A stretch of 64,000 nucleotides of DNA from Sulfuriferula sp. (GTDB taxonomy: Bacteria; Pseudomonadota; Gammaproteobacteria; Burkholderiales; Sulfuriferulaceae). Under the pieces are notes generated by a model. The model did no database searches and was not told the origin of the DNA. It saw only the letters and a program-made list of their open reading frames with translations. Below, piece after piece: positions 1 through 64,000 of the stretch; the stretch's first letter is position 1, and each line of letters begins with the position of its first letter. A program made the position numbers and the translations under genes. Location of the stretch: positions 62,001 through 126,000 of the forward strand of contig JABFSE010000001.1 of assembly GCA_013140765.1 (NCBI GenBank), written 5' to 3'.

Positions 1-893
1 TGCACGACACGCGTGCCGTTTTGGGCGGCAGTGCGGTAGCCGACAAAAAAGATTTACATAACGTCGGCCCTAGCTTCCAATACAAACTACGTGATGCTGA
101 TGGACAGGCCAAGGAATACAGCAATTACATGCTCCCGCTCTTTATCGACAAACGCTGGTATATGATGTCGGGGATGCGTGACGCGCCGAATCAACCTTTC
201 CAATATATACGCTTCCCACTCGACCCCGAACGCACGCTATCAGGCTTCATGCGCTTACGCGGCATCATGCTCGACCGCACCCGCCACCCAGAAATCGCCC
301 AACGCTTTGTTGCCTATGCAATTCCTGACGCACCTGCTGATGTTAAAGCCAAGCTCATCGACAGCACGATTAAAGTGTTAGATATTTTTGCACAAGGCGG
401 CTATAAATCGCTGTCTGCGTTTATAGAAGCTAAAATACCCGCCGCCGACCGTGACCAAGCGGCACAAACCTATCTAAAGATACTAGAGCTATCCACTTAC
501 CAAGCCTATATACTCACGCAGGCACAAGCTCAACAGCCTGTACCTAAGATGGATGATGAAACAGGCTGGTTTATCCGTGATAGCTTAAATAGCATCAGCG
601 ATATTTTCTTTTACGGCGCACCTGTTTATTTGCAACTTGCCAATTATGATGAAGTCCAAGCAACGGGATTACAATTAACCCGTTCGCCAGGCAAAAACAT
701 TGTGTTTGGCGGTTCTGCATTATTAGTGCTAGGCGTGTTCGCCATGTTCTATGTACGCGAACGCCGACTTTGGCTATTAGTTAAACAAAATAGCGTATTA
801 TTCGCCATGTCCAGCAATCGTAAAACGCTGGATTTTGAAAATGAATTTGCACAACATCAGCAAGACATTGCTGAACTTGTAAAAGGAACATAA
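1..893 (+). CDS. resB: cytochrome c biogenesis protein ResB (C-terminal part, cut by the left edge)
   Basis: ResB (Ccs1) works with CcsA in System II cytochrome c maturation, holding apocytochrome and delivering reduced haem at the outer face of the inner membrane. The frame is open to the window edge (first full codon at base 3), so the real start lies outside; the TTG at 21 is not a start. The visible part has the periplasmic NVGPSFQYKLRDA segment typical of the family and a C-terminal membrane segment near IVFGGSALLVLGVFAMFY, followed by a charged cytoplasmic tail. The stop codon abuts the ATG of ccsA with no gap, so the two genes are translationally coupled. The family assignment is firm; the missing N-terminus cannot be judged. 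Confidence 0.93.
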   Translation, partial: HDTRAVLGGSAVADKKDLHNVGPSFQYKLRDADGQAKEYSNYMLPLFIDKRWYMMSGMRDAPNQPFQYIRFPLDPERTLSGFMRLRGIMLDRTRHPEIAQRFVAYAIPDAPADVKAKLIDSTIKVLDIFAQGGYKSLSAFIEAKIPAADRDQAAQTYLKILELSTYQAYILTQAQAQQPVPKMDDETGWFIRDSLNSISDIFFYGAPVYLQLANYDEVQATGLQLTRSPGKNIVFGGSALLVLGVFAMFYVRERRLWLLVKQNSVLFAMSSNRKTLDFENEFAQHQQDIAELVKGT

Positions 894-2036
894 ATGCAAG
901 CCACACTCACCATGCCCAGAACACCACTGTTCAAACAATTAACCCCATTTGACTGGCTCTACGCCGTCGCACTCTGTGTCGGTGCAGGTTACGCTTTCAG
1001 CTTATATGGCAATAACATGGACAGCTACGAAAAAGGCTTTCTACTCGGTGCTGCCGTCGTATTTTCTGGACTAGGTTGGCTGTGGAAACCGATACGCACC
1101 CTGCTTATCGTCGTTGCTACCCTGAGTTTATTCGGCATCAACGATTATCACGCTGATTTAGCTCGCGCTAATCAAGCCTTCTTTTTGAAATACATACTTG
1201 CCAGTCAATCTGCCATTATGTGGATGAGCGTGCTATTCGTACTCGCCACCGTGACTTACTGGATTAGCCTAGCCGCCCGTTCCGACTTCACCGCCAAAGT
1301 CGCCAGCGCATTGACTTGGAGTGGGCTCACCATGGGCTTGGTGGGTTTACTAGTACGTTGGTACGAGTCTTACTTAATCAGCCCCGATGTAGGTCATATT
1401 CCTGTCTCTAACTTGTACGAAGTCTTTATTTTATTCTCTATCATTACCGCGTTACTGTACCTGCATTATGAAAACCGTTACCAAAACCGCCAAATGGGCG
1501 CATTTGTATTGCCTGTTATCAGCGCGGCAGTCGGCTTTTTATTGTGGTACACCTTTGACCGTCAAGCACAAAACATACAACCGCTCGTTCCCGCCTTACA
1601 ATCGTACTGGATGAAAATACATGTGCCTGCAAACTTTATCGGTTACGGTTCATTTTCCTTAGCCGCGATGATAGGCGTGGCTTATTTATTAGCATCTAAA
1701 GGCATATTAGCCAGCCGCTTACCTAAGCTGGAAATACTCGACGATGTCATGTACAAATCAATTGCCGTCGGCTTTGGTTTCTTCACCATCGCCACTATCT
1801 TAGGTGCGATGTGGGCGGCCGAGGCTTGGGGTGGCTACTGGTCGTGGGATCCCAAAGAAACATGGGCACTGATAGTATGGCTCAATTACGCGGCATGGTT
1901 ACACATACGCTTAGTGAAAGGCTTGCGCGGTCCGCTACTGGCTTGGTGGGCAGTGGTGGGTTTATTTGTTACTGTCTTTGCCTTCTTAGGCGTAAACATG
2001 TTCTTATCGGGCTTACATTCTTACGGCACACTATAA
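894..2036 (+). CDS. ccsA: cytochrome c biogenesis protein CcsA/CcsB, haem handling and ligation
   Basis: This is a 380-residue multi-pass inner-membrane protein of the haem-handling family. The signature WWD motif lies at residues 312-325 (WGGYWSWDPKETW), the segment that presents haem to apocytochrome c. Around it are several hydrophobic helices with conserved histidines, as in the family. It is the partner of ResB, whose stop codon it directly follows, and the two together form the System II cytochrome c synthase. A strong two-way terminator follows the stop. Length is normal for betaproteobacterial CcsB, the name often used for the same protein in this group. Confidence 0.96.
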   Translation: MQATLTMPRTPLFKQLTPFDWLYAVALCVGAGYAFSLYGNNMDSYEKGFLLGAAVVFSGLGWLWKPIRTLLIVVATLSLFGINDYHADLARANQAFFLKYILASQSAIMWMSVLFVLATVTYWISLAARSDFTAKVASALTWSGLTMGLVGLLVRWYESYLISPDVGHIPVSNLYEVFILFSIITALLYLHYENRYQNRQMGAFVLPVISAAVGFLLWYTFDRQAQNIQPLVPALQSYWMKIHVPANFIGYGSFSLAAMIGVAYLLASKGILASRLPKLEILDDVMYKSIAVGFGFFTIATILGAMWAAEAWGGYWSWDPKETWALIVWLNYAAWLHIRLVKGLRGPLLAWWAVVGLFVTVFAFLGVNMFLSGLHSYGTL

Positions 2037-2056
2037 ACCGCTATGCAACGCCCAAT

Positions 2057-2084
2057 AAAAAAGACCGCCTAGACGGTCTTTTTT
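2057..2084. terminator. bidirectional intrinsic terminator between ccsA and hemL
   Basis: An A-rich arm plus GACCG, a six-base loop (CCTAGA) and CGGTC plus a T run form a symmetric hairpin. It therefore has a U tract in both directions and can end both ccsA (plus strand) and the thiD-thiE-hemL transcript (minus strand). Confidence 0.9.
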
Positions 2085-2100
2085 ATTACTTACACTCAGC

Positions 2101-3381
2101 CTACCAAGCCGCAAACACAGCATCCGCCTTATCCAACGTTGCCGCTATTTCAACATCGCCATGCGCGGCTGACACGAATCCTGCTTCAAACGCCGACGGT
2201 GCAAAATACACCCCCGCATCCAACATGCCGTGGAAAAATCGATTAAATGCCGACACATCACATTCCATTACCTGAGCATAGTTCTCAGGCACTTGCGCAC
2301 GGAAATACACACCAAACATACCGCCGACATGTTGCGCCGAGAACGCCACGCCATGTTTAGCCGCCGCCGCGCTCAAGCCATGCAACAACTGCGCAGTACG
2401 TTCGCCTAATTGCTCATAAAAGCCAGGTGCTTGTATCAATGACAACGTCGCCAGTCCCGCCGCCACTGCCACAGGATTACCTGACAAAGTACCCGCCTGA
2501 TAAACGCCACCCAACGGGGCTAAATGCGCCATGATGTCACCGCGCCCGCCAAATGCACCTACAGGCATACCACCGCCGATAACTTTACCAAAAGTTGATA
2601 AATCAGGCGTAATGCCATACAGGGCTTGTGCACCGCCTAAGGCAACACGAAAGCCTGTCATTACTTCGTCAAAAATCAGCACCGCACCATATTGCGTACA
2701 GACCTCACGCATAGTTTGCAAAAAACCCATCTGCGGTGCGATTAAATTCATATTACCAACCACAGGCTCAACAATCACAGCGGCAATCTGATCGCCATAT
2801 TGCTTAAAGCAATCTATCAACTGCTGTGGCTCGTTATAATCCAACACCAGCGTATGCGCGGCTAACTCTGGCGGCACACCTGCTGAACTCGGTTGCCCAA
2901 AAGTCAACGCGCCCGAACCCGCTTTCACCAGTAATGAATCGCTGTGCCCGTGATAACAACCTTCAAATTTAATGATTTTTGACCGCCCCGTAAAACCACG
3001 CGCCAAGCGTATCGCGCTCATGGTGGCTTCTGTGCCTGAGCTGGTTAAACGCACCATATCCATGCTCGGTATCAGCTTGGTTAGCAAATCTGCCATTTCT
3101 ACTTCACGCGCAGTAGGCGCACCAAAGCTCAAACCTTGCGCCGCCGCCTCACATACCGCTTGTACCACAGCAGGATGAGTATGCCCAACTATCATCGGTC
3201 CCCATGAACCTACATAATCAATAAATTCACGCCCATCGGCATCCCACACTCGCGCACCCGCAGCACGCTCAAAAAAACACGGCGTACCGCCCACAGAGCG
3301 AAACGCCCGCACAGGAGAATTTACGCCGCCAGGTATGTGGCGTTGCGCCCGTTCAAACAGTTCTTGATTATTTGTCATCAT
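2101..3381 (-). CDS. hemL: glutamate-1-semialdehyde 2,1-aminomutase
   Basis: HemL converts glutamate-1-semialdehyde to 5-aminolevulinate, the last step of the C5 route to haem. It is a class III PLP aminotransferase-fold enzyme of 426 residues. The PLP lysine is K266 in [12 protein letters not shown], and the upstream [11 protein letters not shown] carries the aspartate that contacts the pyridine nitrogen. Two adjacent ATGs exist (3381 and 3378) and the second gives the more usual N-terminus MTNNQELF. The gene begins two bases after the thiE stop, so it is the last gene of thiD-thiE-hemL. Clustering of hemL with thiamin genes is also seen in pseudomonads. Confidence 0.97.
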
Positions 3382-3382
3382 A

Positions 3383-4009
3383 CTAATCTTCAGTTTCGTC
3401 TATAAATAAATCGGCAAATTGCCGCGCCGTTGCCGTCACGTCAACATTATCAAATAAGGCACTAATCACCGCAATGGCATCTGCACCTGCGTCGATTAAG
3501 CCACTCGCATTCGTTAAAGTAATACCCCCTATCGCCACAATAGGAACATGTATATCGCGCACAGCTAAACGCAATAAGCCCAAATCTGCCCGCACCGCAT
3601 CAGGCTTGGTCTGCGATGGGAAAAAGCTGCCAAAAGCCACATAATCAGCACCTGCTGCTTGTGCGCTGAGTGCCAAATCTAATGATTGGTAGCACGACAC
3701 GCCAATAATTTTATCTGCACCCAAAATAATCCTAGCCTCACGAACCGCGCCATCATCGCGCCCTATATGCACACCGTCCGCACCGACTAAATCAGCCAAA
3801 CGTAGGCTGTCATTGATAATCAAGGGCACATTAAACGAATGGCATACGCGCAACAATTCACTTGCTTGCTCATGCTGACGCGCAACATCACCGCTTTTGT
3901 CGCGGTATTGCACCACCGCCGCGCCACCACGCAACGCATCGGTCACCGTTGACAATAACGCCGCCGTATTATCCGTTGCTTGCGTAATCGCATACAAACC
4001 AGTAATCAC
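3383..4009 (-). CDS. thiE: thiamine-phosphate synthase
   Basis: ThiE joins HMP pyrophosphate to the thiazole phosphate to give thiamin phosphate. It is a 208-residue TIM-barrel protein. Visible family elements are [10 protein letters not shown] (pyrophosphate binding), [24 protein letters not shown], and the C-terminal [12 protein letters not shown] phosphate-binding loop. The start overlaps the thiD stop by four bases (ATGA), indicating translational coupling in thiD-thiE-hemL. No TPP riboswitch is visible before this operon, unlike thiC in the same window. Confidence 0.96.
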
Positions 4010-4827
4010 GATTTATCCCCATCCCGCGCCCAGAATAAGCGATCAGGGATATATTGCCCCATACCAGGTCTAAAACCCGCACGCAGAGATTCGTAAGTAA
4101 ATGCTTGCGCCTCACGCACCGCCTCGGCTATCGGCATATTGTGCGCCAAGGTCGCGGCTATCGCCGAGGCCAGCGTACAACCCGAACCATGATAACTGCC
4201 CGCCAAACGCGCCCACGCATCAGCACACAACACCCCAGTTGTATCATATAGCGTATTGATAACCTCGCTCGTACCTTCATGCGTACCCGTAATCAACACA
4301 TATTCACAACCCGTTGCCAACAACAGCCGCGCACAAACATCCAGCGTATCCTCCTCGCCATCCAGCTCATCCTCAACCAACCGACGCGCTTCCACGCTAT
4401 TAGGCGTAATAATCGTGGTTTGCGGTATCAACATATCCATCATCGCCGCCCGCATGTCATCGGTAGAAAGCGCATCCCCACGCCCTGAGGTCAATACAGG
4501 GTCTAATATCAGCGGCACATCAGGATAATCAGCCACAATTGCCGCCACCGCCGCTATCGCTTCCAGGCTACCCAACATGCCTACTTTGAAAGCGGCGACA
4601 GGCATATCCTCCAATACGCAACGCGCCTGATCCACTATCCAATCGGTATCCAAAGGAAAATAATCCTCTACGCCTACCGTATCCTGCACAGTCACCGCTG
4701 TTAAGACAGACAAAGCATGACAGCCCATACTTGTTAAAGTCAGAATATCTGCCTGCATACCCGCGCCACCCGTAGGGTCAGAGGCGGCAAATGTAAGCAC
4801 AACAGGAAGAGAAGTATTTTTCGTCAT
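4006..4827 (-). CDS. thiD: hydroxymethylpyrimidine / phosphomethylpyrimidine kinase
   Basis: ThiD phosphorylates HMP twice to HMP pyrophosphate, the pyrimidine substrate of ThiE. It is a ribokinase-fold enzyme: the N-terminal VVLTFAASDPTGGAGMQAD is the substrate loop, and the C-terminal GSYHGSGCTLASAIAA holds the anion hole and catalytic cysteine region. The longest frame begins at a TTG at 4845, but the ATG at 4827 gives the usual N-terminus and is preferred (273 residues). It is the first gene of the thiD-thiE-hemL unit and is divergent from the rubredoxin gene, with a 68-base gap that must hold both promoters. Confidence 0.95.
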   Translation of the reverse strand: MTKNTSLPVVLTFAASDPTGGAGMQADILTLTSMGCHALSVLTAVTVQDTVGVEDYFPLDTDWIVDQARCVLEDMPVAAFKVGMLGSLEAIAAVAAIVADYPDVPLILDPVLTSGRGDALSTDDMRAAMMDMLIPQTTIITPNSVEARRLVEDELDGEEDTLDVCARLLLATGCEYVLITGTHEGTSEVINTLYDTTGVLCADAWARLAGSYHGSGCTLASAIAATLAHNMPIAEAVREAQAFTYESLRAGFRPGMGQYIPDRLFWARDGDKS

Positions 4828-4895
4828 AAAAAACCACGCCAACAATAAGTATAACTAGATTAGAATACCTATTTTAACTGAAAAGCGACGAGATA

Positions 4896-5072
4896 ATGGC
4901 ATCAGCTTACAATTCCTATATGTGCGTAGTATGTGGCTATATTTATGATGAAGCACAGGGTTGTCCCAATGACGGTATTGAACCTGGTACACGCTGGGAA
5001 GATGTACCTATCAACTGGACCTGCCCAGAATGCGGCGCACGCAAAGATGATTTTGAGATGGTCAGTATTTAA
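4896..5072 (+). CDS. rubA: rubredoxin (58 residues)
   Basis: This is a small electron carrier with one iron bound by four cysteines. Translation from the ATG at 4896 gives 58 residues with the two knuckles MCVVCGY and [11 protein letters not shown], the aromatic residues W and Y expected around the iron site, and the family length of about 54-58. It lies between thiD (divergent) and the pil-chp genes on the same strand. Its electron-transfer partner is not visible here. A rubredoxin near hemL/thiE/thiD and pilG is a recurring arrangement in proteobacteria. Identification is secure despite the small size. Confidence 0.95.
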
Positions 5073-5169
5073 GTTTTCATTTATTACTTGCCAGAACATA
5101 CAAATAAGATTAACAATATATCCTACAGACTTTCAATCCACTCGCACCTAAAATAAAAACGGAGACATC

Positions 5170-5571
5170 GTGGCAGAACTCAACGATTTGAACGGCATTA
5201 AAGTCATGGTAATAGACGACAGCAATACCATACGTCGTAGCGCGGAAATTTTCCTCAAGCAAGCAGGGTGCGAAATCATCTTGGCAGAAGACGGCTTTGA
5301 CGCGCTCGCAAAAATCACTGACCGCCAGCCTGACATTATTTTTGTTGATGTCATGATGCCCCGCTTGGACGGCTACCAAACTTGCTCACTCATCAAAAAA
5401 AATAGCCGTTTCAAATCCACACCCGTCATCATGCTTTCTAGCAAAGATGGTTTATTCGATAAAGCACGCGGTCGCATCGTCGGCTCTAACGAATATCTTA
5501 CCAAGCCCTTTACCAAAGACAGTCTGCTCTCAACAGTACAACGCTATACCAATAATGAATCAGCCGCTTAA
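5170..5571 (+). CDS. pilG: twitching motility response regulator PilG
   Basis: PilG is a single-domain receiver (133 residues) acting downstream of the Pil-Chp kinase to drive type IV pilus extension and polar signalling. The acidic pocket DD is at residues 16-17, the phospho-acceptor is D60 in IIFVDVMMPRLDG, and the conserved lysine is K112 in YLTKPF. The start is GTG at 5170, preceded by CGGAGAC at ribosome-binding distance. It is first in pilG-pilH-pilI-pilJ-chpA, separated from pilH by 26 bases. Confidence 0.95.
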   Translation: MAELNDLNGIKVMVIDDSNTIRRSAEIFLKQAGCEIILAEDGFDALAKITDRQPDIIFVDVMMPRLDGYQTCSLIKKNSRFKSTPVIMLSSKDGLFDKARGRIVGSNEYLTKPFTKDSLLSTVQRYTNNESAA

Positions 5572-5597
5572 TTTTAACTAACACCACTAGGAATATC

Positions 5598-5960
5598 ATG
5601 GCTATCCACAAAGTCCTTATTGTTGACGACTCACCAACAGAACGTTTTTTCCTCGCTGATTTACTCGGTAAACAAGGCTACCAAATCAACCTTGCTGAAA
5701 ACGGTGAAGAAGCCCTAGAAAAAGTGAAACAAATCATGCCCGATTTAATTTTGATGGATGTCGTCATGCCAGGCATGAATGGCTTTCAAACTACACGCGC
5801 CATGTCGCGTGACGACGATATTAAACATATCCCCATCATTTTATGCACGACTAAAGACCAAGAAACCGACAAAATATGGGGCTTACGTCAAGGTGCGATT
5901 GAGTATATGGTCAAACCTATTGACGGCAATGTATTATTACAAAAAATTCGCGCACTCTAA
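5598..5960 (+). CDS. pilH: twitching motility response regulator PilH
   Basis: PilH is the second single-domain CheY-like receiver of the Pil-Chp system (120 residues), generally linked to pilus retraction or to drawing phosphate away from the kinase. The acidic residues D10/D11, the acceptor D54 (LILMDVVMPGMNG) and the lysine in YMVKPIDG are all present. It lies between pilG and pilI on the same strand with short spacers. The order after pilG and the sequence type support pilH rather than another cheY. Confidence 0.94.
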   Translation: MAIHKVLIVDDSPTERFFLADLLGKQGYQINLAENGEEALEKVKQIMPDLILMDVVMPGMNGFQTTRAMSRDDDIKHIPIILCTTKDQETDKIWGLRQGAIEYMVKPIDGNVLLQKIRAL

Positions 5961-5980
5961 AATTATAAAAAGATACCACC

Positions 5981-6490
5981 ATGTCTATACGCGTCAGCCT
6001 AAAGCAATTTCAACAAGACCTCAGTGATAGACTGCAGCTCGCGACCAGCCAGTCTAGTGCCAACAGCCGCTTGGCAGTACGCATTGCTGAACAAAACTGG
6101 CTAGTCAGTCTCGCAGACATCAGCGAAGTAATCACGCCGTCCAGCTTTGCCCCCGTACCCTTAACGCAAATTTGGTTTTTAGGGGTCACCAACATCCGAG
6201 GCAAGCTCTATAGCGTAGTTGATTTGGCGCGTTTTTCTGGTCTGAGTACAGCACAGCGCAATATTGAAAACCGCCTGTTAATTATTCACCCCCAATTCGC
6301 CTCTAACAGTGCGTTATTAGTTGACCAAGCCTTGGGTTTACGCAACATAGACAATATGCGAGCAGATGGCAACATGACTACCACCACATGGAGCTCACAA
6401 ACTTACTATGATGAAAATGGCACAATGTGGCATCATCTGGATATCGCTGCACTCGTCGTTAGCAACGAGTTCCTCACCGTCAGCGCATAA
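5981..6490 (+). CDS. pilI: CheW-like adaptor PilI
   Basis: PilI is a CheW-domain coupling protein (169 residues) that bridges the PilJ receptor and the ChpA kinase. The CheW fold is visible as WLVSLADISEVITPSSFAPVPLT followed by FLGVTNIRGKLYSVVDLARF, the hydrophobic core typical of this family. It lies 20 bases after pilH and 47 bases before pilJ, an order found in other Pil-Chp clusters. Confidence 0.93.
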   Translation: MSIRVSLKQFQQDLSDRLQLATSQSSANSRLAVRIAEQNWLVSLADISEVITPSSFAPVPLTQIWFLGVTNIRGKLYSVVDLARFSGLSTAQRNIENRLLIIHPQFASNSALLVDQALGLRNIDNMRADGNMTTTTWSSQTYYDENGTMWHHLDIAALVVSNEFLTVSA

Positions 6491-6537
6491 ATAACAATAT
6501 CATTAAACTCTATAATTACTAGTAACGGAGAAACAAC

Positions 6538-8667
6538 ATGGCTTTCAAACTTCCAAGTTTCAACCCTAAAAACGAACCCAAGAAATCTGGAAGATCGGCA
6601 CTTAATGCCGAGAACACAACGTTGATTATGAGCGGACTAAAAAAAATGTCCGACTCCTCGGCATTCGACACCCCGTTAATAGGCCATTTGCCAGTAGAAA
6701 AACAATACATCCTCACCATGGTGGGCGGTTTAGGTTTCTTGGTATTAACAGGTATATTGCTGACTTACAGCGGCATACAATCTGGCAACAAAACAGAATA
6801 CATCACCAAAGCAACTGAAATGCAAATGTTGTCACAACGTATTGCAAAAGGTGCTCAACAAGCCGTAGCAGGCAACTCAGCCGCGTTTGCGCAACTAAAA
6901 GCCAGTGAAAAACAATTCATAGATAACTACACAGCCATTTCTAAAGGCAGTCTTACACTACCTGCATCACCTAAATCTACACAACCTATGGTAGTTGATC
7001 TGAAAAAAGATTGGACACCAGTAGAAACTCAAATTAACCAGATTATCAGCCACGAGAAGACCTTAGTTGACTTACGCCTAAACGTTGACAGCATCAACAA
7101 AAGTACCAATGACTTGCTTGAAATATCAGAACAGTTAGTTGGGCGGATGACGGATGCAAACTTAGGTCAGCGCGAAACCACCGTCGCCAGCAATATGGTC
7201 ATGCTCACACAACGTATGGCTAAAAATGCTAACGCATTAACTTCTTCCGACACCATAGAACAAGACGTTGCATTTCAGTTGGGCAAAGACACCACCTCTT
7301 TCCAAGAGTCGTTACGTGCTTTGCGTGATGGTAGCGAACGCTTGCACATTAACGCCATCGGCGATGCTGATGCACACAACAAGTTGGTTGAGCTAAGTGC
7401 TTCATTCAAGCCATTTGAAGCCTCTGTTACCAACATCCTGAGCAATATGCAGCCGTTGGTTGAAACTAAACAGGCCAGTGTTGCTATTTTCGATTCCAGC
7501 GATGAGATTCTGAAAGACACCAAAAAATTAGCTGCAGCATATGAAAAGCTAGGCACAACAGGCAATACATTTGCCGTTATTTCAGCTTTGCTTGCCTTGG
7601 CCAGCTTAGTCTTATTTGGTATTGTCAACGTCAATGAATCCAAACGTCGCGTTACCCAAAGCGAGGCGGAAAACAAACGTAACCAAGAGGCTATTTTACG
7701 CTTACTAAACGAACTAGGTGATTTGGCGGATGGCGATTTGACCACCAACGCAACGGTAACAGAAGACATTACAGGCGCGATTGCCGACTCTATCAACTTC
7801 ACTATCGACGAGTTGCGCGGCCTGGTATCAGGGATTAACCGTGCGACAGAAAAAGTAACCACCACCACCTTACAAGCGCAAAATATCTCAGAAGAGCTAC
7901 TTGCCGCCGCACAACGCCAAGCACAAGAAATTGAAGAAACCTCTGCCGCTATTTTAGGTATTTCACAATCCATTAACGATGTATCTGCCAGCGCGACGCA
8001 ATCAGCACAAGTGGCGACACAATCACTAGAAGCCGCCGAAAAAGGCACTAAAGCGGTAGAAAACTCGATTACAGGTATGAATAGTATTCGTGAAAACATT
8101 CAAGAAACTTCCAAGCGTATTAAACGTCTGGGTGAATCATCACAGGAAATTAGTGAAATTGTTGAATTGATTTCTGACATTACCGAACAAACCAACGTAC
8201 TGGCATTGAACGCGGCGATACAAGCGGCGGCGGCGGGTGAAGCAGGACGAGGCTTCTCGGTGGTTGCAGAAGAGGTGCAACGACTCGCTGAACGCTCAGG
8301 TCAAGCAACCAAACAGATTGCCGCGATTGTAAAAACCATTCAATCAGATACGCAAGATGCTGTTGCCGCGATGGAAACCAGTACACAGGGGGTAGTAGAA
8401 GGCGCAAAACTATCCGATGCGGCGGGTCAAGCACTGAATGAGATTGGGCAGGTTTCACGTAATCTGGCAGGTCTGATTGAAAACATCTCAGCCGCGACTG
8501 ACAATCAAGCGATTGCCGCAACTAAAGTTGCAAAAGCCATGCAAGATATTCAGCAGATTACTGAGCAAACCACAGCGGGTACGCAACAAACAGCTTCTTC
8601 TATCGGCGAACTAACAGCACTCGCAACCGATTTGAAGAAGTCTATTTCTGGTTTCAAACTCGCATGA
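6538..8667 (+). CDS. pilJ: Pil-Chp methyl-accepting chemotaxis protein PilJ
   Basis: PilJ is the transmembrane receptor of the twitching chemosensory system (709 residues). A cytoplasmic N-terminal tail of about 55 residues precedes TM1 (about 57-79). The periplasmic sensor follows and contains two similar PilJ-type helical units, each with a MLxQRxAKxA motif ([11 protein letters not shown] and [11 protein letters not shown]). TM2 is near 345-366, then a HAMP region and the signalling hairpin, whose tip is around residues 540-580 ([20 protein letters not shown]). A good ribosome-binding site (GGAG) precedes the ATG. It sits between pilI and chpA. The ligand is not evident; PilJ in other bacteria senses pilin or surface contact. 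Confidence 0.95.
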
Positions 8668-8674
8668 TATGTAT

Positions 8675-8700
8675 CTGAGGGGGAAACGCACGCCCCTCAG
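8675..8700 (+). other. perfect 8-bp hairpin in the pilJ-chpA spacer
   Basis: CTGAGGGG (8675-8682) and CCCCTCAG (8693-8700) form a perfect stem with a ten-base loop, just after the pilJ stop. There is no T run after it, so it is not a classical terminator. It may protect the upstream mRNA end or set different levels of pilJ and chpA. Confidence 0.6.
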
Positions 8701-8740
8701 CAATAAACAAACAAAATAGCAGAATAAACTGGGATAAATC

Positions 8741-11700
8741 ATGAGCTTAACGCCAGAATACGACATCGGTCCACTTAGCTGGGTGAAAGAAGAAATTGAT
8801 CGTTCTATCAAACAAGTCAATGACATCATTGACCAATTTGACATCAGTAACGATGACCCTGCCGTACTGCGCCCTGCGCTAACCTTCTTGCATCAAGTCA
8901 CGGGTGCAATCGAAATGGTAGGCTTGCAAGGGGTCACCTTAATTTGTCAGGAAACCGAAAAACTACTCCATGCCTTAGCTCATGCCAGCATCAGCATCAC
9001 AGCAGAACAACTACAATTAGTTAAACACACCAACGTACAAATAGAACACTATCTTGATAGCCTGCTAAAAGGTCAGCCTAATCACGAACTGCAATTATTT
9101 TCCAGCTATCAGGCTGTCAGATTAGCACTGGGCATTACCCAGTCTTCCGAAACAGATTTATTTTTCCCCGATATGAGTGGGCGTGCGCCCAGACTGCCTA
9201 CACAAACTGAGCTTGCGCCTGAAGCACTAACACTGAGCTTAAAAAAAGCACGTGCCAGTTTCCAGCGCGGCCTACTCAGTTTCTTGCGTCAACAAGATAC
9301 TGAGCAAGGTCTGTCACTGATGCGCATAGCGGTAAGCCAAATAGAAAGTAATATGAGCATACCCGCCAGCCGCACATTTTGGTGGGGTGTTGGTGCTTTT
9401 GTCGATTGTTTACTTAACCGCGCCATTGAACCTAGCTTTGCCGTTAAACAGCTATGCGGACGCATAGATTTACAAATGCGCCGCCACATAGAAGGCTCAG
9501 CTAAAACAGCAGAACGACTATTACGCGATTTACTGTATTTTGTAGCCCAAAGCCACGAAGTCAATGAGCATGTCGCTGCCGTTAAAAACACCTTCAACTT
9601 AAACACACTCATTCCAAAAAACGCCAACGACCTAGCAGAAATTGATGCCTTGCACCCATTATTAAAGCAAATGTTAATGCAAATCAACAGTGCAAAAGAG
9701 TCGTGGATTAAACTTAGCTCAGGCAATATAGACAGCATTGACGCATTTATTAGTAGTATTGCAAACTTAAAAGTACCTGCACATCAGCTAAATAATACGC
9801 CTATCATCAATTTAGTCAGTGAAATTGACGCTATAGCCAATGATTACCGCCAATTGCCGTCAGAACGCCATGAAGCGATAGGTTTAGAAGTTGCCACTGC
9901 GTTATTATTTTTACAAAACAACCTAGAGCACTACGAAAACGTCACTGGTGAATTAGTCAAACAGACCGAGGTGCAAGGACAACGCCTGCGTGCCGCCGCC
10001 TACTCCAACATAGATGTTTCTGACATTGCCGATGTGCCATTATTAGACGAATACTCCCGCTTGGCGCAAGAGCGTTTGCTTATGGCGCAAGTAGCACAAG
10101 AAATACAAATCAGCATACAAAGAATAGAAGAAGCACTGGATGGATTTTTCCGCGATAACTTCCATGATAAAAAAGCACTCGCTGAGCTCGACCGCCCAAT
10201 TACTGAAATACATGGCGCACTCAGCATCATGCAGTTAAATGATGCCAATACTATTTTAGAACACACTCACCATTTAATTCAAACACTTAGCGACCCAGCT
10301 GCACCTGTTGATGAAACGAAATTTCCCATCATCGCAGATGCAATCAGCAGCATTAGCTTGTACGTTGACGCACAACGCTACCAGCGGCTAGATAGTGAGC
10401 GTATATTACACCCCATACTCAAGCAACTAGGGCTCATGCCTGAGGAACACCAAGAAGACAATTCTGAGCGCGTTGAAGACGACCTGAACCTGCTTAAAAC
10501 TGAGCTACACCTACAACTAGAAGAGTGGAAGCAAAACCCAGAACAGGCTGACACAAAAAAAAAATTAGTTGAAACACTACGTGAAATTAACCAGGATGCT
10601 GATTTAGTCGGGGACTACCAACTTAAACAGCATACGGCTGACGTCCTCAAACAAATTAACACCGAAGACCACGGCATGAGCCTAAACACGGTTAGTTTGG
10701 ACAATCTTGAGCAACAATTAAGCCCAGTGCCTGATGCACCTATCACTTCAGAAAACACGCCATTGGAACCCGTGGCTGACACGGTGGAGATAGATGCGGA
10801 GCTCCTAGAAATATTTTTAGAAGAAGCCACCGAAGTATTAACCAGCATCAGCACTGAATTAGTGGTGCTCGCGCAACAACCGCATCATATCGAGTCGCTA
10901 AAAACCACACGACGTAGTTTCCACACCCTCAAAGGCAGTGGTCGCATGGTCGGGCTAACTGATTTAGGCGAAGCCGCTTGGGCATTTGAGCAATTACTTA
11001 ATTTCTGGCTACAAGAAGAAAAAACGGCTAACACTACGCTATTAGATTTACTTAATGAGGCGCATCACCTATTTTCAATTTGGGTTACTGCTCTGCAAAC
11101 AAATCAGGCATTCACCTTAGATGCTCACCGCTTAATCACAGCCGCAGACCAACTCCGCACCCCACAGGCGATAAGCATTCCACCTGAAGTCAGCATGGAC
11201 ATGCCTGAGGTGTCGACAATTGCAATAGACAGCCATGCTGACACACCAGATTCAGCAGAAGATAATACAAGTGAAGTAGCACAAACAACTGATATTACAC
11301 CTGCCGAAACTGACATCACCACATCTAGCCCACAAAACTTCGACAACTATGATGATGAATCAAGCAATGCGGATACATTCTATCAGCAACCTGAATTCAC
11401 GCCAGTAAGCACCGAGCAATTTCCGCCTATAAACGACATAGCGGTAGTGCAAGACGATAGAGTAGCCATAGGCACTAACCTTATTTCGCCTGTATTACTG
11501 GATATATTTTTACGCGAAGCTGACCAACATTACCACACATTACAAACAGAATTTATACACCTGCAACAACACCCACAACTCCCTGTCAGCTACGAATTCA
11601 TGCGGGCGGCGCATACCTTGGCAGGCATTGCAGGGTTAACAGGCTTTTACGCCATCGCCGAGCTGGCACACGCCCTGGAATCATGGCTCAACCATCTGCA

Positions 11701-14290
11701 AGCAACCCTGGCACCATTACCAGAAAACGACACCAATACCGAGTTAGCCATTGCGGAAATTGCCATCATGCTACACAGCATACGCAAATATACGGCTCCC
11801 CAGTCAGCACCACTACTGATAGAACAGCTTAATCAAGCACAATTAGTCGTTGCCTTCACCCCACCCTATCAGAGCGAAACACCTGAAATACCTGAAATAC
11901 CTGAAATACCTGAAATACCTGAAGTAGCCGAAGTAGCCGAAGTAGCCGAAACAATGGTAGCAACACGACCAACCGCGACTTTAGATGAATTGCGCCTACC
12001 TAGTGACGAATCACAACGCACTCACTACCTCACCGACGATCTCGATGAACAACTATTACCGATTTTCTTAGAAGAAGCTGCCGAACTGATGCCCGCTATT
12101 GAGAAGTCAGTACGCAACTGGCAGGCTAATCCAGCAGGCGAAGAACAAGCCAATATACAACGCTTATTACACACCCTAAAAGGCAGCGCACGCATGGCTG
12201 GGGCGATGAGTTTAGGTGAGCTGACGCACGCCTTAGAAACCGACGTTATCAATGCAATTAACCAGCACCAATTAAGTGAAGACGCATTCAGCCAGTTTCA
12301 AACACAAACTGACGAACTTAACATCGCAGTAGAACGGCTACGTCACCCACAGCTGCCACAGATACCTGTTGCAGACGCTATCATGATGCCCGCATCCGCA
12401 TCTACACAGCCAGTCACGCCGACCAACACTCCCGCCACTAAAACGCTCACAACGGAAGTTGACAACAGCGCACAGATGCTCCGTGTCCGCGCCGACTTGG
12501 TTGACCGACTGGTTAATGAAGCGGGTGAAATCAATATCGCACGTTCACGTATGGAAAGCAGTGTGGCTGACATCAAAACCCACATCACCGACTTGAACGA
12601 AAACGTAAATCGCCTACGCACTCAATTACGCGAATTAGAAATTCAAGCAGAAAGCCAAATGCAATCAACGCTATCGCAAATGCAAAGCGAAGATAGCCAA
12701 TTCGACCCACTGGAGTTTGACCGTTTTACCCGCCTACAAGAACTAACCCGCATGATTGCCGAAAGTGTCAACGACGTGGGCACAGTACAACAAAACTTGG
12801 CACTCGGTTTACACGAAACAGACTCCGCCATTACCCAACAAGGGCGTTTAGCGAAAGACTTGCAACAAGCCTTGATGCACATACGCATGGTTCCCCTGTC
12901 TAGCATCTCTGACCGCCTGCATCGCACAGTGCGCTTGGCGGCTAAAGACTTAGGCAAAAAAGCCAGCTTACAGCTCATCGGTGAACATGTGGAATTTGAC
13001 CGTACTGTACTCGACAAAATGGTTGCGCCGCTAGAGCACTTGCTCCGCAACTCAGTCGCGCATGGTATAGAAATGCCGAATGACCGCACTCAGGCAGACA
13101 AATCAGAATATGGTGAAATTGTGCTCTACGCACGACAAGAAGGCAACGAAGTCGTCGTTGCCTTGCGTGACGATGGGCACGGGCTGAATTTGCCAGCCAT
13201 ACGCGCTAAAGCGATTAACAACGGCTTAATCAACGCCAATGACGAATTACCCAATGAAGAACTCATGCAGCTCATTTTTGCCAGTGGCTTCTCCACTGCC
13301 GAATCAGTCACCACCTTAGCGGGTCGTGGTGTGGGGATGGACGTTGTTAAAAATGAAATCAGCCAGCTAGGCGGTCGTATCGACATTGCTTCAGAGACAG
13401 GCAAAGGCGCACAATTCACCGTTTATCTGCCGCTCACTTTAGCCGTATCGCAAGCCGTATTGGTTCACGCGCATGAACGACTCTACGCTATTTCATCGTC
13501 GATGATAGAACAAGTTCAAGAATACAAAACCACGCAACTCAACGAATTATTAGCACTAGGTAGCATTACTTGGCAGAGCCACCAATATGACTTTTTTTAC
13601 CTCTCGCATTTGCTAGGCGAAACTGAAGCACAGCCTACGCAACAGCAATACAGCCCCGTATTATTACTAAAAAGCGGTAATCAACGCGCCGCTGTATTAG
13701 TTGACAGTCTCATAGGCAACCGCGAATTAGTGATTAAAAACATAGGCCCGCAACTTGCCCGCATCTCAGGTATCGCAGGCGCAACGGTAATGGGTAATGG
13801 ACAAATCGTTTTGATACTCAACCCAGTACAACTCGCGCAACGCCAAGGACTTGCCGTGCGCCAACAGGTTCAGCATACCCCAATTAGCTTGAACAACAAC
13901 GACAGCACGCCTAGCAAAACTGTCATGATAGTCGATGACTCGCTGACCGTGCGCAAAATCACCAGTCGCATTCTCATGCGCGAAGGCTACGAAGTCATCA
14001 CCGCCAAGGACGGTGTGGACGCATTACAAATCCTGCAAACTATCACCCCTGATGTGATGTTGCTCGATATTGAAATGCCGCGTATGGATGGCTTCGAGCT
14101 CACTAAAGTCATGCGTGCCGACAGTAAAATGCTGAACATTCCTATCATCATGATTACTTCACGCACTGCTGACAAACACAGGGAACATGCGATGAGCCTA
14201 GGCGTAAATGCCTACATGGGCAAGCCGTTCCAAGAGGATGAGCTACTGGCTAAAATTGCTGAACTAGCCCATATAGCTTGTGTAATTTAA
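8741..14290 (+). CDS. chpA: Pil-Chp hybrid chemotaxis kinase ChpA/PilL
   Basis: This 1849-residue CheA-type hybrid kinase controls type IV pili. Order of parts: an N-terminal Hpt-like helical domain (FLHQVTGA, H51), a long helical region, three clear Hpt motifs with H728 (HTLKGSGRMVG), H958 (HTLAGIAG) and H1144 (HTLKGSARMAG), the CheA dimerisation domain from about 1246, the ATPase domain (N box NSVAHG near 1435, G boxes DDGHG and GRGVGMDVV), a CheW-like domain near 1575-1710, and a C-terminal receiver with acceptor D1776. Low-complexity acidic linkers join the Hpt domains; one is a nine-base repeat tract at 11882-11950. H958 sits in HTLAG rather than HTLKG. No pilK methyltransferase or chpB methylesterase follows; a two-way terminator ends the operon. 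Confidence 0.95.
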   Translation: MSLTPEYDIGPLSWVKEEIDRSIKQVNDIIDQFDISNDDPAVLRPALTFLHQVTGAIEMVGLQGVTLICQETEKLLHALAHASISITAEQLQLVKHTNVQIEHYLDSLLKGQPNHELQLFSSYQAVRLALGITQSSETDLFFPDMSGRAPRLPTQTELAPEALTLSLKKARASFQRGLLSFLRQQDTEQGLSLMRIAVSQIESNMSIPASRTFWWGVGAFVDCLLNRAIEPSFAVKQLCGRIDLQMRRHIEGSAKTAERLLRDLLYFVAQSHEVNEHVAAVKNTFNLNTLIPKNANDLAEIDALHPLLKQMLMQINSAKESWIKLSSGNIDSIDAFISSIANLKVPAHQLNNTPIINLVSEIDAIANDYRQLPSERHEAIGLEVATALLFLQNNLEHYENVTGELVKQTEVQGQRLRAAAYSNIDVSDIADVPLLDEYSRLAQERLLMAQVAQEIQISIQRIEEALDGFFRDNFHDKKALAELDRPITEIHGALSIMQLNDANTILEHTHHLIQTLSDPAAPVDETKFPIIADAISSISLYVDAQRYQRLDSERILHPILKQLGLMPEEHQEDNSERVEDDLNLLKTELHLQLEEWKQNPEQADTKKKLVETLREINQDADLVGDYQLKQHTADVLKQINTEDHGMSLNTVSLDNLEQQLSPVPDAPITSENTPLEPVADTVEIDAELLEIFLEEATEVLTSISTELVVLAQQPHHIESLKTTRRSFHTLKGSGRMVGLTDLGEAAWAFEQLLNFWLQEEKTANTTLLDLLNEAHHLFSIWVTALQTNQAFTLDAHRLITAADQLRTPQAISIPPEVSMDMPEVSTIAIDSHADTPDSAEDNTSEVAQTTDITPAETDITTSSPQNFDNYDDESSNADTFYQQPEFTPVSTEQFPPINDIAVVQDDRVAIGTNLISPVLLDIFLREADQHYHTLQTEFIHLQQHPQLPVSYEFMRAAHTLAGIAGLTGFYAIAELAHALESWLNHLQATLAPLPENDTNTELAIAEIAIMLHSIRKYTAPQSAPLLIEQLNQAQLVVAFTPPYQSETPEIPEIPEIPEIPEVAEVAEVAETMVATRPTATLDELRLPSDESQRTHYLTDDLDEQLLPIFLEEAAELMPAIEKSVRNWQANPAGEEQANIQRLLHTLKGSARMAGAMSLGELTHALETDVINAINQHQLSEDAFSQFQTQTDELNIAVERLRHPQLPQIPVADAIMMPASASTQPVTPTNTPATKTLTTEVDNSAQMLRVRADLVDRLVNEAGEINIARSRMESSVADIKTHITDLNENVNRLRTQLRELEIQAESQMQSTLSQMQSEDSQFDPLEFDRFTRLQELTRMIAESVNDVGTVQQNLALGLHETDSAITQQGRLAKDLQQALMHIRMVPLSSISDRLHRTVRLAAKDLGKKASLQLIGEHVEFDRTVLDKMVAPLEHLLRNSVAHGIEMPNDRTQADKSEYGEIVLYARQEGNEVVVALRDDGHGLNLPAIRAKAINNGLINANDELPNEELMQLIFASGFSTAESVTTLAGRGVGMDVVKNEISQLGGRIDIASETGKGAQFTVYLPLTLAVSQAVLVHAHERLYAISSSMIEQVQEYKTTQLNELLALGSITWQSHQYDFFYLSHLLGETEAQPTQQQYSPVLLLKSGNQRAAVLVDSLIGNRELVIKNIGPQLARISGIAGATVMGNGQIVLILNPVQLAQRQGLAVRQQVQHTPISLNNNDSTPSKTVMIVDDSLTVRKITSRILMREGYEVITAKDGVDALQILQTITPDVMLLDIEMPRMDGFELTKVMRADSKMLNIPIIMITSRTADKHREHAMSLGVNAYMGKPFQEDELLAKIAELAHIACVI
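11882..11950 (+). repeat. two adjacent 9-bp in-frame minisatellites inside chpA
   Basis: The unit CCTGAAATA occurs four times (11882-11917), followed by CCTGAA, and then GTAGCCGAA occurs three times up to 11950. They encode PEI repeats then VAE repeats in the linker between the second and third Hpt motifs. Copy-number change would alter linker length by three residues without shifting the frame. Confidence 0.95.
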
Positions 14291-14300
14291 CAATCAAGCA

Positions 14301-14339
14301 CCCAATAAAAAACCCGCATTCAGCGGGTTTTTTATTGGG
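14301..14339. terminator. bidirectional terminator between chpA and uppP
   Basis: This is a perfect inverted repeat with 17-base arms (14301-14317 and 14323-14339) around the loop ATTCA. The core is ACCCGC/GCGGGT with A and T runs on either side. It serves both convergent genes, chpA (plus) and uppP (minus). Confidence 0.93.
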
Positions 14340-14351
14340 TCAAATACTAAC

Positions 14352-15176
14352 TCACAGCGACCAATGTACCACACCCGTATAAGCGGTAATTAACACCACG
14401 ATACCAAAAATGATGCGATACCAAGCGAATACCACAAAGTCATGCTGGCTAATAAACTTCAGTAATGCGCGTATTGCCACTAAAGCACTAAAAAATGCCG
14501 TTACAAAACCTATCGCAAACAACATCACATCACCTTGCGAACTCAGCAACAAATCTTTATGTTTATATACCTCATATACCGTCGCCGCCAACAAAGTAGG
14601 AATAGCCAAAAAGAACGAAAACTCAGTCGCTGTGCGTCGTGACAAACCGAACAACAAGCCGCCGATTATCGTCGCCCCTGAACGTGACGTACCTGGTATC
14701 AATGCCAATGTCTGCGCCAAACCAATTTTCAACGCATCTTGCCAACTCATTGCCTCCACACTATCAACACGCACAACATGCTCACGTTTTTCTGCCCATA
14801 GAATCACAATACCGCCAATAATAAACGCGGCGGCAACAGGCACAGGCTGGAACAAGTATTCTTTAATTTTATGCGCGAACAACAAGCCCAGCACAGCGGC
14901 AGGTAAAAAAGCGACGAGCAAATTCAATACAAATTTATTCGATTCAGCTTGCCCCAAGCCCTGCACCACCGTCACTATTTTGCGTCTATATTCCCAACAC
15001 ACAGCCAAAATCGCACCTGCCTGAATAATAATTTCAAACGCCTTGCCGCGCTCATCATTAAAATTCAACAAATCCCCAGCCAAAATCAAATGCCCCGTAC
15101 TGGATATAGGTAAAAACTCGGTCAAACCCTCGACCAACCCCAATATCACCGCCTTTAATGCCAATATAATATCCAT
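14352..15176 (-). CDS. uppP: undecaprenyl-diphosphatase UppP (BacA)
   Basis: UppP removes one phosphate from undecaprenyl pyrophosphate, recycling the lipid carrier for peptidoglycan and O-antigen synthesis; it also underlies bacitracin tolerance. It is an integral membrane protein of 274 residues. The catalytic signatures are [16 protein letters not shown] near the N-terminus and [15 protein letters not shown] in the second half. The longest frame begins at a GTG at 15185; the ATG at 15176 gives the usual [10 protein letters not shown] start and is preferred. It is convergent with chpA and stands alone downstream of thiC, separated from it by the terminator at 15262-15300. Confidence 0.95.
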
Positions 15177-15261
15177 CGCACCCACATATTATTCAGAAAA
15201 AACACATCATAACAGCACAACATGACGCATTACTTAAAACCATCATCATGCACGCAAACAA

Positions 15262-15300
15262 AAAATGCGACCTACGCCTTGATAGCGCAGGTCGCATTTT
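15262..15300. terminator. intrinsic terminator after thiC
   Basis: AAAATGCGACCT (15262-15273) pairs perfectly with AGGTCGCATTTT (15289-15300) across a 15-base loop. It lies 14 bases past the thiC stop. On the minus strand the stem ends in a T run. Confidence 0.88.
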
Positions 15301-15313
15301 AGTCACTAAGCAA

Positions 15314-17274
<1,961 letters not shown>

Positions 17275-17281
<7 letters not shown>

Positions 17282-17362
17282 CTACGACGGTATAACCCGT
17301 ATCAGGTTCGAAGGGTGTGTCTCACTTTAGATAATTTTTATCCAAAGACCCCTAGCAGAGGT
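17275..17362 (-). promoter_or_regulatory. TPP riboswitch aptamer (THI element) before thiC
   Basis: The minus strand carries the conserved THI-box core: TAGGGGTC, GTGAGA with ACCCTTCGAACCTGAT, and CGTAGGGAAGCA. The outer stem P1 can form between TGCT (17357-17354) and AGCA (17278-17275). The Pfam/Rfam class is unmistakable from the GAACCTGAT and CGTAGGGAA blocks. It sits directly after the predicted transcription start. Confidence 0.95.
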
Positions 17363-17367
17363 GTTAA

Positions 17368-17394
17368 ATTATAGGAAATATGGAATAATCGCAA
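17368..17394 (-). promoter_or_regulatory. likely sigma-70 promoter for riboswitch-thiC
   Basis: On the minus strand, TATAAT at 17373-17368 is preceded by TTGCGA at 17394-17389 with a 15-base spacer. Initiation about seven bases on would begin the RNA at the edge of the aptamer. The spacer is shorter than ideal. Confidence 0.6.
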
Positions 17395-17418
17395 GATATT
17401 AGTGAGATAGGTATCAAA

Positions 17419-18072
17419 ATGAATATAGAACAAGCTCGTTTCAACATGATAGAACAACAAATTCGCCCTTGGGATGTACTTAATCCTGTGGTGCTTGACC
17501 TGTTGGCAAAAATCAAGCGTGAGGATTTCGTACCTGCCAATTACAGCACGCTGGCTTTCGTTGATATGGAAATCCCATTAGGTCATGGCGAAGTCATGAT
17601 GTCGCCTAAGCTGGAAGCGCGTATTTTACAAGAAGTAAACGTACAACCCGATGAAACGGTACTTGAAATCGGTACAGGCAGTGGCTACCTCACTGCGTTG
17701 CTATCGCATTTGGCTAAACGTGTTTACAGCGTTGACATTGTTTCCGACTTCAAAATGCAAACGCACGCCAATCTGCATACACACGGCATTAAGAATGTCA
17801 CACTGGAAACAGGCGATGCAGCTAAGGGCTGGTCTAAGCATGGTAAATACGATGTGATTATCGTCACTGGCTCCATGCCTGTATTACCAACCACGATATT
17901 AAACGACCTTAACATTGGTGGTCGTTTATTCGTAATCACAGGCGACGCACCTGCTATGTCTGCCCAGCTGATTACTTGCGTAGGCGAGGGTGCGTACAAT
18001 ACGGTAACTTTATTTGAAACCGTCGTTAAACCATTACAAAACGCGGTACAGCCTGAACGCTTCATATTCTAG
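17419..18072 (+). CDS. PCMT-family SAM-dependent methyltransferase (protein-L-isoaspartate O-methyltransferase-like)
   Basis: This 217-residue protein is of the L-isoaspartyl methyltransferase family. The SAM-binding motif I is VLEIGTGSGY (81-90), followed by the acidic residue in VYSVDIV. The usual substrate-side segment of true Pcm (a TISxP-type motif) reads GEVMMSPKLEAR here, so the repair function is uncertain; many betaproteobacterial proteins annotated as Pcm have this form and an unknown substrate. The TAG stop overlaps the GTG start of the rhodanese gene by one base, so the two are coupled. It is divergent from thiC. Confidence 0.85.
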   Translation: MNIEQARFNMIEQQIRPWDVLNPVVLDLLAKIKREDFVPANYSTLAFVDMEIPLGHGEVMMSPKLEARILQEVNVQPDETVLEIGTGSGYLTALLSHLAKRVYSVDIVSDFKMQTHANLHTHGIKNVTLETGDAAKGWSKHGKYDVIIVTGSMPVLPTTILNDLNIGGRLFVITGDAPAMSAQLITCVGEGAYNTVTLFETVVKPLQNAVQPERFIF

Positions 18073-18395
18073 TGCAACACCTTAGCCCACAGCAATTAAA
18101 CGTTTGGCTAACCGATACCTCACGCACCCCACCGTTACTATTGGATGTGCGTGAGCTTTGGGAATATCAAATCGCACATATCGCTAATTCACAACTGATG
18201 CCAATGAACACTGTGCTGGAACATATAGACCAGCTACAATCAACCACACCCACTGTTGTCATCTGCCACCACGGGGTACGCAGTATGCACGTTGCTAGGC
18301 TGTTAGCGCACCACCAGTTTACCGACCTCTACAACCTCAGCGGTGGGATAGATGCGTGGGCGCATAGTGTGGATTTAGCTATGGACGTTTATTGA
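18072..18395 (+). CDS. single-domain rhodanese-like protein
   Basis: This 107-residue rhodanese fold protein has the active-site loop CHHGVRS with the catalytic C65, and the N-terminal LLLDVRELWEYQIAHI typical of GlpE/PspE-like sulfurtransferases. It could carry persulfide sulfur; the acceptor is unknown. The start is GTG overlapping the methyltransferase stop by one base. The 3' end overlaps the convergent STAS gene by seven bases. The pairing of a PCMT-like methyltransferase with a rhodanese is common in betaproteobacteria, often before tolC, which is absent here. Confidence 0.9.
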   Translation: MQHLSPQQLNVWLTDTSRTPPLLLDVRELWEYQIAHIANSQLMPMNTVLEHIDQLQSTTPTVVICHHGVRSMHVARLLAHHQFTDLYNLSGGIDAWAHSVDLAMDVY

Positions 18396-19570
18396 CACTT
18401 ACGCGGCACGATAGTCGCCATCTGATCGACACCCATCGTTGTCAATAGCACCCTCACCATCATATTTGCCTCGATAATAACGACTTTTTTACCCAATGGT
18501 ATCAGTGCCATAAAGCTATCCATAAACAAACTGACGCTGGCGAATTCTATCCTGTCAACATCGTGCATATCTAGCTTAACCTCATCGCCCTGCTTCAGCG
18601 CATACTGCTTAAATGCCTCAAACACAGCGGCACTCGCGCTGTTTATTGTGCCTGACATTCTAAATGCAGTACGCTTTTCAGCCCCTTTATCACTCACTGG
18701 TGATGCGGCAATCACGACCACAGCGTGTTTAGGTGCTTCCCACGAAGGCGGTGATAGCTCGAAGTGAACAGCAAACTCCACTGCCAAATCTTCAAACTCA
18801 GCCTGCTTACCTTGTAGCTGGTAGAGTTGCAACAATAACAGCCAGGGCTCAGTGCTCGCGCTATCAGGTTGTTGCGTATAATGTTGCAACAAACTCACGA
18901 ACGCACCGCTGGCTATCTGCAAACTAGCTTGTTGCTTTTGCAATTTAGCGAGTGCCATTTGCAACAACTGCGCCCCTTCAGGCGTGACCTCGGTAATGCC
19001 CGACAAATCTAACTGAATAGCCCCCTTACTAGCGGCCTCTTGCAACAAGCCAATGCGCTCGGCCATCTGCCGGTCTAAACAGCCTTTCAAACTAAATAGC
19101 TGACCTTGCGTGTCCTGTATTTGCTGTGCATCAACGCGTTTAACCAAATGAACTTCAGCACCTGCACGCCAACCTGGTGGTGATTTTTCAAACTGCTGTA
19201 CGTATTCCAATGCTAATTGTTCAAAATCCTGTTTTTGCTGATTCGCTTCATACAAATTAAACAGCAAAAACCAATAAATTTCTTCGCTAGGTACGCTCTG
19301 CAATAATGCCTTAGTGTTATTCACTGCATCAGCCGTGCGCCCGTTTGCATAGAGCATGGCGGCATCTTCAACACCATCAGGAAACTGAGAAACCATCTCG
19401 GTGACTTCTATACTACCGTAGTCCATCTCACTATTAAAACGCTCCACCGTCAATGTGGTGGCGTGTATATCTGCTATCGCCTGCTCCTTCGTTTTAGGTT
19501 TAACCACCTTCACTTCAGGCACAGCGACTGCTTCATTATTTTTACTTTTGAATATGCCGAAAAAATCCAC
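18389..19570 (-). CDS. STAS-domain protein with an internal duplication
   Basis: This is a cytoplasmic 393-residue protein with no signal or membrane segment. Two STAS-like domains are visible, around residues 145-230 (LDLSGITEVTPEGAQLLQMAL) and 300-390 (DMHDVDRIEFASVSLFMDSF). Each is preceded by a helical unit with a shared signature: FEQLALEYVQQFEKSPPGW and FEDLAVEFAVHFELSPPSW. The protein therefore consists of two copies of a helical-plus-STAS module. The start is GTG at 19570 with GGGG upstream. STAS domains often serve as partner-binding switches; the partner is not known here. It is convergent with the rhodanese gene. Confidence 0.8.
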   Translation of the reverse strand: MDFFGIFKSKNNEAVAVPEVKVVKPKTKEQAIADIHATTLTVERFNSEMDYGSIEVTEMVSQFPDGVEDAAMLYANGRTADAVNNTKALLQSVPSEEIYWFLLFNLYEANQQKQDFEQLALEYVQQFEKSPPGWRAGAEVHLVKRVDAQQIQDTQGQLFSLKGCLDRQMAERIGLLQEAASKGAIQLDLSGITEVTPEGAQLLQMALAKLQKQQASLQIASGAFVSLLQHYTQQPDSASTEPWLLLLQLYQLQGKQAEFEDLAVEFAVHFELSPPSWEAPKHAVVVIAASPVSDKGAEKRTAFRMSGTINSASAAVFEAFKQYALKQGDEVKLDMHDVDRIEFASVSLFMDSFMALIPLGKKVVIIEANMMVRVLLTTMGVDQMATIVPRKCQ

Positions 19571-19671
19571 TCAATAACCCCATCAATTGCACTGACTAAT
19601 GCGTTATTATTGCCGTATCCACCACAAACAGCAACGCCTACTTCAGTTAATTTTACAATTCAGCAAATTTA

Positions 19672-20430
19672 TCACCCTAGCCTAGGCAACATTCGACTCA
19701 ACAAGCCGATTATGGCTATCATCCATACGATAACCGCCCCTGAAGGCACGTCATACCAAGCTGACAACACCAATCCCAGCGCGTATCCCGTTGCGCCGAT
19801 AAAATACGCCAGCCATAATGCCGTTTGATTATTTTTACGCTGACGCACCGCCAATGCAGGAATAATTAAGCTGGCAAATACCAAATAAATCCCCACCAAT
19901 TGCACTGACAGCGTAATCGCACTGGCAAATATCAAATAAAATCCCACGCGCCCTAAATGTCGCGCCACCGTTGCTCGCAACACCAGCAACAACAACGTGA
20001 CTGCCGCCGTGACTTGTAGCTGTATCGGTGTCACCCACAGTATTTGCCCGACTAGCATATCTTTCAAATGCTCCGCACCATGCGGATTGCCCGCCATCAA
20101 TATCAGCCCTGCACACGCTGCCAATACAAATGACACGCCGATAATCGCTTCTTGGCTGTCGGGATAGCGCTTTTCTGTCCAAGTAAATCCCATCGCGCCT
20201 ATCGCCGCCGCGCTCAACGCCGCCGACTGCACCGCCCAGCCGTGCGGCTCCCAGCCCAGCGCGTCAGCGACTATCACACCTAAGCCAGCGATTTGCGCGA
20301 TAGCCAAATCAATAAACACGATGCCGCGCGACAATACCTCACGCCCCAATGGAACATGCGTTGCTAACACCAACAGGCCTGCCAATAACGCAGACCAAAG
20401 TATCGCCATATCGAGCGTGGCCGCGTCCAT
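19672..20430 (-). CDS. znuB: metal ABC transporter permease (ZnuB/MntB-like)
   Basis: This 252-residue inner-membrane permease belongs to the ABC-3 family, which imports zinc or manganese. It has about seven to eight hydrophobic segments. Family features are the N-terminal VLSRGIVFIDLAIAQIAGLG and the later VLRATVARHLGRVGF and ATGYALGLVLSAWYDVPSGA stretches. Its ATG overlaps the stop of the binding-protein gene (TAATG), so the two are coupled. It is the last gene of the nine-gene metal cluster. No ATPase gene follows or precedes it, so it must borrow one from elsewhere. The exact metal is not provable from sequence. Confidence 0.85.
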   Translation of the reverse strand: MDAATLDMAILWSALLAGLLVLATHVPLGREVLSRGIVFIDLAIAQIAGLGVIVADALGWEPHGWAVQSAALSAAAIGAMGFTWTEKRYPDSQEAIIGVSFVLAACAGLILMAGNPHGAEHLKDMLVGQILWVTPIQLQVTAAVTLLLLVLRATVARHLGRVGFYLIFASAITLSVQLVGIYLVFASLIIPALAVRQRKNNQTALWLAYFIGATGYALGLVLSAWYDVPSGAVIVWMIAIIGLLSRMLPRLG

Positions 20431-21332
20431 TATTTTGCCGCCTTATCTGCCGCTAACAGGCGACTAATCGTATCATCGAACAAGCCAAACAAATTACTTG
20501 CACCCGCCGTGCCACCCACCGTAAAAGCCAGTACCACCACAGGCAAATTCGTCCGTTGCGCCAACCAGTCAGCTGGGCGTTCGTCGTTATAAGCCGATCG
20601 CACTATCATTTTGGCAGGTGTTTGCTTGATTTTAGCTAACACCGCAGACAAACTAGCCACGCTAGGATCGACACCTGGTTTAGGCTCTAACGTCGCCACT
20701 TGCTTCAGCCCTAGCCAGTTTTCCAGATACGGGTAAGCCTTGTGTTGCACCACGATAGTCGTGCCTTTCAACGGCGCGGCTTGTGTTTCCCAACGACTAA
20801 TTGCGGCCTGCCAACGCAGCTTAAAATCAGCATAACGCGCTTGGTAATACGCACCATTGGTCGCATCTACCGTCGCCAAGGTTTTGCTCAAAGCATCGGC
20901 AACCAGTGCAATGTTGCGTGGATCGGTCTGAATATGCGGATTACCTGCCGCGTGGACATCGCCATCTGCCCGGTCTAATCGCAATGGTTTTTCTAGCATA
21001 GTCACATAGCGAGTCGCTTCAAAATTCCCCGCTTGTCCAGGTTGTATCGCCGCATTACCCGAGTCGCGTAGCAATATCGGCAACCAGCCTATTTCCAACT
21101 CTGCCCCCGTACACACCAGCAAATCGGCATTACGCGCCCGCGCAATCAATGATGGACGCGCTTCGATACGGTGCGGGTCTTGTAGTGCTGTGGTTGCATT
21201 GGACACCTTAACCTTATCGCCACCTAACTCTTGCACCAATGCGCCCCATTCAGGCTCGCACGCCAACACATTCAGCGCGGCATGAGCTGACACACTGCTA
21301 GTAAGTGCTAACATCGCTAATAATAATTTCAT
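20430..21332 (-). CDS. znuA: periplasmic metal-binding protein of a zinc/manganese ABC importer (ZnuA-like)
   Basis: This is a cluster A-I solute-binding protein of 300 residues with a signal peptide (MKLLLAMLALTSSVSAHA). Candidate metal ligands are the histidine of DPHRIE, the histidine of GNPHIQTDPRN, and the histidine of VVQHKAYPYLENW, as in ZnuA-type proteins. It lacks the histidine-rich loop often found in ZnuA, so a shorter subfamily or another metal is possible. It follows the porin-like gene by ten bases and overlaps the permease gene. Confidence 0.82.
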   Translation of the reverse strand: MKLLLAMLALTSSVSAHAALNVLACEPEWGALVQELGGDKVKVSNATTALQDPHRIEARPSLIARARNADLLVCTGAELEIGWLPILLRDSGNAAIQPGQAGNFEATRYVTMLEKPLRLDRADGDVHAAGNPHIQTDPRNIALVADALSKTLATVDATNGAYYQARYADFKLRWQAAISRWETQAAPLKGTTIVVQHKAYPYLENWLGLKQVATLEPKPGVDPSVASLSAVLAKIKQTPAKMIVRSAYNDERPADWLAQRTNLPVVVLAFTVGGTAGASNLFGLFDDTISRLLAADKAAK

Positions 21333-21342
21333 TTTCTAACTC

Positions 21343-22737
21343 CTAAAAAGTGTGTGCGCCGTGTGCGCCTAAGCTGGTGATGTATTGCAACGAGAATTGG
21401 TTGTCGATCTCGGTAGGTCGCGACGCGTCACGCGCATATTGCACGCGGAAACGTGAGTACTCGCTCGGGCTGTAATCCATCATTACGGTATTACGACTAG
21501 GGCTATACGCCGCTAAAATCGGGAAATCTGCCGCGCTCAAACCAGTGCCCAACACCACACTGCCACTACTCATGCTATCGTGGCGTAATCCGACGCGCCA
21601 ATGCGGCATAAATTGATATACCGTTTGCAAATACCAGCCTGATTGCGTTGTTGCCAACGTGCCTGTTGTACTCGTCGCACACCCCGTACAAGTCAAATCA
21701 CCATCCTCGTTACGACGCATATACTCGCCCTGTATCTTCAGGCTATTAACAGTGCTATTACCATTTGGTGCCCATTTCCAGATAAAGTCAGCAATCAGTG
21801 TTTTGCTTTTACCCGAGAACGCATTAGTCGTCGGCGCACCCAGTGCATCGACATCCGTATAACTTCTATCCTGTGCGCCTACCCCTAGGTATGACAAGCC
21901 TGCGCGCCAGCTATTCGACTCATCATAATCGCCACCCACGTGAGCAAACAACGCACCCGCTACACTACCATTTTTATCCTTGGTGGTTGCAGGGAAGCTA
22001 CGCCCACTCCCTATCTCCGCGCCTAGCTCAACTAGCAAGCTGTCCGTTGGTGCTATCCATTTTACTTGCACGCCATCATCGGCAAATTGATTACCGAGGA
22101 ATGATTTATACACCAGCGGCGCATCAGTAAAATCCCAGGCATGGGCGTGTATTTTATTCAAATAACCAATATCAGAATAAAATCGCCCCGCTTTTGCACT
22201 TAGACCATACCCCAATCCCAATGTCTGAATAAACGCGTTTTCTATCCCTACCGTATTATCAGGAGCCATCGCCAACACAAAGTTTCCGCGATAATCAGGA
22301 TCGATATTTGCGCTAATCGCCAACTCGGACTCACCCAATGAGAAACCACGCGCATTCGGCGCAACCTCACCGCCACTAGGGATAAACCCGCCTATGCTAT
22401 AGGTAGAAGGTGAAAGCGAACTATGATTCGCCGTGCCTGCCAAAATCAACGAAATCGCAGGGTTAAACGCGCTTTCGCGGCTAGGTGCAGGTTGTGCGGC
22501 GACAGCAGCGACTTGGCTGGCTAGGTCAGCCTTAGTATCTGCTTGTTCAGCTTTTTTATCGGCTTGCTTAGTAGCCGCTTCGGTTTGCGCTAGACGGGAT
22601 TCAAGTTGCTGAATACGGGCTTCATAGCTCGCTTTCATTTGTTGAATTTCTTGACGTATAGCCGTCAAATCATCAGCCGCATACGCGGGCGTGCCCAACA
22701 TCATCAAGATGCTAGACGTAATTAGAGTACGTTTCAT
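21343..22737 (-). CDS. porin-like outer membrane protein of the metal-uptake cluster
   Basis: This protein has 464 residues with a signal peptide (MKRTLITSSILMMLG...AYA). A coiled coil rich in Q, K and A follows (about 25-85). The remainder is a beta-barrel ending in phenylalanine (GAHTF), the usual outer-membrane sorting residue. The coiled coil before the barrel resembles trimeric porins that bind the wall. The barrel type is that of zinc-regulated outer membrane proteins found beside znu genes. The signal peptide is almost the same as that of the TonB-dependent receptor at 24854-27211, in protein and in codons, and the upstream gene is a DUF2946-like paralogue in both cases. Substrate is inferred from context only. 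Confidence 0.75.
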   Translation of the reverse strand: MKRTLITSSILMMLGTPAYAADDLTAIRQEIQQMKASYEARIQQLESRLAQTEAATKQADKKAEQADTKADLASQVAAVAAQPAPSRESAFNPAISLILAGTANHSSLSPSTYSIGGFIPSGGEVAPNARGFSLGESELAISANIDPDYRGNFVLAMAPDNTVGIENAFIQTLGLGYGLSAKAGRFYSDIGYLNKIHAHAWDFTDAPLVYKSFLGNQFADDGVQVKWIAPTDSLLVELGAEIGSGRSFPATTKDKNGSVAGALFAHVGGDYDESNSWRAGLSYLGVGAQDRSYTDVDALGAPTTNAFSGKSKTLIADFIWKWAPNGNSTVNSLKIQGEYMRRNEDGDLTCTGCATSTTGTLATTQSGWYLQTVYQFMPHWRVGLRHDSMSSGSVVLGTGLSAADFPILAAYSPSRNTVMMDYSPSEYSRFRVQYARDASRPTEIDNQFSLQYITSLGAHGAHTF

Positions 22738-22738
22738 G

Positions 22739-22828
22739 GTAATCCTTGCTTAAGATAGATAAACAGCACGTCACAACATAATGACGTGCAAGTATGTTTA
22801 ACGATTAAGCAAGTACAGGTGGGGCACG
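22739..22828 (-). repeat. upstream module copy A, resembling the region at 27217-27290
   Basis: Both regions run from the end of a DUF2946-like gene to the start of an outer-membrane gene. On the minus strand they share GCCCCACCT, then CTTGCTT, and a leader TTAAGCAAGGATT here versus TTAAGTAAGGATT in the other copy. Copy A also holds a perfect hairpin, GCACGTCA/TGACGTGC (22766-22789). Confidence 0.7.
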
Positions 22829-23119
22829 ACTGAGATAACGACGTGGCTGGGCAAGGCTGACACCCGCGACAATAGACGCAACATAAATTTCCCGAACAGG
22901 GACCAAGACAGGCGTTGCAAACGATAAACCAGGCACGCCATCCAACGCACTGACTACGCACAAATCACATAGCTGCGAATGTGGCGCGGGTGCTTGCTTG
23001 CTACTCCCGCCGTCGTGCCAAGGATGCACCACACCATGCGCCGCGACGAGTTGCTGCGTCCACACCAAAAGCATGGCGAGGATAATAGCAATTCTGGCAA
23101 AATGGCGGCGTGTCAACAT
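22805..23119 (-). CDS. DUF2946-like small membrane/exported protein, copy A
   Basis: This is a 104-residue protein. The ATG at 23119 is preferred over a GTG at 23152, because it puts the hydrophobic segment (IAIILAMLLVWTQQLVA) right after a short basic tail. Possible metal ligands follow: AHGVVHPWHDGG, then CDLCVVSALD. It ends in SRAPPVLA. The paralogue at 27267-27587 has the same plan and ending. DUF2946 proteins are often found in metal-related operons; a role as a small periplasmic metal-binding factor is an inference. It lies between tonB and the porin gene. Confidence 0.7.
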   Translation of the reverse strand: MLTRRHFARIAIILAMLLVWTQQLVAAHGVVHPWHDGGSSKQAPAPHSQLCDLCVVSALDGVPGLSFATPVLVPVREIYVASIVAGVSLAQPRRYLSRAPPVLA

Positions 23120-23167
23120 TTCGTCAGTATAACGGCTAAATGCTATCACCACCAGCCATGCTATGCG

Positions 23168-23818
23168 CTAATCAACATCCATCACCACTTTGACCACTTG
23201 CACCGTAGCGACAGGTTTACCTGCCTGTATCGCAGGGAAAAACCGCCATGTTTTTAAGGTATTCAACACCGATTGATTAACACGCGGATCGGCCGCCGCC
23301 TGTATCAGTGTGACTGTCACGCTACCATCTGCCGCGATATTAAATTGCGCCGTAATAACCGCGTGCATCGCGCTATCACGCAACGCATCAGGCAATTTTG
23401 GCTTAGGCTGATACAGCGCGTGTGCGCCCATACTTTGCGTACCTGCCGATGCCGTATCAGGCGTGGCAGGCAATGGCGGCGTAGCGAGCACTTGCGGCGG
23501 CGCAGGCGACACAGGCGCGACTAATTTAACAGGCATGATGGGGGATGGCGTAGGCGGAGCAGCGGGCGACACTTGCGCTACCGTTGTCTTCACCGCACGC
23601 GTTTTAGGTAGCGGCGCGACGTGCTGTGGTGGTTGCTTGATGATAGGCGGCGGCAATTCCACAATACGCGCATCTAGCGGCGGTGTGGGCACTGGTGTAA
23701 GCGGGTGTGCGCTCACAAAAAAGTGACCAAACACCCATAACAACACTAGCCACAACCCAGTCGCCAATGGCAACGACCAATACTCGCTACGTCGTCCCGC
23801 TATGGCTACGCTACTCAT
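23168..23818 (-). CDS. tonB: energy transducer TonB
   Basis: TonB carries energy from the ExbB/ExbD motor to outer-membrane receptors. The protein has 216 residues from the ATG at 23818; a TTG twelve bases upstream is less likely. There is one N-terminal membrane anchor (about 17-36), a long proline-rich periplasmic linker, and a C-terminal TonB domain (YQPKPKLPDALRD ... TLKTWRFFPAIQAGKP). The start overlaps exbD by eight bases. It is the private TonB of this cluster, presumably paired with the receptor at 24854-27211. Confidence 0.92.
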   Translation of the reverse strand: MSSVAIAGRRSEYWSLPLATGLWLVLLWVFGHFFVSAHPLTPVPTPPLDARIVELPPPIIKQPPQHVAPLPKTRAVKTTVAQVSPAAPPTPSPIMPVKLVAPVSPAPPQVLATPPLPATPDTASAGTQSMGAHALYQPKPKLPDALRDSAMHAVITAQFNIAADGSVTVTLIQAAADPRVNQSVLNTLKTWRFFPAIQAGKPVATVQVVKVVMDVD

Positions 23819-24209
23819 GCGCAACCGCAATCAAAAAGTGTTGCGCACCTGCTACTCGCGCTTGCAACATCGCCTGCACCACCACACCTTGCGGGGCTTT
23901 AGTATCGGCCGAAACCACCAATTCCTGGCTGCTCGATAATTGCGGTTTCAGCACTGCCGCCAAGCTGCTCAAGCTCACTGCCGTGTGGTTCACAAACAGC
24001 TCGCCCGTTGCACTGACGACTAAGGTAACGGGGGTATCCGTCGTCATTTTAGCCGCTTGTCCTTGCGGCAAATTCACTTTAAGCGCATTCAGATTTTGCA
24101 TACTCAACGATGCCAGCATGAACGTTGCTAACAGAAAAAACATCACGTCTATCATTGGGATAATTTCTATTCGCCCTTTACGTTGCACCCGTGCTTTACG
24201 TAGTTTCAT
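23811..24209 (-). CDS. exbD: biopolymer transport protein ExbD
   Basis: ExbD (132 residues) is part of the proton-driven motor for TonB. It has a basic N-terminus, one membrane segment containing the proton-path aspartate in IEIIPMIDVMFFLLATFML, and a periplasmic domain. The start overlaps the exbB stop by four bases (ATGA) and the 3' end overlaps tonB, so exbB-exbD-tonB are translated as a coupled set. Confidence 0.94.
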   Translation of the reverse strand: MKLRKARVQRKGRIEIIPMIDVMFFLLATFMLASLSMQNLNALKVNLPQGQAAKMTTDTPVTLVVSATGELFVNHTAVSLSSLAAVLKPQLSSSQELVVSADTKAPQGVVVQAMLQARVAGAQHFLIAVAHE

Positions 24210-24841
24210 GGCACTACCTGCTGATCAAGCCGAATATGATCGAGCAAGCGCGTGCCTAGCCGCTCCATTTCGTCCATCGTTTGCGCTTGCAAACGGGAGA
24301 AATAATTAAAACCGAACAAGCACACCAGCGCAATCAGCAAACCCACCGCTGTAGCGATTAAAGCCTGCGCGACACCGCCAGTTACGCCGATAGGATTCAC
24401 CAATCCTGCCCCGCCTATGAGCTGAAAAGCGTGCATCATGCCGCCTATCGTGCCCATCAAACCCAACAACGGCGCGGCAGTCACGATAGTTTCCAGCACC
24501 CATAAACGCCGTGACAAACCCGTTTCTATTAACTGCGCCTCATCCGCCGCACGTGATTCTGTCCACCAAGCGGGGTGACTACGGTTACTGCTAATTACGC
24601 TAAAAAATCGGTAAAAGTAATTTTGCTGATTTAAGCTCGATAACTGCTGCTCTAACTCAGCCCAATCAAAATTATAGGTCTCAACCAACTGTTGCAACGC
24701 GCTACTTAACCGCGCATAACGCCAATACAACACAGCTTTTTCCAGCATAATCGCCAATGCCAACACTGCCAAGACCGACAGCGGTATCACCATCACCCCG
24801 CCCAGCTTTAACGCTAACCAACTTTCATGTAAATCTTGCAT
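24206..24841 (-). CDS. exbB: MotA/TolQ/ExbB proton channel protein ExbB
   Basis: ExbB forms the pentameric channel around ExbD. The ATG at 24841 gives 211 residues and has GGAG at the right distance; the longer frame starts at TTG. Three membrane segments are seen: one near the N-terminus and two in the C-terminal half (ETIVTAAPLLGLMGTIGGMMHAF and GVAQALIATAVGLLIALVCLFGF), with the conserved G and T residues of the channel family. It begins 12 bases after the TonB-dependent receptor stop. Confidence 0.94.
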   Translation of the reverse strand: MQDLHESWLALKLGGVMVIPLSVLAVLALAIMLEKAVLYWRYARLSSALQQLVETYNFDWAELEQQLSSLNQQNYFYRFFSVISSNRSHPAWWTESRAADEAQLIETGLSRRLWVLETIVTAAPLLGLMGTIGGMMHAFQLIGGAGLVNPIGVTGGVAQALIATAVGLLIALVCLFGFNYFSRLQAQTMDEMERLGTRLLDHIRLDQQVVP

Positions 24842-24853
24842 CTCGCACTCCAA

Positions 24854-27211
24854 TCAAAAGTATTTATTCACACTAAAATAAACCGTGCGTCGTGGTCCGT
24901 ATTGCGGTGCGCCGACCCCGATACCAGAGCCGTCGCGGATTTCGTAACCCTTATCAAACAGATTCAATAGGCTGACACGTGCCGTTAATTTACCAGCCAG
25001 CTGAGTATGAAAAGTATGTGCAGTAGCTACATTGACTTGCACATAAGCTGGCAAGCTATCGGTATTGGCAAAGCCGCTACGCAAACCACTGCCATACAAT
25101 GCGCTAGCACTGTAGCGCGTATCTTGCCAACGATAAGCCGCGCCTACACTCGCCGTAATCGCCTGATCATGATCCAAATGTACCCAGTTATTGCTGATAT
25201 AAGCTAATTCTGTCGCATCAAAATTATATTGCGACGACACTATATTTTTACCCAACGCCACCGCACGGGCGAGATTGAAATAAGCTGAAAAATCACCCTG
25301 ACGATAATTTCCTGTCAATTCCGCGCCATAAACCTTACCGTCACGATAATTAAACGGCGTGTATAACAAAGCCGAGCCAAACTGTCCCTCATCCAGCAAA
25401 TTCGTGACTTGCTTATAGTAAGTATCCAGCCCTAGGGTAAAATTCGGCGTAAATTGATGGCTTAGTCCCAAATCGTAATAATCTGAAGACTCAGGTTGCA
25501 CCGCGTCGTTCTGAGTGCCTGGAGGCGCGGCTGTTGTACCTTGCGACAAAGCGATTGCCTGACCGCTAATCAGCTCATTAGGCGGTGGTGTAAAATACCG
25601 CGCATAACCCAGATGCACCGTGGTGCTTGGCGTTGCCTGATATACCGCGCCCACACGAGGACTAAGCTGGCTACCCTGCACATATGCGTTTACCTGATCA
25701 AAACGCGCACCGTAATTCAGCGTTAGCTTATCCGTGAGTTTCCATTCATCCTGCACATAAACACCCGCCAGATGGGCTACTTTGCTGTTAATGTCGGTAA
25801 AGGATATAGGCGTGCTACTGGTTTGGGCGTTCGGAGCACCTGGAAACGCTTGCACGTCATTATGATTATCCAACTGCTCTTGACTCACAAACACACCCGC
25901 ACGCAAAGTATGCTGTGGATTCAAATGATAGCTACCATCCGCCTGTACCCCATACGCCATCCCCGTGCGCAGTACTCGGCTTGCCACGCCTGTATAAATC
26001 AAATCGCCCGCCGCGTCAGGGTCAAACAGCACTTTGGTATAACGGTTAAATAAAGCTAATTGATAATCCGCTTTATCGCCTAACGTCCCCTGCAACGCCA
26101 CAATGCCGTAGCGCGTCACTTCATGCTGACGTTCGTTCAAGTTTTGCGAAGGATAAACAGGCACGCCGTTGAGCGTGTAATTTTGGGTGAGATTAGGCGT
26201 GTTCGGAATTTGAAATTGATTGTCGGCATTCCCCAATATCAAGCTCAACCGTGCCGTATCGCTCAATACGTATGAAAAATAGCCAAACTCTTTATGCTGA
26301 TGCGTAGTGTCATGTATGGCAGTGTGGGACGCGGTGGGGTTTTCTATCCCCAAATCACTCGCCTGCGCTGAAGCGTTCAGGTAATAACTAAAATCGCCTT
26401 TATGCCCACTGGTTTCACCCGACAACTCACGCGTATTATCGCTACCAACCCGCATCCCGATACGTCCGCCATTATCAAGCAAGCCGTCTTTGGTATGAAT
26501 ATCCACCACACCAGCAGTGCGATAACCATATTCTGCAGGCAATGCCCCTGTCAGCAAATTCACACTTTGCGCAAAGCGTGTATCCAACGACTGCCCAAAG
26601 CCTGAAATTGATTCAGGGATAATAATATTATTAATCCGATATTGCACATTACCATGATCGCCGCGTATATGCAGTTGCCCATATGAATCCTGCGCGACAC
26701 CTGGGGCTTGTAGCAATACCTGATTCAGCGGTGTGCTTGCACCTTGTGGTAACGCGGCAATATCCTGCGCACTGATGCGATAATTGCTACCTCCCGTATC
26801 CCGCGCAACCGTATTGCGCACAGCGTTACGTTTATGCGCGACCACATCCACTTCTAATGCCGCTTGGCTGGTCAGCGTCAACGTGCTTGTCGCCTGCGTA
26901 TTTGCCGCCAAGCTGACGATGTCTGTGCTGGTCACAAAACCCGCTTTACTCGCCACCACGGCGTATATCCCCGCCGATAAATGCGCCAATACAAAATGCC
27001 CTTGCGCGTCAGTCATCGCAGTTGTTACCGTTTTACCATCCGCCGTTTGCAATACCAGCAACGCATGCGCCAATACTCGCCCTAGCGCATCATGCACTTG
27101 CCCGCTAATGCCACCAGCAGGTGCGATATGTGGCGCGATGAGCGCATCCGACGCATGAGCAAACCCGCCCAGCATGATTAAAATGCTGGACGCAATGAGT
27201 GTCCGTTTCAT
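24854..27211 (-). CDS. TonB-dependent outer membrane receptor with N-terminal carboxypeptidase-regulatory-like domain
   Basis: This is a 785-residue receptor. The signal peptide (MKRTLIASSILIMLGG...HA) precedes a CarboxypepD_reg-like beta-sandwich (about 33-115: GISGQVHDALGRVLAHALL). The plug follows (about 150-260, with QVLLQAPGVAQDSYGQLHIRG) and then a 22-strand-type barrel that ends in phenylalanine (FSVNKYF). The plug opens by TonB action, so the exbB-exbD-tonB genes directly downstream are its likely motor. The substrate is not shown by sequence; the znuAB-like genes in the same run suggest a zinc complex. The N-terminal domain is more typical of Bacteroidetes SusC-type and some proteobacterial receptors. 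Confidence 0.88.
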   Translation of the reverse strand: MKRTLIASSILIMLGGFAHASDALIAPHIAPAGGISGQVHDALGRVLAHALLVLQTADGKTVTTAMTDAQGHFVLAHLSAGIYAVVASKAGFVTSTDIVSLAANTQATSTLTLTSQAALEVDVVAHKRNAVRNTVARDTGGSNYRISAQDIAALPQGASTPLNQVLLQAPGVAQDSYGQLHIRGDHGNVQYRINNIIIPESISGFGQSLDTRFAQSVNLLTGALPAEYGYRTAGVVDIHTKDGLLDNGGRIGMRVGSDNTRELSGETSGHKGDFSYYLNASAQASDLGIENPTASHTAIHDTTHQHKEFGYFSYVLSDTARLSLILGNADNQFQIPNTPNLTQNYTLNGVPVYPSQNLNERQHEVTRYGIVALQGTLGDKADYQLALFNRYTKVLFDPDAAGDLIYTGVASRVLRTGMAYGVQADGSYHLNPQHTLRAGVFVSQEQLDNHNDVQAFPGAPNAQTSSTPISFTDINSKVAHLAGVYVQDEWKLTDKLTLNYGARFDQVNAYVQGSQLSPRVGAVYQATPSTTVHLGYARYFTPPPNELISGQAIALSQGTTAAPPGTQNDAVQPESSDYYDLGLSHQFTPNFTLGLDTYYKQVTNLLDEGQFGSALLYTPFNYRDGKVYGAELTGNYRQGDFSAYFNLARAVALGKNIVSSQYNFDATELAYISNNWVHLDHDQAITASVGAAYRWQDTRYSASALYGSGLRSGFANTDSLPAYVQVNVATAHTFHTQLAGKLTARVSLLNLFDKGYEIRDGSGIGVGAPQYGPRRTVYFSVNKYF

Positions 27212-27216
27212 AATTA

Positions 27217-27290
27217 AATCCTTACTTAAATTAGCAACACGCCAATAAATAGCGTCACGTTGTTATTCAAGCAAGGGTAGGTGGGGCGCG
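27217..27290 (-). repeat. upstream module copy B, resembling the region at 22739-22828
   Basis: This lies between the DUF2946-like gene at 27267-27587 and the TonB-dependent receptor. On the minus strand it shares GCCCCACCT, CTTGCTT and TTAAGTAAGGATT with copy A, and has an imperfect hairpin (CAACGTGACGC with GCGTGTTG) at the place of the perfect hairpin in copy A. Confidence 0.68.
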
Positions 27291-27587
27291 TGAGGTATAA
27301 GGTGTAAAGGTAAATTGCGTTTGACTGCTCACTGGTTCAGCGAATAAGGCAAACGTCGTATCAGTATCAAAATCAAGTACAGCTAACGCCGTCGGCACGT
27401 GATCCAACGCACTGATGACGCATAAATCACATAAAGGTTTATCTGTAGCAGGCGCGTGATGTTGCGCTCCGCCATCCTGAAAAGGATGAATCACGCCATG
27501 CGCGGCAACCAGCAACTGCGTCCATGCCAAGAGCAGAACCAGCATGAGCGCAAATTTAGGATAGCGTCTATAGGTAAACATACCCAT
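27267..27587 (-). CDS. DUF2946-like small membrane/exported protein, copy B
   Basis: This 106-residue paralogue of the protein at 22805-23119 has a short basic start (MFTYRRYPK), a hydrophobic segment (FALMLVLLLAWTQLLVA), then AHGVIHPFQDGG, CDLCVISALD, and the ending SRAPPTLA. The two paralogues share the LCDLCV-ISALD core. It is the first gene of the nine-gene metal cluster and starts 50 bases after rlmJ. No clear Zur or Fur operator was found in front of it. Function is not established; metal binding through the His and Cys residues is an inference. Confidence 0.7.
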   Translation of the reverse strand: MGMFTYRRYPKFALMLVLLLAWTQLLVAAHGVIHPFQDGGAQHHAPATDKPLCDLCVISALDHVPTALAVLDFDTDTTFALFAEPVSSQTQFTFTPYTSRAPPTLA

Positions 27588-27637
27588 AGTCTAAGCGGAT
27601 AAACTGACATCCATCTGACGCAATCAGCGACAGCGCA

Positions 27638-28480
27638 TCAACCCATCGCTTCTAACACAAATCCCGCGCCTTGATCTTGCCCCAACACATTCACTAAATA
27701 GGGCATGACTTTTTTCAGCGTAGCCTGCAACGTCCACGGCGGGTTAATGATGAACATCCCACTGCCGTGCATCCCAAAACCGTCAGCCGACGGCGTGTGC
27801 ACAGCCAAACTCACATTTAACCAAGACTTAGCAGGCACACGCTTGAGCGCTTCGACAAAATGCTGCGACTCATGGCGTTGCAGTTGCGGATACCACACTG
27901 CGTAAGTGCCCGTTTCAAAGCGTTTGAGCGCATCTTTGAGTGCCGCAGGGACGCGCTGATAGTCTTGCTTTTCTTCATATGGCGGGTCTATCAACACCAT
28001 GCCGCGACGCGGTGCGGGTGGGAGCACGGATTTCAAGCCTGTAAAACCATCGATAGCCTGTATCCTCACACGCCGCCCTGCACGGGCAAAATTTTCATTG
28101 AGTAATTGGCTATCAGTCGGGTGTAATTCAAACAGTTTCAATTGATCCTGACTGCGCAATACCTGCATCGCCACCCACGGTGAGCCTGGGTAAATTTTCA
28201 ATGTGCCATCAGGATTCAAGCCGCGTACCAGTGCCACATACTCAGCCAAAGCCACAGGCAAATCTTCACGCGCCATTAGTCGCGCAATACCACTTTGAAA
28301 CTCAGCATTCTGCGTCGCATAACCGCTATCCAGCGCGTACAAGCCCGCGCCAGCATGGGTATCTATTGCCCAGTATGGCTTATCTTTTTGATTAAAATGC
28401 TGCAAAATTTGCAACTGCACAAAGTGTTTTAACACATCGGCATGATTGCCAGCATGAAAGGCGTGACGGTAACTCAACAT
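27638..28480 (-). CDS. rlmJ: 23S rRNA (adenine(2030)-N6)-methyltransferase RlmJ
   Basis: RlmJ methylates A2030 of 23S rRNA. The 280-residue protein starts with the family hallmark MLSYRHAFHAGNHADVLKH and carries the N6-adenine methyltransferase motif IV DPPYE in GMVLIDPPYEEKQDY. Length fits the family. It is divergent from sbcB (107-base gap) and just upstream, on the same strand, of the metal cluster, though it is unlikely to share function with it. Confidence 0.95.
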   Translation of the reverse strand: MLSYRHAFHAGNHADVLKHFVQLQILQHFNQKDKPYWAIDTHAGAGLYALDSGYATQNAEFQSGIARLMAREDLPVALAEYVALVRGLNPDGTLKIYPGSPWVAMQVLRSQDQLKLFELHPTDSQLLNENFARAGRRVRIQAIDGFTGLKSVLPPAPRRGMVLIDPPYEEKQDYQRVPAALKDALKRFETGTYAVWYPQLQRHESQHFVEALKRVPAKSWLNVSLAVHTPSADGFGMHGSGMFIINPPWTLQATLKKVMPYLVNVLGQDQGAGFVLEAMG

Positions 28481-28587
28481 GATTTTCTAACGCAATTAGT
28501 AGTATCCCGCATTGTAACTGATTTACGCATTGCCATTCCCGCGCGAAACCGCAATAATTCGGGAATACGCTTATTCAGACCCTCCCT

Positions 28588-30015
28588 ATGCACACTTTTC
28601 TCTGGCACGATTACGAAACCTTAGGCGTGAATACGCGCAGCGACCGCCCCGCGCAATTTGCCGCTATCCGCACCGACGCTGATTTGAACGAGATCGGCGA
28701 GCCTATCATGCTGTATTGCCAGCCCGCCCCTGATTACTTGCCCGATCCACAAGCGTGCTTAATCACGGGCATCACGCCGCAAATCTGCTTGGCGCGTGGC
28801 GTTAGCGAGGCTGAATTTGCCGCACACATTGAAGCCGCTTTTGCCCAGCCGAATACAGTAGGCGTGGGTTACAACACGATACGCTTTGACGATGAAATCA
28901 CCCGATTTTTATTCTGGCGCAATTTAATTGACCCCTACGCACGCGAGTGGCAAAACGGCTGTGGGCGCTGGGATATACTCGATGTGGTGCGTGCGGCACA
29001 CGCACTGCGCCCTGACGGCATCAACTGGCCGACAGGCACGGATGGACGCACCAGCTTCCGCCTCGAGCTACTCACTGCCGCCAACCACATCCACCACGCA
29101 GCCGCGCACGATGCGCTATCCGACGTGCGGGCAACCATTGCATTGGCAAGACTCATACGCGATAAACAACCCAAGCTATTCGATTTTTGCTTCAAATTAC
29201 ACAAAAAAGATGCGGTAACTGAGCAAATCAGCCTGCACGCGCCGCGCCCGTTTGTGCATATTTCGGGCATGATACCTGTCGAACAAGGCTGCGTGATGAT
29301 AGCCTACCCGTTAGCCCAACACCCAACCAACAAAAACGAAATCATCGTCTGGGATTGCGCCTACGACCCCAGCGAACTTGCCAACCTTGATGTGGTTACG
29401 CTACGCACGCGCTTATTCAGCAAAACCGATGCGCTACCCGCAGGCGTGACGCGATTGCCGATTAAATCCATACATATCAACAAATCCCCTATCGTCAGCC
29501 CACTTTCTACACTCAATGCCGCGCAAGCCGCACGCTGGGGTATCGACATAGCAACCACCCACAAACACGCCGCCGCTTGCCAGCAACTAGGCGACATGAG
29601 CGCGATTTGGCGTGAAGTGTATCAACGTGAATACGCCGATACACTAGATGTAGATGAAGATTTATACAATGGATTTATCAGCAACGACGACCGCCGCACG
29701 CTGACGCGCTTACGTGGGCTCGCACCTGACGCACTTGCAAACGCACGCCCTAGCTTCAGCGACGCACGGCTGGACGAGCTGCTATTCCGCTACCGCGCCC
29801 GCAATTTCCCGCTCACGCTCACACCAAGTGAAACCAGCCGCTGGCAAACGCACTGCGCCAACAAGCTGTTCAATGGTGCTCACGGCGCACGCACGTTGAC
29901 GCAAGTGAGCGAAATGATAGACCAGATCGCCGAAACCACCGACGAACGCGGCGAAGCGATATTATCCGATTTGTACGATTACGCTGACAGCATTACGCCT
30001 GATTATCCGAATTAG
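28588..30015 (+). CDS. sbcB: exodeoxyribonuclease I
   Basis: SbcB is a 3'-5' exonuclease on single-stranded DNA, used in recombination and mismatch repair. The 475-residue protein has the DEDDh catalytic residues: D8 and E10 in WHDYETLG, the aspartate in VGYNTIRFDDE, and HDALSDVRATIALA near residue 175. The SH3-like and helical C-terminal parts follow. The length is normal for the family. It converges on galU with a three-base gap and no visible terminator. Confidence 0.96.
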   Translation: MHTFLWHDYETLGVNTRSDRPAQFAAIRTDADLNEIGEPIMLYCQPAPDYLPDPQACLITGITPQICLARGVSEAEFAAHIEAAFAQPNTVGVGYNTIRFDDEITRFLFWRNLIDPYAREWQNGCGRWDILDVVRAAHALRPDGINWPTGTDGRTSFRLELLTAANHIHHAAAHDALSDVRATIALARLIRDKQPKLFDFCFKLHKKDAVTEQISLHAPRPFVHISGMIPVEQGCVMIAYPLAQHPTNKNEIIVWDCAYDPSELANLDVVTLRTRLFSKTDALPAGVTRLPIKSIHINKSPIVSPLSTLNAAQAARWGIDIATTHKHAAACQQLGDMSAIWREVYQREYADTLDVDEDLYNGFISNDDRRTLTRLRGLAPDALANARPSFSDARLDELLFRYRARNFPLTLTPSETSRWQTHCANKLFNGAHGARTLTQVSEMIDQIAETTDERGEAILSDLYDYADSITPDYPN

Positions 30016-30018
30016 CGA

Positions 30019-34004
<3,986 letters not shown>

Positions 34005-34008
<4 letters not shown>

Positions 34009-34340
34009 CTTGTCGTTCCGTGACCAAGGGTAGGAGTAGCGGGGTTAAGCGTTGCGAGATTAGGCGGTGGCACATCCAGTATCTGGAAAAACACTTCGTT
34101 CTTGCGCACCATCCCTAATTCATTACGCGCACGCTCTTCTATCGCGCCCAACCCCTGTTTCAAATCACGCACCTCTGCATACATTGCCGCATTACGCACG
34201 GTGAGCTTTGCATTAGTTTGCTGTTGCTGAGCCAGTTGTCGTTGCGTGTCCCAGACTTGCATCCAACTGCCTTTACCCAGCCAAAGCGGATACTGCACCA
34301 GCAATAACAAGCCTAGCAATATCGCTGTGAGTATGCGCAT
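34005..34340 (-). CDS. ftsB: cell division protein FtsB
   Basis: FtsB is a bitopic divisome protein that works with FtsL and FtsQ. The 111-residue protein has one N-terminal membrane helix ([18 protein letters not shown]), then a coiled coil (about 28-70), and the conserved [23 protein letters not shown] ending. It lies 22 bases after eno, the classical position for ftsB, and overlaps zipA. Confidence 0.94.
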
Positions 34341-34362
34341 GACGCTGAGACCTGAACGCTAC

Positions 34363-35649
<1,287 letters not shown>

Positions 35650-35683
35650 TTACCCCTCAATAATTTATCTGTTAATTAAATAA

Positions 35684-38208
<2,525 letters not shown>

Positions 38209-38219
38209 TTAGCAGACAT

Positions 38220-38250
38220 AAAAAAACGCCACTCATAGCGGCGTTTTTTT
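38220..38250. terminator. intrinsic terminator after the CBS-domain gene
   Basis: Seven A residues plus CGCC (38220-38230), a nine-base loop, then GGCG plus seven T residues (38240-38250). It lies 14 bases past the CBS gene stop on the minus strand and insulates the pyrG promoter. Confidence 0.88.
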
Positions 38251-38264
38251 GAACTAGCGTACTT

Positions 38265-38699
38265 TTATTCAGGCCAATGCTTGATATAACGCTTCAATAA
38301 TTGATTTTCAAAGCCTGCCGCATCTAAACAAGCTCGCGCAACGTCGTGAAATGAAATGATACCCAACAGGTTATCACCTTCCATCACAGGCAAATGGCTG
38401 ACGCGGTTTTCGGTCATCACGCCACGCACATAATCAACGGTATCCGTTGGGCTACCAATAATAGGCTCAGTCACCATCATTTCACTCACTGGGCGAGTCA
38501 AAAAAGCACCACCTAGCTTACTGATGCCGCGCAACACATCACGCTCAGTCAACAAACCCACCATCACACCTTCTTGACGTACTACTAGCGACCCTACATC
38601 ATGCGCCACCATTAACTGCACCGCTTCGGCGACGGTTGCCTGAGGCTCAATTGCACAAACCGCATCGCTTTTAACCGTTAGCATATCCCGAATTATCAT
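38265..38699 (-). CDS. CBS-domain pair protein
   Basis: This 144-residue protein consists of two CBS domains (about 1-65 and 75-140), with motifs AHDVGSLVVRQEGVMVGLLTERDVLR and RVSHLPVMEGDNLLGIISFHDV. Such stand-alone pairs bind adenine nucleotides and act as energy-sensing modules on partners; the partner is not identifiable. The ATG is preceded by AAGGA. It is a single-gene unit with its own terminator. Confidence 0.9.
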   Translation of the reverse strand: MIIRDMLTVKSDAVCAIEPQATVAEAVQLMVAHDVGSLVVRQEGVMVGLLTERDVLRGISKLGGAFLTRPVSEMMVTEPIIGSPTDTVDYVRGVMTENRVSHLPVMEGDNLLGIISFHDVARACLDAAGFENQLLKRYIKHWPE

Positions 38700-38771
38700 T
38701 TTATTATCCTTAAAGCCAGTGATTTAATTTGAATTAAGCATACTACACTATAGCACCAATCAGCAACCATA

Positions 38772-39257
38772 TCAGTCCCTGAAATTTTGAAATTGTAGTG
38801 GAAAATCAGCAATTTGTTTACGCACTAAAGCAATCGCATCTTGCAGTAAATCACGTTTAGCGCCTGTGACGCGCACAGTCTCACCTTGTATGCTGGCCTG
38901 TACTTTTAGCTTGCTATCTTTAATCTCTTTGACTATTTTTTTCGCCAGCTCGATTTCCACGCCCGTTTTAACGGTTACTGCCCGCTTCACTTTATTACCT
39001 GTGATTTTTTCAATTTTGGCAATGTCTAAACATTTAATATCTACACTGCGTTTAATCAACTTATTATTCAATATCTCTTGTGCTTGTTCAAGCTGAAACT
39101 CATTATCGGCAAACACCGTCAACACGTATTCCGCCTGCTCCACACGCACATCCGACCCCTTAAAGTCAAAACGCGTAGAAACTTCTTTATTCGTCTGCTC
39201 TACAGCGTTCTTCACTTCTTGCTTATCGACTTCGGAAACAATATCAAAACTTGGCAT
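38772..39257 (-). CDS. yajQ: YajQ family cyclic-di-GMP / nucleotide-binding protein
   Basis: This 161-residue protein is of the DUF520/YajQ family, with the standard start [21 protein letters not shown] and the [19 protein letters not shown] ending. Members bind nucleic acid or cyclic di-GMP; the role in this organism is unknown. AAAGGTGG precedes the ATG. It lies nine bases after the DUF599 gene and may be in one transcript with it. Confidence 0.95.
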
Positions 39258-39266
39258 AATCCACCT

Positions 39267-39962
39267 TTACTGAGCGTAATCATCCGCCATGACTTTAGGC
39301 GCACGATCAAGGAAATACAAAACGAAAATCAACAAGATAGTAGAGCCCACCATAAAATGTGGTCCAAATAACCAAAACACCATCGGCACTGAGAAATAAT
39401 ACGCACGCATCCCTATGCTATAAAATTTACCCGCACGGTTCAAATGCAATGCCACATGCTGAGGCGTAATCATTTTATGATTCAATGTCAGCGGCACGTT
39501 AATCATGAAACCAACGTGATTAAAAATACGGATGGACATCGAAAAACAAAAAAACGCGACGAACAAATCACTCAATAAAACCAGCAACTTAACCAACCAT
39601 ATTGAACTATGCGTCGCACCCAGCGCATTCAAAGCGTGCCAAGTCATATTCAAATTCGCCGCTTGCCCACTCAACGTCAACACGCCGATAATCAACAACA
39701 CAGCAGTTGAAGCCAAAAAAGTCGCCGCCATTGTCGAGTTACGCAATGTCTGCACAGCAAGAATATCACGACGCTCGCTCATGATAGTCTCTACCCAAGC
39801 GGTGCGAGCAATGCGATTAACCGCCTGTACCGTATAAGTTGGGCGGGTTTTCACCTTGTATGCTAAGTACAAATGATAAAGCCCCAATAACACCGCACAT
39901 ATTAGAAAACTAATAAAATCAATATATGAGCTACTGATAACCTCAAAAAGTGCACTTATCAT
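39267..39962 (-). CDS. DUF599 family membrane protein
   Basis: This 231-residue inner-membrane protein has about four membrane segments. The family signature is the segment after TM1, ending RTAWVETIMSERRDILAVQTLRNS, then TM2 (MAATFLASTAVLLIIGVLTL). No biochemical function is known for DUF599. Its ATG overlaps the Sel1 gene stop (ATGA), and yajQ follows by nine bases. Confidence 0.88.
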   Translation of the reverse strand: MISALFEVISSSYIDFISFLICAVLLGLYHLYLAYKVKTRPTYTVQAVNRIARTAWVETIMSERRDILAVQTLRNSTMAATFLASTAVLLIIGVLTLSGQAANLNMTWHALNALGATHSSIWLVKLLVLLSDLFVAFFCFSMSIRIFNHVGFMINVPLTLNHKMITPQHVALHLNRAGKFYSIGMRAYYFSVPMVFWLFGPHFMVGSTILLIFVLYFLDRAPKVMADDYAQ

Positions 39963-40831
39963 TTTTGCTTTCCATCTAATTTATCCTGCCAATACTGCGC
40001 CTGTTTAGCATCCATAGCATTGCCATCCAGACCCATCATATAAATATGAACGAGACTCTTAATTGCCATGACATGCCCTTGATTTGCTGATAATTTCAGC
40101 CAGTACATGGCTTGCGCATTATCGTGCTTTTCGCCGATACCATGCTCATAGCGCATCGCTAATTGATATTGCGCTTCTGCGTCACCATCTGCCGCCAGTT
40201 TACGTAAATGCGGTGCACGCTGGCTTAAATCTTCTTTCGCCTCAAAACCTAAGTGCTCAAGAAAATGCGCAAAAGCCACCGCATCCTCATACCCCTGCGC
40301 CGCTGATTTAGCCAGCCAGTCGTTGGCTAACGCGGGATTGTGCTTTTCCCAATCGGGATTACGATATAGCTTATTCAGCTCAAATTGCGCCTCGCTATTA
40401 CCAGCGACAGCCGCACGGTTAAGCCAGTATTCGGCTTGCGCTGGGTTTTTAGGCACGCCCGCACCCATCAAATACATTTGACCCAATTTGAGTTGCGCCT
40501 GCACATTGCCGCGTTTAGCGGCTTTTTCACGCCAGTCCGCCGCTACTTTCAAATTTTTAACCACGCCTAAGCCAGCTTCATACCTATCGCCCAAAGCCAT
40601 CTGCGCGTAGGCATTACCTTGTTCAGCCGCTTGCTCATACCAATAGCTCGCTTGTTGCGGATTTTTTTGGTAACCGCCGTCACCATTTTTATACATCACC
40701 GCCAACATCACTTGCGCACTGGCACTGCCCCGCGCCGCCGCATCCGCGACCATCTTCGCTTCATCAGCGGTCATCGCCTGACTGGTAGAAGCCAACAACC
40801 ACAACAAACCACCTAATAATGCGCGTTTCAT
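39959..40831 (-). CDS. exported Sel1-repeat protein
   Basis: This protein has 290 residues from the ATG at 40831, which is preferred over a TTG at 40852 because it gives a clean signal peptide (MKRALLGGLLWLLASTSQA) and has AGGGGC upstream. The mature part is made of about six Sel1/TPR-like repeats, each with an A-x-x-x-G-x-x-Y pattern such as AQMALGDRYEAGLGV and AQYQLAMRYEHGIGE. Sel1 proteins usually bind partner proteins; the partner is unknown. The gene sits 13 bases from the ppnP stop and overlaps the DUF599 gene. Confidence 0.9.
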   Translation of the reverse strand: MKRALLGGLLWLLASTSQAMTADEAKMVADAAARGSASAQVMLAVMYKNGDGGYQKNPQQASYWYEQAAEQGNAYAQMALGDRYEAGLGVVKNLKVAADWREKAAKRGNVQAQLKLGQMYLMGAGVPKNPAQAEYWLNRAAVAGNSEAQFELNKLYRNPDWEKHNPALANDWLAKSAAQGYEDAVAFAHFLEHLGFEAKEDLSQRAPHLRKLAADGDAEAQYQLAMRYEHGIGEKHDNAQAMYWLKLSANQGHVMAIKSLVHIYMMGLDGNAMDAKQAQYWQDKLDGKQK

Positions 40832-40844
40832 ATTGCCCCTAGCG

Positions 40845-41162
40845 TTAAGCAACTACAAAATGACAAACGTAATCCAAGGTTTCCAAAGTGGCTATATCAA
40901 AATGACTATTACCAGGCACGCTAAACTGCTCGCCTGCTTGGTAAGTTTTCCATTCAGACTCACCTGCCAATTTAACCTTGCACTTACCTGCATTGATTTC
41001 CATGATTTCTGGCAAACCTGTGTTGAACACTAATTCGCTAGGGAAGATAACGCCTATGGTTTTTTTCGTGCCATCGGCAAACAGCACGGTGTGCGATACG
41101 CATTTGCCATCGAAATAAATGTTGGCTTGTTTAACGACACTCACTTGATCAAATTGATTCAT
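40845..41162 (-). CDS. ppnP: pyrimidine/purine nucleoside phosphorylase PpnP
   Basis: PpnP is a small cupin-fold nucleoside phosphorylase (105 residues; old name DUF1255). Visible features are [31 protein letters not shown] and the C-terminal PGNSHFDI cupin strand. It starts three bases after argG and is probably in the argD-argF-argG transcript, though unrelated to arginine synthesis. Confidence 0.93.
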
Positions 41163-41165
41163 ATT

Positions 41166-42380
41166 TTACTTTCTTAATTTAGCGGCGATACGTAAACGCA
41201 AAGCATTGAGTTTGATAAAACCACCTGCATCGGCTTGGTTATACGCACCTTGATCGTCTTCAAAGGTGGATATATTGGCATCGAATAACGAATCCGTTTT
41301 AGAGTCACGTCCAACAACAATCACATTGCCTTTATACAACTTAATCCGCACCCAACCATTCACATGGACTTGCGACGCATCTATCATCGTTTGCAACATG
41401 TGACGTTCAGGGCTCCACCAGTAGCCGTTGTAAATCAGGCTGGCGTAACGCGGCATAAGCTCGTCTTTCAGATGAGCAACTTCGCGATCTAGCGTGATTG
41501 ACTCAATTGCCCGATGCGCTCTGAGCATAATTGTGCCGCCTGGGGTTTCGTAACAGCCGCGTGATTTCATGCCGACATAACGATTTTCAACTAAATCCTG
41601 CCGACCGACACCATGCTTGCCGCCCAAACGATTCAACTCTGCCAGCACGGTTGCCGCACTCATAGCCACGCCGTTAATCGCAACGATGTCGCCGCCTTGG
41701 TATTCCAGCTCCACATACTCAGCCGCATCAGGTGCCGCTTCTGGGGCAACTGTCCACCGCCACATATCGGCTTCGGCTTCGATGGCTGGATTTTCCAGCG
41801 CACGACCTTCGTATGAAATATGCAGTAAATTCGCGTCCATACTGTAAGGACTGCCACCGTTTTTATGCTTCATTTCTACGGGGATGCTGTGCTTTTCAGC
41901 GTAAGCCAACAATTTTTCACGCGATAACAAATCCCATTCACGCCACGGCGCGATGATTTTGATGTCGGGTTTGAGTGCATATGCGCCTAATTCAAAGCGC
42001 ACCTGATCGTTACCCTTGCCTGTCGCACCATGCGAAATCGCATCTGCGCCCGTCATATTGGCAATGTCTATCAAACGCTTGGCTATCAGCGGACGCGCAA
42101 TGGATGTACCTAATAGATATTCGCCCTCATAAACCGTATTGGCACGGAACATAGGGAACACAAAATCGCGCACAAACTCTTCACGTAAATCGTCAATGAA
42201 AATTTCTTTTACGCCAAATTTCACCGCTTTTTCACGCGCAGGTTCCAGCTCTTCACCTTGACCAATATCAGCAGTAAAGGTCACCACTTCGCATTGATAT
42301 TCATCTTGCAGCCATTTCAGGATAACTGAAGTGTCCAACCCGCCCGAATAGGCGAGCACTACTTTTTTAACGTCGCTCAT
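41166..42380 (-). CDS. argG: argininosuccinate synthase
   Basis: ArgG joins citrulline and aspartate with ATP. The 404-residue protein carries the PP-loop [17 protein letters not shown] at the N-terminus and [11 protein letters not shown] and [12 protein letters not shown] further on, as expected. It overlaps argF by four bases. It is the third gene of argD-argF-argG on the minus strand. Confidence 0.98.
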
Positions 42381-43297
42381 GCAATTTTTCCCAACAAAAG
42401 ATATTCCATCAATGCTTTTTGTGTGTGCAAACGGTTTTCCGCTTCATCCCACACCACACTTTGCAAACCATCTATCACTTCCGCCGCCACTTCTTCGCCT
42501 CTATGCGCTGGCAAGCAGTGCATAAATAAAGCATCGGGTGCGGCTATCGCCATCATTTCTGCGTCCACTTGCCAATCTTGGAAGTCGCGCTTACGTTCCT
42601 CATTTTCGGCCTCAAAACCCATACTCGTCCACACGTCAGTGGTCACTAAATCCGCACCACGACACGCGTCCATAGGGTCTTCGAAGCTCTCATAATGACT
42701 GGTATCATACAAACCTGCACGCTCAGGCTCAACTTCATAACCTGGCGGCGTGGACACATGTACATTAAAATCCAGCACCACAGCGGCTTGCAGCCAAGTG
42801 TTGCACATATTATTAGAGTCACCCACCCACGCTACCGTTTTACCTTTGATACAGCCGTGACGCTCAATGTAGGTAAAAATATCCGCCATAATCTGGCAAG
42901 GATGATACTCATTAGTTAAGCCGTTAATCACAGGCACACGTGAATGCTGGGCAAAACGTTCGATAATATCCTGCTCAAATGTGCGTATCATCACCACATC
43001 AACCATACGCGAAATAACTTCTGCCGCGTCTTCCACAGGCTCACCGCGCCCCAACTGAGTATCACGCGTATTCAAATAAATCGCCGAACCGCCTAATTGG
43101 TGCATCCCCGCTTCAAACGACAGCCGTGTGCGCGTCGATTGCTTTTCAAATATCATCGCCAAGGTTCTATCCAACAGCGGATGATAAGTTTGATAGTTTT
43201 TGAATCGCGCTTTGATGATTTTGGCACGATCAAAAATATATTCGAATTCTTCGCGGCTTAAGTCTTTGAATTGCAGAAAATGTTTAACAGCTTGCAT
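42377..43297 (-). CDS. argF: ornithine carbamoyltransferase
   Basis: ArgF makes citrulline from ornithine and carbamoyl phosphate. It has 306 residues from the ATG at 43297; the TTG at 43303 is less likely. Carbamoyl-phosphate loop: [16 protein letters not shown]; ornithine-side segments: DSNNMCNTW and the [10 protein letters not shown] motif. It follows argD by seven bases and overlaps argG. Confidence 0.98.
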
Positions 43298-43304
43298 ACG
43301 CAAC

Positions 43305-44474
43305 TCACTCTAAAAATTCACGGATTAGCGTACTTAGTTTTGCCACTAATTGCGCCGCTTCATCGGCGCTCATCACCAATGGCGGCACTAAACGTACTAC
43401 ACTGTCAGCGGTGACGTTAATCAGCAAATGTTGCGCTAACGCCAATTTGACCAATTCACCACAAGGGCGATCTAATGACACGCCTATCATCATACCCAAA
43501 CCACGAACGGATTTAACGCCCGCCACGCCAGCTAATTCACGGGTTAAGCCTGCTACGATAAGCGCACCTACATGCTGAACATTAGCCAGCACTTGCTCAT
43601 CCGCTATGGTTTGCAAAGTTGCCAACCCCGCCGCACACGCCAACGGATTGCCACCAAAGGTAGAGCCATGATTACCAGGCTTGAACACCTCTGCCGCCGC
43701 ACCACGTGCCACACACGCACCGATAGGCACACCTGAACCCAAGCCTTTAGCCAATGACATTACGTCGGGCAAAATATCAGCATGTTGAAACGCAAACCAA
43801 GTACCAGTACGCCCCACGCCTGTCTGCACTTCATCGAGCATCAACAACCAGCCATGCGCATCACAAATCTCACGCAATTGCGCTAGATAATTCGCATCAG
43901 GAATAGCGACACCGCCTTCACCTTCAATAGGCTCAACCAGCACAGCCACCACATCATCGTTATGCAGTGCCACTTGGCGTACTGCCTCCACGTCGTTATA
44001 AGGCACGCGCACAAAGCCTGATAACAATGGCTCAAAACCTGCCTGCACTTTGCGATTACCCGTCGCCGTCAGCGTCGCCATAGTACGACCATGGAAAGAT
44101 TTTTCCATCACAATAATAGTGGGATTGGCTATACCTTTGCCGTGCCCATATAAACGCGCCAGCTTAATAGCGGCTTCGTTGGCTTCACACCCTGAATTGC
44201 AAAAAAATGCCTTATCCATGCCCGATAGCTCACAAAGTCGTGCCGCCAGCTGTTCTTGACGTTGCACCTCGTAGATATTGGAGCAATGTATCATCTGCTG
44301 GGCTTGCTCGCTCACCGCTTTGACCAAGGCAGGATGCCCATGCCCCAAGCCATTCACGGCAACACCCGCCAGCGCATCGAGATAACGATTGCCAGCATCG
44401 TCTATCAGCCAAACTCCCTCACCGCGCACAAAAGACACGGGGAGTCTAGCGTATGTATTCATTAAATAAGACAT
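43305..44474 (-). CDS. argD: acetylornithine aminotransferase
   Basis: ArgD transfers an amino group to N-acetylglutamate semialdehyde. The 389-residue PLP enzyme has its Schiff-base lysine at K243 in SLAKGLGSG and the pyridine-binding aspartate in LMLDEVQTGVGRTG. The start is given at 44474; a second ATG four codons on is possible. It is the first gene of argD-argF-argG and is separated from sodB by a terminator. Confidence 0.96.
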   Translation of the reverse strand: MSYLMNTYARLPVSFVRGEGVWLIDDAGNRYLDALAGVAVNGLGHGHPALVKAVSEQAQQMIHCSNIYEVQRQEQLAARLCELSGMDKAFFCNSGCEANEAAIKLARLYGHGKGIANPTIIVMEKSFHGRTMATLTATGNRKVQAGFEPLLSGFVRVPYNDVEAVRQVALHNDDVVAVLVEPIEGEGGVAIPDANYLAQLREICDAHGWLLMLDEVQTGVGRTGTWFAFQHADILPDVMSLAKGLGSGVPIGACVARGAAAEVFKPGNHGSTFGGNPLACAAGLATLQTIADEQVLANVQHVGALIVAGLTRELAGVAGVKSVRGLGMMIGVSLDRPCGELVKLALAQHLLINVTADSVVRLVPPLVMSADEAAQLVAKLSTLIREFLE

Positions 44475-44497
44475 GATTTAAGTAATAATTTAGCGTT

Positions 44498-44530
44498 AAA
44501 AAACACAAGGGCAGCTCAACGCCGCCCTTT
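44498..44530 (-). terminator. intrinsic terminator after sodB
   Basis: On the minus strand, AAGGGC (44529-44524) pairs with GCCCTT (44512-44507), followed by a run of T residues. It ends the sodB message and separates it from argD. Confidence 0.8.
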
Positions 44531-44551
44531 GCTTACTAGATTAAGCCGAAA

Positions 44552-45133
44552 TTATGCGGCGAAATTAGCGGCGACGAAATCCCAGTTTACCAGATTCCAG
44601 AATATCTCTACATACTTAGGACGCGCGTTGCGGTAATCAACATAATAAGCATGCTCCCACACGTCGCAAGTCATCAACGCAGTTTGACCGTTGGTCATAG
44701 GCGTTGCGGCATTGCTGGTAGATACGATTTCCAATTCACCAGCGGTATTTTTCACTAGCCACGCCCAACCTGAACCGAATGTGCCGATAGCGGCTTTGCT
44801 GAAGGCTTCTTTGAACGCTTCCACTGAACCCCATTTAGCCACAATTGCATCGCCCAAAGCGCCTGTTGGTGCGCCGCCGCCGTTAGGGCTCAAGCAGTTC
44901 CAGTAAAAAGTGTGGTTCCAAACTTGTGCCGCGTTGTTAAACACGCCGCCAGCAGATTGCAAAATGATGTCTTCCAGACTCAAGGCTTCAAATTCAGTAC
45001 CCTTAATCAGATTGTTCAGATTGGTTACGTAGGCTTGGTGATGCTTGCCGTAGTGATACTCTATGGTTTCAGCAGAGATATGCGGCAACAACGCGTCTTT
45101 TGCGTAAGGCAGTGCGGGTAATTCATGTATCAT
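44552..45133 (-). CDS. sodB: superoxide dismutase (Fe type)
   Basis: SodB is a cytoplasmic superoxide dismutase of 193 residues. The four metal ligands are H27, H74, D157 and H161, the last two in DVWEHAYY. The FGSGWAWL segment and A-rich N-terminal half match the iron form. It is a single-gene unit with its own terminator, divergent from the DUF3579 gene. Confidence 0.97.
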
Positions 45134-45246
45134 TTTGTCACTCCATTTAACTAAGGGTTTACTAAAAAGCTATTTACCCATATTCTAGCAGGTGTTAGCC
45201 TAATTGTTTCATCAATTCGCTACCGTATAGATTCCTAGTCGCCTAA

Positions 45247-45275
45247 TTCGCAATGGCGCAATAGTCTGCTAGAAT
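45247..45275 (+). promoter_or_regulatory. possible promoter for the DUF3579 gene
   Basis: TTCGCA and TAGAAT are separated by 17 bases, ending 33 bases before the start codon. The -35 box is weak. Confidence 0.4.
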
Positions 45276-45307
45276 CGCACCCATGTTATTTTAATAAAGC
45301 CAACACA

Positions 45308-45598
45308 ATGTCAGAACTTACCGATAACGAAATCATCATACAAGGGGTTACCACATCTGGTCGCACTTTCCGCCCTAGCGATTGGGCTGAACGGCTGTCT
45401 GGATCCTTATCCACATTTGGTGAAGATCATCGCATGAGTTACTCGCCGTTTGTGCGCCCTATGACCATCAATGGCATCAAATGCGTCATAGTCGATAAAA
45501 CACTGAAGCAAGAACAACCTGCTACCTATAATTTCCTCATGGGCTTCGCCCAGGCTAACGACCTCACCATCATCGATCCAACTCAGCCAGTAGCCTAG
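45308..45598 (+). CDS. DUF3579 family protein
   Basis: This small 96-residue cytoplasmic protein is of a family found almost only in betaproteobacteria. Typical segments are IIIQGVTTSGRTFRPSDWAERL and YSPFVRPMTINGIKCVIVDKTL. Function is unknown. In relatives it often lies between rpsT and the arginine genes, as here. It is convergent with rpsT, sharing a two-way terminator. Confidence 0.9.
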   Translation: MSELTDNEIIIQGVTTSGRTFRPSDWAERLSGSLSTFGEDHRMSYSPFVRPMTINGIKCVIVDKTLKQEQPATYNFLMGFAQANDLTIIDPTQPVA

Positions 45599-45666
45599 TT
45601 TGCTGGCACGCGTATCCGCAAGCACTCCGCCAACCAAAATCACTTAATAACAAAGCTGAAGACGAA

Positions 45667-45697
45667 AAAAAACCTTACGTCAACCGTAAGGTTTTTT
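45667..45697. terminator. bidirectional terminator between the DUF3579 gene and rpsT
   Basis: Six A residues plus CCTTACG (45667-45679), loop TCAAC, CGTAAGG plus six T residues (45685-45697). It is a perfect stem with U tracts on both strands. Confidence 0.93.
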
Positions 45698-45714
45698 AAG
45701 ATGCTTAGTACAGC

Positions 45715-45978
45715 TTATGCCATTGCTTTAACAGCGGCATTCAAACGGCTCTTATGACGAGCGGCTTTGTTTTTATGTATGATATTTTTATCAGCAATAC
45801 GATCAATCACACTCATAGATACGCTAAAAGTGCTGGTTGCAACAGCTTTATCACCAGCCAATACCGCTTTCTGTACTTTTTTGATTGCGGTGCGCAGCGT
45901 TGAGCGCAAAGCAGCGTTATGAGCACGCTGAGTATCGTTTTGTCTTGCACGCTTTCTGGCTTGTGCGCTATTTGCCAT
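45715..45978 (-). CDS. rpsT: 30S ribosomal protein S20
   Basis: S20 is a small basic helical protein of the 30S subunit. The ATG at 45978 gives the usual [13 protein letters not shown] start (87 residues) and has AGGAGC upstream; a longer frame to 46017 is not the gene. The protein matches the family to the end ([19 protein letters not shown]). It has its own promoter at 46017-46045. Confidence 0.97.
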
Positions 45979-46016
45979 ATTGTGATGCTCCTGTATCTGG
46001 GTGCTTAAAGCGGGCA

Positions 46017-46045
46017 ATTATAAATTGCTCCTAGCCAAATAGCAA
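46017..46045 (-). promoter_or_regulatory. sigma-70 promoter for rpsT
   Basis: On the minus strand, TTGCTA (46045-46040) and a perfect TATAAT (46022-46017) are 17 bases apart, leaving a leader of about 30 bases before the rpsT ATG. Confidence 0.72.
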
Positions 46046-46121
46046 GCCTTAATCCTAGAAACGGCAGTTGACCGCTAATTTATTGCGTTAATATCATCAT
46101 ACTTAATGCTTTTTTAGCAAT

Positions 46122-46997
46122 TTACCGAAAGCAATCATCAGGCAATGGATGCCCGCATTGAATTTGTTGCGGGGTGTAGCTATCCAGATGTTGCTGGGCG
46201 CGTTTAGCACAGCCGCCGTTAGCCCCCAACATCGGTGATACGCCCGCCAAAACCTGATTTAACTCACTAAAGCGGGTGCTGGTGACATTGATAAAATAAT
46301 CAAACCGCACCACAACACGTGTATCTAAACGCATCACGTGCCGATACAAAAACTGTGGCACACGACACCAACGCAAGCCATTATCAGCCCGCGCCAACAA
46401 ACGCACAGCAGATTGCGCCTGACTAACAGGCAAAGCAAAATGGTAGGCCACGAACGCCGCAATTTCAGCATCGGCATCCGTTAATAATTGCCTAGGCGTG
46501 GTCAGCACAAATGCGCTTAAATGCGCATCCATCATCCATTCTGACACGGTATGGGTGACCAGTGGAAAATCCATCCACAAGCGTTCATGCGCAGGCACAA
46601 AATGATGATGCGCGACTATATCTGCAAATAAATGACTATAAAACCCGACTATTAACGCACGCTCTTCGTCATTACGTGCATTATTTAACATCGTCTGCGC
46701 CGTTGCCCAATCATGCGTACAGGCAAAAGCACGTGTGCCCACTACGCGTCCTACCAAAGCCAAATCAGGCAAACAAGCACCCGCCATCACCAGCTTAGGA
46801 TAACGTACCACCGCACGGCGTAGCTCGCCATCCAATAACGGCACGCCCCAAATCAACCATTGCGCAAAATACACGTGCGTATATAAACCCCAAGCATAAA
46901 CATCATTTGCTTGCAGCAACAATGGCACACTCCAGATAAGGTAACGTAGGCTATTTTTCATAGCAGTCAGATTAAGCGGGCTATGCGACAAATTCAT
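46122..46997 (-). CDS. exported zinc-dependent phospholipase C-like protein
   Basis: This protein resembles zinc-dependent phospholipase C / S1-P1 nuclease fold enzymes. A signal peptide is predicted from the internal Met13 to A35 (ending NDVYA). Cleavage there would leave W36 as the first mature residue, and in this fold the N-terminal Trp binds zinc. Further candidate ligands are H41 in WGLYTH, D78 in ACLPDLA, and the histidines and aspartate of FYSHLFADIVAHHH. Start at 46997 or 46961 is undecided; neither has a strong ribosome-binding site. The substrate is unknown. It has no operon partner. Confidence 0.72.
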   Translation of the reverse strand: MNLSHSPLNLTAMKNSLRYLIWSVPLLLQANDVYAWGLYTHVYFAQWLIWGVPLLDGELRRAVVRYPKLVMAGACLPDLALVGRVVGTRAFACTHDWATAQTMLNNARNDEERALIVGFYSHLFADIVAHHHFVPAHERLWMDFPLVTHTVSEWMMDAHLSAFVLTTPRQLLTDADAEIAAFVAYHFALPVSQAQSAVRLLARADNGLRWCRVPQFLYRHVMRLDTRVVVRFDYFINVTSTRFSELNQVLAGVSPMLGANGGCAKRAQQHLDSYTPQQIQCGHPLPDDCFR

Positions 46998-47070
46998 GAT
47001 GCTATGATTAAGTTTTGATGAAGCGTCTGCACGGGGTGAGCTATAATCGTGTTTTATTTACTACCTAACA

Positions 47071-48018
47071 ATGACTATGTCTGCACTCATTTGTGGCTCA
47101 CTCGCGTTTGATTCTATTATGGTTTTTCAAGACCACTTCAAGAACCACATCCTGCCTGAAAAAATCCATATACTAAATGTATCTTTTCTTGTGCCTGAAT
47201 TACGCCGCGAATTTGGCGGTTGCGCTGGTAATATCGCTTATAACCTGCAATTGCTCGGTAGCAAGCCTACTATCATGGCAACCTGCGGTGTTGATTTCGC
47301 GCCCTACGCCGCCCACTTAGACAAACTCAACATCAGCCGCACCCATATTCGTGCCGTGGACGATAGCTACACAGGGCAAGCCTTCATCACGACTGATTTA
47401 GCCGATAATCAAATCACCGCATTTCACCCAGGTGCAATGAATTACTCACACCTCAATCACGTCAGCGACGCGCCCGAAGCGACCATAGGCATCGTCTCGC
47501 CTGATGGACGTGACGGCATGTTGCAACATGCGCGCGAATTCAAAGCCGCTGGCGTGCCGTTCATATTTGACCCAGGTCAAGGTATGCCTATGTTTGATGG
47601 TGCAGATTTACTGGCTTTTGTTGAATTGGCCGATTACGTTACCGTTAATGACTATGAAGCAGAAATGCTACAAACGCGCACAGGCAAATCCTTGGACGAA
47701 TTAGCCACACAAGTTCGCGCCCTCATCGTCACCCGTGGCGAAGCAGGTTCGCAAATTTATCATGATGGCGGCATTACCGAGATTCCTTGTGCGCCTGCAA
47801 CAGCAGTTATCGACCCCACAGGCTGTGGCGACGCATACCGCGCTGGTTTGCTCTATGGCATAATGAACCAGCTAGACTGGGCAACCACAGGACGACTTGC
47901 GTCTTTAATGGGCGCGATTAAAATCGCCCATCGCGGCGGACAAAACCATACGCCGACACCCGCCGACATCATGGCGCAATTTGAAGTTACATTTGCTTAC
48001 AAATTGAACCTAGTTTAA
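47071..48018 (+). CDS. PfkB family sugar/nucleoside kinase
   Basis: This 315-residue ribokinase-fold kinase has the GG segment near the N-terminus (LRREFGGCAGNIAYNLQLLG, residues 45-63) and the C-terminal PfkB signature DPTGCGDAYRAGL with catalytic D254. Related betaproteobacterial genes are often annotated as adenosine or carbohydrate kinases; the substrate cannot be fixed here. A TATAAT at 47042-47047 lies 24 bases before the start, without a good -35 box. Confidence 0.88.
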   Translation: MTMSALICGSLAFDSIMVFQDHFKNHILPEKIHILNVSFLVPELRREFGGCAGNIAYNLQLLGSKPTIMATCGVDFAPYAAHLDKLNISRTHIRAVDDSYTGQAFITTDLADNQITAFHPGAMNYSHLNHVSDAPEATIGIVSPDGRDGMLQHAREFKAAGVPFIFDPGQGMPMFDGADLLAFVELADYVTVNDYEAEMLQTRTGKSLDELATQVRALIVTRGEAGSQIYHDGGITEIPCAPATAVIDPTGCGDAYRAGLLYGIMNQLDWATTGRLASLMGAIKIAHRGGQNHTPTPADIMAQFEVTFAYKLNLV

Positions 48019-48057
48019 GGCTTATCATCTAATTAACTATTTACGGGGAGCATTAAC

Positions 48058-48519
48058 ATGAACACAAGCAAATTACTCGCAGCACTAATGGTTAGCGCAT
48101 TAACTTTAACAGGCTGCGCCAGCGGTTTGGGCAGCTCTGATTACGGACGTAGCCAAGCACGCACTGTACAAGAAGTACAAATGGGTGTGGTGCAAGCGGT
48201 GCGCAATGTCAAAATCGAGGGGACTAAATCTCCAGTTGGCTCTATCGCAGGTGCGGCTGTCGGCGGTCTAGCTGGTAGCCAATTAGGCGGTGGTAATGGT
48301 CAGATTGTAGGTGCGGTACTCGGTGCGGTGTTGGGCGGCGTAGGTGGTTCAGCACTAGAAGAAAAAGTCACCTCACAAAATGGCGTAGAAATCACCGTCA
48401 AACTGGATACAGGACGCATTATTGCCATTACTCAAGGTGTAGAAGCCAACGAACAATTCCGCATCGGCGATCGCGTCCGTATATTAAGCGGCGGCGGCAC
48501 AACGCGCGTGACTTACTGA
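48058..48519 (+). CDS. glycine-zipper outer membrane lipoprotein (SlyB/PcP-like)
   Basis: This 153-residue lipoprotein has a lipobox LTGC with the lipidated C20. Residues about 60-100 are a glycine-zipper 2TM domain (GSIAGAAVGGLAGSQLGGG and IVGAVLGAVLGGVGGSAL), and a small C-terminal beta domain follows (GVEITVKLDTGRIIAITQG). This plan is that of SlyB/Pcp, a surface-stress lipoprotein. GGGGAG precedes the ATG. It is convergent with modB. Confidence 0.9.
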   Translation: MNTSKLLAALMVSALTLTGCASGLGSSDYGRSQARTVQEVQMGVVQAVRNVKIEGTKSPVGSIAGAAVGGLAGSQLGGGNGQIVGAVLGAVLGGVGGSALEEKVTSQNGVEITVKLDTGRIIAITQGVEANEQFRIGDRVRILSGGGTTRVTY

Positions 48520-48527
48520 TATAGACA

Positions 48528-48545
48528 CGGGATAGCAATATCCCG
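48528..48545. other. 7-bp hairpin between the lipoprotein gene and modB
   Basis: CGGGATA (48528-48534), loop GCAA, TATCCCG (48539-48545), a perfect stem directly at the end of modB. There is no T run, so it may be a weak terminator or simple end structure. Confidence 0.5.
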
Positions 48546-49244
48546 TTACATATTAGGTTGCCGTATCTCCATTCGCTTTTGCAACACCGACACGGCAATC
48601 AGCAACACCATAGACACCCCCAACAAAACGGCGGCATAATGATGCGCTGGCTCAAAATCCAACGCCTGCGTTAAATCATATAGCGCGATAGACGATACTC
48701 GCGTCTTGCCTTCTAAGTTTCCCCCCAGCATCAGCACCACACCAAATTCACCCATGGTGTGCGCGAACGCCAGCCCCGAGCCAGCGAATATCCCAGCCCG
48801 CGCCCAGCGTAACCTTAATTGCCGCGTCACCTGCCAAGAGCTTGCACCCATGGCTGTTGCCGCCTCCACTAACTCCTTAGGCACGCTACGCAACGCCGCT
48901 TGATAAGGCTGTACCGCAAAAGGAAAGCTATACAGCACCGAACCGACAACCAGCCCCGCAAACGAAAAAGTCAAACTATGCCCAAAAATCGCCTGCCAAA
49001 ACTGCCCCAAAGCCGTTTGCGGCGCGAACGTCACCAGCAAATAAAAACCTATCACTGTCGGCGGTAATACGATGGGCAAAGAAATCATCACCTCCAGTAA
49101 GCCACGCCCGAAAAACCGCGTAGTGTTAAGCCAATGCGCCAGCGGAATGCCGATTAGCATCAGCACTACGGTGGTCACTGTTGCTAATTCTATACTCAGT
49201 AATAATGCCTGCCAAAGTGGCGCAGGCAAATTTAACCATGTCAT
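48546..49244 (-). CDS. modB: molybdate ABC transporter permease
   Basis: ModB is the membrane part of the molybdate importer. The 232-residue protein has about five to six membrane helices and the binding-protein-dependent EAA loop (ELVEAATAMGASSWQVTRQLRLR) that contacts the ATPase. It overlaps modA by four bases. The ATPase gene modC, normally next, is absent; the next gene is the convergent lipoprotein gene. Confidence 0.95.
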   Translation of the reverse strand: MTWLNLPAPLWQALLLSIELATVTTVVLMLIGIPLAHWLNTTRFFGRGLLEVMISLPIVLPPTVIGFYLLVTFAPQTALGQFWQAIFGHSLTFSFAGLVVGSVLYSFPFAVQPYQAALRSVPKELVEAATAMGASSWQVTRQLRLRWARAGIFAGSGLAFAHTMGEFGVVLMLGGNLEGKTRVSSIALYDLTQALDFEPAHHYAAVLLGVSMVLLIAVSVLQKRMEIRQPNM

Positions 49245-50011
49245 TTAGTATCCCTGAATCCATATTTTTGTAGCAGTTCACGCGCGACAGGCGTATCTAA
49301 AAATTTCACAAATGCACGTGCCGTTGCTGAATTTTCGCCCACTTTTGTCACCACTACGGCTTGCACCAAAGCGGGGTACAAAGCCGTTGATATTTCTGCC
49401 CAACGACCCATACCCTGCATTTTTGGGCTCAACACCAACGACATCGCAACTACCCCCACATCCACATTACCCGTCTGCACAAACTGTGCGGTTTGTGAAA
49501 TGTTTTCACCCAGCACTAATTTGGACTGTAACGCATCCCATACACCTTGTTTTTTCATTGCCGCCTCAGCCGCCCGACCATATGGCGCATGAGCAGGGTT
49601 AGCAATAGCGATTTTAGTCACTTTAGCATCCACCAAGCCAGATAAACCTTGACTCAAATTCAGCTCGGGTTTCATCGTCCACAACACTATCCGCCCCGTA
49701 CCATAAACATTATACGTGTCGGCAACGGCATTACCCGCCGCAATCAAGTCACGCGGATATTTCTCATCGGCAGACATGAACACTTGGTAAGGTGCGCCAT
49801 TTTGTATCTGCGCATGAAAATTACCCGACGACCCTAGGCTTACTTTTACCGTCACACCAGGATGCTTTGCTTCAAATGCTTTGTTAATTTCAGGCAATAC
49901 AAATGATAAATCAGAAGCCGCCGCCACTAACAAATCCTCAGCAGACGCAGAGGCACTCAACGCCAGCATGATTGCAACCAAGCCAGAACGCACTAATTTA
50001 TTTAACGACAT
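49241..50011 (-). CDS. modA: molybdate-binding periplasmic protein
   Basis: ModA binds molybdate or tungstate in the periplasm. The 256-residue protein has a signal peptide (MSLNKLVRSGLVAIMLALSASASA) and the family segments VAAASDLSFVLPEI, VSLGSSGNFHAQIQNGAPYQVFMSAD and IANPAHAPYGRAAEAAM. A ribosome-binding AAAGG precedes the ATG, and just upstream is a ModE-like operator (50024-50048). It overlaps modB by four bases. Confidence 0.95.
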   Translation of the reverse strand: MSLNKLVRSGLVAIMLALSASASAEDLLVAAASDLSFVLPEINKAFEAKHPGVTVKVSLGSSGNFHAQIQNGAPYQVFMSADEKYPRDLIAAGNAVADTYNVYGTGRIVLWTMKPELNLSQGLSGLVDAKVTKIAIANPAHAPYGRAAEAAMKKQGVWDALQSKLVLGENISQTAQFVQTGNVDVGVVAMSLVLSPKMQGMGRWAEISTALYPALVQAVVVTKVGENSATARAFVKFLDTPVARELLQKYGFRDTK

Positions 50012-50023
50012 GCTTCAACCTTT

Positions 50024-50048
50024 CGATATATTAAAAAAAATATAACGA
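50024..50048 (-). promoter_or_regulatory. ModE-like operator upstream of modA
   Basis: TCGATATAT (50024-50032), seven spacer bases, ATATAACGA (50040-50048): an inverted repeat with eight of nine bases matching between half-sites. It resembles the known ModE site, with CGnTATAT half-sites around a 6-7-base spacer. Its place directly before the modA ribosome-binding site fits repression by molybdate-bound ModE. No modE gene is in the window. Confidence 0.72.
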
Positions 50049-50083
50049 TACATGATTAAGGCAAACGCATCAATCGCTAGGTT

Positions 50084-50698
50084 CTATTTCTTAGGTAGTT
50101 TAACGCCCAACTGCTTTAATTTCCGATACAAATGCGTGCGCTCGACCGCCGCCAATTCCGCAATATGGGTGATATTACCGTCTGTTTGCGCAATCAACCG
50201 CTCAAAATACAGCCGCTCAAATTGGTCACGCGCCTCCCGCAAGGGCAAATTAGCATGGACAGCTAAACGCTCATCGCTGGTAGATACCACCTGCGTTACG
50301 GGTGCAACAGGCTCCGCTATAGGTATATTAGCGTGTTGCTTGATTACACTTTCTACCGTCATCAATAGCTTTTTTAAGGCGATGGGTTTTTCTAAAAACC
50401 CCACCGCACCGATACGCGTCGCCTCTACCGCCGTATCTATCGTGCCATGCCCAGACATCATCACCACAGGCATGGTCAATTGCGCGGTGTCAGCCCAATG
50501 TTTTAACAAGCTAATACCGTCTCGATTGGGCATCCAAATATCTAACAACACCAAATCTGGCTGTATGCTGGCGCGAACGGCTTGGGCAATATCTGCGTTT
50601 TCAGCCTGTATGACCTCGTATCCCTCGTCGCCCAAAATTTCAGACAACAACTCTCGTATGCCCATTTCATCATCGACAACTAACACCCGCCCGCTCAT
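50084..50698 (-). CDS. ntrX: response regulator NtrX-like, short form (receiver plus Fis-type helix-turn-helix)
   Basis: This 204-residue regulator is the partner of the NtrY-like sensor directly upstream, which it overlaps by four bases. The receiver has D9/D10, the acceptor D53 in LLDIWMPNRDG and the lysine in FLEKPI. After a linker, a C-terminal Fis-type helix-turn-helix lies near 160-200 (ITHIAELAAVERTHLYRKLKQLG). The sigma-54 AAA+ domain of full NtrX is absent. The junction is clean, so this is a family form rather than a broken gene. Confidence 0.9.
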   Translation of the reverse strand: MSGRVLVVDDEMGIRELLSEILGDEGYEVIQAENADIAQAVRASIQPDLVLLDIWMPNRDGISLLKHWADTAQLTMPVVMMSGHGTIDTAVEATRIGAVGFLEKPIALKKLLMTVESVIKQHANIPIAEPVAPVTQVVSTSDERLAVHANLPLREARDQFERLYFERLIAQTDGNITHIAELAAVERTHLYRKLKQLGVKLPKK

Positions 50699-52824
50699 AG
50701 CTGCACTCCATCAGTCACCACAGGCAAACGTATGCACACTACTACGCCATTTTGCTCACGATTTTCCATCCGTATCACGCCTTGATGCTCCTCTATAATT
50801 TTTTTAACGATTGCCAGCCCTAAACCTGTGCCCTTGGATTTAGTTGTTGCATAGGGTTCAAACAACCTATCTTTAACCTCTTCAGACAAGCCCGCGCCGT
50901 TATCCATCACCATCAATTGCACGGTTTGTTCCGCCGCACGCGTGACGATTTCAATGTTAGCTTGCGCTATATCGGTCAGTGCATCTTGTGCATTTTGTAA
51001 CAAATTATGGATCACCTGACGCAACAGTTTTGCATCCCCCATCACCATCGGCAATGGCTCGGTCAAATCCAGACTAATGCGCTCATCGTGCCCATATAAT
51101 GCCAATACTTCATGCACCAGTGCATTCAGATTCACGGGCTGTAATTGCGCCGATGGTGCTTTTGCGTACTCAGCGAAAGCATTCACCATTTCTTTCATCA
51201 CTGACACTTGCGTCACTATCGTTTGCGTAGAACGCCGCAAGACCTCTGCGTCGGCGGTCGCCAATTTACTCGCGAATTTATGCTCTATACGTTCAGCGGA
51301 TAATTGTATCGGTGTCAGCGGATTTTTGATTTCATGCGCCAATCGCCGCGCCACTTCGCCCCAAGCGGCATCACGTTGGGCGCGAACCAAGTGAGTAATA
51401 TCATCGAACACCAGCAGAAAACCACTATCTATCCCCGTCGGCAATCGCGTACCGCGCACCAACAGCACACGCTTATTATGCTGACTACGATAGGTCATCT
51501 GCTGTTGCCAGTCTTGCACCAATTGCGTTTGAAAATAATCACTAATCAAATGCGCAAAATCCGCCAACTGCGGTGCTTGATTCGCCCATTGATAAGGCTG
51601 CAAACCACGCATCACTTTTTCTTCCACTTCCAATATCTGCAACGCGACGGGGTTAATACTGCGCACACGTAATTGCTCATCGAATGCAATGACCCCTGAA
51701 GTCAAGTTCGCCAATATGGTTTCTAAATAAGCAAACGACTTCTCAATTTGCGCATGGCTATCCGCTGTCGCCTGCCTAGCATCAGCTAATTGACGCGTCA
51801 TACGATTAAACGATTGCGTCAACATGCCCAGCTCATCGCGACTGTTGACGGGGTGTACTTGGCTAAAATCTCCCTGCGCCACTGCGCGTGTACCTTTCGC
51901 CAAAGCGCGTAACGGCGCGGCCATTTGTTCGCTGATTAAAAATGCCAACGCCACCGTCATCAACAATGCCAGCACCATTGCCAACGTCAACGTTAAACCA
52001 TACAAACGTTGCAACCCCAGCCGTGACAATGATAACTCTTGATAATCCTGATAAGCGACACGCACCGCCTCTGCATCGTCAGCGAGCTTCTGCGGCACGG
52101 GCTGTAATAGTTGCAACACACGTATGCTTTCAGTAAAAGACAACAAATTCACAGGCACAACGACGCGCAGATACAAGCCTTTATCACCCATATTTTCGAT
52201 ATGTGCATACACCTGCTGTTGCCGTGTACGCTGCAGTATCGACGAATCAGGTGCGGCGGGGCTTAATCCCGCACGCTCGTTACCCGAAAACGAAATCAAC
52301 TTGCCTCTATCGGTAAACAGCGTCGCCTCTTGCACGCCATATTGCTCACGCAAACTATTTAACAAAGTCGCATGATTAGCCGCAGGTGCCTCTGCCAATG
52401 TTTGCGCCATCGACTCCGCTTTTTTAACCAACTCACGTTGCGAATTATCCAGCACCGCCTGTCCTAAATTCAGACCGCTACCTAGCGCCGTATCCACTCG
52501 CACGTCAAACCACGAAGCAATACTTTTCGACAAAAACTGCACCGACACCGCATAAACCACCGCGCCTGGCACAAACGCCATCAAACCAAAAATAACCATC
52601 AGACGCACAGTGAGCTTAGTGCCAAACACACCCGCCTGCATTTTGCGCCGTAATTGCCAAATCTGATAACCAACCAGACCGACCATAGTCGCAATCAACA
52701 CGCCAGTTGCGACCAGTAACCACGTTAAATGTAGCGCAAAAAAATCCGTATTCGCGCTGGCACTAGAGAGCAGATAAACCAGCCCTGCACCAACGACAAA
52801 ACTAATTAGAATCAATAACTTCAA
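50695..52824 (-). CDS. ntrY: sensor histidine kinase NtrY-like
   Basis: This 709-residue membrane kinase has several N-terminal membrane helices (LILISFVVGAGLVYLLS, LTWLLVATGVLIATMVGLVGY, LMVIFGLMAFVPGAVVYAV), a periplasmic loop, a further helix near 270-295, HAMP, PAS (EQLRVRSINPVALQILEVEE), a HisKA domain with H497 in LAHEIKNPLTP, and an ATPase domain with GLGLAIVKKIIEEHQG. Such kinases control nitrogen, redox or envelope genes. It follows the DUF4390 gene and overlaps ntrX. Confidence 0.93.
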   Translation of the reverse strand: MKLLILISFVVGAGLVYLLSSASANTDFFALHLTWLLVATGVLIATMVGLVGYQIWQLRRKMQAGVFGTKLTVRLMVIFGLMAFVPGAVVYAVSVQFLSKSIASWFDVRVDTALGSGLNLGQAVLDNSQRELVKKAESMAQTLAEAPAANHATLLNSLREQYGVQEATLFTDRGKLISFSGNERAGLSPAAPDSSILQRTRQQQVYAHIENMGDKGLYLRVVVPVNLLSFTESIRVLQLLQPVPQKLADDAEAVRVAYQDYQELSLSRLGLQRLYGLTLTLAMVLALLMTVALAFLISEQMAAPLRALAKGTRAVAQGDFSQVHPVNSRDELGMLTQSFNRMTRQLADARQATADSHAQIEKSFAYLETILANLTSGVIAFDEQLRVRSINPVALQILEVEEKVMRGLQPYQWANQAPQLADFAHLISDYFQTQLVQDWQQQMTYRSQHNKRVLLVRGTRLPTGIDSGFLLVFDDITHLVRAQRDAAWGEVARRLAHEIKNPLTPIQLSAERIEHKFASKLATADAEVLRRSTQTIVTQVSVMKEMVNAFAEYAKAPSAQLQPVNLNALVHEVLALYGHDERISLDLTEPLPMVMGDAKLLRQVIHNLLQNAQDALTDIAQANIEIVTRAAEQTVQLMVMDNGAGLSEEVKDRLFEPYATTKSKGTGLGLAIVKKIIEEHQGVIRMENREQNGVVVCIRLPVVTDGVQL

Positions 52825-53378
52825 GGCTTAAATGTCCACAACATAGGCGTTGCTTCCAAATCCCACTTACCCGATGCCAGCGCGTTAATCTGCAATGGTT
52901 TCGGCAATTGCGTCGTATCCAAACGCATGGTTAATTTTGCCTGATAAGTTTCACGCGTATCCAATTCATTCCGCGTCACTATTGGCACAGCACTCACCTC
53001 GCCCAGTGCCAGCAACGCCTCATCCAGCTTATCGACGCTACGCGCATGGATATTGACTCCCGATACCACATACTGCCGCAACAAAGCGTTATATGACAAA
53101 CGACTCACGCGCGTGTAGTGCGCGACATCCTCATTCAACCAATACCAACGTGGTCGTTTAAGCTCAAAATCGGTCACAAAATACAGCGATACGCCTTTAC
53201 GCAAAGCGTCTTCCAACGTCGGATTGGGTATCACCATCATCTGCGCTTGCAAATAATACACATCATCCTGCAAACGTAGTTCAGCCGATTTAATTTGTAT
53301 GCCTTCACCCGCCGCCAGTGCGCCAGTGCTGATTATCAGCGCCAACCACCACAGCTTAATTTTTTTCCAGCAACGCAT
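52821..53378 (-). CDS. DUF4390 family exported protein
   Basis: This protein belongs to a family regularly found before ntrY in betaproteobacteria. The internal ATG at 53378 gives 185 residues with a clear signal peptide (MRCWKKIKLWWLALIISTGALA); the longest frame to 53453 adds 25 residues without family likeness. The mature part is beta-rich: IKSAELRLQDDVYYLQAQM and LYFVTDFELKRPRWYW. The gene overlaps the 3' end of rsmB by 23 bases and ntrY by four. Function is unknown; a link to NtrY sensing is inferred from context. Confidence 0.82.
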   Translation of the reverse strand: MRCWKKIKLWWLALIISTGALAAGEGIQIKSAELRLQDDVYYLQAQMMVIPNPTLEDALRKGVSLYFVTDFELKRPRWYWLNEDVAHYTRVSRLSYNALLRQYVVSGVNIHARSVDKLDEALLALGEVSAVPIVTRNELDTRETYQAKLTMRLDTTQLPKPLQINALASGKWDLEATPMLWTFKP

Positions 53379-54627
53379 AATAAAACCCATCATGTAGTTC
53401 ATTCGCCAATAACTGCCCAGAGCAATCACCCGCCAACGGTAATTGCCGCGCATCCGCTTGACGCGCTAAAAACGCATCAATTTGCTGTTGATTCTCCTCG
53501 GGGAAAATCGAACAGGTCGCGTATAACAATTTACCACCCACTGCCAGACAAGACCAGAGCGCAGTTAAAATCTTCGCCTGCTGCGTTGCAAAATGCGCAA
53601 TATCATCAGGGCGGCGCAACCATTTAATATCAGGATGGCGGCGCACCACACCCGACGCACTGCACGGCACGTCAGCCAGTATGCGGTCATAGGCTACGCC
53701 ATCCCACCACCGCCCAGGCTGTGCCGCATCGCCGACCATCAGCGTCGCATTTAACTGCAACCGCGCCAGATTCTCCCGCACGCGCACCAATCGCGCTTCA
53801 TCGTTATCCAATGCCGTCAATTGCACATCCGCCAGCTCTAAAATATGCCCAGTCTTGCCACCAGGTGCCGCACACGCATCGAGCACGCGCTGACCATCAT
53901 GCACATCCAGCAACACCGCCGCCAATTGCGCCCCCGCATCCTGCACCGACACCCGCCCAGTAGCAAAACCTGGCAACGCCGATACCGCACACGGCTGCGC
54001 CAGTTGTAATGCTGACACGCCGACTTGCTGCGCGGCTATGCCCTCATCGTGCAAACATTCCAGATAATTCAATGTACTGCCATGCTGGGTATTCACCCGC
54101 AAAGTCATCGGCGGATGCTGATTGCCTGCCGTCAATAAATCCTGCCAATGCTGCGGATAAGCCTGCGTCACTTTATCTATCCACCATTGCGGATAATTCC
54201 AACACGCCACAGGATTGCTTGCCAGCGTTGTCGCCAAGCTATCGACTTGGCGCAAATAATTACGCAATACCGCGTTTGCCAGACCACGCGCCCACGGTTG
54301 CACGGCCGCAGCCGCTTCCACCGCCTCATTCACCACCGTATGCGTCGCATCAGGTCGCGCCCGCACCTGGCGCAACGCCACTACCAGCAAACACGCCACC
54401 ACGCTATCGGTCAGCGGCTTGGTCAACAACGCATCACGCATCGCCGCCAACTCGCCATACTCGCGCAAACTGGCATAACACATATCCTGCACCGTCGCCC
54501 GCCCAGCCACAGGTTGCGCCGCCATGATTTTATTGAGATTCTGCCCCTTATGCACCACCGCATCCACCGCCACCGCCGCACGCTTCAGCAACTGCCGCAA
54601 TGGCGGCTGTAATTCATTTGTATTCAA
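53356..54627 (-). CDS. rsmB: 16S rRNA (cytosine(967)-C5)-methyltransferase RsmB
   Basis: RsmB methylates C967 of 16S rRNA. The 423-residue protein has an N-terminal NusB-like RNA-binding domain and a C-terminal SAM domain with VLDACAAPGGKTGH. The two catalytic cysteines are in VPCSASGV and YATCSIF. The start is TTG at 54627: no ATG or GTG in frame lies upstream before a stop, the TTG has AAAGG nine bases before it, and the next ATG would remove part of the NusB domain. It is the first gene before the DUF4390-ntrY-ntrX run. Confidence 0.95.
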   Translation of the reverse strand: MNTNELQPPLRQLLKRAAVAVDAVVHKGQNLNKIMAAQPVAGRATVQDMCYASLREYGELAAMRDALLTKPLTDSVVACLLVVALRQVRARPDATHTVVNEAVEAAAAVQPWARGLANAVLRNYLRQVDSLATTLASNPVACWNYPQWWIDKVTQAYPQHWQDLLTAGNQHPPMTLRVNTQHGSTLNYLECLHDEGIAAQQVGVSALQLAQPCAVSALPGFATGRVSVQDAGAQLAAVLLDVHDGQRVLDACAAPGGKTGHILELADVQLTALDNDEARLVRVRENLARLQLNATLMVGDAAQPGRWWDGVAYDRILADVPCSASGVVRRHPDIKWLRRPDDIAHFATQQAKILTALWSCLAVGGKLLYATCSIFPEENQQQIDAFLARQADARQLPLAGDCSGQLLANELHDGFYYALLEKN

Positions 54628-54671
54628 TATAACAACCTTTATAAATTAACATAGTGAGTTCTATTTACGTT

Positions 54672-55262
54672 TTACCAGAGGCAATACACAGCCTTTAGGC
54701 GCGATGCCTTTGAGTCTAAAAACAACGGCACTTCAGCAAAATTTCTCAACTGTCCATTAGCATGTCCTTGATGCTTAAATACCGCTGACAGTTTTTGTAT
54801 GCCTATCTCGTATGTCGATTTATCAAAAATGACTATGCCCCGCTGTGGATTCTTACCGTTGGAGCTTGTGTATAAATGCGCAAGATAATCGTCAAAACAA
54901 GCCGCGATGAGTTCAAACGCTTTCGGGACTATGCTATCCGCTGCCATTGTGCGCTTATCAATAACTACCGCAAACACTTTGAGCGCATTGTGATCATTGT
55001 TGAGCACATTCAGCACATCGACCGTTGCCTGCACCCTGTCAGCCGCCGCAAATGATTGCCACTCATACCGACCAGTACGCATAAGTGCCGCATGAAATTC
55101 CATACGCGCTGGATTCACAGGATCAAATCGCTCGGCGATAACGTTCATGGATCTTTCTGCCCAATGGGTTTGACGCTCAAAAACGCTTACGCCTGCCATT
55201 ACAAAGAAATGAGAATTTGGGTCATCCACCGAGCCTGATTCATCAAGATACAGAAGATACAT
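54672..55262 (-). CDS. DUF3800 domain protein, C-terminally shortened
   Basis: This 196-residue protein has the family start MYLLYLDESGSVDD with the first acidic residues, KVFAVVIDKRT in the middle, and VPLFLDSKASRL near the end. In intact DUF3800 proteins DSKxSRL is followed by a QLADLVAY-type segment with another conserved aspartate; here the frame gives KAVYCLW and stops. The two other frames do not restore it, so it is a deletion or fusion rather than a simple frameshift. It may be inactive. DUF3800 (RNase H-like) proteins are often found in defence or mobile regions. GGGAG lies before the ATG. Confidence 0.78.
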   Translation of the reverse strand: MYLLYLDESGSVDDPNSHFFVMAGVSVFERQTHWAERSMNVIAERFDPVNPARMEFHAALMRTGRYEWQSFAAADRVQATVDVLNVLNNDHNALKVFAVVIDKRTMAADSIVPKAFELIAACFDDYLAHLYTSSNGKNPQRGIVIFDKSTYEIGIQKLSAVFKHQGHANGQLRNFAEVPLFLDSKASRLKAVYCLW

Positions 55263-55284
55263 GCCCTAAATACTCCCAGATAGC

Positions 55285-55308
55285 AAAAAAGCCGCATAAA
55301 GCGGCTTT
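55285..55308 (-). terminator. intrinsic terminator of the candidate small RNA
   Basis: On the minus strand, AAAGCCGC and GCGGCTTT form a stem around TTTAT, followed by a T run. It sits 22 bases before the DUF3800 start codon and could also act as an attenuator of that gene. Confidence 0.82.
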
Positions 55309-55378
55309 AGAAAAGAGGTAAGCCAGGTGAAACAATCGTTCAACGCTCTGCCATAAAGGTGCAGCGCATCCCAGCTCA
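55285..55378 (-). ncRNA. candidate small RNA with promoter and terminator
   Basis: In the 179-base gap between the SafE-like gene and the DUF3800 gene, a good promoter (55384-55412) is followed about 90 bases later by an intrinsic terminator (GCCGC/GCGGC stem, then a T run ending at 55285). The transcript would be about 94 bases. A 37-codon frame begins at 55379 (ATG AGC TGG ...) and runs through the terminator, so a leaderless peptide is a less likely alternative. No match to 6S, 4.5S or tmRNA motifs is seen. Real existence is inferred. Confidence 0.6.
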
Positions 55379-55383
55379 TCTCT

Positions 55384-55412
55384 ATTATAACGCATAATAC
55401 CAAACACATCAA
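55384..55412 (-). promoter_or_regulatory. sigma-70 promoter of the candidate small RNA
   Basis: On the minus strand, TTGATG (55412-55407), a 17-base spacer and a perfect TATAAT (55389-55384). Confidence 0.75.
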
Positions 55413-55441
55413 AATATCACGCCAAGCAAATGACTATCCAC

Positions 55442-56113
55442 TTATCCTTGCATCAACAAACGCACTAACCCCAGCACGCCAAAAGTGGCTACCAATAAAC
55501 CAGCCATCAGCCGTACTGCGGGGCGGCGGGTAAATACCTGTAAATGTTGTGCCAGCATCCCCATTGCCAATAAATTCGGCAACGTGCCCAAGCCGAACAC
55601 CGCCATTACCAGCGCACCCTGCGTAGCACTACCCGTTGCCAGTGCTGAAATCAGGATGGAATACACCAGACCGCACGGCAACCAGCCCCATATCATCCCC
55701 ACCAACACCGCTTGCGGCGCGTTGCGTACTGGCAACAGCCGCTTCATCAACGGTTGCAAACGCTGCCAGACATGCCCGCCGACGCGCTCCAGCACCAATA
55801 TCGCCCGTGACAAGCCCGCCAGATACAGTCCCAGCAATATCATCATCACGCTCGCCGCCGCATACAGCACACGCGAGGCTGGCATAAAATCATTCAGCAA
55901 CAAGCTGCTCGCCCCCACCGCGCCCGCTATGCCGCCAGCAATGGCATAACTCAAAATGCGCCCGAAGTTGTAACCCAACAACATCGCCAGACTCGGTTTG
56001 TTATTCGGCGTAGCAAACGACAACGCTGTGACTATGCCGCCGCACATGCCTACGCAATGCACGCCGCCGAGCAAGCCCACCAGCAGTATAGAAATCAGAC
56101 TAAATTCTAGCAT
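55442..56113 (-). CDS. SafE/TauE-like membrane protein with HCxGMCGG motif
   Basis: This 223-residue membrane protein has about six helices. The first helix carries HCVGMCGG (H19, C20, M23, C24), a possible copper- or haem-related site also found in the family of UreH/cytochrome-oxidase-assembly type proteins annotated as sulfite exporter TauE/SafE. GMIWGWLPCGLVYSIL is the second hallmark. The neighbouring AmpG-like gene overlaps by 14 bases. The cargo is unknown; a role in cytochrome oxidase maturation is known for relatives near cco genes, which are absent here. Confidence 0.85.
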   Translation of the reverse strand: MLEFSLISILLVGLLGGVHCVGMCGGIVTALSFATPNNKPSLAMLLGYNFGRILSYAIAGGIAGAVGASSLLLNDFMPASRVLYAAASVMMILLGLYLAGLSRAILVLERVGGHVWQRLQPLMKRLLPVRNAPQAVLVGMIWGWLPCGLVYSILISALATGSATQGALVMAVFGLGTLPNLLAMGMLAQHLQVFTRRPAVRLMAGLLVATFGVLGLVRLLMQG

Positions 56114-57464
56114 TAGCCTGCCGCGCCACTAACCACACCAGCAATAACACAGGCACACCCAATAATGCCGTGCCCGTAAAGAAATCCGCATAACCGTAAG
56201 CATCGACAAAGTCGCCCGAGAAGCCCGCAATAAACTTGGGCAACATCAGCATCACTGAGCTGAAGAGCGCATATTGCGTCGCCGAATAAGCCGTATTGGT
56301 CAACCCCGACAAATACGCCACAAATGCGCTAGACGCGATACCTGCCGACAAATTATCCGCCGACACAGTAAACACCAATGCCGACACATCATGCCCCAGA
56401 CCCGCCAGCCACACGAACAGCAAATTCGTGCTCGCCGACAACACCGCGCCCAGAAACAGCGTGCGCATCACCCCCATTTTCGCCGTCAGCACACCGCCCA
56501 ACGCCGCGCCGACGATGGTCATCACCACGCCATACACTTTGGAAACTGTCGCCACTTCGTCCTTGGAATAACCCATATCGACATAAAACGGATTACTCAT
56601 TACCCCCATTACCACATCGGAAATACGGTAAATCGCAATCAACGCCAAAATTAACGCCGCCTGCCAGCCAAAACGGCGGATAAAATCCATGAACGGACTC
56701 AATATCGCCGTATAAACCCAGCTTGCCGCCCGCAATGTGCGCCCTTGCAAACCGCGTCGCACCAAAGCATCATGCACCTCAGTTGCCTCCTGCGCCGCAA
56801 TCGGATTAGGCGCAAGCTCAGGCTCGCTAATCAACAAGGTCGCCAATATACCCACTGCCATGAACGCCGCCATCGCCGTATAAGCGACATGCCAGGGCAT
56901 AAAATCATACGCGGTCGGCGTAGTGTCAACTGCCGACGCTATCCACAACACCCCCGCCCCTGCGGTAATCATGGCGATACGATAACCCGCCTGATAAGTC
57001 GCCGCCATCGCACCCTGTTTTTCCTGCGTCACCGCTTCGATACGGTAGGCATCTAGCGCAATATCCTGCGTTGCCGAAGCAAACGCCACTGCCAGTGCAA
57101 AATAAATCATCGGTTGCAAATTGATAGAAGGATCAGTATTCGCCATCCCCAGCAACGCCGCCACCAAGGTAATTTGCGCCAATAACAACCACGCCCTGCG
57201 CCGCCCCAGCCAACGCGTGAGCAACGGCAAAGACAACCTGTCCACCAACGGTGCCCACAACCACTTGAAACCGTAAGCCAAGCCCACCCAGGACAAATGC
57301 CCTATGGTCGCACGGTCTATGCCCGCCTCCCGCAACCAGAACGACAGCGTCCCCAGCACCAGCAACAGCGGCAAGCCCGACGAGAAACCCAAAAACAGCA
57401 TCCCCGCCACACGCGGATGCGCATACACTTTGAATGCTGCTAACCAAGGATGCTGTGCCATCAT
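56100..57464 (-). CDS. ampG: AmpG-like muropeptide permease (MFS)
   Basis: This 454-residue major facilitator has about 12 membrane helices. It matches the AmpG type (MLFLGFSSGLPLLLVLGTLSFWLREAGIDRATIG, ATQDIALDAYRIEA, VAYLSGLTNTAYSATQYAL). AmpG imports anhydromuropeptides for wall recycling. Two ATGs adjoin at 57464 and 57461. It overlaps xth by four bases and the SafE-like gene by 14, so the three form one transcript. Confidence 0.92.
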   Translation of the reverse strand: MMAQHPWLAAFKVYAHPRVAGMLFLGFSSGLPLLLVLGTLSFWLREAGIDRATIGHLSWVGLAYGFKWLWAPLVDRLSLPLLTRWLGRRRAWLLLAQITLVAALLGMANTDPSINLQPMIYFALAVAFASATQDIALDAYRIEAVTQEKQGAMAATYQAGYRIAMITAGAGVLWIASAVDTTPTAYDFMPWHVAYTAMAAFMAVGILATLLISEPELAPNPIAAQEATEVHDALVRRGLQGRTLRAASWVYTAILSPFMDFIRRFGWQAALILALIAIYRISDVVMGVMSNPFYVDMGYSKDEVATVSKVYGVVMTIVGAALGGVLTAKMGVMRTLFLGAVLSASTNLLFVWLAGLGHDVSALVFTVSADNLSAGIASSAFVAYLSGLTNTAYSATQYALFSSVMLMLPKFIAGFSGDFVDAYGYADFFTGTALLGVPVLLLVWLVARQANARI

Positions 57465-58231
57465 AAATAATCAACTATTAAAGGTGAGTGATCAGAAAAA
57501 CGCTGTTCTTTGTAAACACTGGCGGACTGTGCTTTAGCCGCCAAATCAGGCGTAGCCAGTTGGTAATCTATACGCCAACCGACATTATTCGCCCACGCCT
57601 GCCCACGATTGCTCCACCAAGTGTAGGCCTCAGCCGTCGCATCGGGATACAGTACGCGATACACATCGACCCAGTTCAAGTCATTTAACACCTGCGTCAT
57701 CCACGCCCGCTCTTCAGGTAGAAAGCCTGAATTTTTCTGGTTGGACTTCCAGTTTTTCAGGTCTATCTCCTGATGCGCGATATTCCAGTCGCCGCACACC
57801 AGCACGTCGCGCCCACTTGCCACCAAGGCTTGCAAATGCGGATAAAAATGCGCAAGGAAAGCAAATTTCACCTGTTGCCTGTCATCGCCACTCGAACCTG
57901 ACGGCAAATACAAGGACACTATGCTCAAATTGCCGAATCGCGCTTCCAGGTAACGTCCTTCAGCATCTATTTCAGCGATACCCAAGCCCACAATCACCTC
58001 GTCCGCAGGCTGTTTGCTATAGATACCCACACCGCTATAGCCTTTTTTCTCCGCATAATGAAAATAGCCGACATAGCCATTCGGTGATAACATTTCATCA
58101 CGCATATCGGCTTGCTGAGCTTTAAGCTCTTGCACGCAGACATAATCAGCGTTTTGACTCAGCATCCAGTCAAAAAACCCCTTAGTCGTCGCTGAACGGA
58201 TACCATTTAAGTTCGCGGTAATAACACGCAT
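57461..58231 (-). CDS. xth: exodeoxyribonuclease III
   Basis: Xth is an AP endonuclease and 3'-5' exonuclease in base-excision repair. The 256-residue protein has the expected active-site segments: ITANLNGIRSA, VCVQELKAQ, CGDWNIAHQEIDLKN and the final FSDHSPLIVDY. It overlaps the ampG-like gene by four bases. It is divergent from pyrE with only 22 bases between start codons, a tight shared promoter region. Confidence 0.97.
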   Translation of the reverse strand: MRVITANLNGIRSATTKGFFDWMLSQNADYVCVQELKAQQADMRDEMLSPNGYVGYFHYAEKKGYSGVGIYSKQPADEVIVGLGIAEIDAEGRYLEARFGNLSIVSLYLPSGSSGDDRQQVKFAFLAHFYPHLQALVASGRDVLVCGDWNIAHQEIDLKNWKSNQKNSGFLPEERAWMTQVLNDLNWVDVYRVLYPDATAEAYTWWSNRGQAWANNVGWRIDYQLATPDLAAKAQSASVYKEQRFSDHSPLIVDYL

Positions 58232-58253
58232 TATTTAGGCTTTCTCTACATTT

Positions 58254-58898
58254 ATGAACGATTTCAGACACGAATTTTTACAGTTTTCCATCAACCAAAA
58301 CGTACTGCGCTTTGGTGAATTCAAAACCAAAGCAGGGCGCATGAGCCCTTACTTCTTTAACGCGGGCTTATTTGCCGATGGTTTAGCGTTAAAACAACTA
58401 GGTGAATTTTACGCTAAAGCCATACTTGCCGCTGGAATAGAATTTGATGTCTTATTTGGCCCCGCTTATAAAGGCATCCCGCTCGCCGCCGCCAGTGCTA
58501 TTGCACTCGCCAACGAGGGCAAAAATACAGCATATAGCTTTAATCGCAAAGAAACCAAAGACCACGGCGAAGGCGGGACGATAGTCGGTGCGCCATTGCA
58601 AGGTCGGGTATTGATTATCGACGATGTCATTTCCGCTGGCACTTCAGTGCGCGAATCGGTCGAACTCATCCGTGCCCACGGTGCAACGCCAGCAGGTGTC
58701 ATCATCGCTATCGACCGCATGGAGCGCGGGACGGGGGATTTATCAGCGGTACAAGAAGTACAACAGCAATATCAAATTCCTGTGTTTGCAATTGCCAATC
58801 TGGATGATTTACTCAGCTATTTGCAAAGCAACCCAAACATGGAACAATACGCAACAGCCGTTGCACAATATCGCCATACTTACGGAGCTAAATCATAA
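58254..58898 (+). CDS. pyrE: orotate phosphoribosyltransferase
   Basis: PyrE makes orotidine-5'-phosphate from orotate and PRPP. The 214-residue protein has the PRPP-binding motif VLIIDDVISAGTSVRES and the flexible catalytic loop YSFNRKETKDHGEGG. The stop shares bases with the ATG of the next gene (TAATG), linking it to the two exported proteins downstream. Confidence 0.97.
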   Translation: MNDFRHEFLQFSINQNVLRFGEFKTKAGRMSPYFFNAGLFADGLALKQLGEFYAKAILAAGIEFDVLFGPAYKGIPLAAASAIALANEGKNTAYSFNRKETKDHGEGGTIVGAPLQGRVLIIDDVISAGTSVRESVELIRAHGATPAGVIIAIDRMERGTGDLSAVQEVQQQYQIPVFAIANLDDLLSYLQSNPNMEQYATAVAQYRHTYGAKS

Positions 58899-59461
58899 TG
58901 AAAACCAGTTTACTCAGCGTTTTAATATTTACCTGCTTCACCAATGTTGCACACGCAGAAATCTACAAGTGGAAAGACGCGCAAGGCGTAGTTCACTATG
59001 GTGACACCATGCCGCCTCAAGCAGCGGGCAGCGCCAGCACAGAGTTTAATAAAAAGGGCAATGTCGTCAAGCAAAATGCCGCCGCCCTCACGCCCGAGCA
59101 ACGCGCTAAACAAGCCGCCGATGAAGCCGAGGCCACCAAAGCCAAACAAGCCGCTATCGAACAAAAACGCCACGACACCGCGCTACTCAACACCTACACA
59201 TCGCCAGCTGAAATCGACTTGGCGCGTGACCGCAGCCTGGAGCAGTATAAATTGATTCTCAACGGCACCAACGCACGCCTCACCCCATTACGCGCCAAAC
59301 AAAAGAAGCTACCGCTTAAAAGTGCTGAATACATAGAAACCACACAACGTATCACCGACTTAGAAGCCATCATTAAAAAAACCAACCAAGACATGGTCGA
59401 TACCGCCGCCAAATTTGATGCTGATAAAGCGCATTTCATAGAACTGACAGGCAAAAAATGA
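58898..59461 (+). CDS. DUF4124 exported protein
   Basis: This 187-residue protein has a signal peptide (MKTSLLSVLIFTCFTNVAHA) directly followed by the DUF4124 domain (EIYKWKDAQGVVHYGDTMPP). The rest is helical and rich in A, K and Q, probably a coiled coil. Function is unknown for the family; periplasmic or envelope location is expected. It overlaps pyrE upstream and the protease-like gene downstream by four bases each way, indicating translational coupling. Confidence 0.9.
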   Translation: MKTSLLSVLIFTCFTNVAHAEIYKWKDAQGVVHYGDTMPPQAAGSASTEFNKKGNVVKQNAAALTPEQRAKQAADEAEATKAKQAAIEQKRHDTALLNTYTSPAEIDLARDRSLEQYKLILNGTNARLTPLRAKQKKLPLKSAEYIETTQRITDLEAIIKKTNQDMVDTAAKFDADKAHFIELTGKK

Positions 59462-60108
59462 ATCCGTGCCGCGCACAAAAATTCGCCTTGACATTCGCTT
59501 TATTTGCCAGTGTCAATCTCAGCTATGCCACCAATATCAATGTCACAGGGCTATTCACCGACCGTGCTATGGTCATGATAGACGGCGGTAAACCGCGCGT
59601 CATGACCGTGGGTGAAACTATCAATGGCGCAAAGCTCATCAGCGCCAACGCCAGCAATGCCACTTTTCAAGTTGATGGCAAAAAACGAGTACTGAGCATG
59701 GGCGAATCATATACAGGCGGGGGTAACAATAGCAGTAAAGCCACCGCCAGTCTCAATGCCGATGCCAGTGGGCATTTTTTTACCACAGGCTCTATCAATG
59801 GCAATAGCGTGAATTTTGTCGTCGATACAGGTGCAACGCTAGTCACCATCAGCACCCAAGACGCAGACCATCTAGGCATAGACTATCGTCACGGCACACG
59901 CGGCACTATCAGCACCGCCAATGGTAGCACCAATGCTTACGGCGTAACTTTCAACAATATCCGCATCGGCGGCATTAGTTTGAACATGGTACAAGGCGTA
60001 GTCGTAGAAGGTGGCGGATTACCTATCGCCCTGCTCGGCATGAGTTTCTTAAACCAAACCAATATGCAGCGCGACGGTAGCACCATGACGCTGACTCAGC
60101 GGTATTGA
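59458..60108 (+). CDS. retropepsin-like clan AA aspartic protease (TIGR02281 type)
   Basis: This 216-residue exported protein has a signal peptide ending near LSYA. A small N-terminal domain (residues about 28-85) precedes a retropepsin-like domain with the active-site D123 in FVVDTGATLVTIS and the second-half segment IALLGMSFLNQ. Such proteins work as dimers with one aspartate per subunit. The target is unknown. The start overlaps the DUF4124 gene stop (ATGA). It converges on the PhnD-like gene with a 13-base gap and no terminator. Confidence 0.9.
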   Translation: MNPCRAQKFALTFALFASVNLSYATNINVTGLFTDRAMVMIDGGKPRVMTVGETINGAKLISANASNATFQVDGKKRVLSMGESYTGGGNNSSKATASLNADASGHFFTTGSINGNSVNFVVDTGATLVTISTQDADHLGIDYRHGTRGTISTANGSTNAYGVTFNNIRIGGISLNMVQGVVVEGGGLPIALLGMSFLNQTNMQRDGSTMTLTQRY

Positions 60109-60121
60109 GTGCCGTACCTGC

Positions 60122-60928
60122 CTATTTTTTCAACAATTTAGACAAGACCGAATAGTCTTGCTGGTTGGCAGATACGAACTGCTTAATCGGCACATGTATC
60201 ACTATTTGCAATTGCTTAATCACCTCCGCAGGTAATGTCACCATTGCTTGCCGCATCGACTCAGCATAGCTTGTGGCCAATTTTTCATGTATTAGCAAAG
60301 TTAAATCAGGCGTTTTTGGTAACTCATACCAAACCTCATACTCACCTGTCGCAATCAATTTATTCGCTTTTTCAGTACGCAACACAGCCGCCTGCACCGC
60401 TTTTTGTTCTAGCAAATAAACAACTGCATCTTGCGTTTTCACAACTTGCACTGCACTGGTTGGAACCAAACTATGTTTAGCAACCAAATCAGCCCCAACC
60501 GCCCCTAACCATGAGCTAGACTCAGTCATACCGATACGAGTAACAGCCTGACCTTTGCGTTTAATTAACGTCCCTGTCGCCATATCTTGGATACGCACCA
60601 AGGGCTGATAACCGTGCTGTAGCGCGTATGCCGCAGCAATAGGCGGCACTAACAATGTGTCAGCCACATTGCCATCAATCGCTTTATATAACAACCCAAA
60701 ACTACGATAAGGTTCGCTATATACTTTCTTACCAATTTTCTTCGACAAAACATCCGTTAACGGCTTTGTGCTCTCTTGAAATGTCGCAATAGGCATATCT
60801 TCCGCGCCAGTCCCAGGGTAAATCGCCATGGTAAGCTGAGTAGAACCCGACAACAATAAAGCCTGCGCTGGATAGCTGGCAGACAACGTAGCCGCTAATA
60901 ACGACTGTACAAATAAACGCCTATTCAT
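60122..60928 (-). CDS. PhnD-like phosphate/phosphonate ABC transporter binding protein
   Basis: This 268-residue periplasmic binding protein has a signal peptide (MNRRLFVQSLLAATLSASYPAQA) and the PhnD family pattern YPGTGAEDMPIATFQESTKPLTDVLSKKIG, FGLLYKAIDGNVADTLLVPPIAA. AAAAGG precedes the ATG. No permease or ATPase gene is nearby, so it is an orphan component. The ligand could be a phosphonate, phosphite or another oxyanion; some such proteins serve as sensors. It lies 46 bases after gatB. Confidence 0.85.
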   Translation of the reverse strand: MNRRLFVQSLLAATLSASYPAQALLLSGSTQLTMAIYPGTGAEDMPIATFQESTKPLTDVLSKKIGKKVYSEPYRSFGLLYKAIDGNVADTLLVPPIAAAYALQHGYQPLVRIQDMATGTLIKRKGQAVTRIGMTESSSWLGAVGADLVAKHSLVPTSAVQVVKTQDAVVYLLEQKAVQAAVLRTEKANKLIATGEYEVWYELPKTPDLTLLIHEKLATSYAESMRQAMVTLPAEVIKQLQIVIHVPIKQFVSANQQDYSVLSKLLKK

Positions 60929-60974
60929 AATAATTACCTTTTCAATTTTGGGTATAATTTACTTTAACGAACCA

Positions 60975-62453
60975 TTAACCCAACATCCGCAGCAACACCT
61001 CATTCAACTGTTGCGGATTAGCCTTGCCCTTCATCGCCTTCATCGCTTGTCCAATTAAATAACCCAGCATTTTTTCTTTACCTGCACGATATTCGGCGAC
61101 TTGGTTAGGGTTGTCTGCCAAAATCTGCGCGACCACTGCTTCAATCGCACCGCTATCAGACACTTGCTTTAAGCCACGCGCTTCAATGATTTCATCGACT
61201 TCGCCCTCAACCTGCCACAACGCCTCAAACACCTCTTTTGCCAGTTTGCCTGACAACGTACCGTCAGTAATCCGCGTCACCAACATCGCCAACTGGCTGG
61301 AGCTGACTGGGCTATTACCGATAGTTAATTCAGCGCGATTGAGTGCGGCTGATAACTCACCCATCATCCAGTTAGCGCAGATTTTGGCTTCGCCACCCAC
61401 TGCCGCCACCACCTCTTCAAAATAGCTCGCCATCGCCTTGCTACTAGTCAATATCCCTGCATCATAAGCAGAAATCGCATACTGACTGACGAAACGTTCG
61501 CGCATCACCGCAGGCAATTCAGGCATGGTCGCACGGGTACGCGCTATCCATTCTTCGGAGATAACCAAGGGCAATAAATCAGGGTCAGGGAAATAGCGGT
61601 AATCATGCGCATCTTCTTTGCTGCGCATGGCGTGTGTTTCGCCCGTGTCGGGGTTGAACAAAATCGTGGCTTGCTGGATTTTCCCGCCGTCTTCCAGCGT
61701 ATCGATTTGCCATTGCACTTCGTAATCTATCGCCTGTTGCATAAACTTAAACGAGTTCAGATTTTTGATTTCGCGGCGCGTGCCGAGCGGCTCGCCGAAC
61801 TTGCGCACCGACACGTTCACGTCGCAACGGAACGAACCTTCCTGCATATTGCCATCGCATATCCCCAGCCACACCACCAGATTATGCAGTGTCTTAGCAT
61901 ACGCCACCGCCTCTGCCGCACTACGCATGTCAGGCTCGGAAACGATTTCCAGCAACGGTGTGCCCGCGCGATTTAAGTCTATGCCAGTAAAGCTGCTTCC
62001 ATATGCCATAGCCACACCATAACCACCAGGGCCTCCATAACCTCCCGCGCCGCCGCCGTGCACAGATTTACCCGCATCTTCTTCCAGATGCGCACGGGTG
62101 ATGCGGATAGTTTTTTCCGTATCGCCCACTTGTATGGTCAAATGCCCGCCTTCCACCACAGGCAGTTCCATCTGACTGATTTGATAGCCTTTGGGCAAAT
62201 CCGGGTAAAAATAATTTTTGCGCGCGAACACTGAGCGGCGGCTGATATTGGCGTTGATAGCCAACCCCAGCTGTATCGCCCGCTCCACCGCACCACGGTT
62301 CAGCACGGGCAATACGCCAGGCAAGGCAATATCCACCGCGCTTGCCTGCGTATTAGGCTCTGCACCAAACGCCGTACTCGAACCCGAAAAAATTTTAGAC
62401 TGTGTAGATAATTGGGTATGCACTTCTAACCCAATGACGATTTCCCATTGCAT
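60975..62453 (-). CDS. gatB: aspartyl/glutamyl-tRNA(Asn/Gln) amidotransferase subunit B
   Basis: GatB binds misacylated Glu-tRNA(Gln) or Asp-tRNA(Asn) and, with GatA and GatC, amidates it. The 492-residue protein starts [20 protein letters not shown] and shows the kinase-like core ([19 protein letters not shown]) and the C-terminal YqeY-type tail ([19 protein letters not shown]). GatA usually precedes gatB; here a restriction endonuclease gene ends five bases upstream, so the gatCAB operon is probably split or gatA and gatC are placed elsewhere. Confidence 0.97.
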
Positions 62454-62458
62454 AGTGA

Positions 62459-63208
62459 TTAACTTTCCTTGATGTTTTTTGTAATTGATTGCTGAAGAGC
62501 TTGCACTAATATCTCTTTAACAAAAACTGGCATCGTTTTACCTTGAGTGCTTGCTTCACTTTTTAACTCTTCATAAGCATCAGTTTCATCACCTTGCCAA
62601 ATCAAATCTAACCGCCGCACTTGTCGCATCGCAATATGCGAATAACATGCTGGATAAGCCCAATAACAACTTAAACAGATGGCTCTATCTTTAGTTTCCT
62701 GCCAGTTGTCACATTGCTCACAAGACCAAGATTTAGCGCGATTAGCAGATCCTGAAAGCAACATGAAATCATCAGGGTTCAGCTCGCTATTTGCACCATC
62801 TCCATCAACTTGATAAGGCACTCGGTGATCAATCTGCAAATCACTTTCAGCCATTTTTTCAAGATATATGAAACATTGGCAACCATACTTTGCAATCAAA
62901 GCAGTCTTAATTTTCTTTGATAACCCTGTCCGCCCAGACAGTTTTGTAAAAGGCTGAATCGTTGTATCACCGAAACGATAGGCAGCGATTTTTCGCCCAT
63001 CCGAACCATCAACACGAAAAGTTTCAATTGCAATACCATGCTCACGCACATCTCGAACAGCACGTGGTGGATGATTATAGCCATAACGCACCTTCAATTC
63101 TTCGGTAGTAATAAACCCATATTCGAGTATATGATTTATCACTGTTTTTGGTCGTTTAGCTGTTACTGACTGACATAAATCTATAAATGTTTGTGGCAAA
63201 TCAAGCAT
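62459..63208 (-). CDS. type II restriction endonuclease of the HNH class (probable)
   Basis: This 249-residue protein has a DNA-binding winged-helix-like start ([19 protein letters not shown]) and an HNH-type region: D127/H128 in [10 protein letters not shown] and N156 in [11 protein letters not shown] four-cysteine zinc site follows (C163, C166, C178, C181). Its start overlaps the adenine methyltransferase stop by eight bases, the standard layout of a type II restriction-modification pair. The recognition site is unknown. Composition is visibly richer in A and T than the neighbours, suggesting transfer. It ends five bases before gatB. Confidence 0.8.
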
Positions 63209-64000
63209 AACGCGACACCTTTTGCAACAAAGTCAATTGCTGAGCAGTATGTTCACGATAACACTTTGTTGGATACATACATCGTTTAGCTAATGCCTTT
63301 GAAATATACAAAGATTCGTATGTAATTTCCTCACGCCCCAGCAATGTGGACTGACTAGATCTTCCCGCATTCAATTCAATATGTAGTAATGCTAATTCCT
63401 TAGGCAAAGACTCACCAAAAGCTTTATCACCCCGTCGCCCATCATAGCTCACAATATACGAAATCCCTTTTGCATTTAAGTCATCTAAGGTTGATATAAA
63501 ATCACCATGCGTAATTCCAGAAAAATATCGCGAATCTCGCTCGCCACAAACTCCTTGGTAAGGAGGATCCATATAAACAACATCACTTGATTGAACCTCC
63601 GTCAAAACATGACGGTAATCTAAAGAAGAAAAATGAGCATGCCCTTTCAACAAAGCAGACATATTCATCATATTGTTACGCATAGTCTTAGGCTGTGTAC
63701 CAAATCGTCGTTTATCAGGACTTTGGTTAAACTCACCATCCGCGTTGTAACGAACTGCCCCCTTAACACACCGAGCCAATAAATAAAGAAACAAATAAGG
63801 GCTTTGGGAACGGTTAAACTCTGCTCGCACCTGATAAAAATGATTAGCATCATCATGTTGTGCGTTCCAAATACGCTCATACTCTGCGGCCGTATCCAGC
63901 GGGGAATCGACAATTAAGCGTAATAACTCAGCCAGCGGCTTATTCGCATCGTTAATCCAATACTCACTTGATTTCTGTCGATATGCACAAGCAATACTAA
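63201..64000 (-). CDS. DNA adenine methyltransferase, Dam/D12 class (cut by the right edge)
   Basis: This is the modification partner of the HNH endonuclease. The frame remains open from 63201 to the window end (at least 266 residues); the GTG at 63830 is not the start. Family segments: SPYLFLYLLARCVKGAVRYN, GEFNQSPDKRR, and motif IV DPPY in VVYMDPPYQGVCGERDSRYF. This identifies an N6-adenine methyltransferase of the D12 type; the SAM-binding FxGxG part must lie beyond the edge. It overlaps the endonuclease gene by eight bases. The specificity cannot be read from the sequence. Confidence 0.88.
   Translation of the reverse strand, partial: SIACAYRQKSSEYWINDANKPLAELLRLIVDSPLDTAAEYERIWNAQHDDANHFYQVRAEFNRSQSPYLFLYLLARCVKGAVRYNADGEFNQSPDKRRFGTQPKTMRNNMMNMSALLKGHAHFSSLDYRHVLTEVQSSDVVYMDPPYQGVCGERDSRYFSGITHGDFISTLDDLNAKGISYIVSYDGRRGDKAFGESLPKELALLHIELNAGRSSQSTLLGREEITYESLYISKALAKRCMYPTKCYREHTAQQLTLLQKVSRYA

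Follow-up and report, generated by a model that had tools for sequence, protein, structure and literature searches.

The locus lies within a window of 64,000 nucleotides (the whole stretch of Sulfuriferula sp. DNA analysed here) and is a zinc-uptake operon with the order uORF1-TonB-dependent receptor-ExbB-ExbD-TonB-uORF2-porin-ZnuA-ZnuB. The operon is compact and all of its members are on the minus strand, as are the motifs, pairing strands, hairpins and C-rich stretches located below. The first upstream open reading frame, uORF1 (27267..27587), encodes a peptide with an export signal, an HxxxH motif, a CDLC motif and a C-terminal SRAPPTLA just before the stop codon; the start used in congeners corresponds to the codon of M3 (27581). 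It is followed by genes for a TonB-dependent receptor with a carboxypeptidase-regulatory-like N-terminal domain (24854..27211), ExbB (24206..24853), ExbD (23811..24209) and TonB (23168..23830). The second, uORF2 (22805..23119), has the same parts (export signal, HxxxH, CDLC, C-terminal SRAPPVLA, stop) and precedes genes for an outer-membrane protein (21343..22737), a ZnuA/AztC-like zinc-binding protein of an ABC importer (20430..21332) and a ZnuB/AztB-like permease (19672..20430). The outer-membrane protein, called the porin here, has no Pfam family and an HGAH C-terminus; its AlphaFold model (pLDDT 84) predicts a barrel with an N-terminal coiled coil, and the folds nearest to it are OprP, OprO, DcaP and OmpT. 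The two barrel genes begin at 27211 and 22737, leaving gaps of 55 nt (unit 1) and 67 nt (unit 2) after the respective uORFs.

Around this core, no ABC ATPase gene adjoins the ZnuA-ZnuB pair (20430-19672), and nowhere in the genome was a ZnuC found near the NCBIfam cut-off (best score 105 bits vs. 306). In all congeners ZnuB is followed by a gene for a STAS-domain protein (18389-19570 here), an arrangement seen more weakly in locus L023, and several loci have an HslU-like gene next. Upstream of uORF1 lies RlmJ (27638-28480); in four congeners it is a COG0523/CobW GTPase gene that is directly upstream. A -10-like TATACT (23126..23131) lies 6 nt ahead of the uORF2 start codon, and a hexamer of this kind (TATACT or TA[AG]ACT) occurs 6-7 nt before the start codon of all ten uORFs of the genus (23126-23131 and 27588-27593 here, and loci L019-L022). 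Family-wide, the hexamer shows a peak 6-7 nt before the uORF start (25/111). Such an element would make the uORF transcripts near-leaderless and would give uORF2 its own promoter.

The initial annotation had described a unit consisting of a small gene, a leader and the start of an outer-membrane gene as occurring twice, and both copies are indeed present on the minus strand (uORF1 at 27587-27267, uORF2 at 23119-22805). The local nucleotide score between 27620-27100 and 23150-22600 was 88, compared to no more than 38 for shuffled sequences and no more than 33 for 440 other stretches of the window. Identity between the units is 65% in the uORFs, 74% in the gaps and 73% in the first 22 codons of the barrel genes; past about 22 codons there is no conspicuous similarity (59%, with many gaps in the alignment), in agreement with the earlier view that the barrels differ in type. 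The signal peptides of the two barrels share 15 of 20 residues (score 64), well above the best of 245 N-termini used as unrelated controls (score 37), from which the units' own congeners were set apart; their similarity thus exceeds that of random signal peptides. The double arrangement also exists in four Sulfuriferula congeners, with the copies about 4.5 kb apart. In a tree, the ten uORF1 and uORF2 sequences of the genus form one group apart from all others (94/99 support); it should be noted that bootstrap resolution is limited here, due to the shortness of the alignment. In genome G013 the two copies pair as sisters (99/97), a pattern suggestive of gene conversion. The receptor-linked uORF of locus L124, from another family, clusters with the uORFs that precede the porin in its own family (100/96), and the signal peptide of its receptor is a different one, suggesting that copying of the unit has occurred more than once. 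The duplication of the units is real, and the comparison supports a duplicated segment made up of the uORF, the gap and the signal-peptide start, set before barrels of different type.

Both window uORFs have a CDLC motif, then 43 residues, RAPP, three residues and the stop codon. The putative metal ligands of uORF1 are H30-x3-H34 (codons at 27486..27500), invariant in A1 and A3, and C53-x2-C56 (27420..27431); those of uORF2 are H28 and H32 (23024..23038) and C51 and C54 (22958..22969). The RAPP codons, at 27279..27290 in uORF1 and 22817..22828 in uORF2, form the predicted site of ribosome arrest, the motif at which CruR also arrests (PMC12992588). Only these two among the ORFs of at least 40 aa in the 64 kb end in R[AG]PP, and both carry it within about 10 residues of the C-terminus, as in RAPP-type peptides (RAPP/RGPP). 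The frame is common with CruR. As a correction to the DUF2946 label of the initial annotation, matches to the Pfam family (PF11162) score 15.4 and 15.8 bits, under the gathering cut-off of 23.7. In an alignment of 36 sequences, which takes in only members with CxxC, the invariant residues are H30, H34, C53, C56, R100, P102 and P103; conservation is confined to HxxxH, CxxC, RxPP and the signal peptide.

In the sensor part, two features separate these zinc-linked uORFs from classical DUF2946 sequences. HxxxH is present in 110/114 of them vs. 1/27 classical ones, in a first sample that the seed alignment skews towards HxxxH, and the classical xCTA cysteine is found in 0/114 vs. 22/27. The CxxC-to-RAPP spacing, on the other hand, is 43-46 residues in both groups, a range that includes both window copies. 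In a set collected from the porin side, HxxxH was called in 62/69 uORFs; six of the remaining seven carry it ahead of the scanned stretch, missed because the start was chosen too late, leaving one true exception. CxxC is absent from 24 of these 69, with other Cys/His arrangements in its place. Among porin-linked uORFs, those of L225, L227, L238, L243, L248 and L275 have CxxH or other Cys/His spacings while keeping HxxxH and RAPP/RGPP, possibly natural variation of a metal site. A His2Cys2 set and its variants would suit zinc. The AlphaFold model of uORF1 (36 sequences), a poor one with a pLDDT of 68, showed no metal site.

A profile built from 15 members gave matches in 120 of the 399 genomes searched from the order and in 24 of 369 from the class, and neighbourhoods were drawn from 100 genomes, giving 118 uORFs for analysis; the whole-genome statistics rest on searches plus individual genome stretches. 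A porin gene follows 84 of the 118 (72 of them with ZnuA and ZnuB), a window-type receptor follows 8, and about 19 precede ZnuD-like receptors. Seventeen of the latter fall in one similarity cluster, for which the best NCBIfam match in three tested was 'zinc piracy ZnuD', under the model's cut-off; those beyond the cluster were recognised by reading frames. The zinc-uptake protein ZrgA is downstream at two loci. Starting from the porin, a uORF was directly upstream in 69/76 loci. In the same order, classical DUF2946 genes stand before genes for the copper chaperones PCuAC and SCO1 and for other receptors. The two types can share a genome, and in two cases lie within 4.5 kb of each other.

Several such uORFs can occur in one genome. 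G168 has three of the zinc type (loci L129, 1-6806, and L105), which precede porin-ZnuA-ZnuB, a window-type receptor, and ZrgA followed by an ABC ATPase gene. In L095 (6204-7291) and L088, a classical copper-type DUF2946 uORF is found about 4.5 kb after the zinc-type one and precedes a 195-aa protein (AHGFAGKRFFPTTL...) that has no Pfam match; a similar protein comes after the classical uORF of L193.

These neighbourhoods bear directly on the nature of the signal. In Bordetella pertussis, copper binding to the CxxC of CruR, a DUF2946 uORF (Roy et al. 2022), relieves arrest at the C-terminal RAPP, and Rho then ends transcription before a TonB-dependent receptor gene (PMC9426467); later in vitro work demonstrated the arrest at RAPP, with the P and A sites occupied by the two prolines (PMC12992588). 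RAPP arrest and control by Rho are thus known for this relative. The window uORFs might simply be ordinary CruR, sensing copper and governing an outer-membrane pair related to copper, in which case the zinc genes would be incidental neighbours. They have the same C-terminal frame (CxxC, 43-46 residues, RAPP), CruR uses CxxC as its copper motif (PMC9426467), and classical CruR also precedes receptors. However, the neighbours here are ZnuA-ZnuB, ZnuD-like receptors, ZrgA and CobW, whereas classical DUF2946 genes stand before PCuAC, SCO1 and other receptors; HxxxH has been added and the xCTA cysteine is missing, and the two types can coexist in one genome, twice within 4.5 kb. In B. pertussis, moreover, zinc had little effect on the BfrG protein. 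We therefore consider the copper reading unlikely, and zinc the likely signal for the units described here.

The end of each uORF is predicted to pair with the Shine-Dalgarno (SD) sequence of the gene that follows. In unit 1, the last codons and stop of uORF1 (anti-SD 1, 27265..27276) pair with the SD strand of the receptor gene (27220..27231) and, in unit 2, anti-SD 2 (CTTGCTTAA, 22805..22813) is a perfect complement of the SD strand of the porin gene (TTAAGCAAG, then GA; 22745..22753). Put in terms of the two copies, the last codons CTTGCTTAA and CTTGCTTGA are complementary to the SD regions TTAAGCAAGG and TTAAGTAAGG, the second via G-U pairs. In fold predictions, the tail/SD helix of both copies closes an inner hairpin (27235..27262 in gap 1, 22760..22800 in gap 2), and the whole folds have z-scores of -4.7 and -5.4, respectively, with 0/200 shuffles as stable in either case. 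The words that the initial annotation had noted as shared between the gaps are indeed shared, but CCCCACCT and CTTGCTT belong to the last uORF codons (RAPP, then Leu-Ala) rather than to the gap, and TTAAG(C/T)AAGGATT is the SD region of the barrel gene. The words common to both copies pair with one another, CTTGCTT with AAG[C/T]AAGG.

This complementarity extends across the family. When the SD was scanned against 18-nt windows of the uORF in 114 members, the duplex energy was about -7.4 kcal/mol, falling to between -10.9 and -12.2 only at the uORF end. Native tail/SD pairs bind better than swapped ones (z -14.7, 114 sequences); the effect persisted for 59 uORFs less than 45% identical (z -13.6, or z -8.2 when swapping within GC strata), and native codons were favoured over synonymous ones (mean z -1.1). 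The SD is paired with the uORF tail in the MFE folds of 92/114. With a ribosome arrested at RAPP, the partner of the SD core is mostly 9-15 nt past the first nucleotide of the P-site codon, which is inside the usual footprint of a ribosome stalled in the manner of CruR's. The pairing is weaker ahead of ZnuD and ZrgA genes (13/23 above background), where start codons are also less certain, and at classical DUF2946 loci the peak is no more than slight. Counting pairs in a fixed register within the genus gave modest covariation, and RNAalifold picked the inner hairpin, not the SD helix; since bulges shift the register of the helix, which accounts for both results, we relied on the register-free swap test on divergent members in place of the fixed-register count. 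No known RNA family was found for the element. Taken together, the data make it highly likely that the tail/SD helix exists and is under selection.

As for transcription termination, the gap-2 hairpin was listed as an intrinsic terminator on both strands and was rejected, being inside the SD fold and having no good T-run; sites of this kind were only moderately more numerous than in shuffled sequences. The uORF ends are C-rich and G-poor, resembling Rho sites: ranked against windows at 15-33 kb, the stretch at 27275..27352 (C minus G of 19 in 78 nt) is in the top 0.1% and that at 22783..22860 in the top 0.8%. The excess of C over G at the uORF end also rises across the family. A C>G stretch marks Rho sites in CruR, and its occurrence here suggests that closing of the SD may be combined with termination by Rho.

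We hold it very likely that the units are arrest-peptide switches. What they respond to could be export capacity: a SecM-like monitor, in which a uORF with a signal peptide stands ahead of large outer-membrane proteins, comes nearest to the earlier view of the cassette, and the combination of N-terminal export signal, C-terminal arrest motif and SD-sequestering helix is the SecM layout (PMC12992588). Export monitors, however, do not need a conserved His/Cys set, the genes downstream are for zinc uptake with no Sec/YidC genes among them, and the CruR export signal can be replaced with regulation kept (PMC9426467); we judge this reading to be slightly less probable still than the copper one. It is more improbable again that the uORF product is a working periplasmic zinc-binding chaperone or storage protein, merely co-transcribed with the barrels, the RNA pairing only lowering basal translation, since the signal peptide, the His/Cys ligands and the length of about 80 residues after export, which would fit, are outweighed by conservation limited to HxxxH, CxxC, RxPP and the signal peptide, by the co-variation of anti-SD codons and SD, and by the behaviour of CruR, which acts only in cis and is unseen in proteomes (PMC9426467).

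We propose instead that each unit acts as a translational switch that responds to zinc and is based on an arrest peptide, a proposal that we hold to be probable on the whole. The uORF would be translated and, where zinc is scarce, its C-terminal RAPP would stall the ribosome over the codons just past RAPP, which otherwise pair with the SD of the next gene. With the anti-SD codons covered, the SD would be free and the downstream gene made: the zinc receptor from unit 1, the zinc porin with ZnuA-ZnuB from unit 2. Where zinc is plentiful, it would bind HxxxH and CxxC as these motifs, some 44 residues back along the nascent chain, emerge from the exit tunnel, and the resulting folding would relieve the arrest, so that uORF translation is completed and the SD closes; Rho probably then ends the untranslated message. 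The direction of the switch, with zinc relieving the arrest and turning the genes off, is proposed by analogy with CruR and seems a little less secure than zinc as the signal. What the sequence itself shows is the anatomy of the units, their duplication, the complementarity with its covariation, the zinc-gene context and the conservation of ligands; that zinc is the ligand and relieves the arrest, that the stalled ribosome occludes the pairing codons, and the direction of the switch are inferred. The unit was duplicated inside the genus along with the beginning of the porin signal peptide, which would give one operon two gauges. That the small ORF matters for making the outer-membrane protein, as first proposed, is supported. 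The notion of an expression/secretion cassette or helper protein is not; the RAPP end, the SD-sequestering last codons, the conserved His/Cys ligands and the zinc-uptake neighbours in about 100 genomes all point to a cis-acting, metal-sensing nascent peptide.

Control of zinc uptake could also be transcriptional, given that a Zur-like repressor is encoded elsewhere in the genome, beside another COG0523 gene. No TGTTATNNNATAACA-like Zur box was found in the window, and only 2/112 regions upstream of the family uORFs contained a Zur box. The genes are those of the usual zinc importers under Zur control (ZnuABC, ZnuD, ZrgA); the difference is that Zur acts on transcription and that few Zur-like boxes stand before these uORFs. 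More broadly, we lean towards the view that the HxxxH/CxxC arrest uORFs are a widespread family of zinc-sensing nascent peptides in the Burkholderiales and related Gammaproteobacteria, controlling zinc porins, ZnuA-ZnuB, ZnuD-like receptors and ZrgA by exposing or hiding the SD, having been copied between importers of the same genome and either supplementing or replacing Zur.

If true, a zinc counterpart would suggest that a nascent-chain sensor switches metal by adding a His pair while the arrest frame is kept, and might explain the lack of an evident Zur box in many of these zinc-uptake operons. It would also give a likely role to a conserved, unnamed porin beside ZnuA. The anti-SD in the last codons is a precise and mutable RNA element, making the mechanism directly testable. 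To our knowledge, there is no earlier zinc-responsive leader-peptide switch. A search of the openly accessible literature turned up no zinc version of this uORF class, and nothing on the association with zinc importers, on the HxxxH subclass or on an anti-SD formed by the final codons of such a uORF. CruR, CutF and the RAPP arrest peptides are already known; what would be new is a branch for zinc, the mechanism having until now been described for copper. According to Roy et al., copper and zinc have no known riboswitch, and CruR was the first uORF found to respond to a transition metal (PMC9426467).

Several known systems resemble the units in part. SecM, ApdA and ApdP share the C-terminal RAPP/RAGP arrest and, in SecM, a stalled ribosome opens an SD helix (PMC10987492, PMC12992588); here too, by prediction, the SD is sequestered by RNA that a stalled ribosome would cover. 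These peptides monitor Sec/YidC export, whereas the conserved N-terminal part of the window uORFs is a metal-ligand set and the gene downstream is not one of the export machinery.

The resemblance to CruR includes a short ORF that carries an export signal, a CxxC some 44-45 residues ahead of RAPP, a stop codon three residues after RAPP, a position upstream of a TonB-dependent receptor and a C>G stretch at the uORF end. The window uORFs share its CxxC-RAPP spacing and C>G stretch, but differ in their zinc-uptake context, the extra HxxxH, the lack of the xCTA cysteine and a DUF2946 match below the cut-off. The gap is 55-67 nt here vs. 162 in CruR, there is a co-varying SD-sequestering helix, of which we found no mention in the CruR paper (PMC9426467), and there are two copies per operon, uORF2 being internal, whereas CruR is the first gene of a copper-related operon. 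With several of the defining features of CruR thus missing, the units should not be filed as CruR itself.

CutF, a DUF2946-like protein of Rhodobacter capsulatus, is likewise a nascent metal sensor, and a stem-loop shields the SD of the next gene (PMC9973294). It has CxxxC and a proline-rich end and depends on its signal peptide; a 2023 survey of CutF-like proteins suggested nickel or cobalt for some of them. In the units described here the anti-SD is inside the uORF's own last codons and the expected logic is off with zinc, whereas CutF, a relative working in the opposite direction, turns its gene on with copper (PMC9973294).
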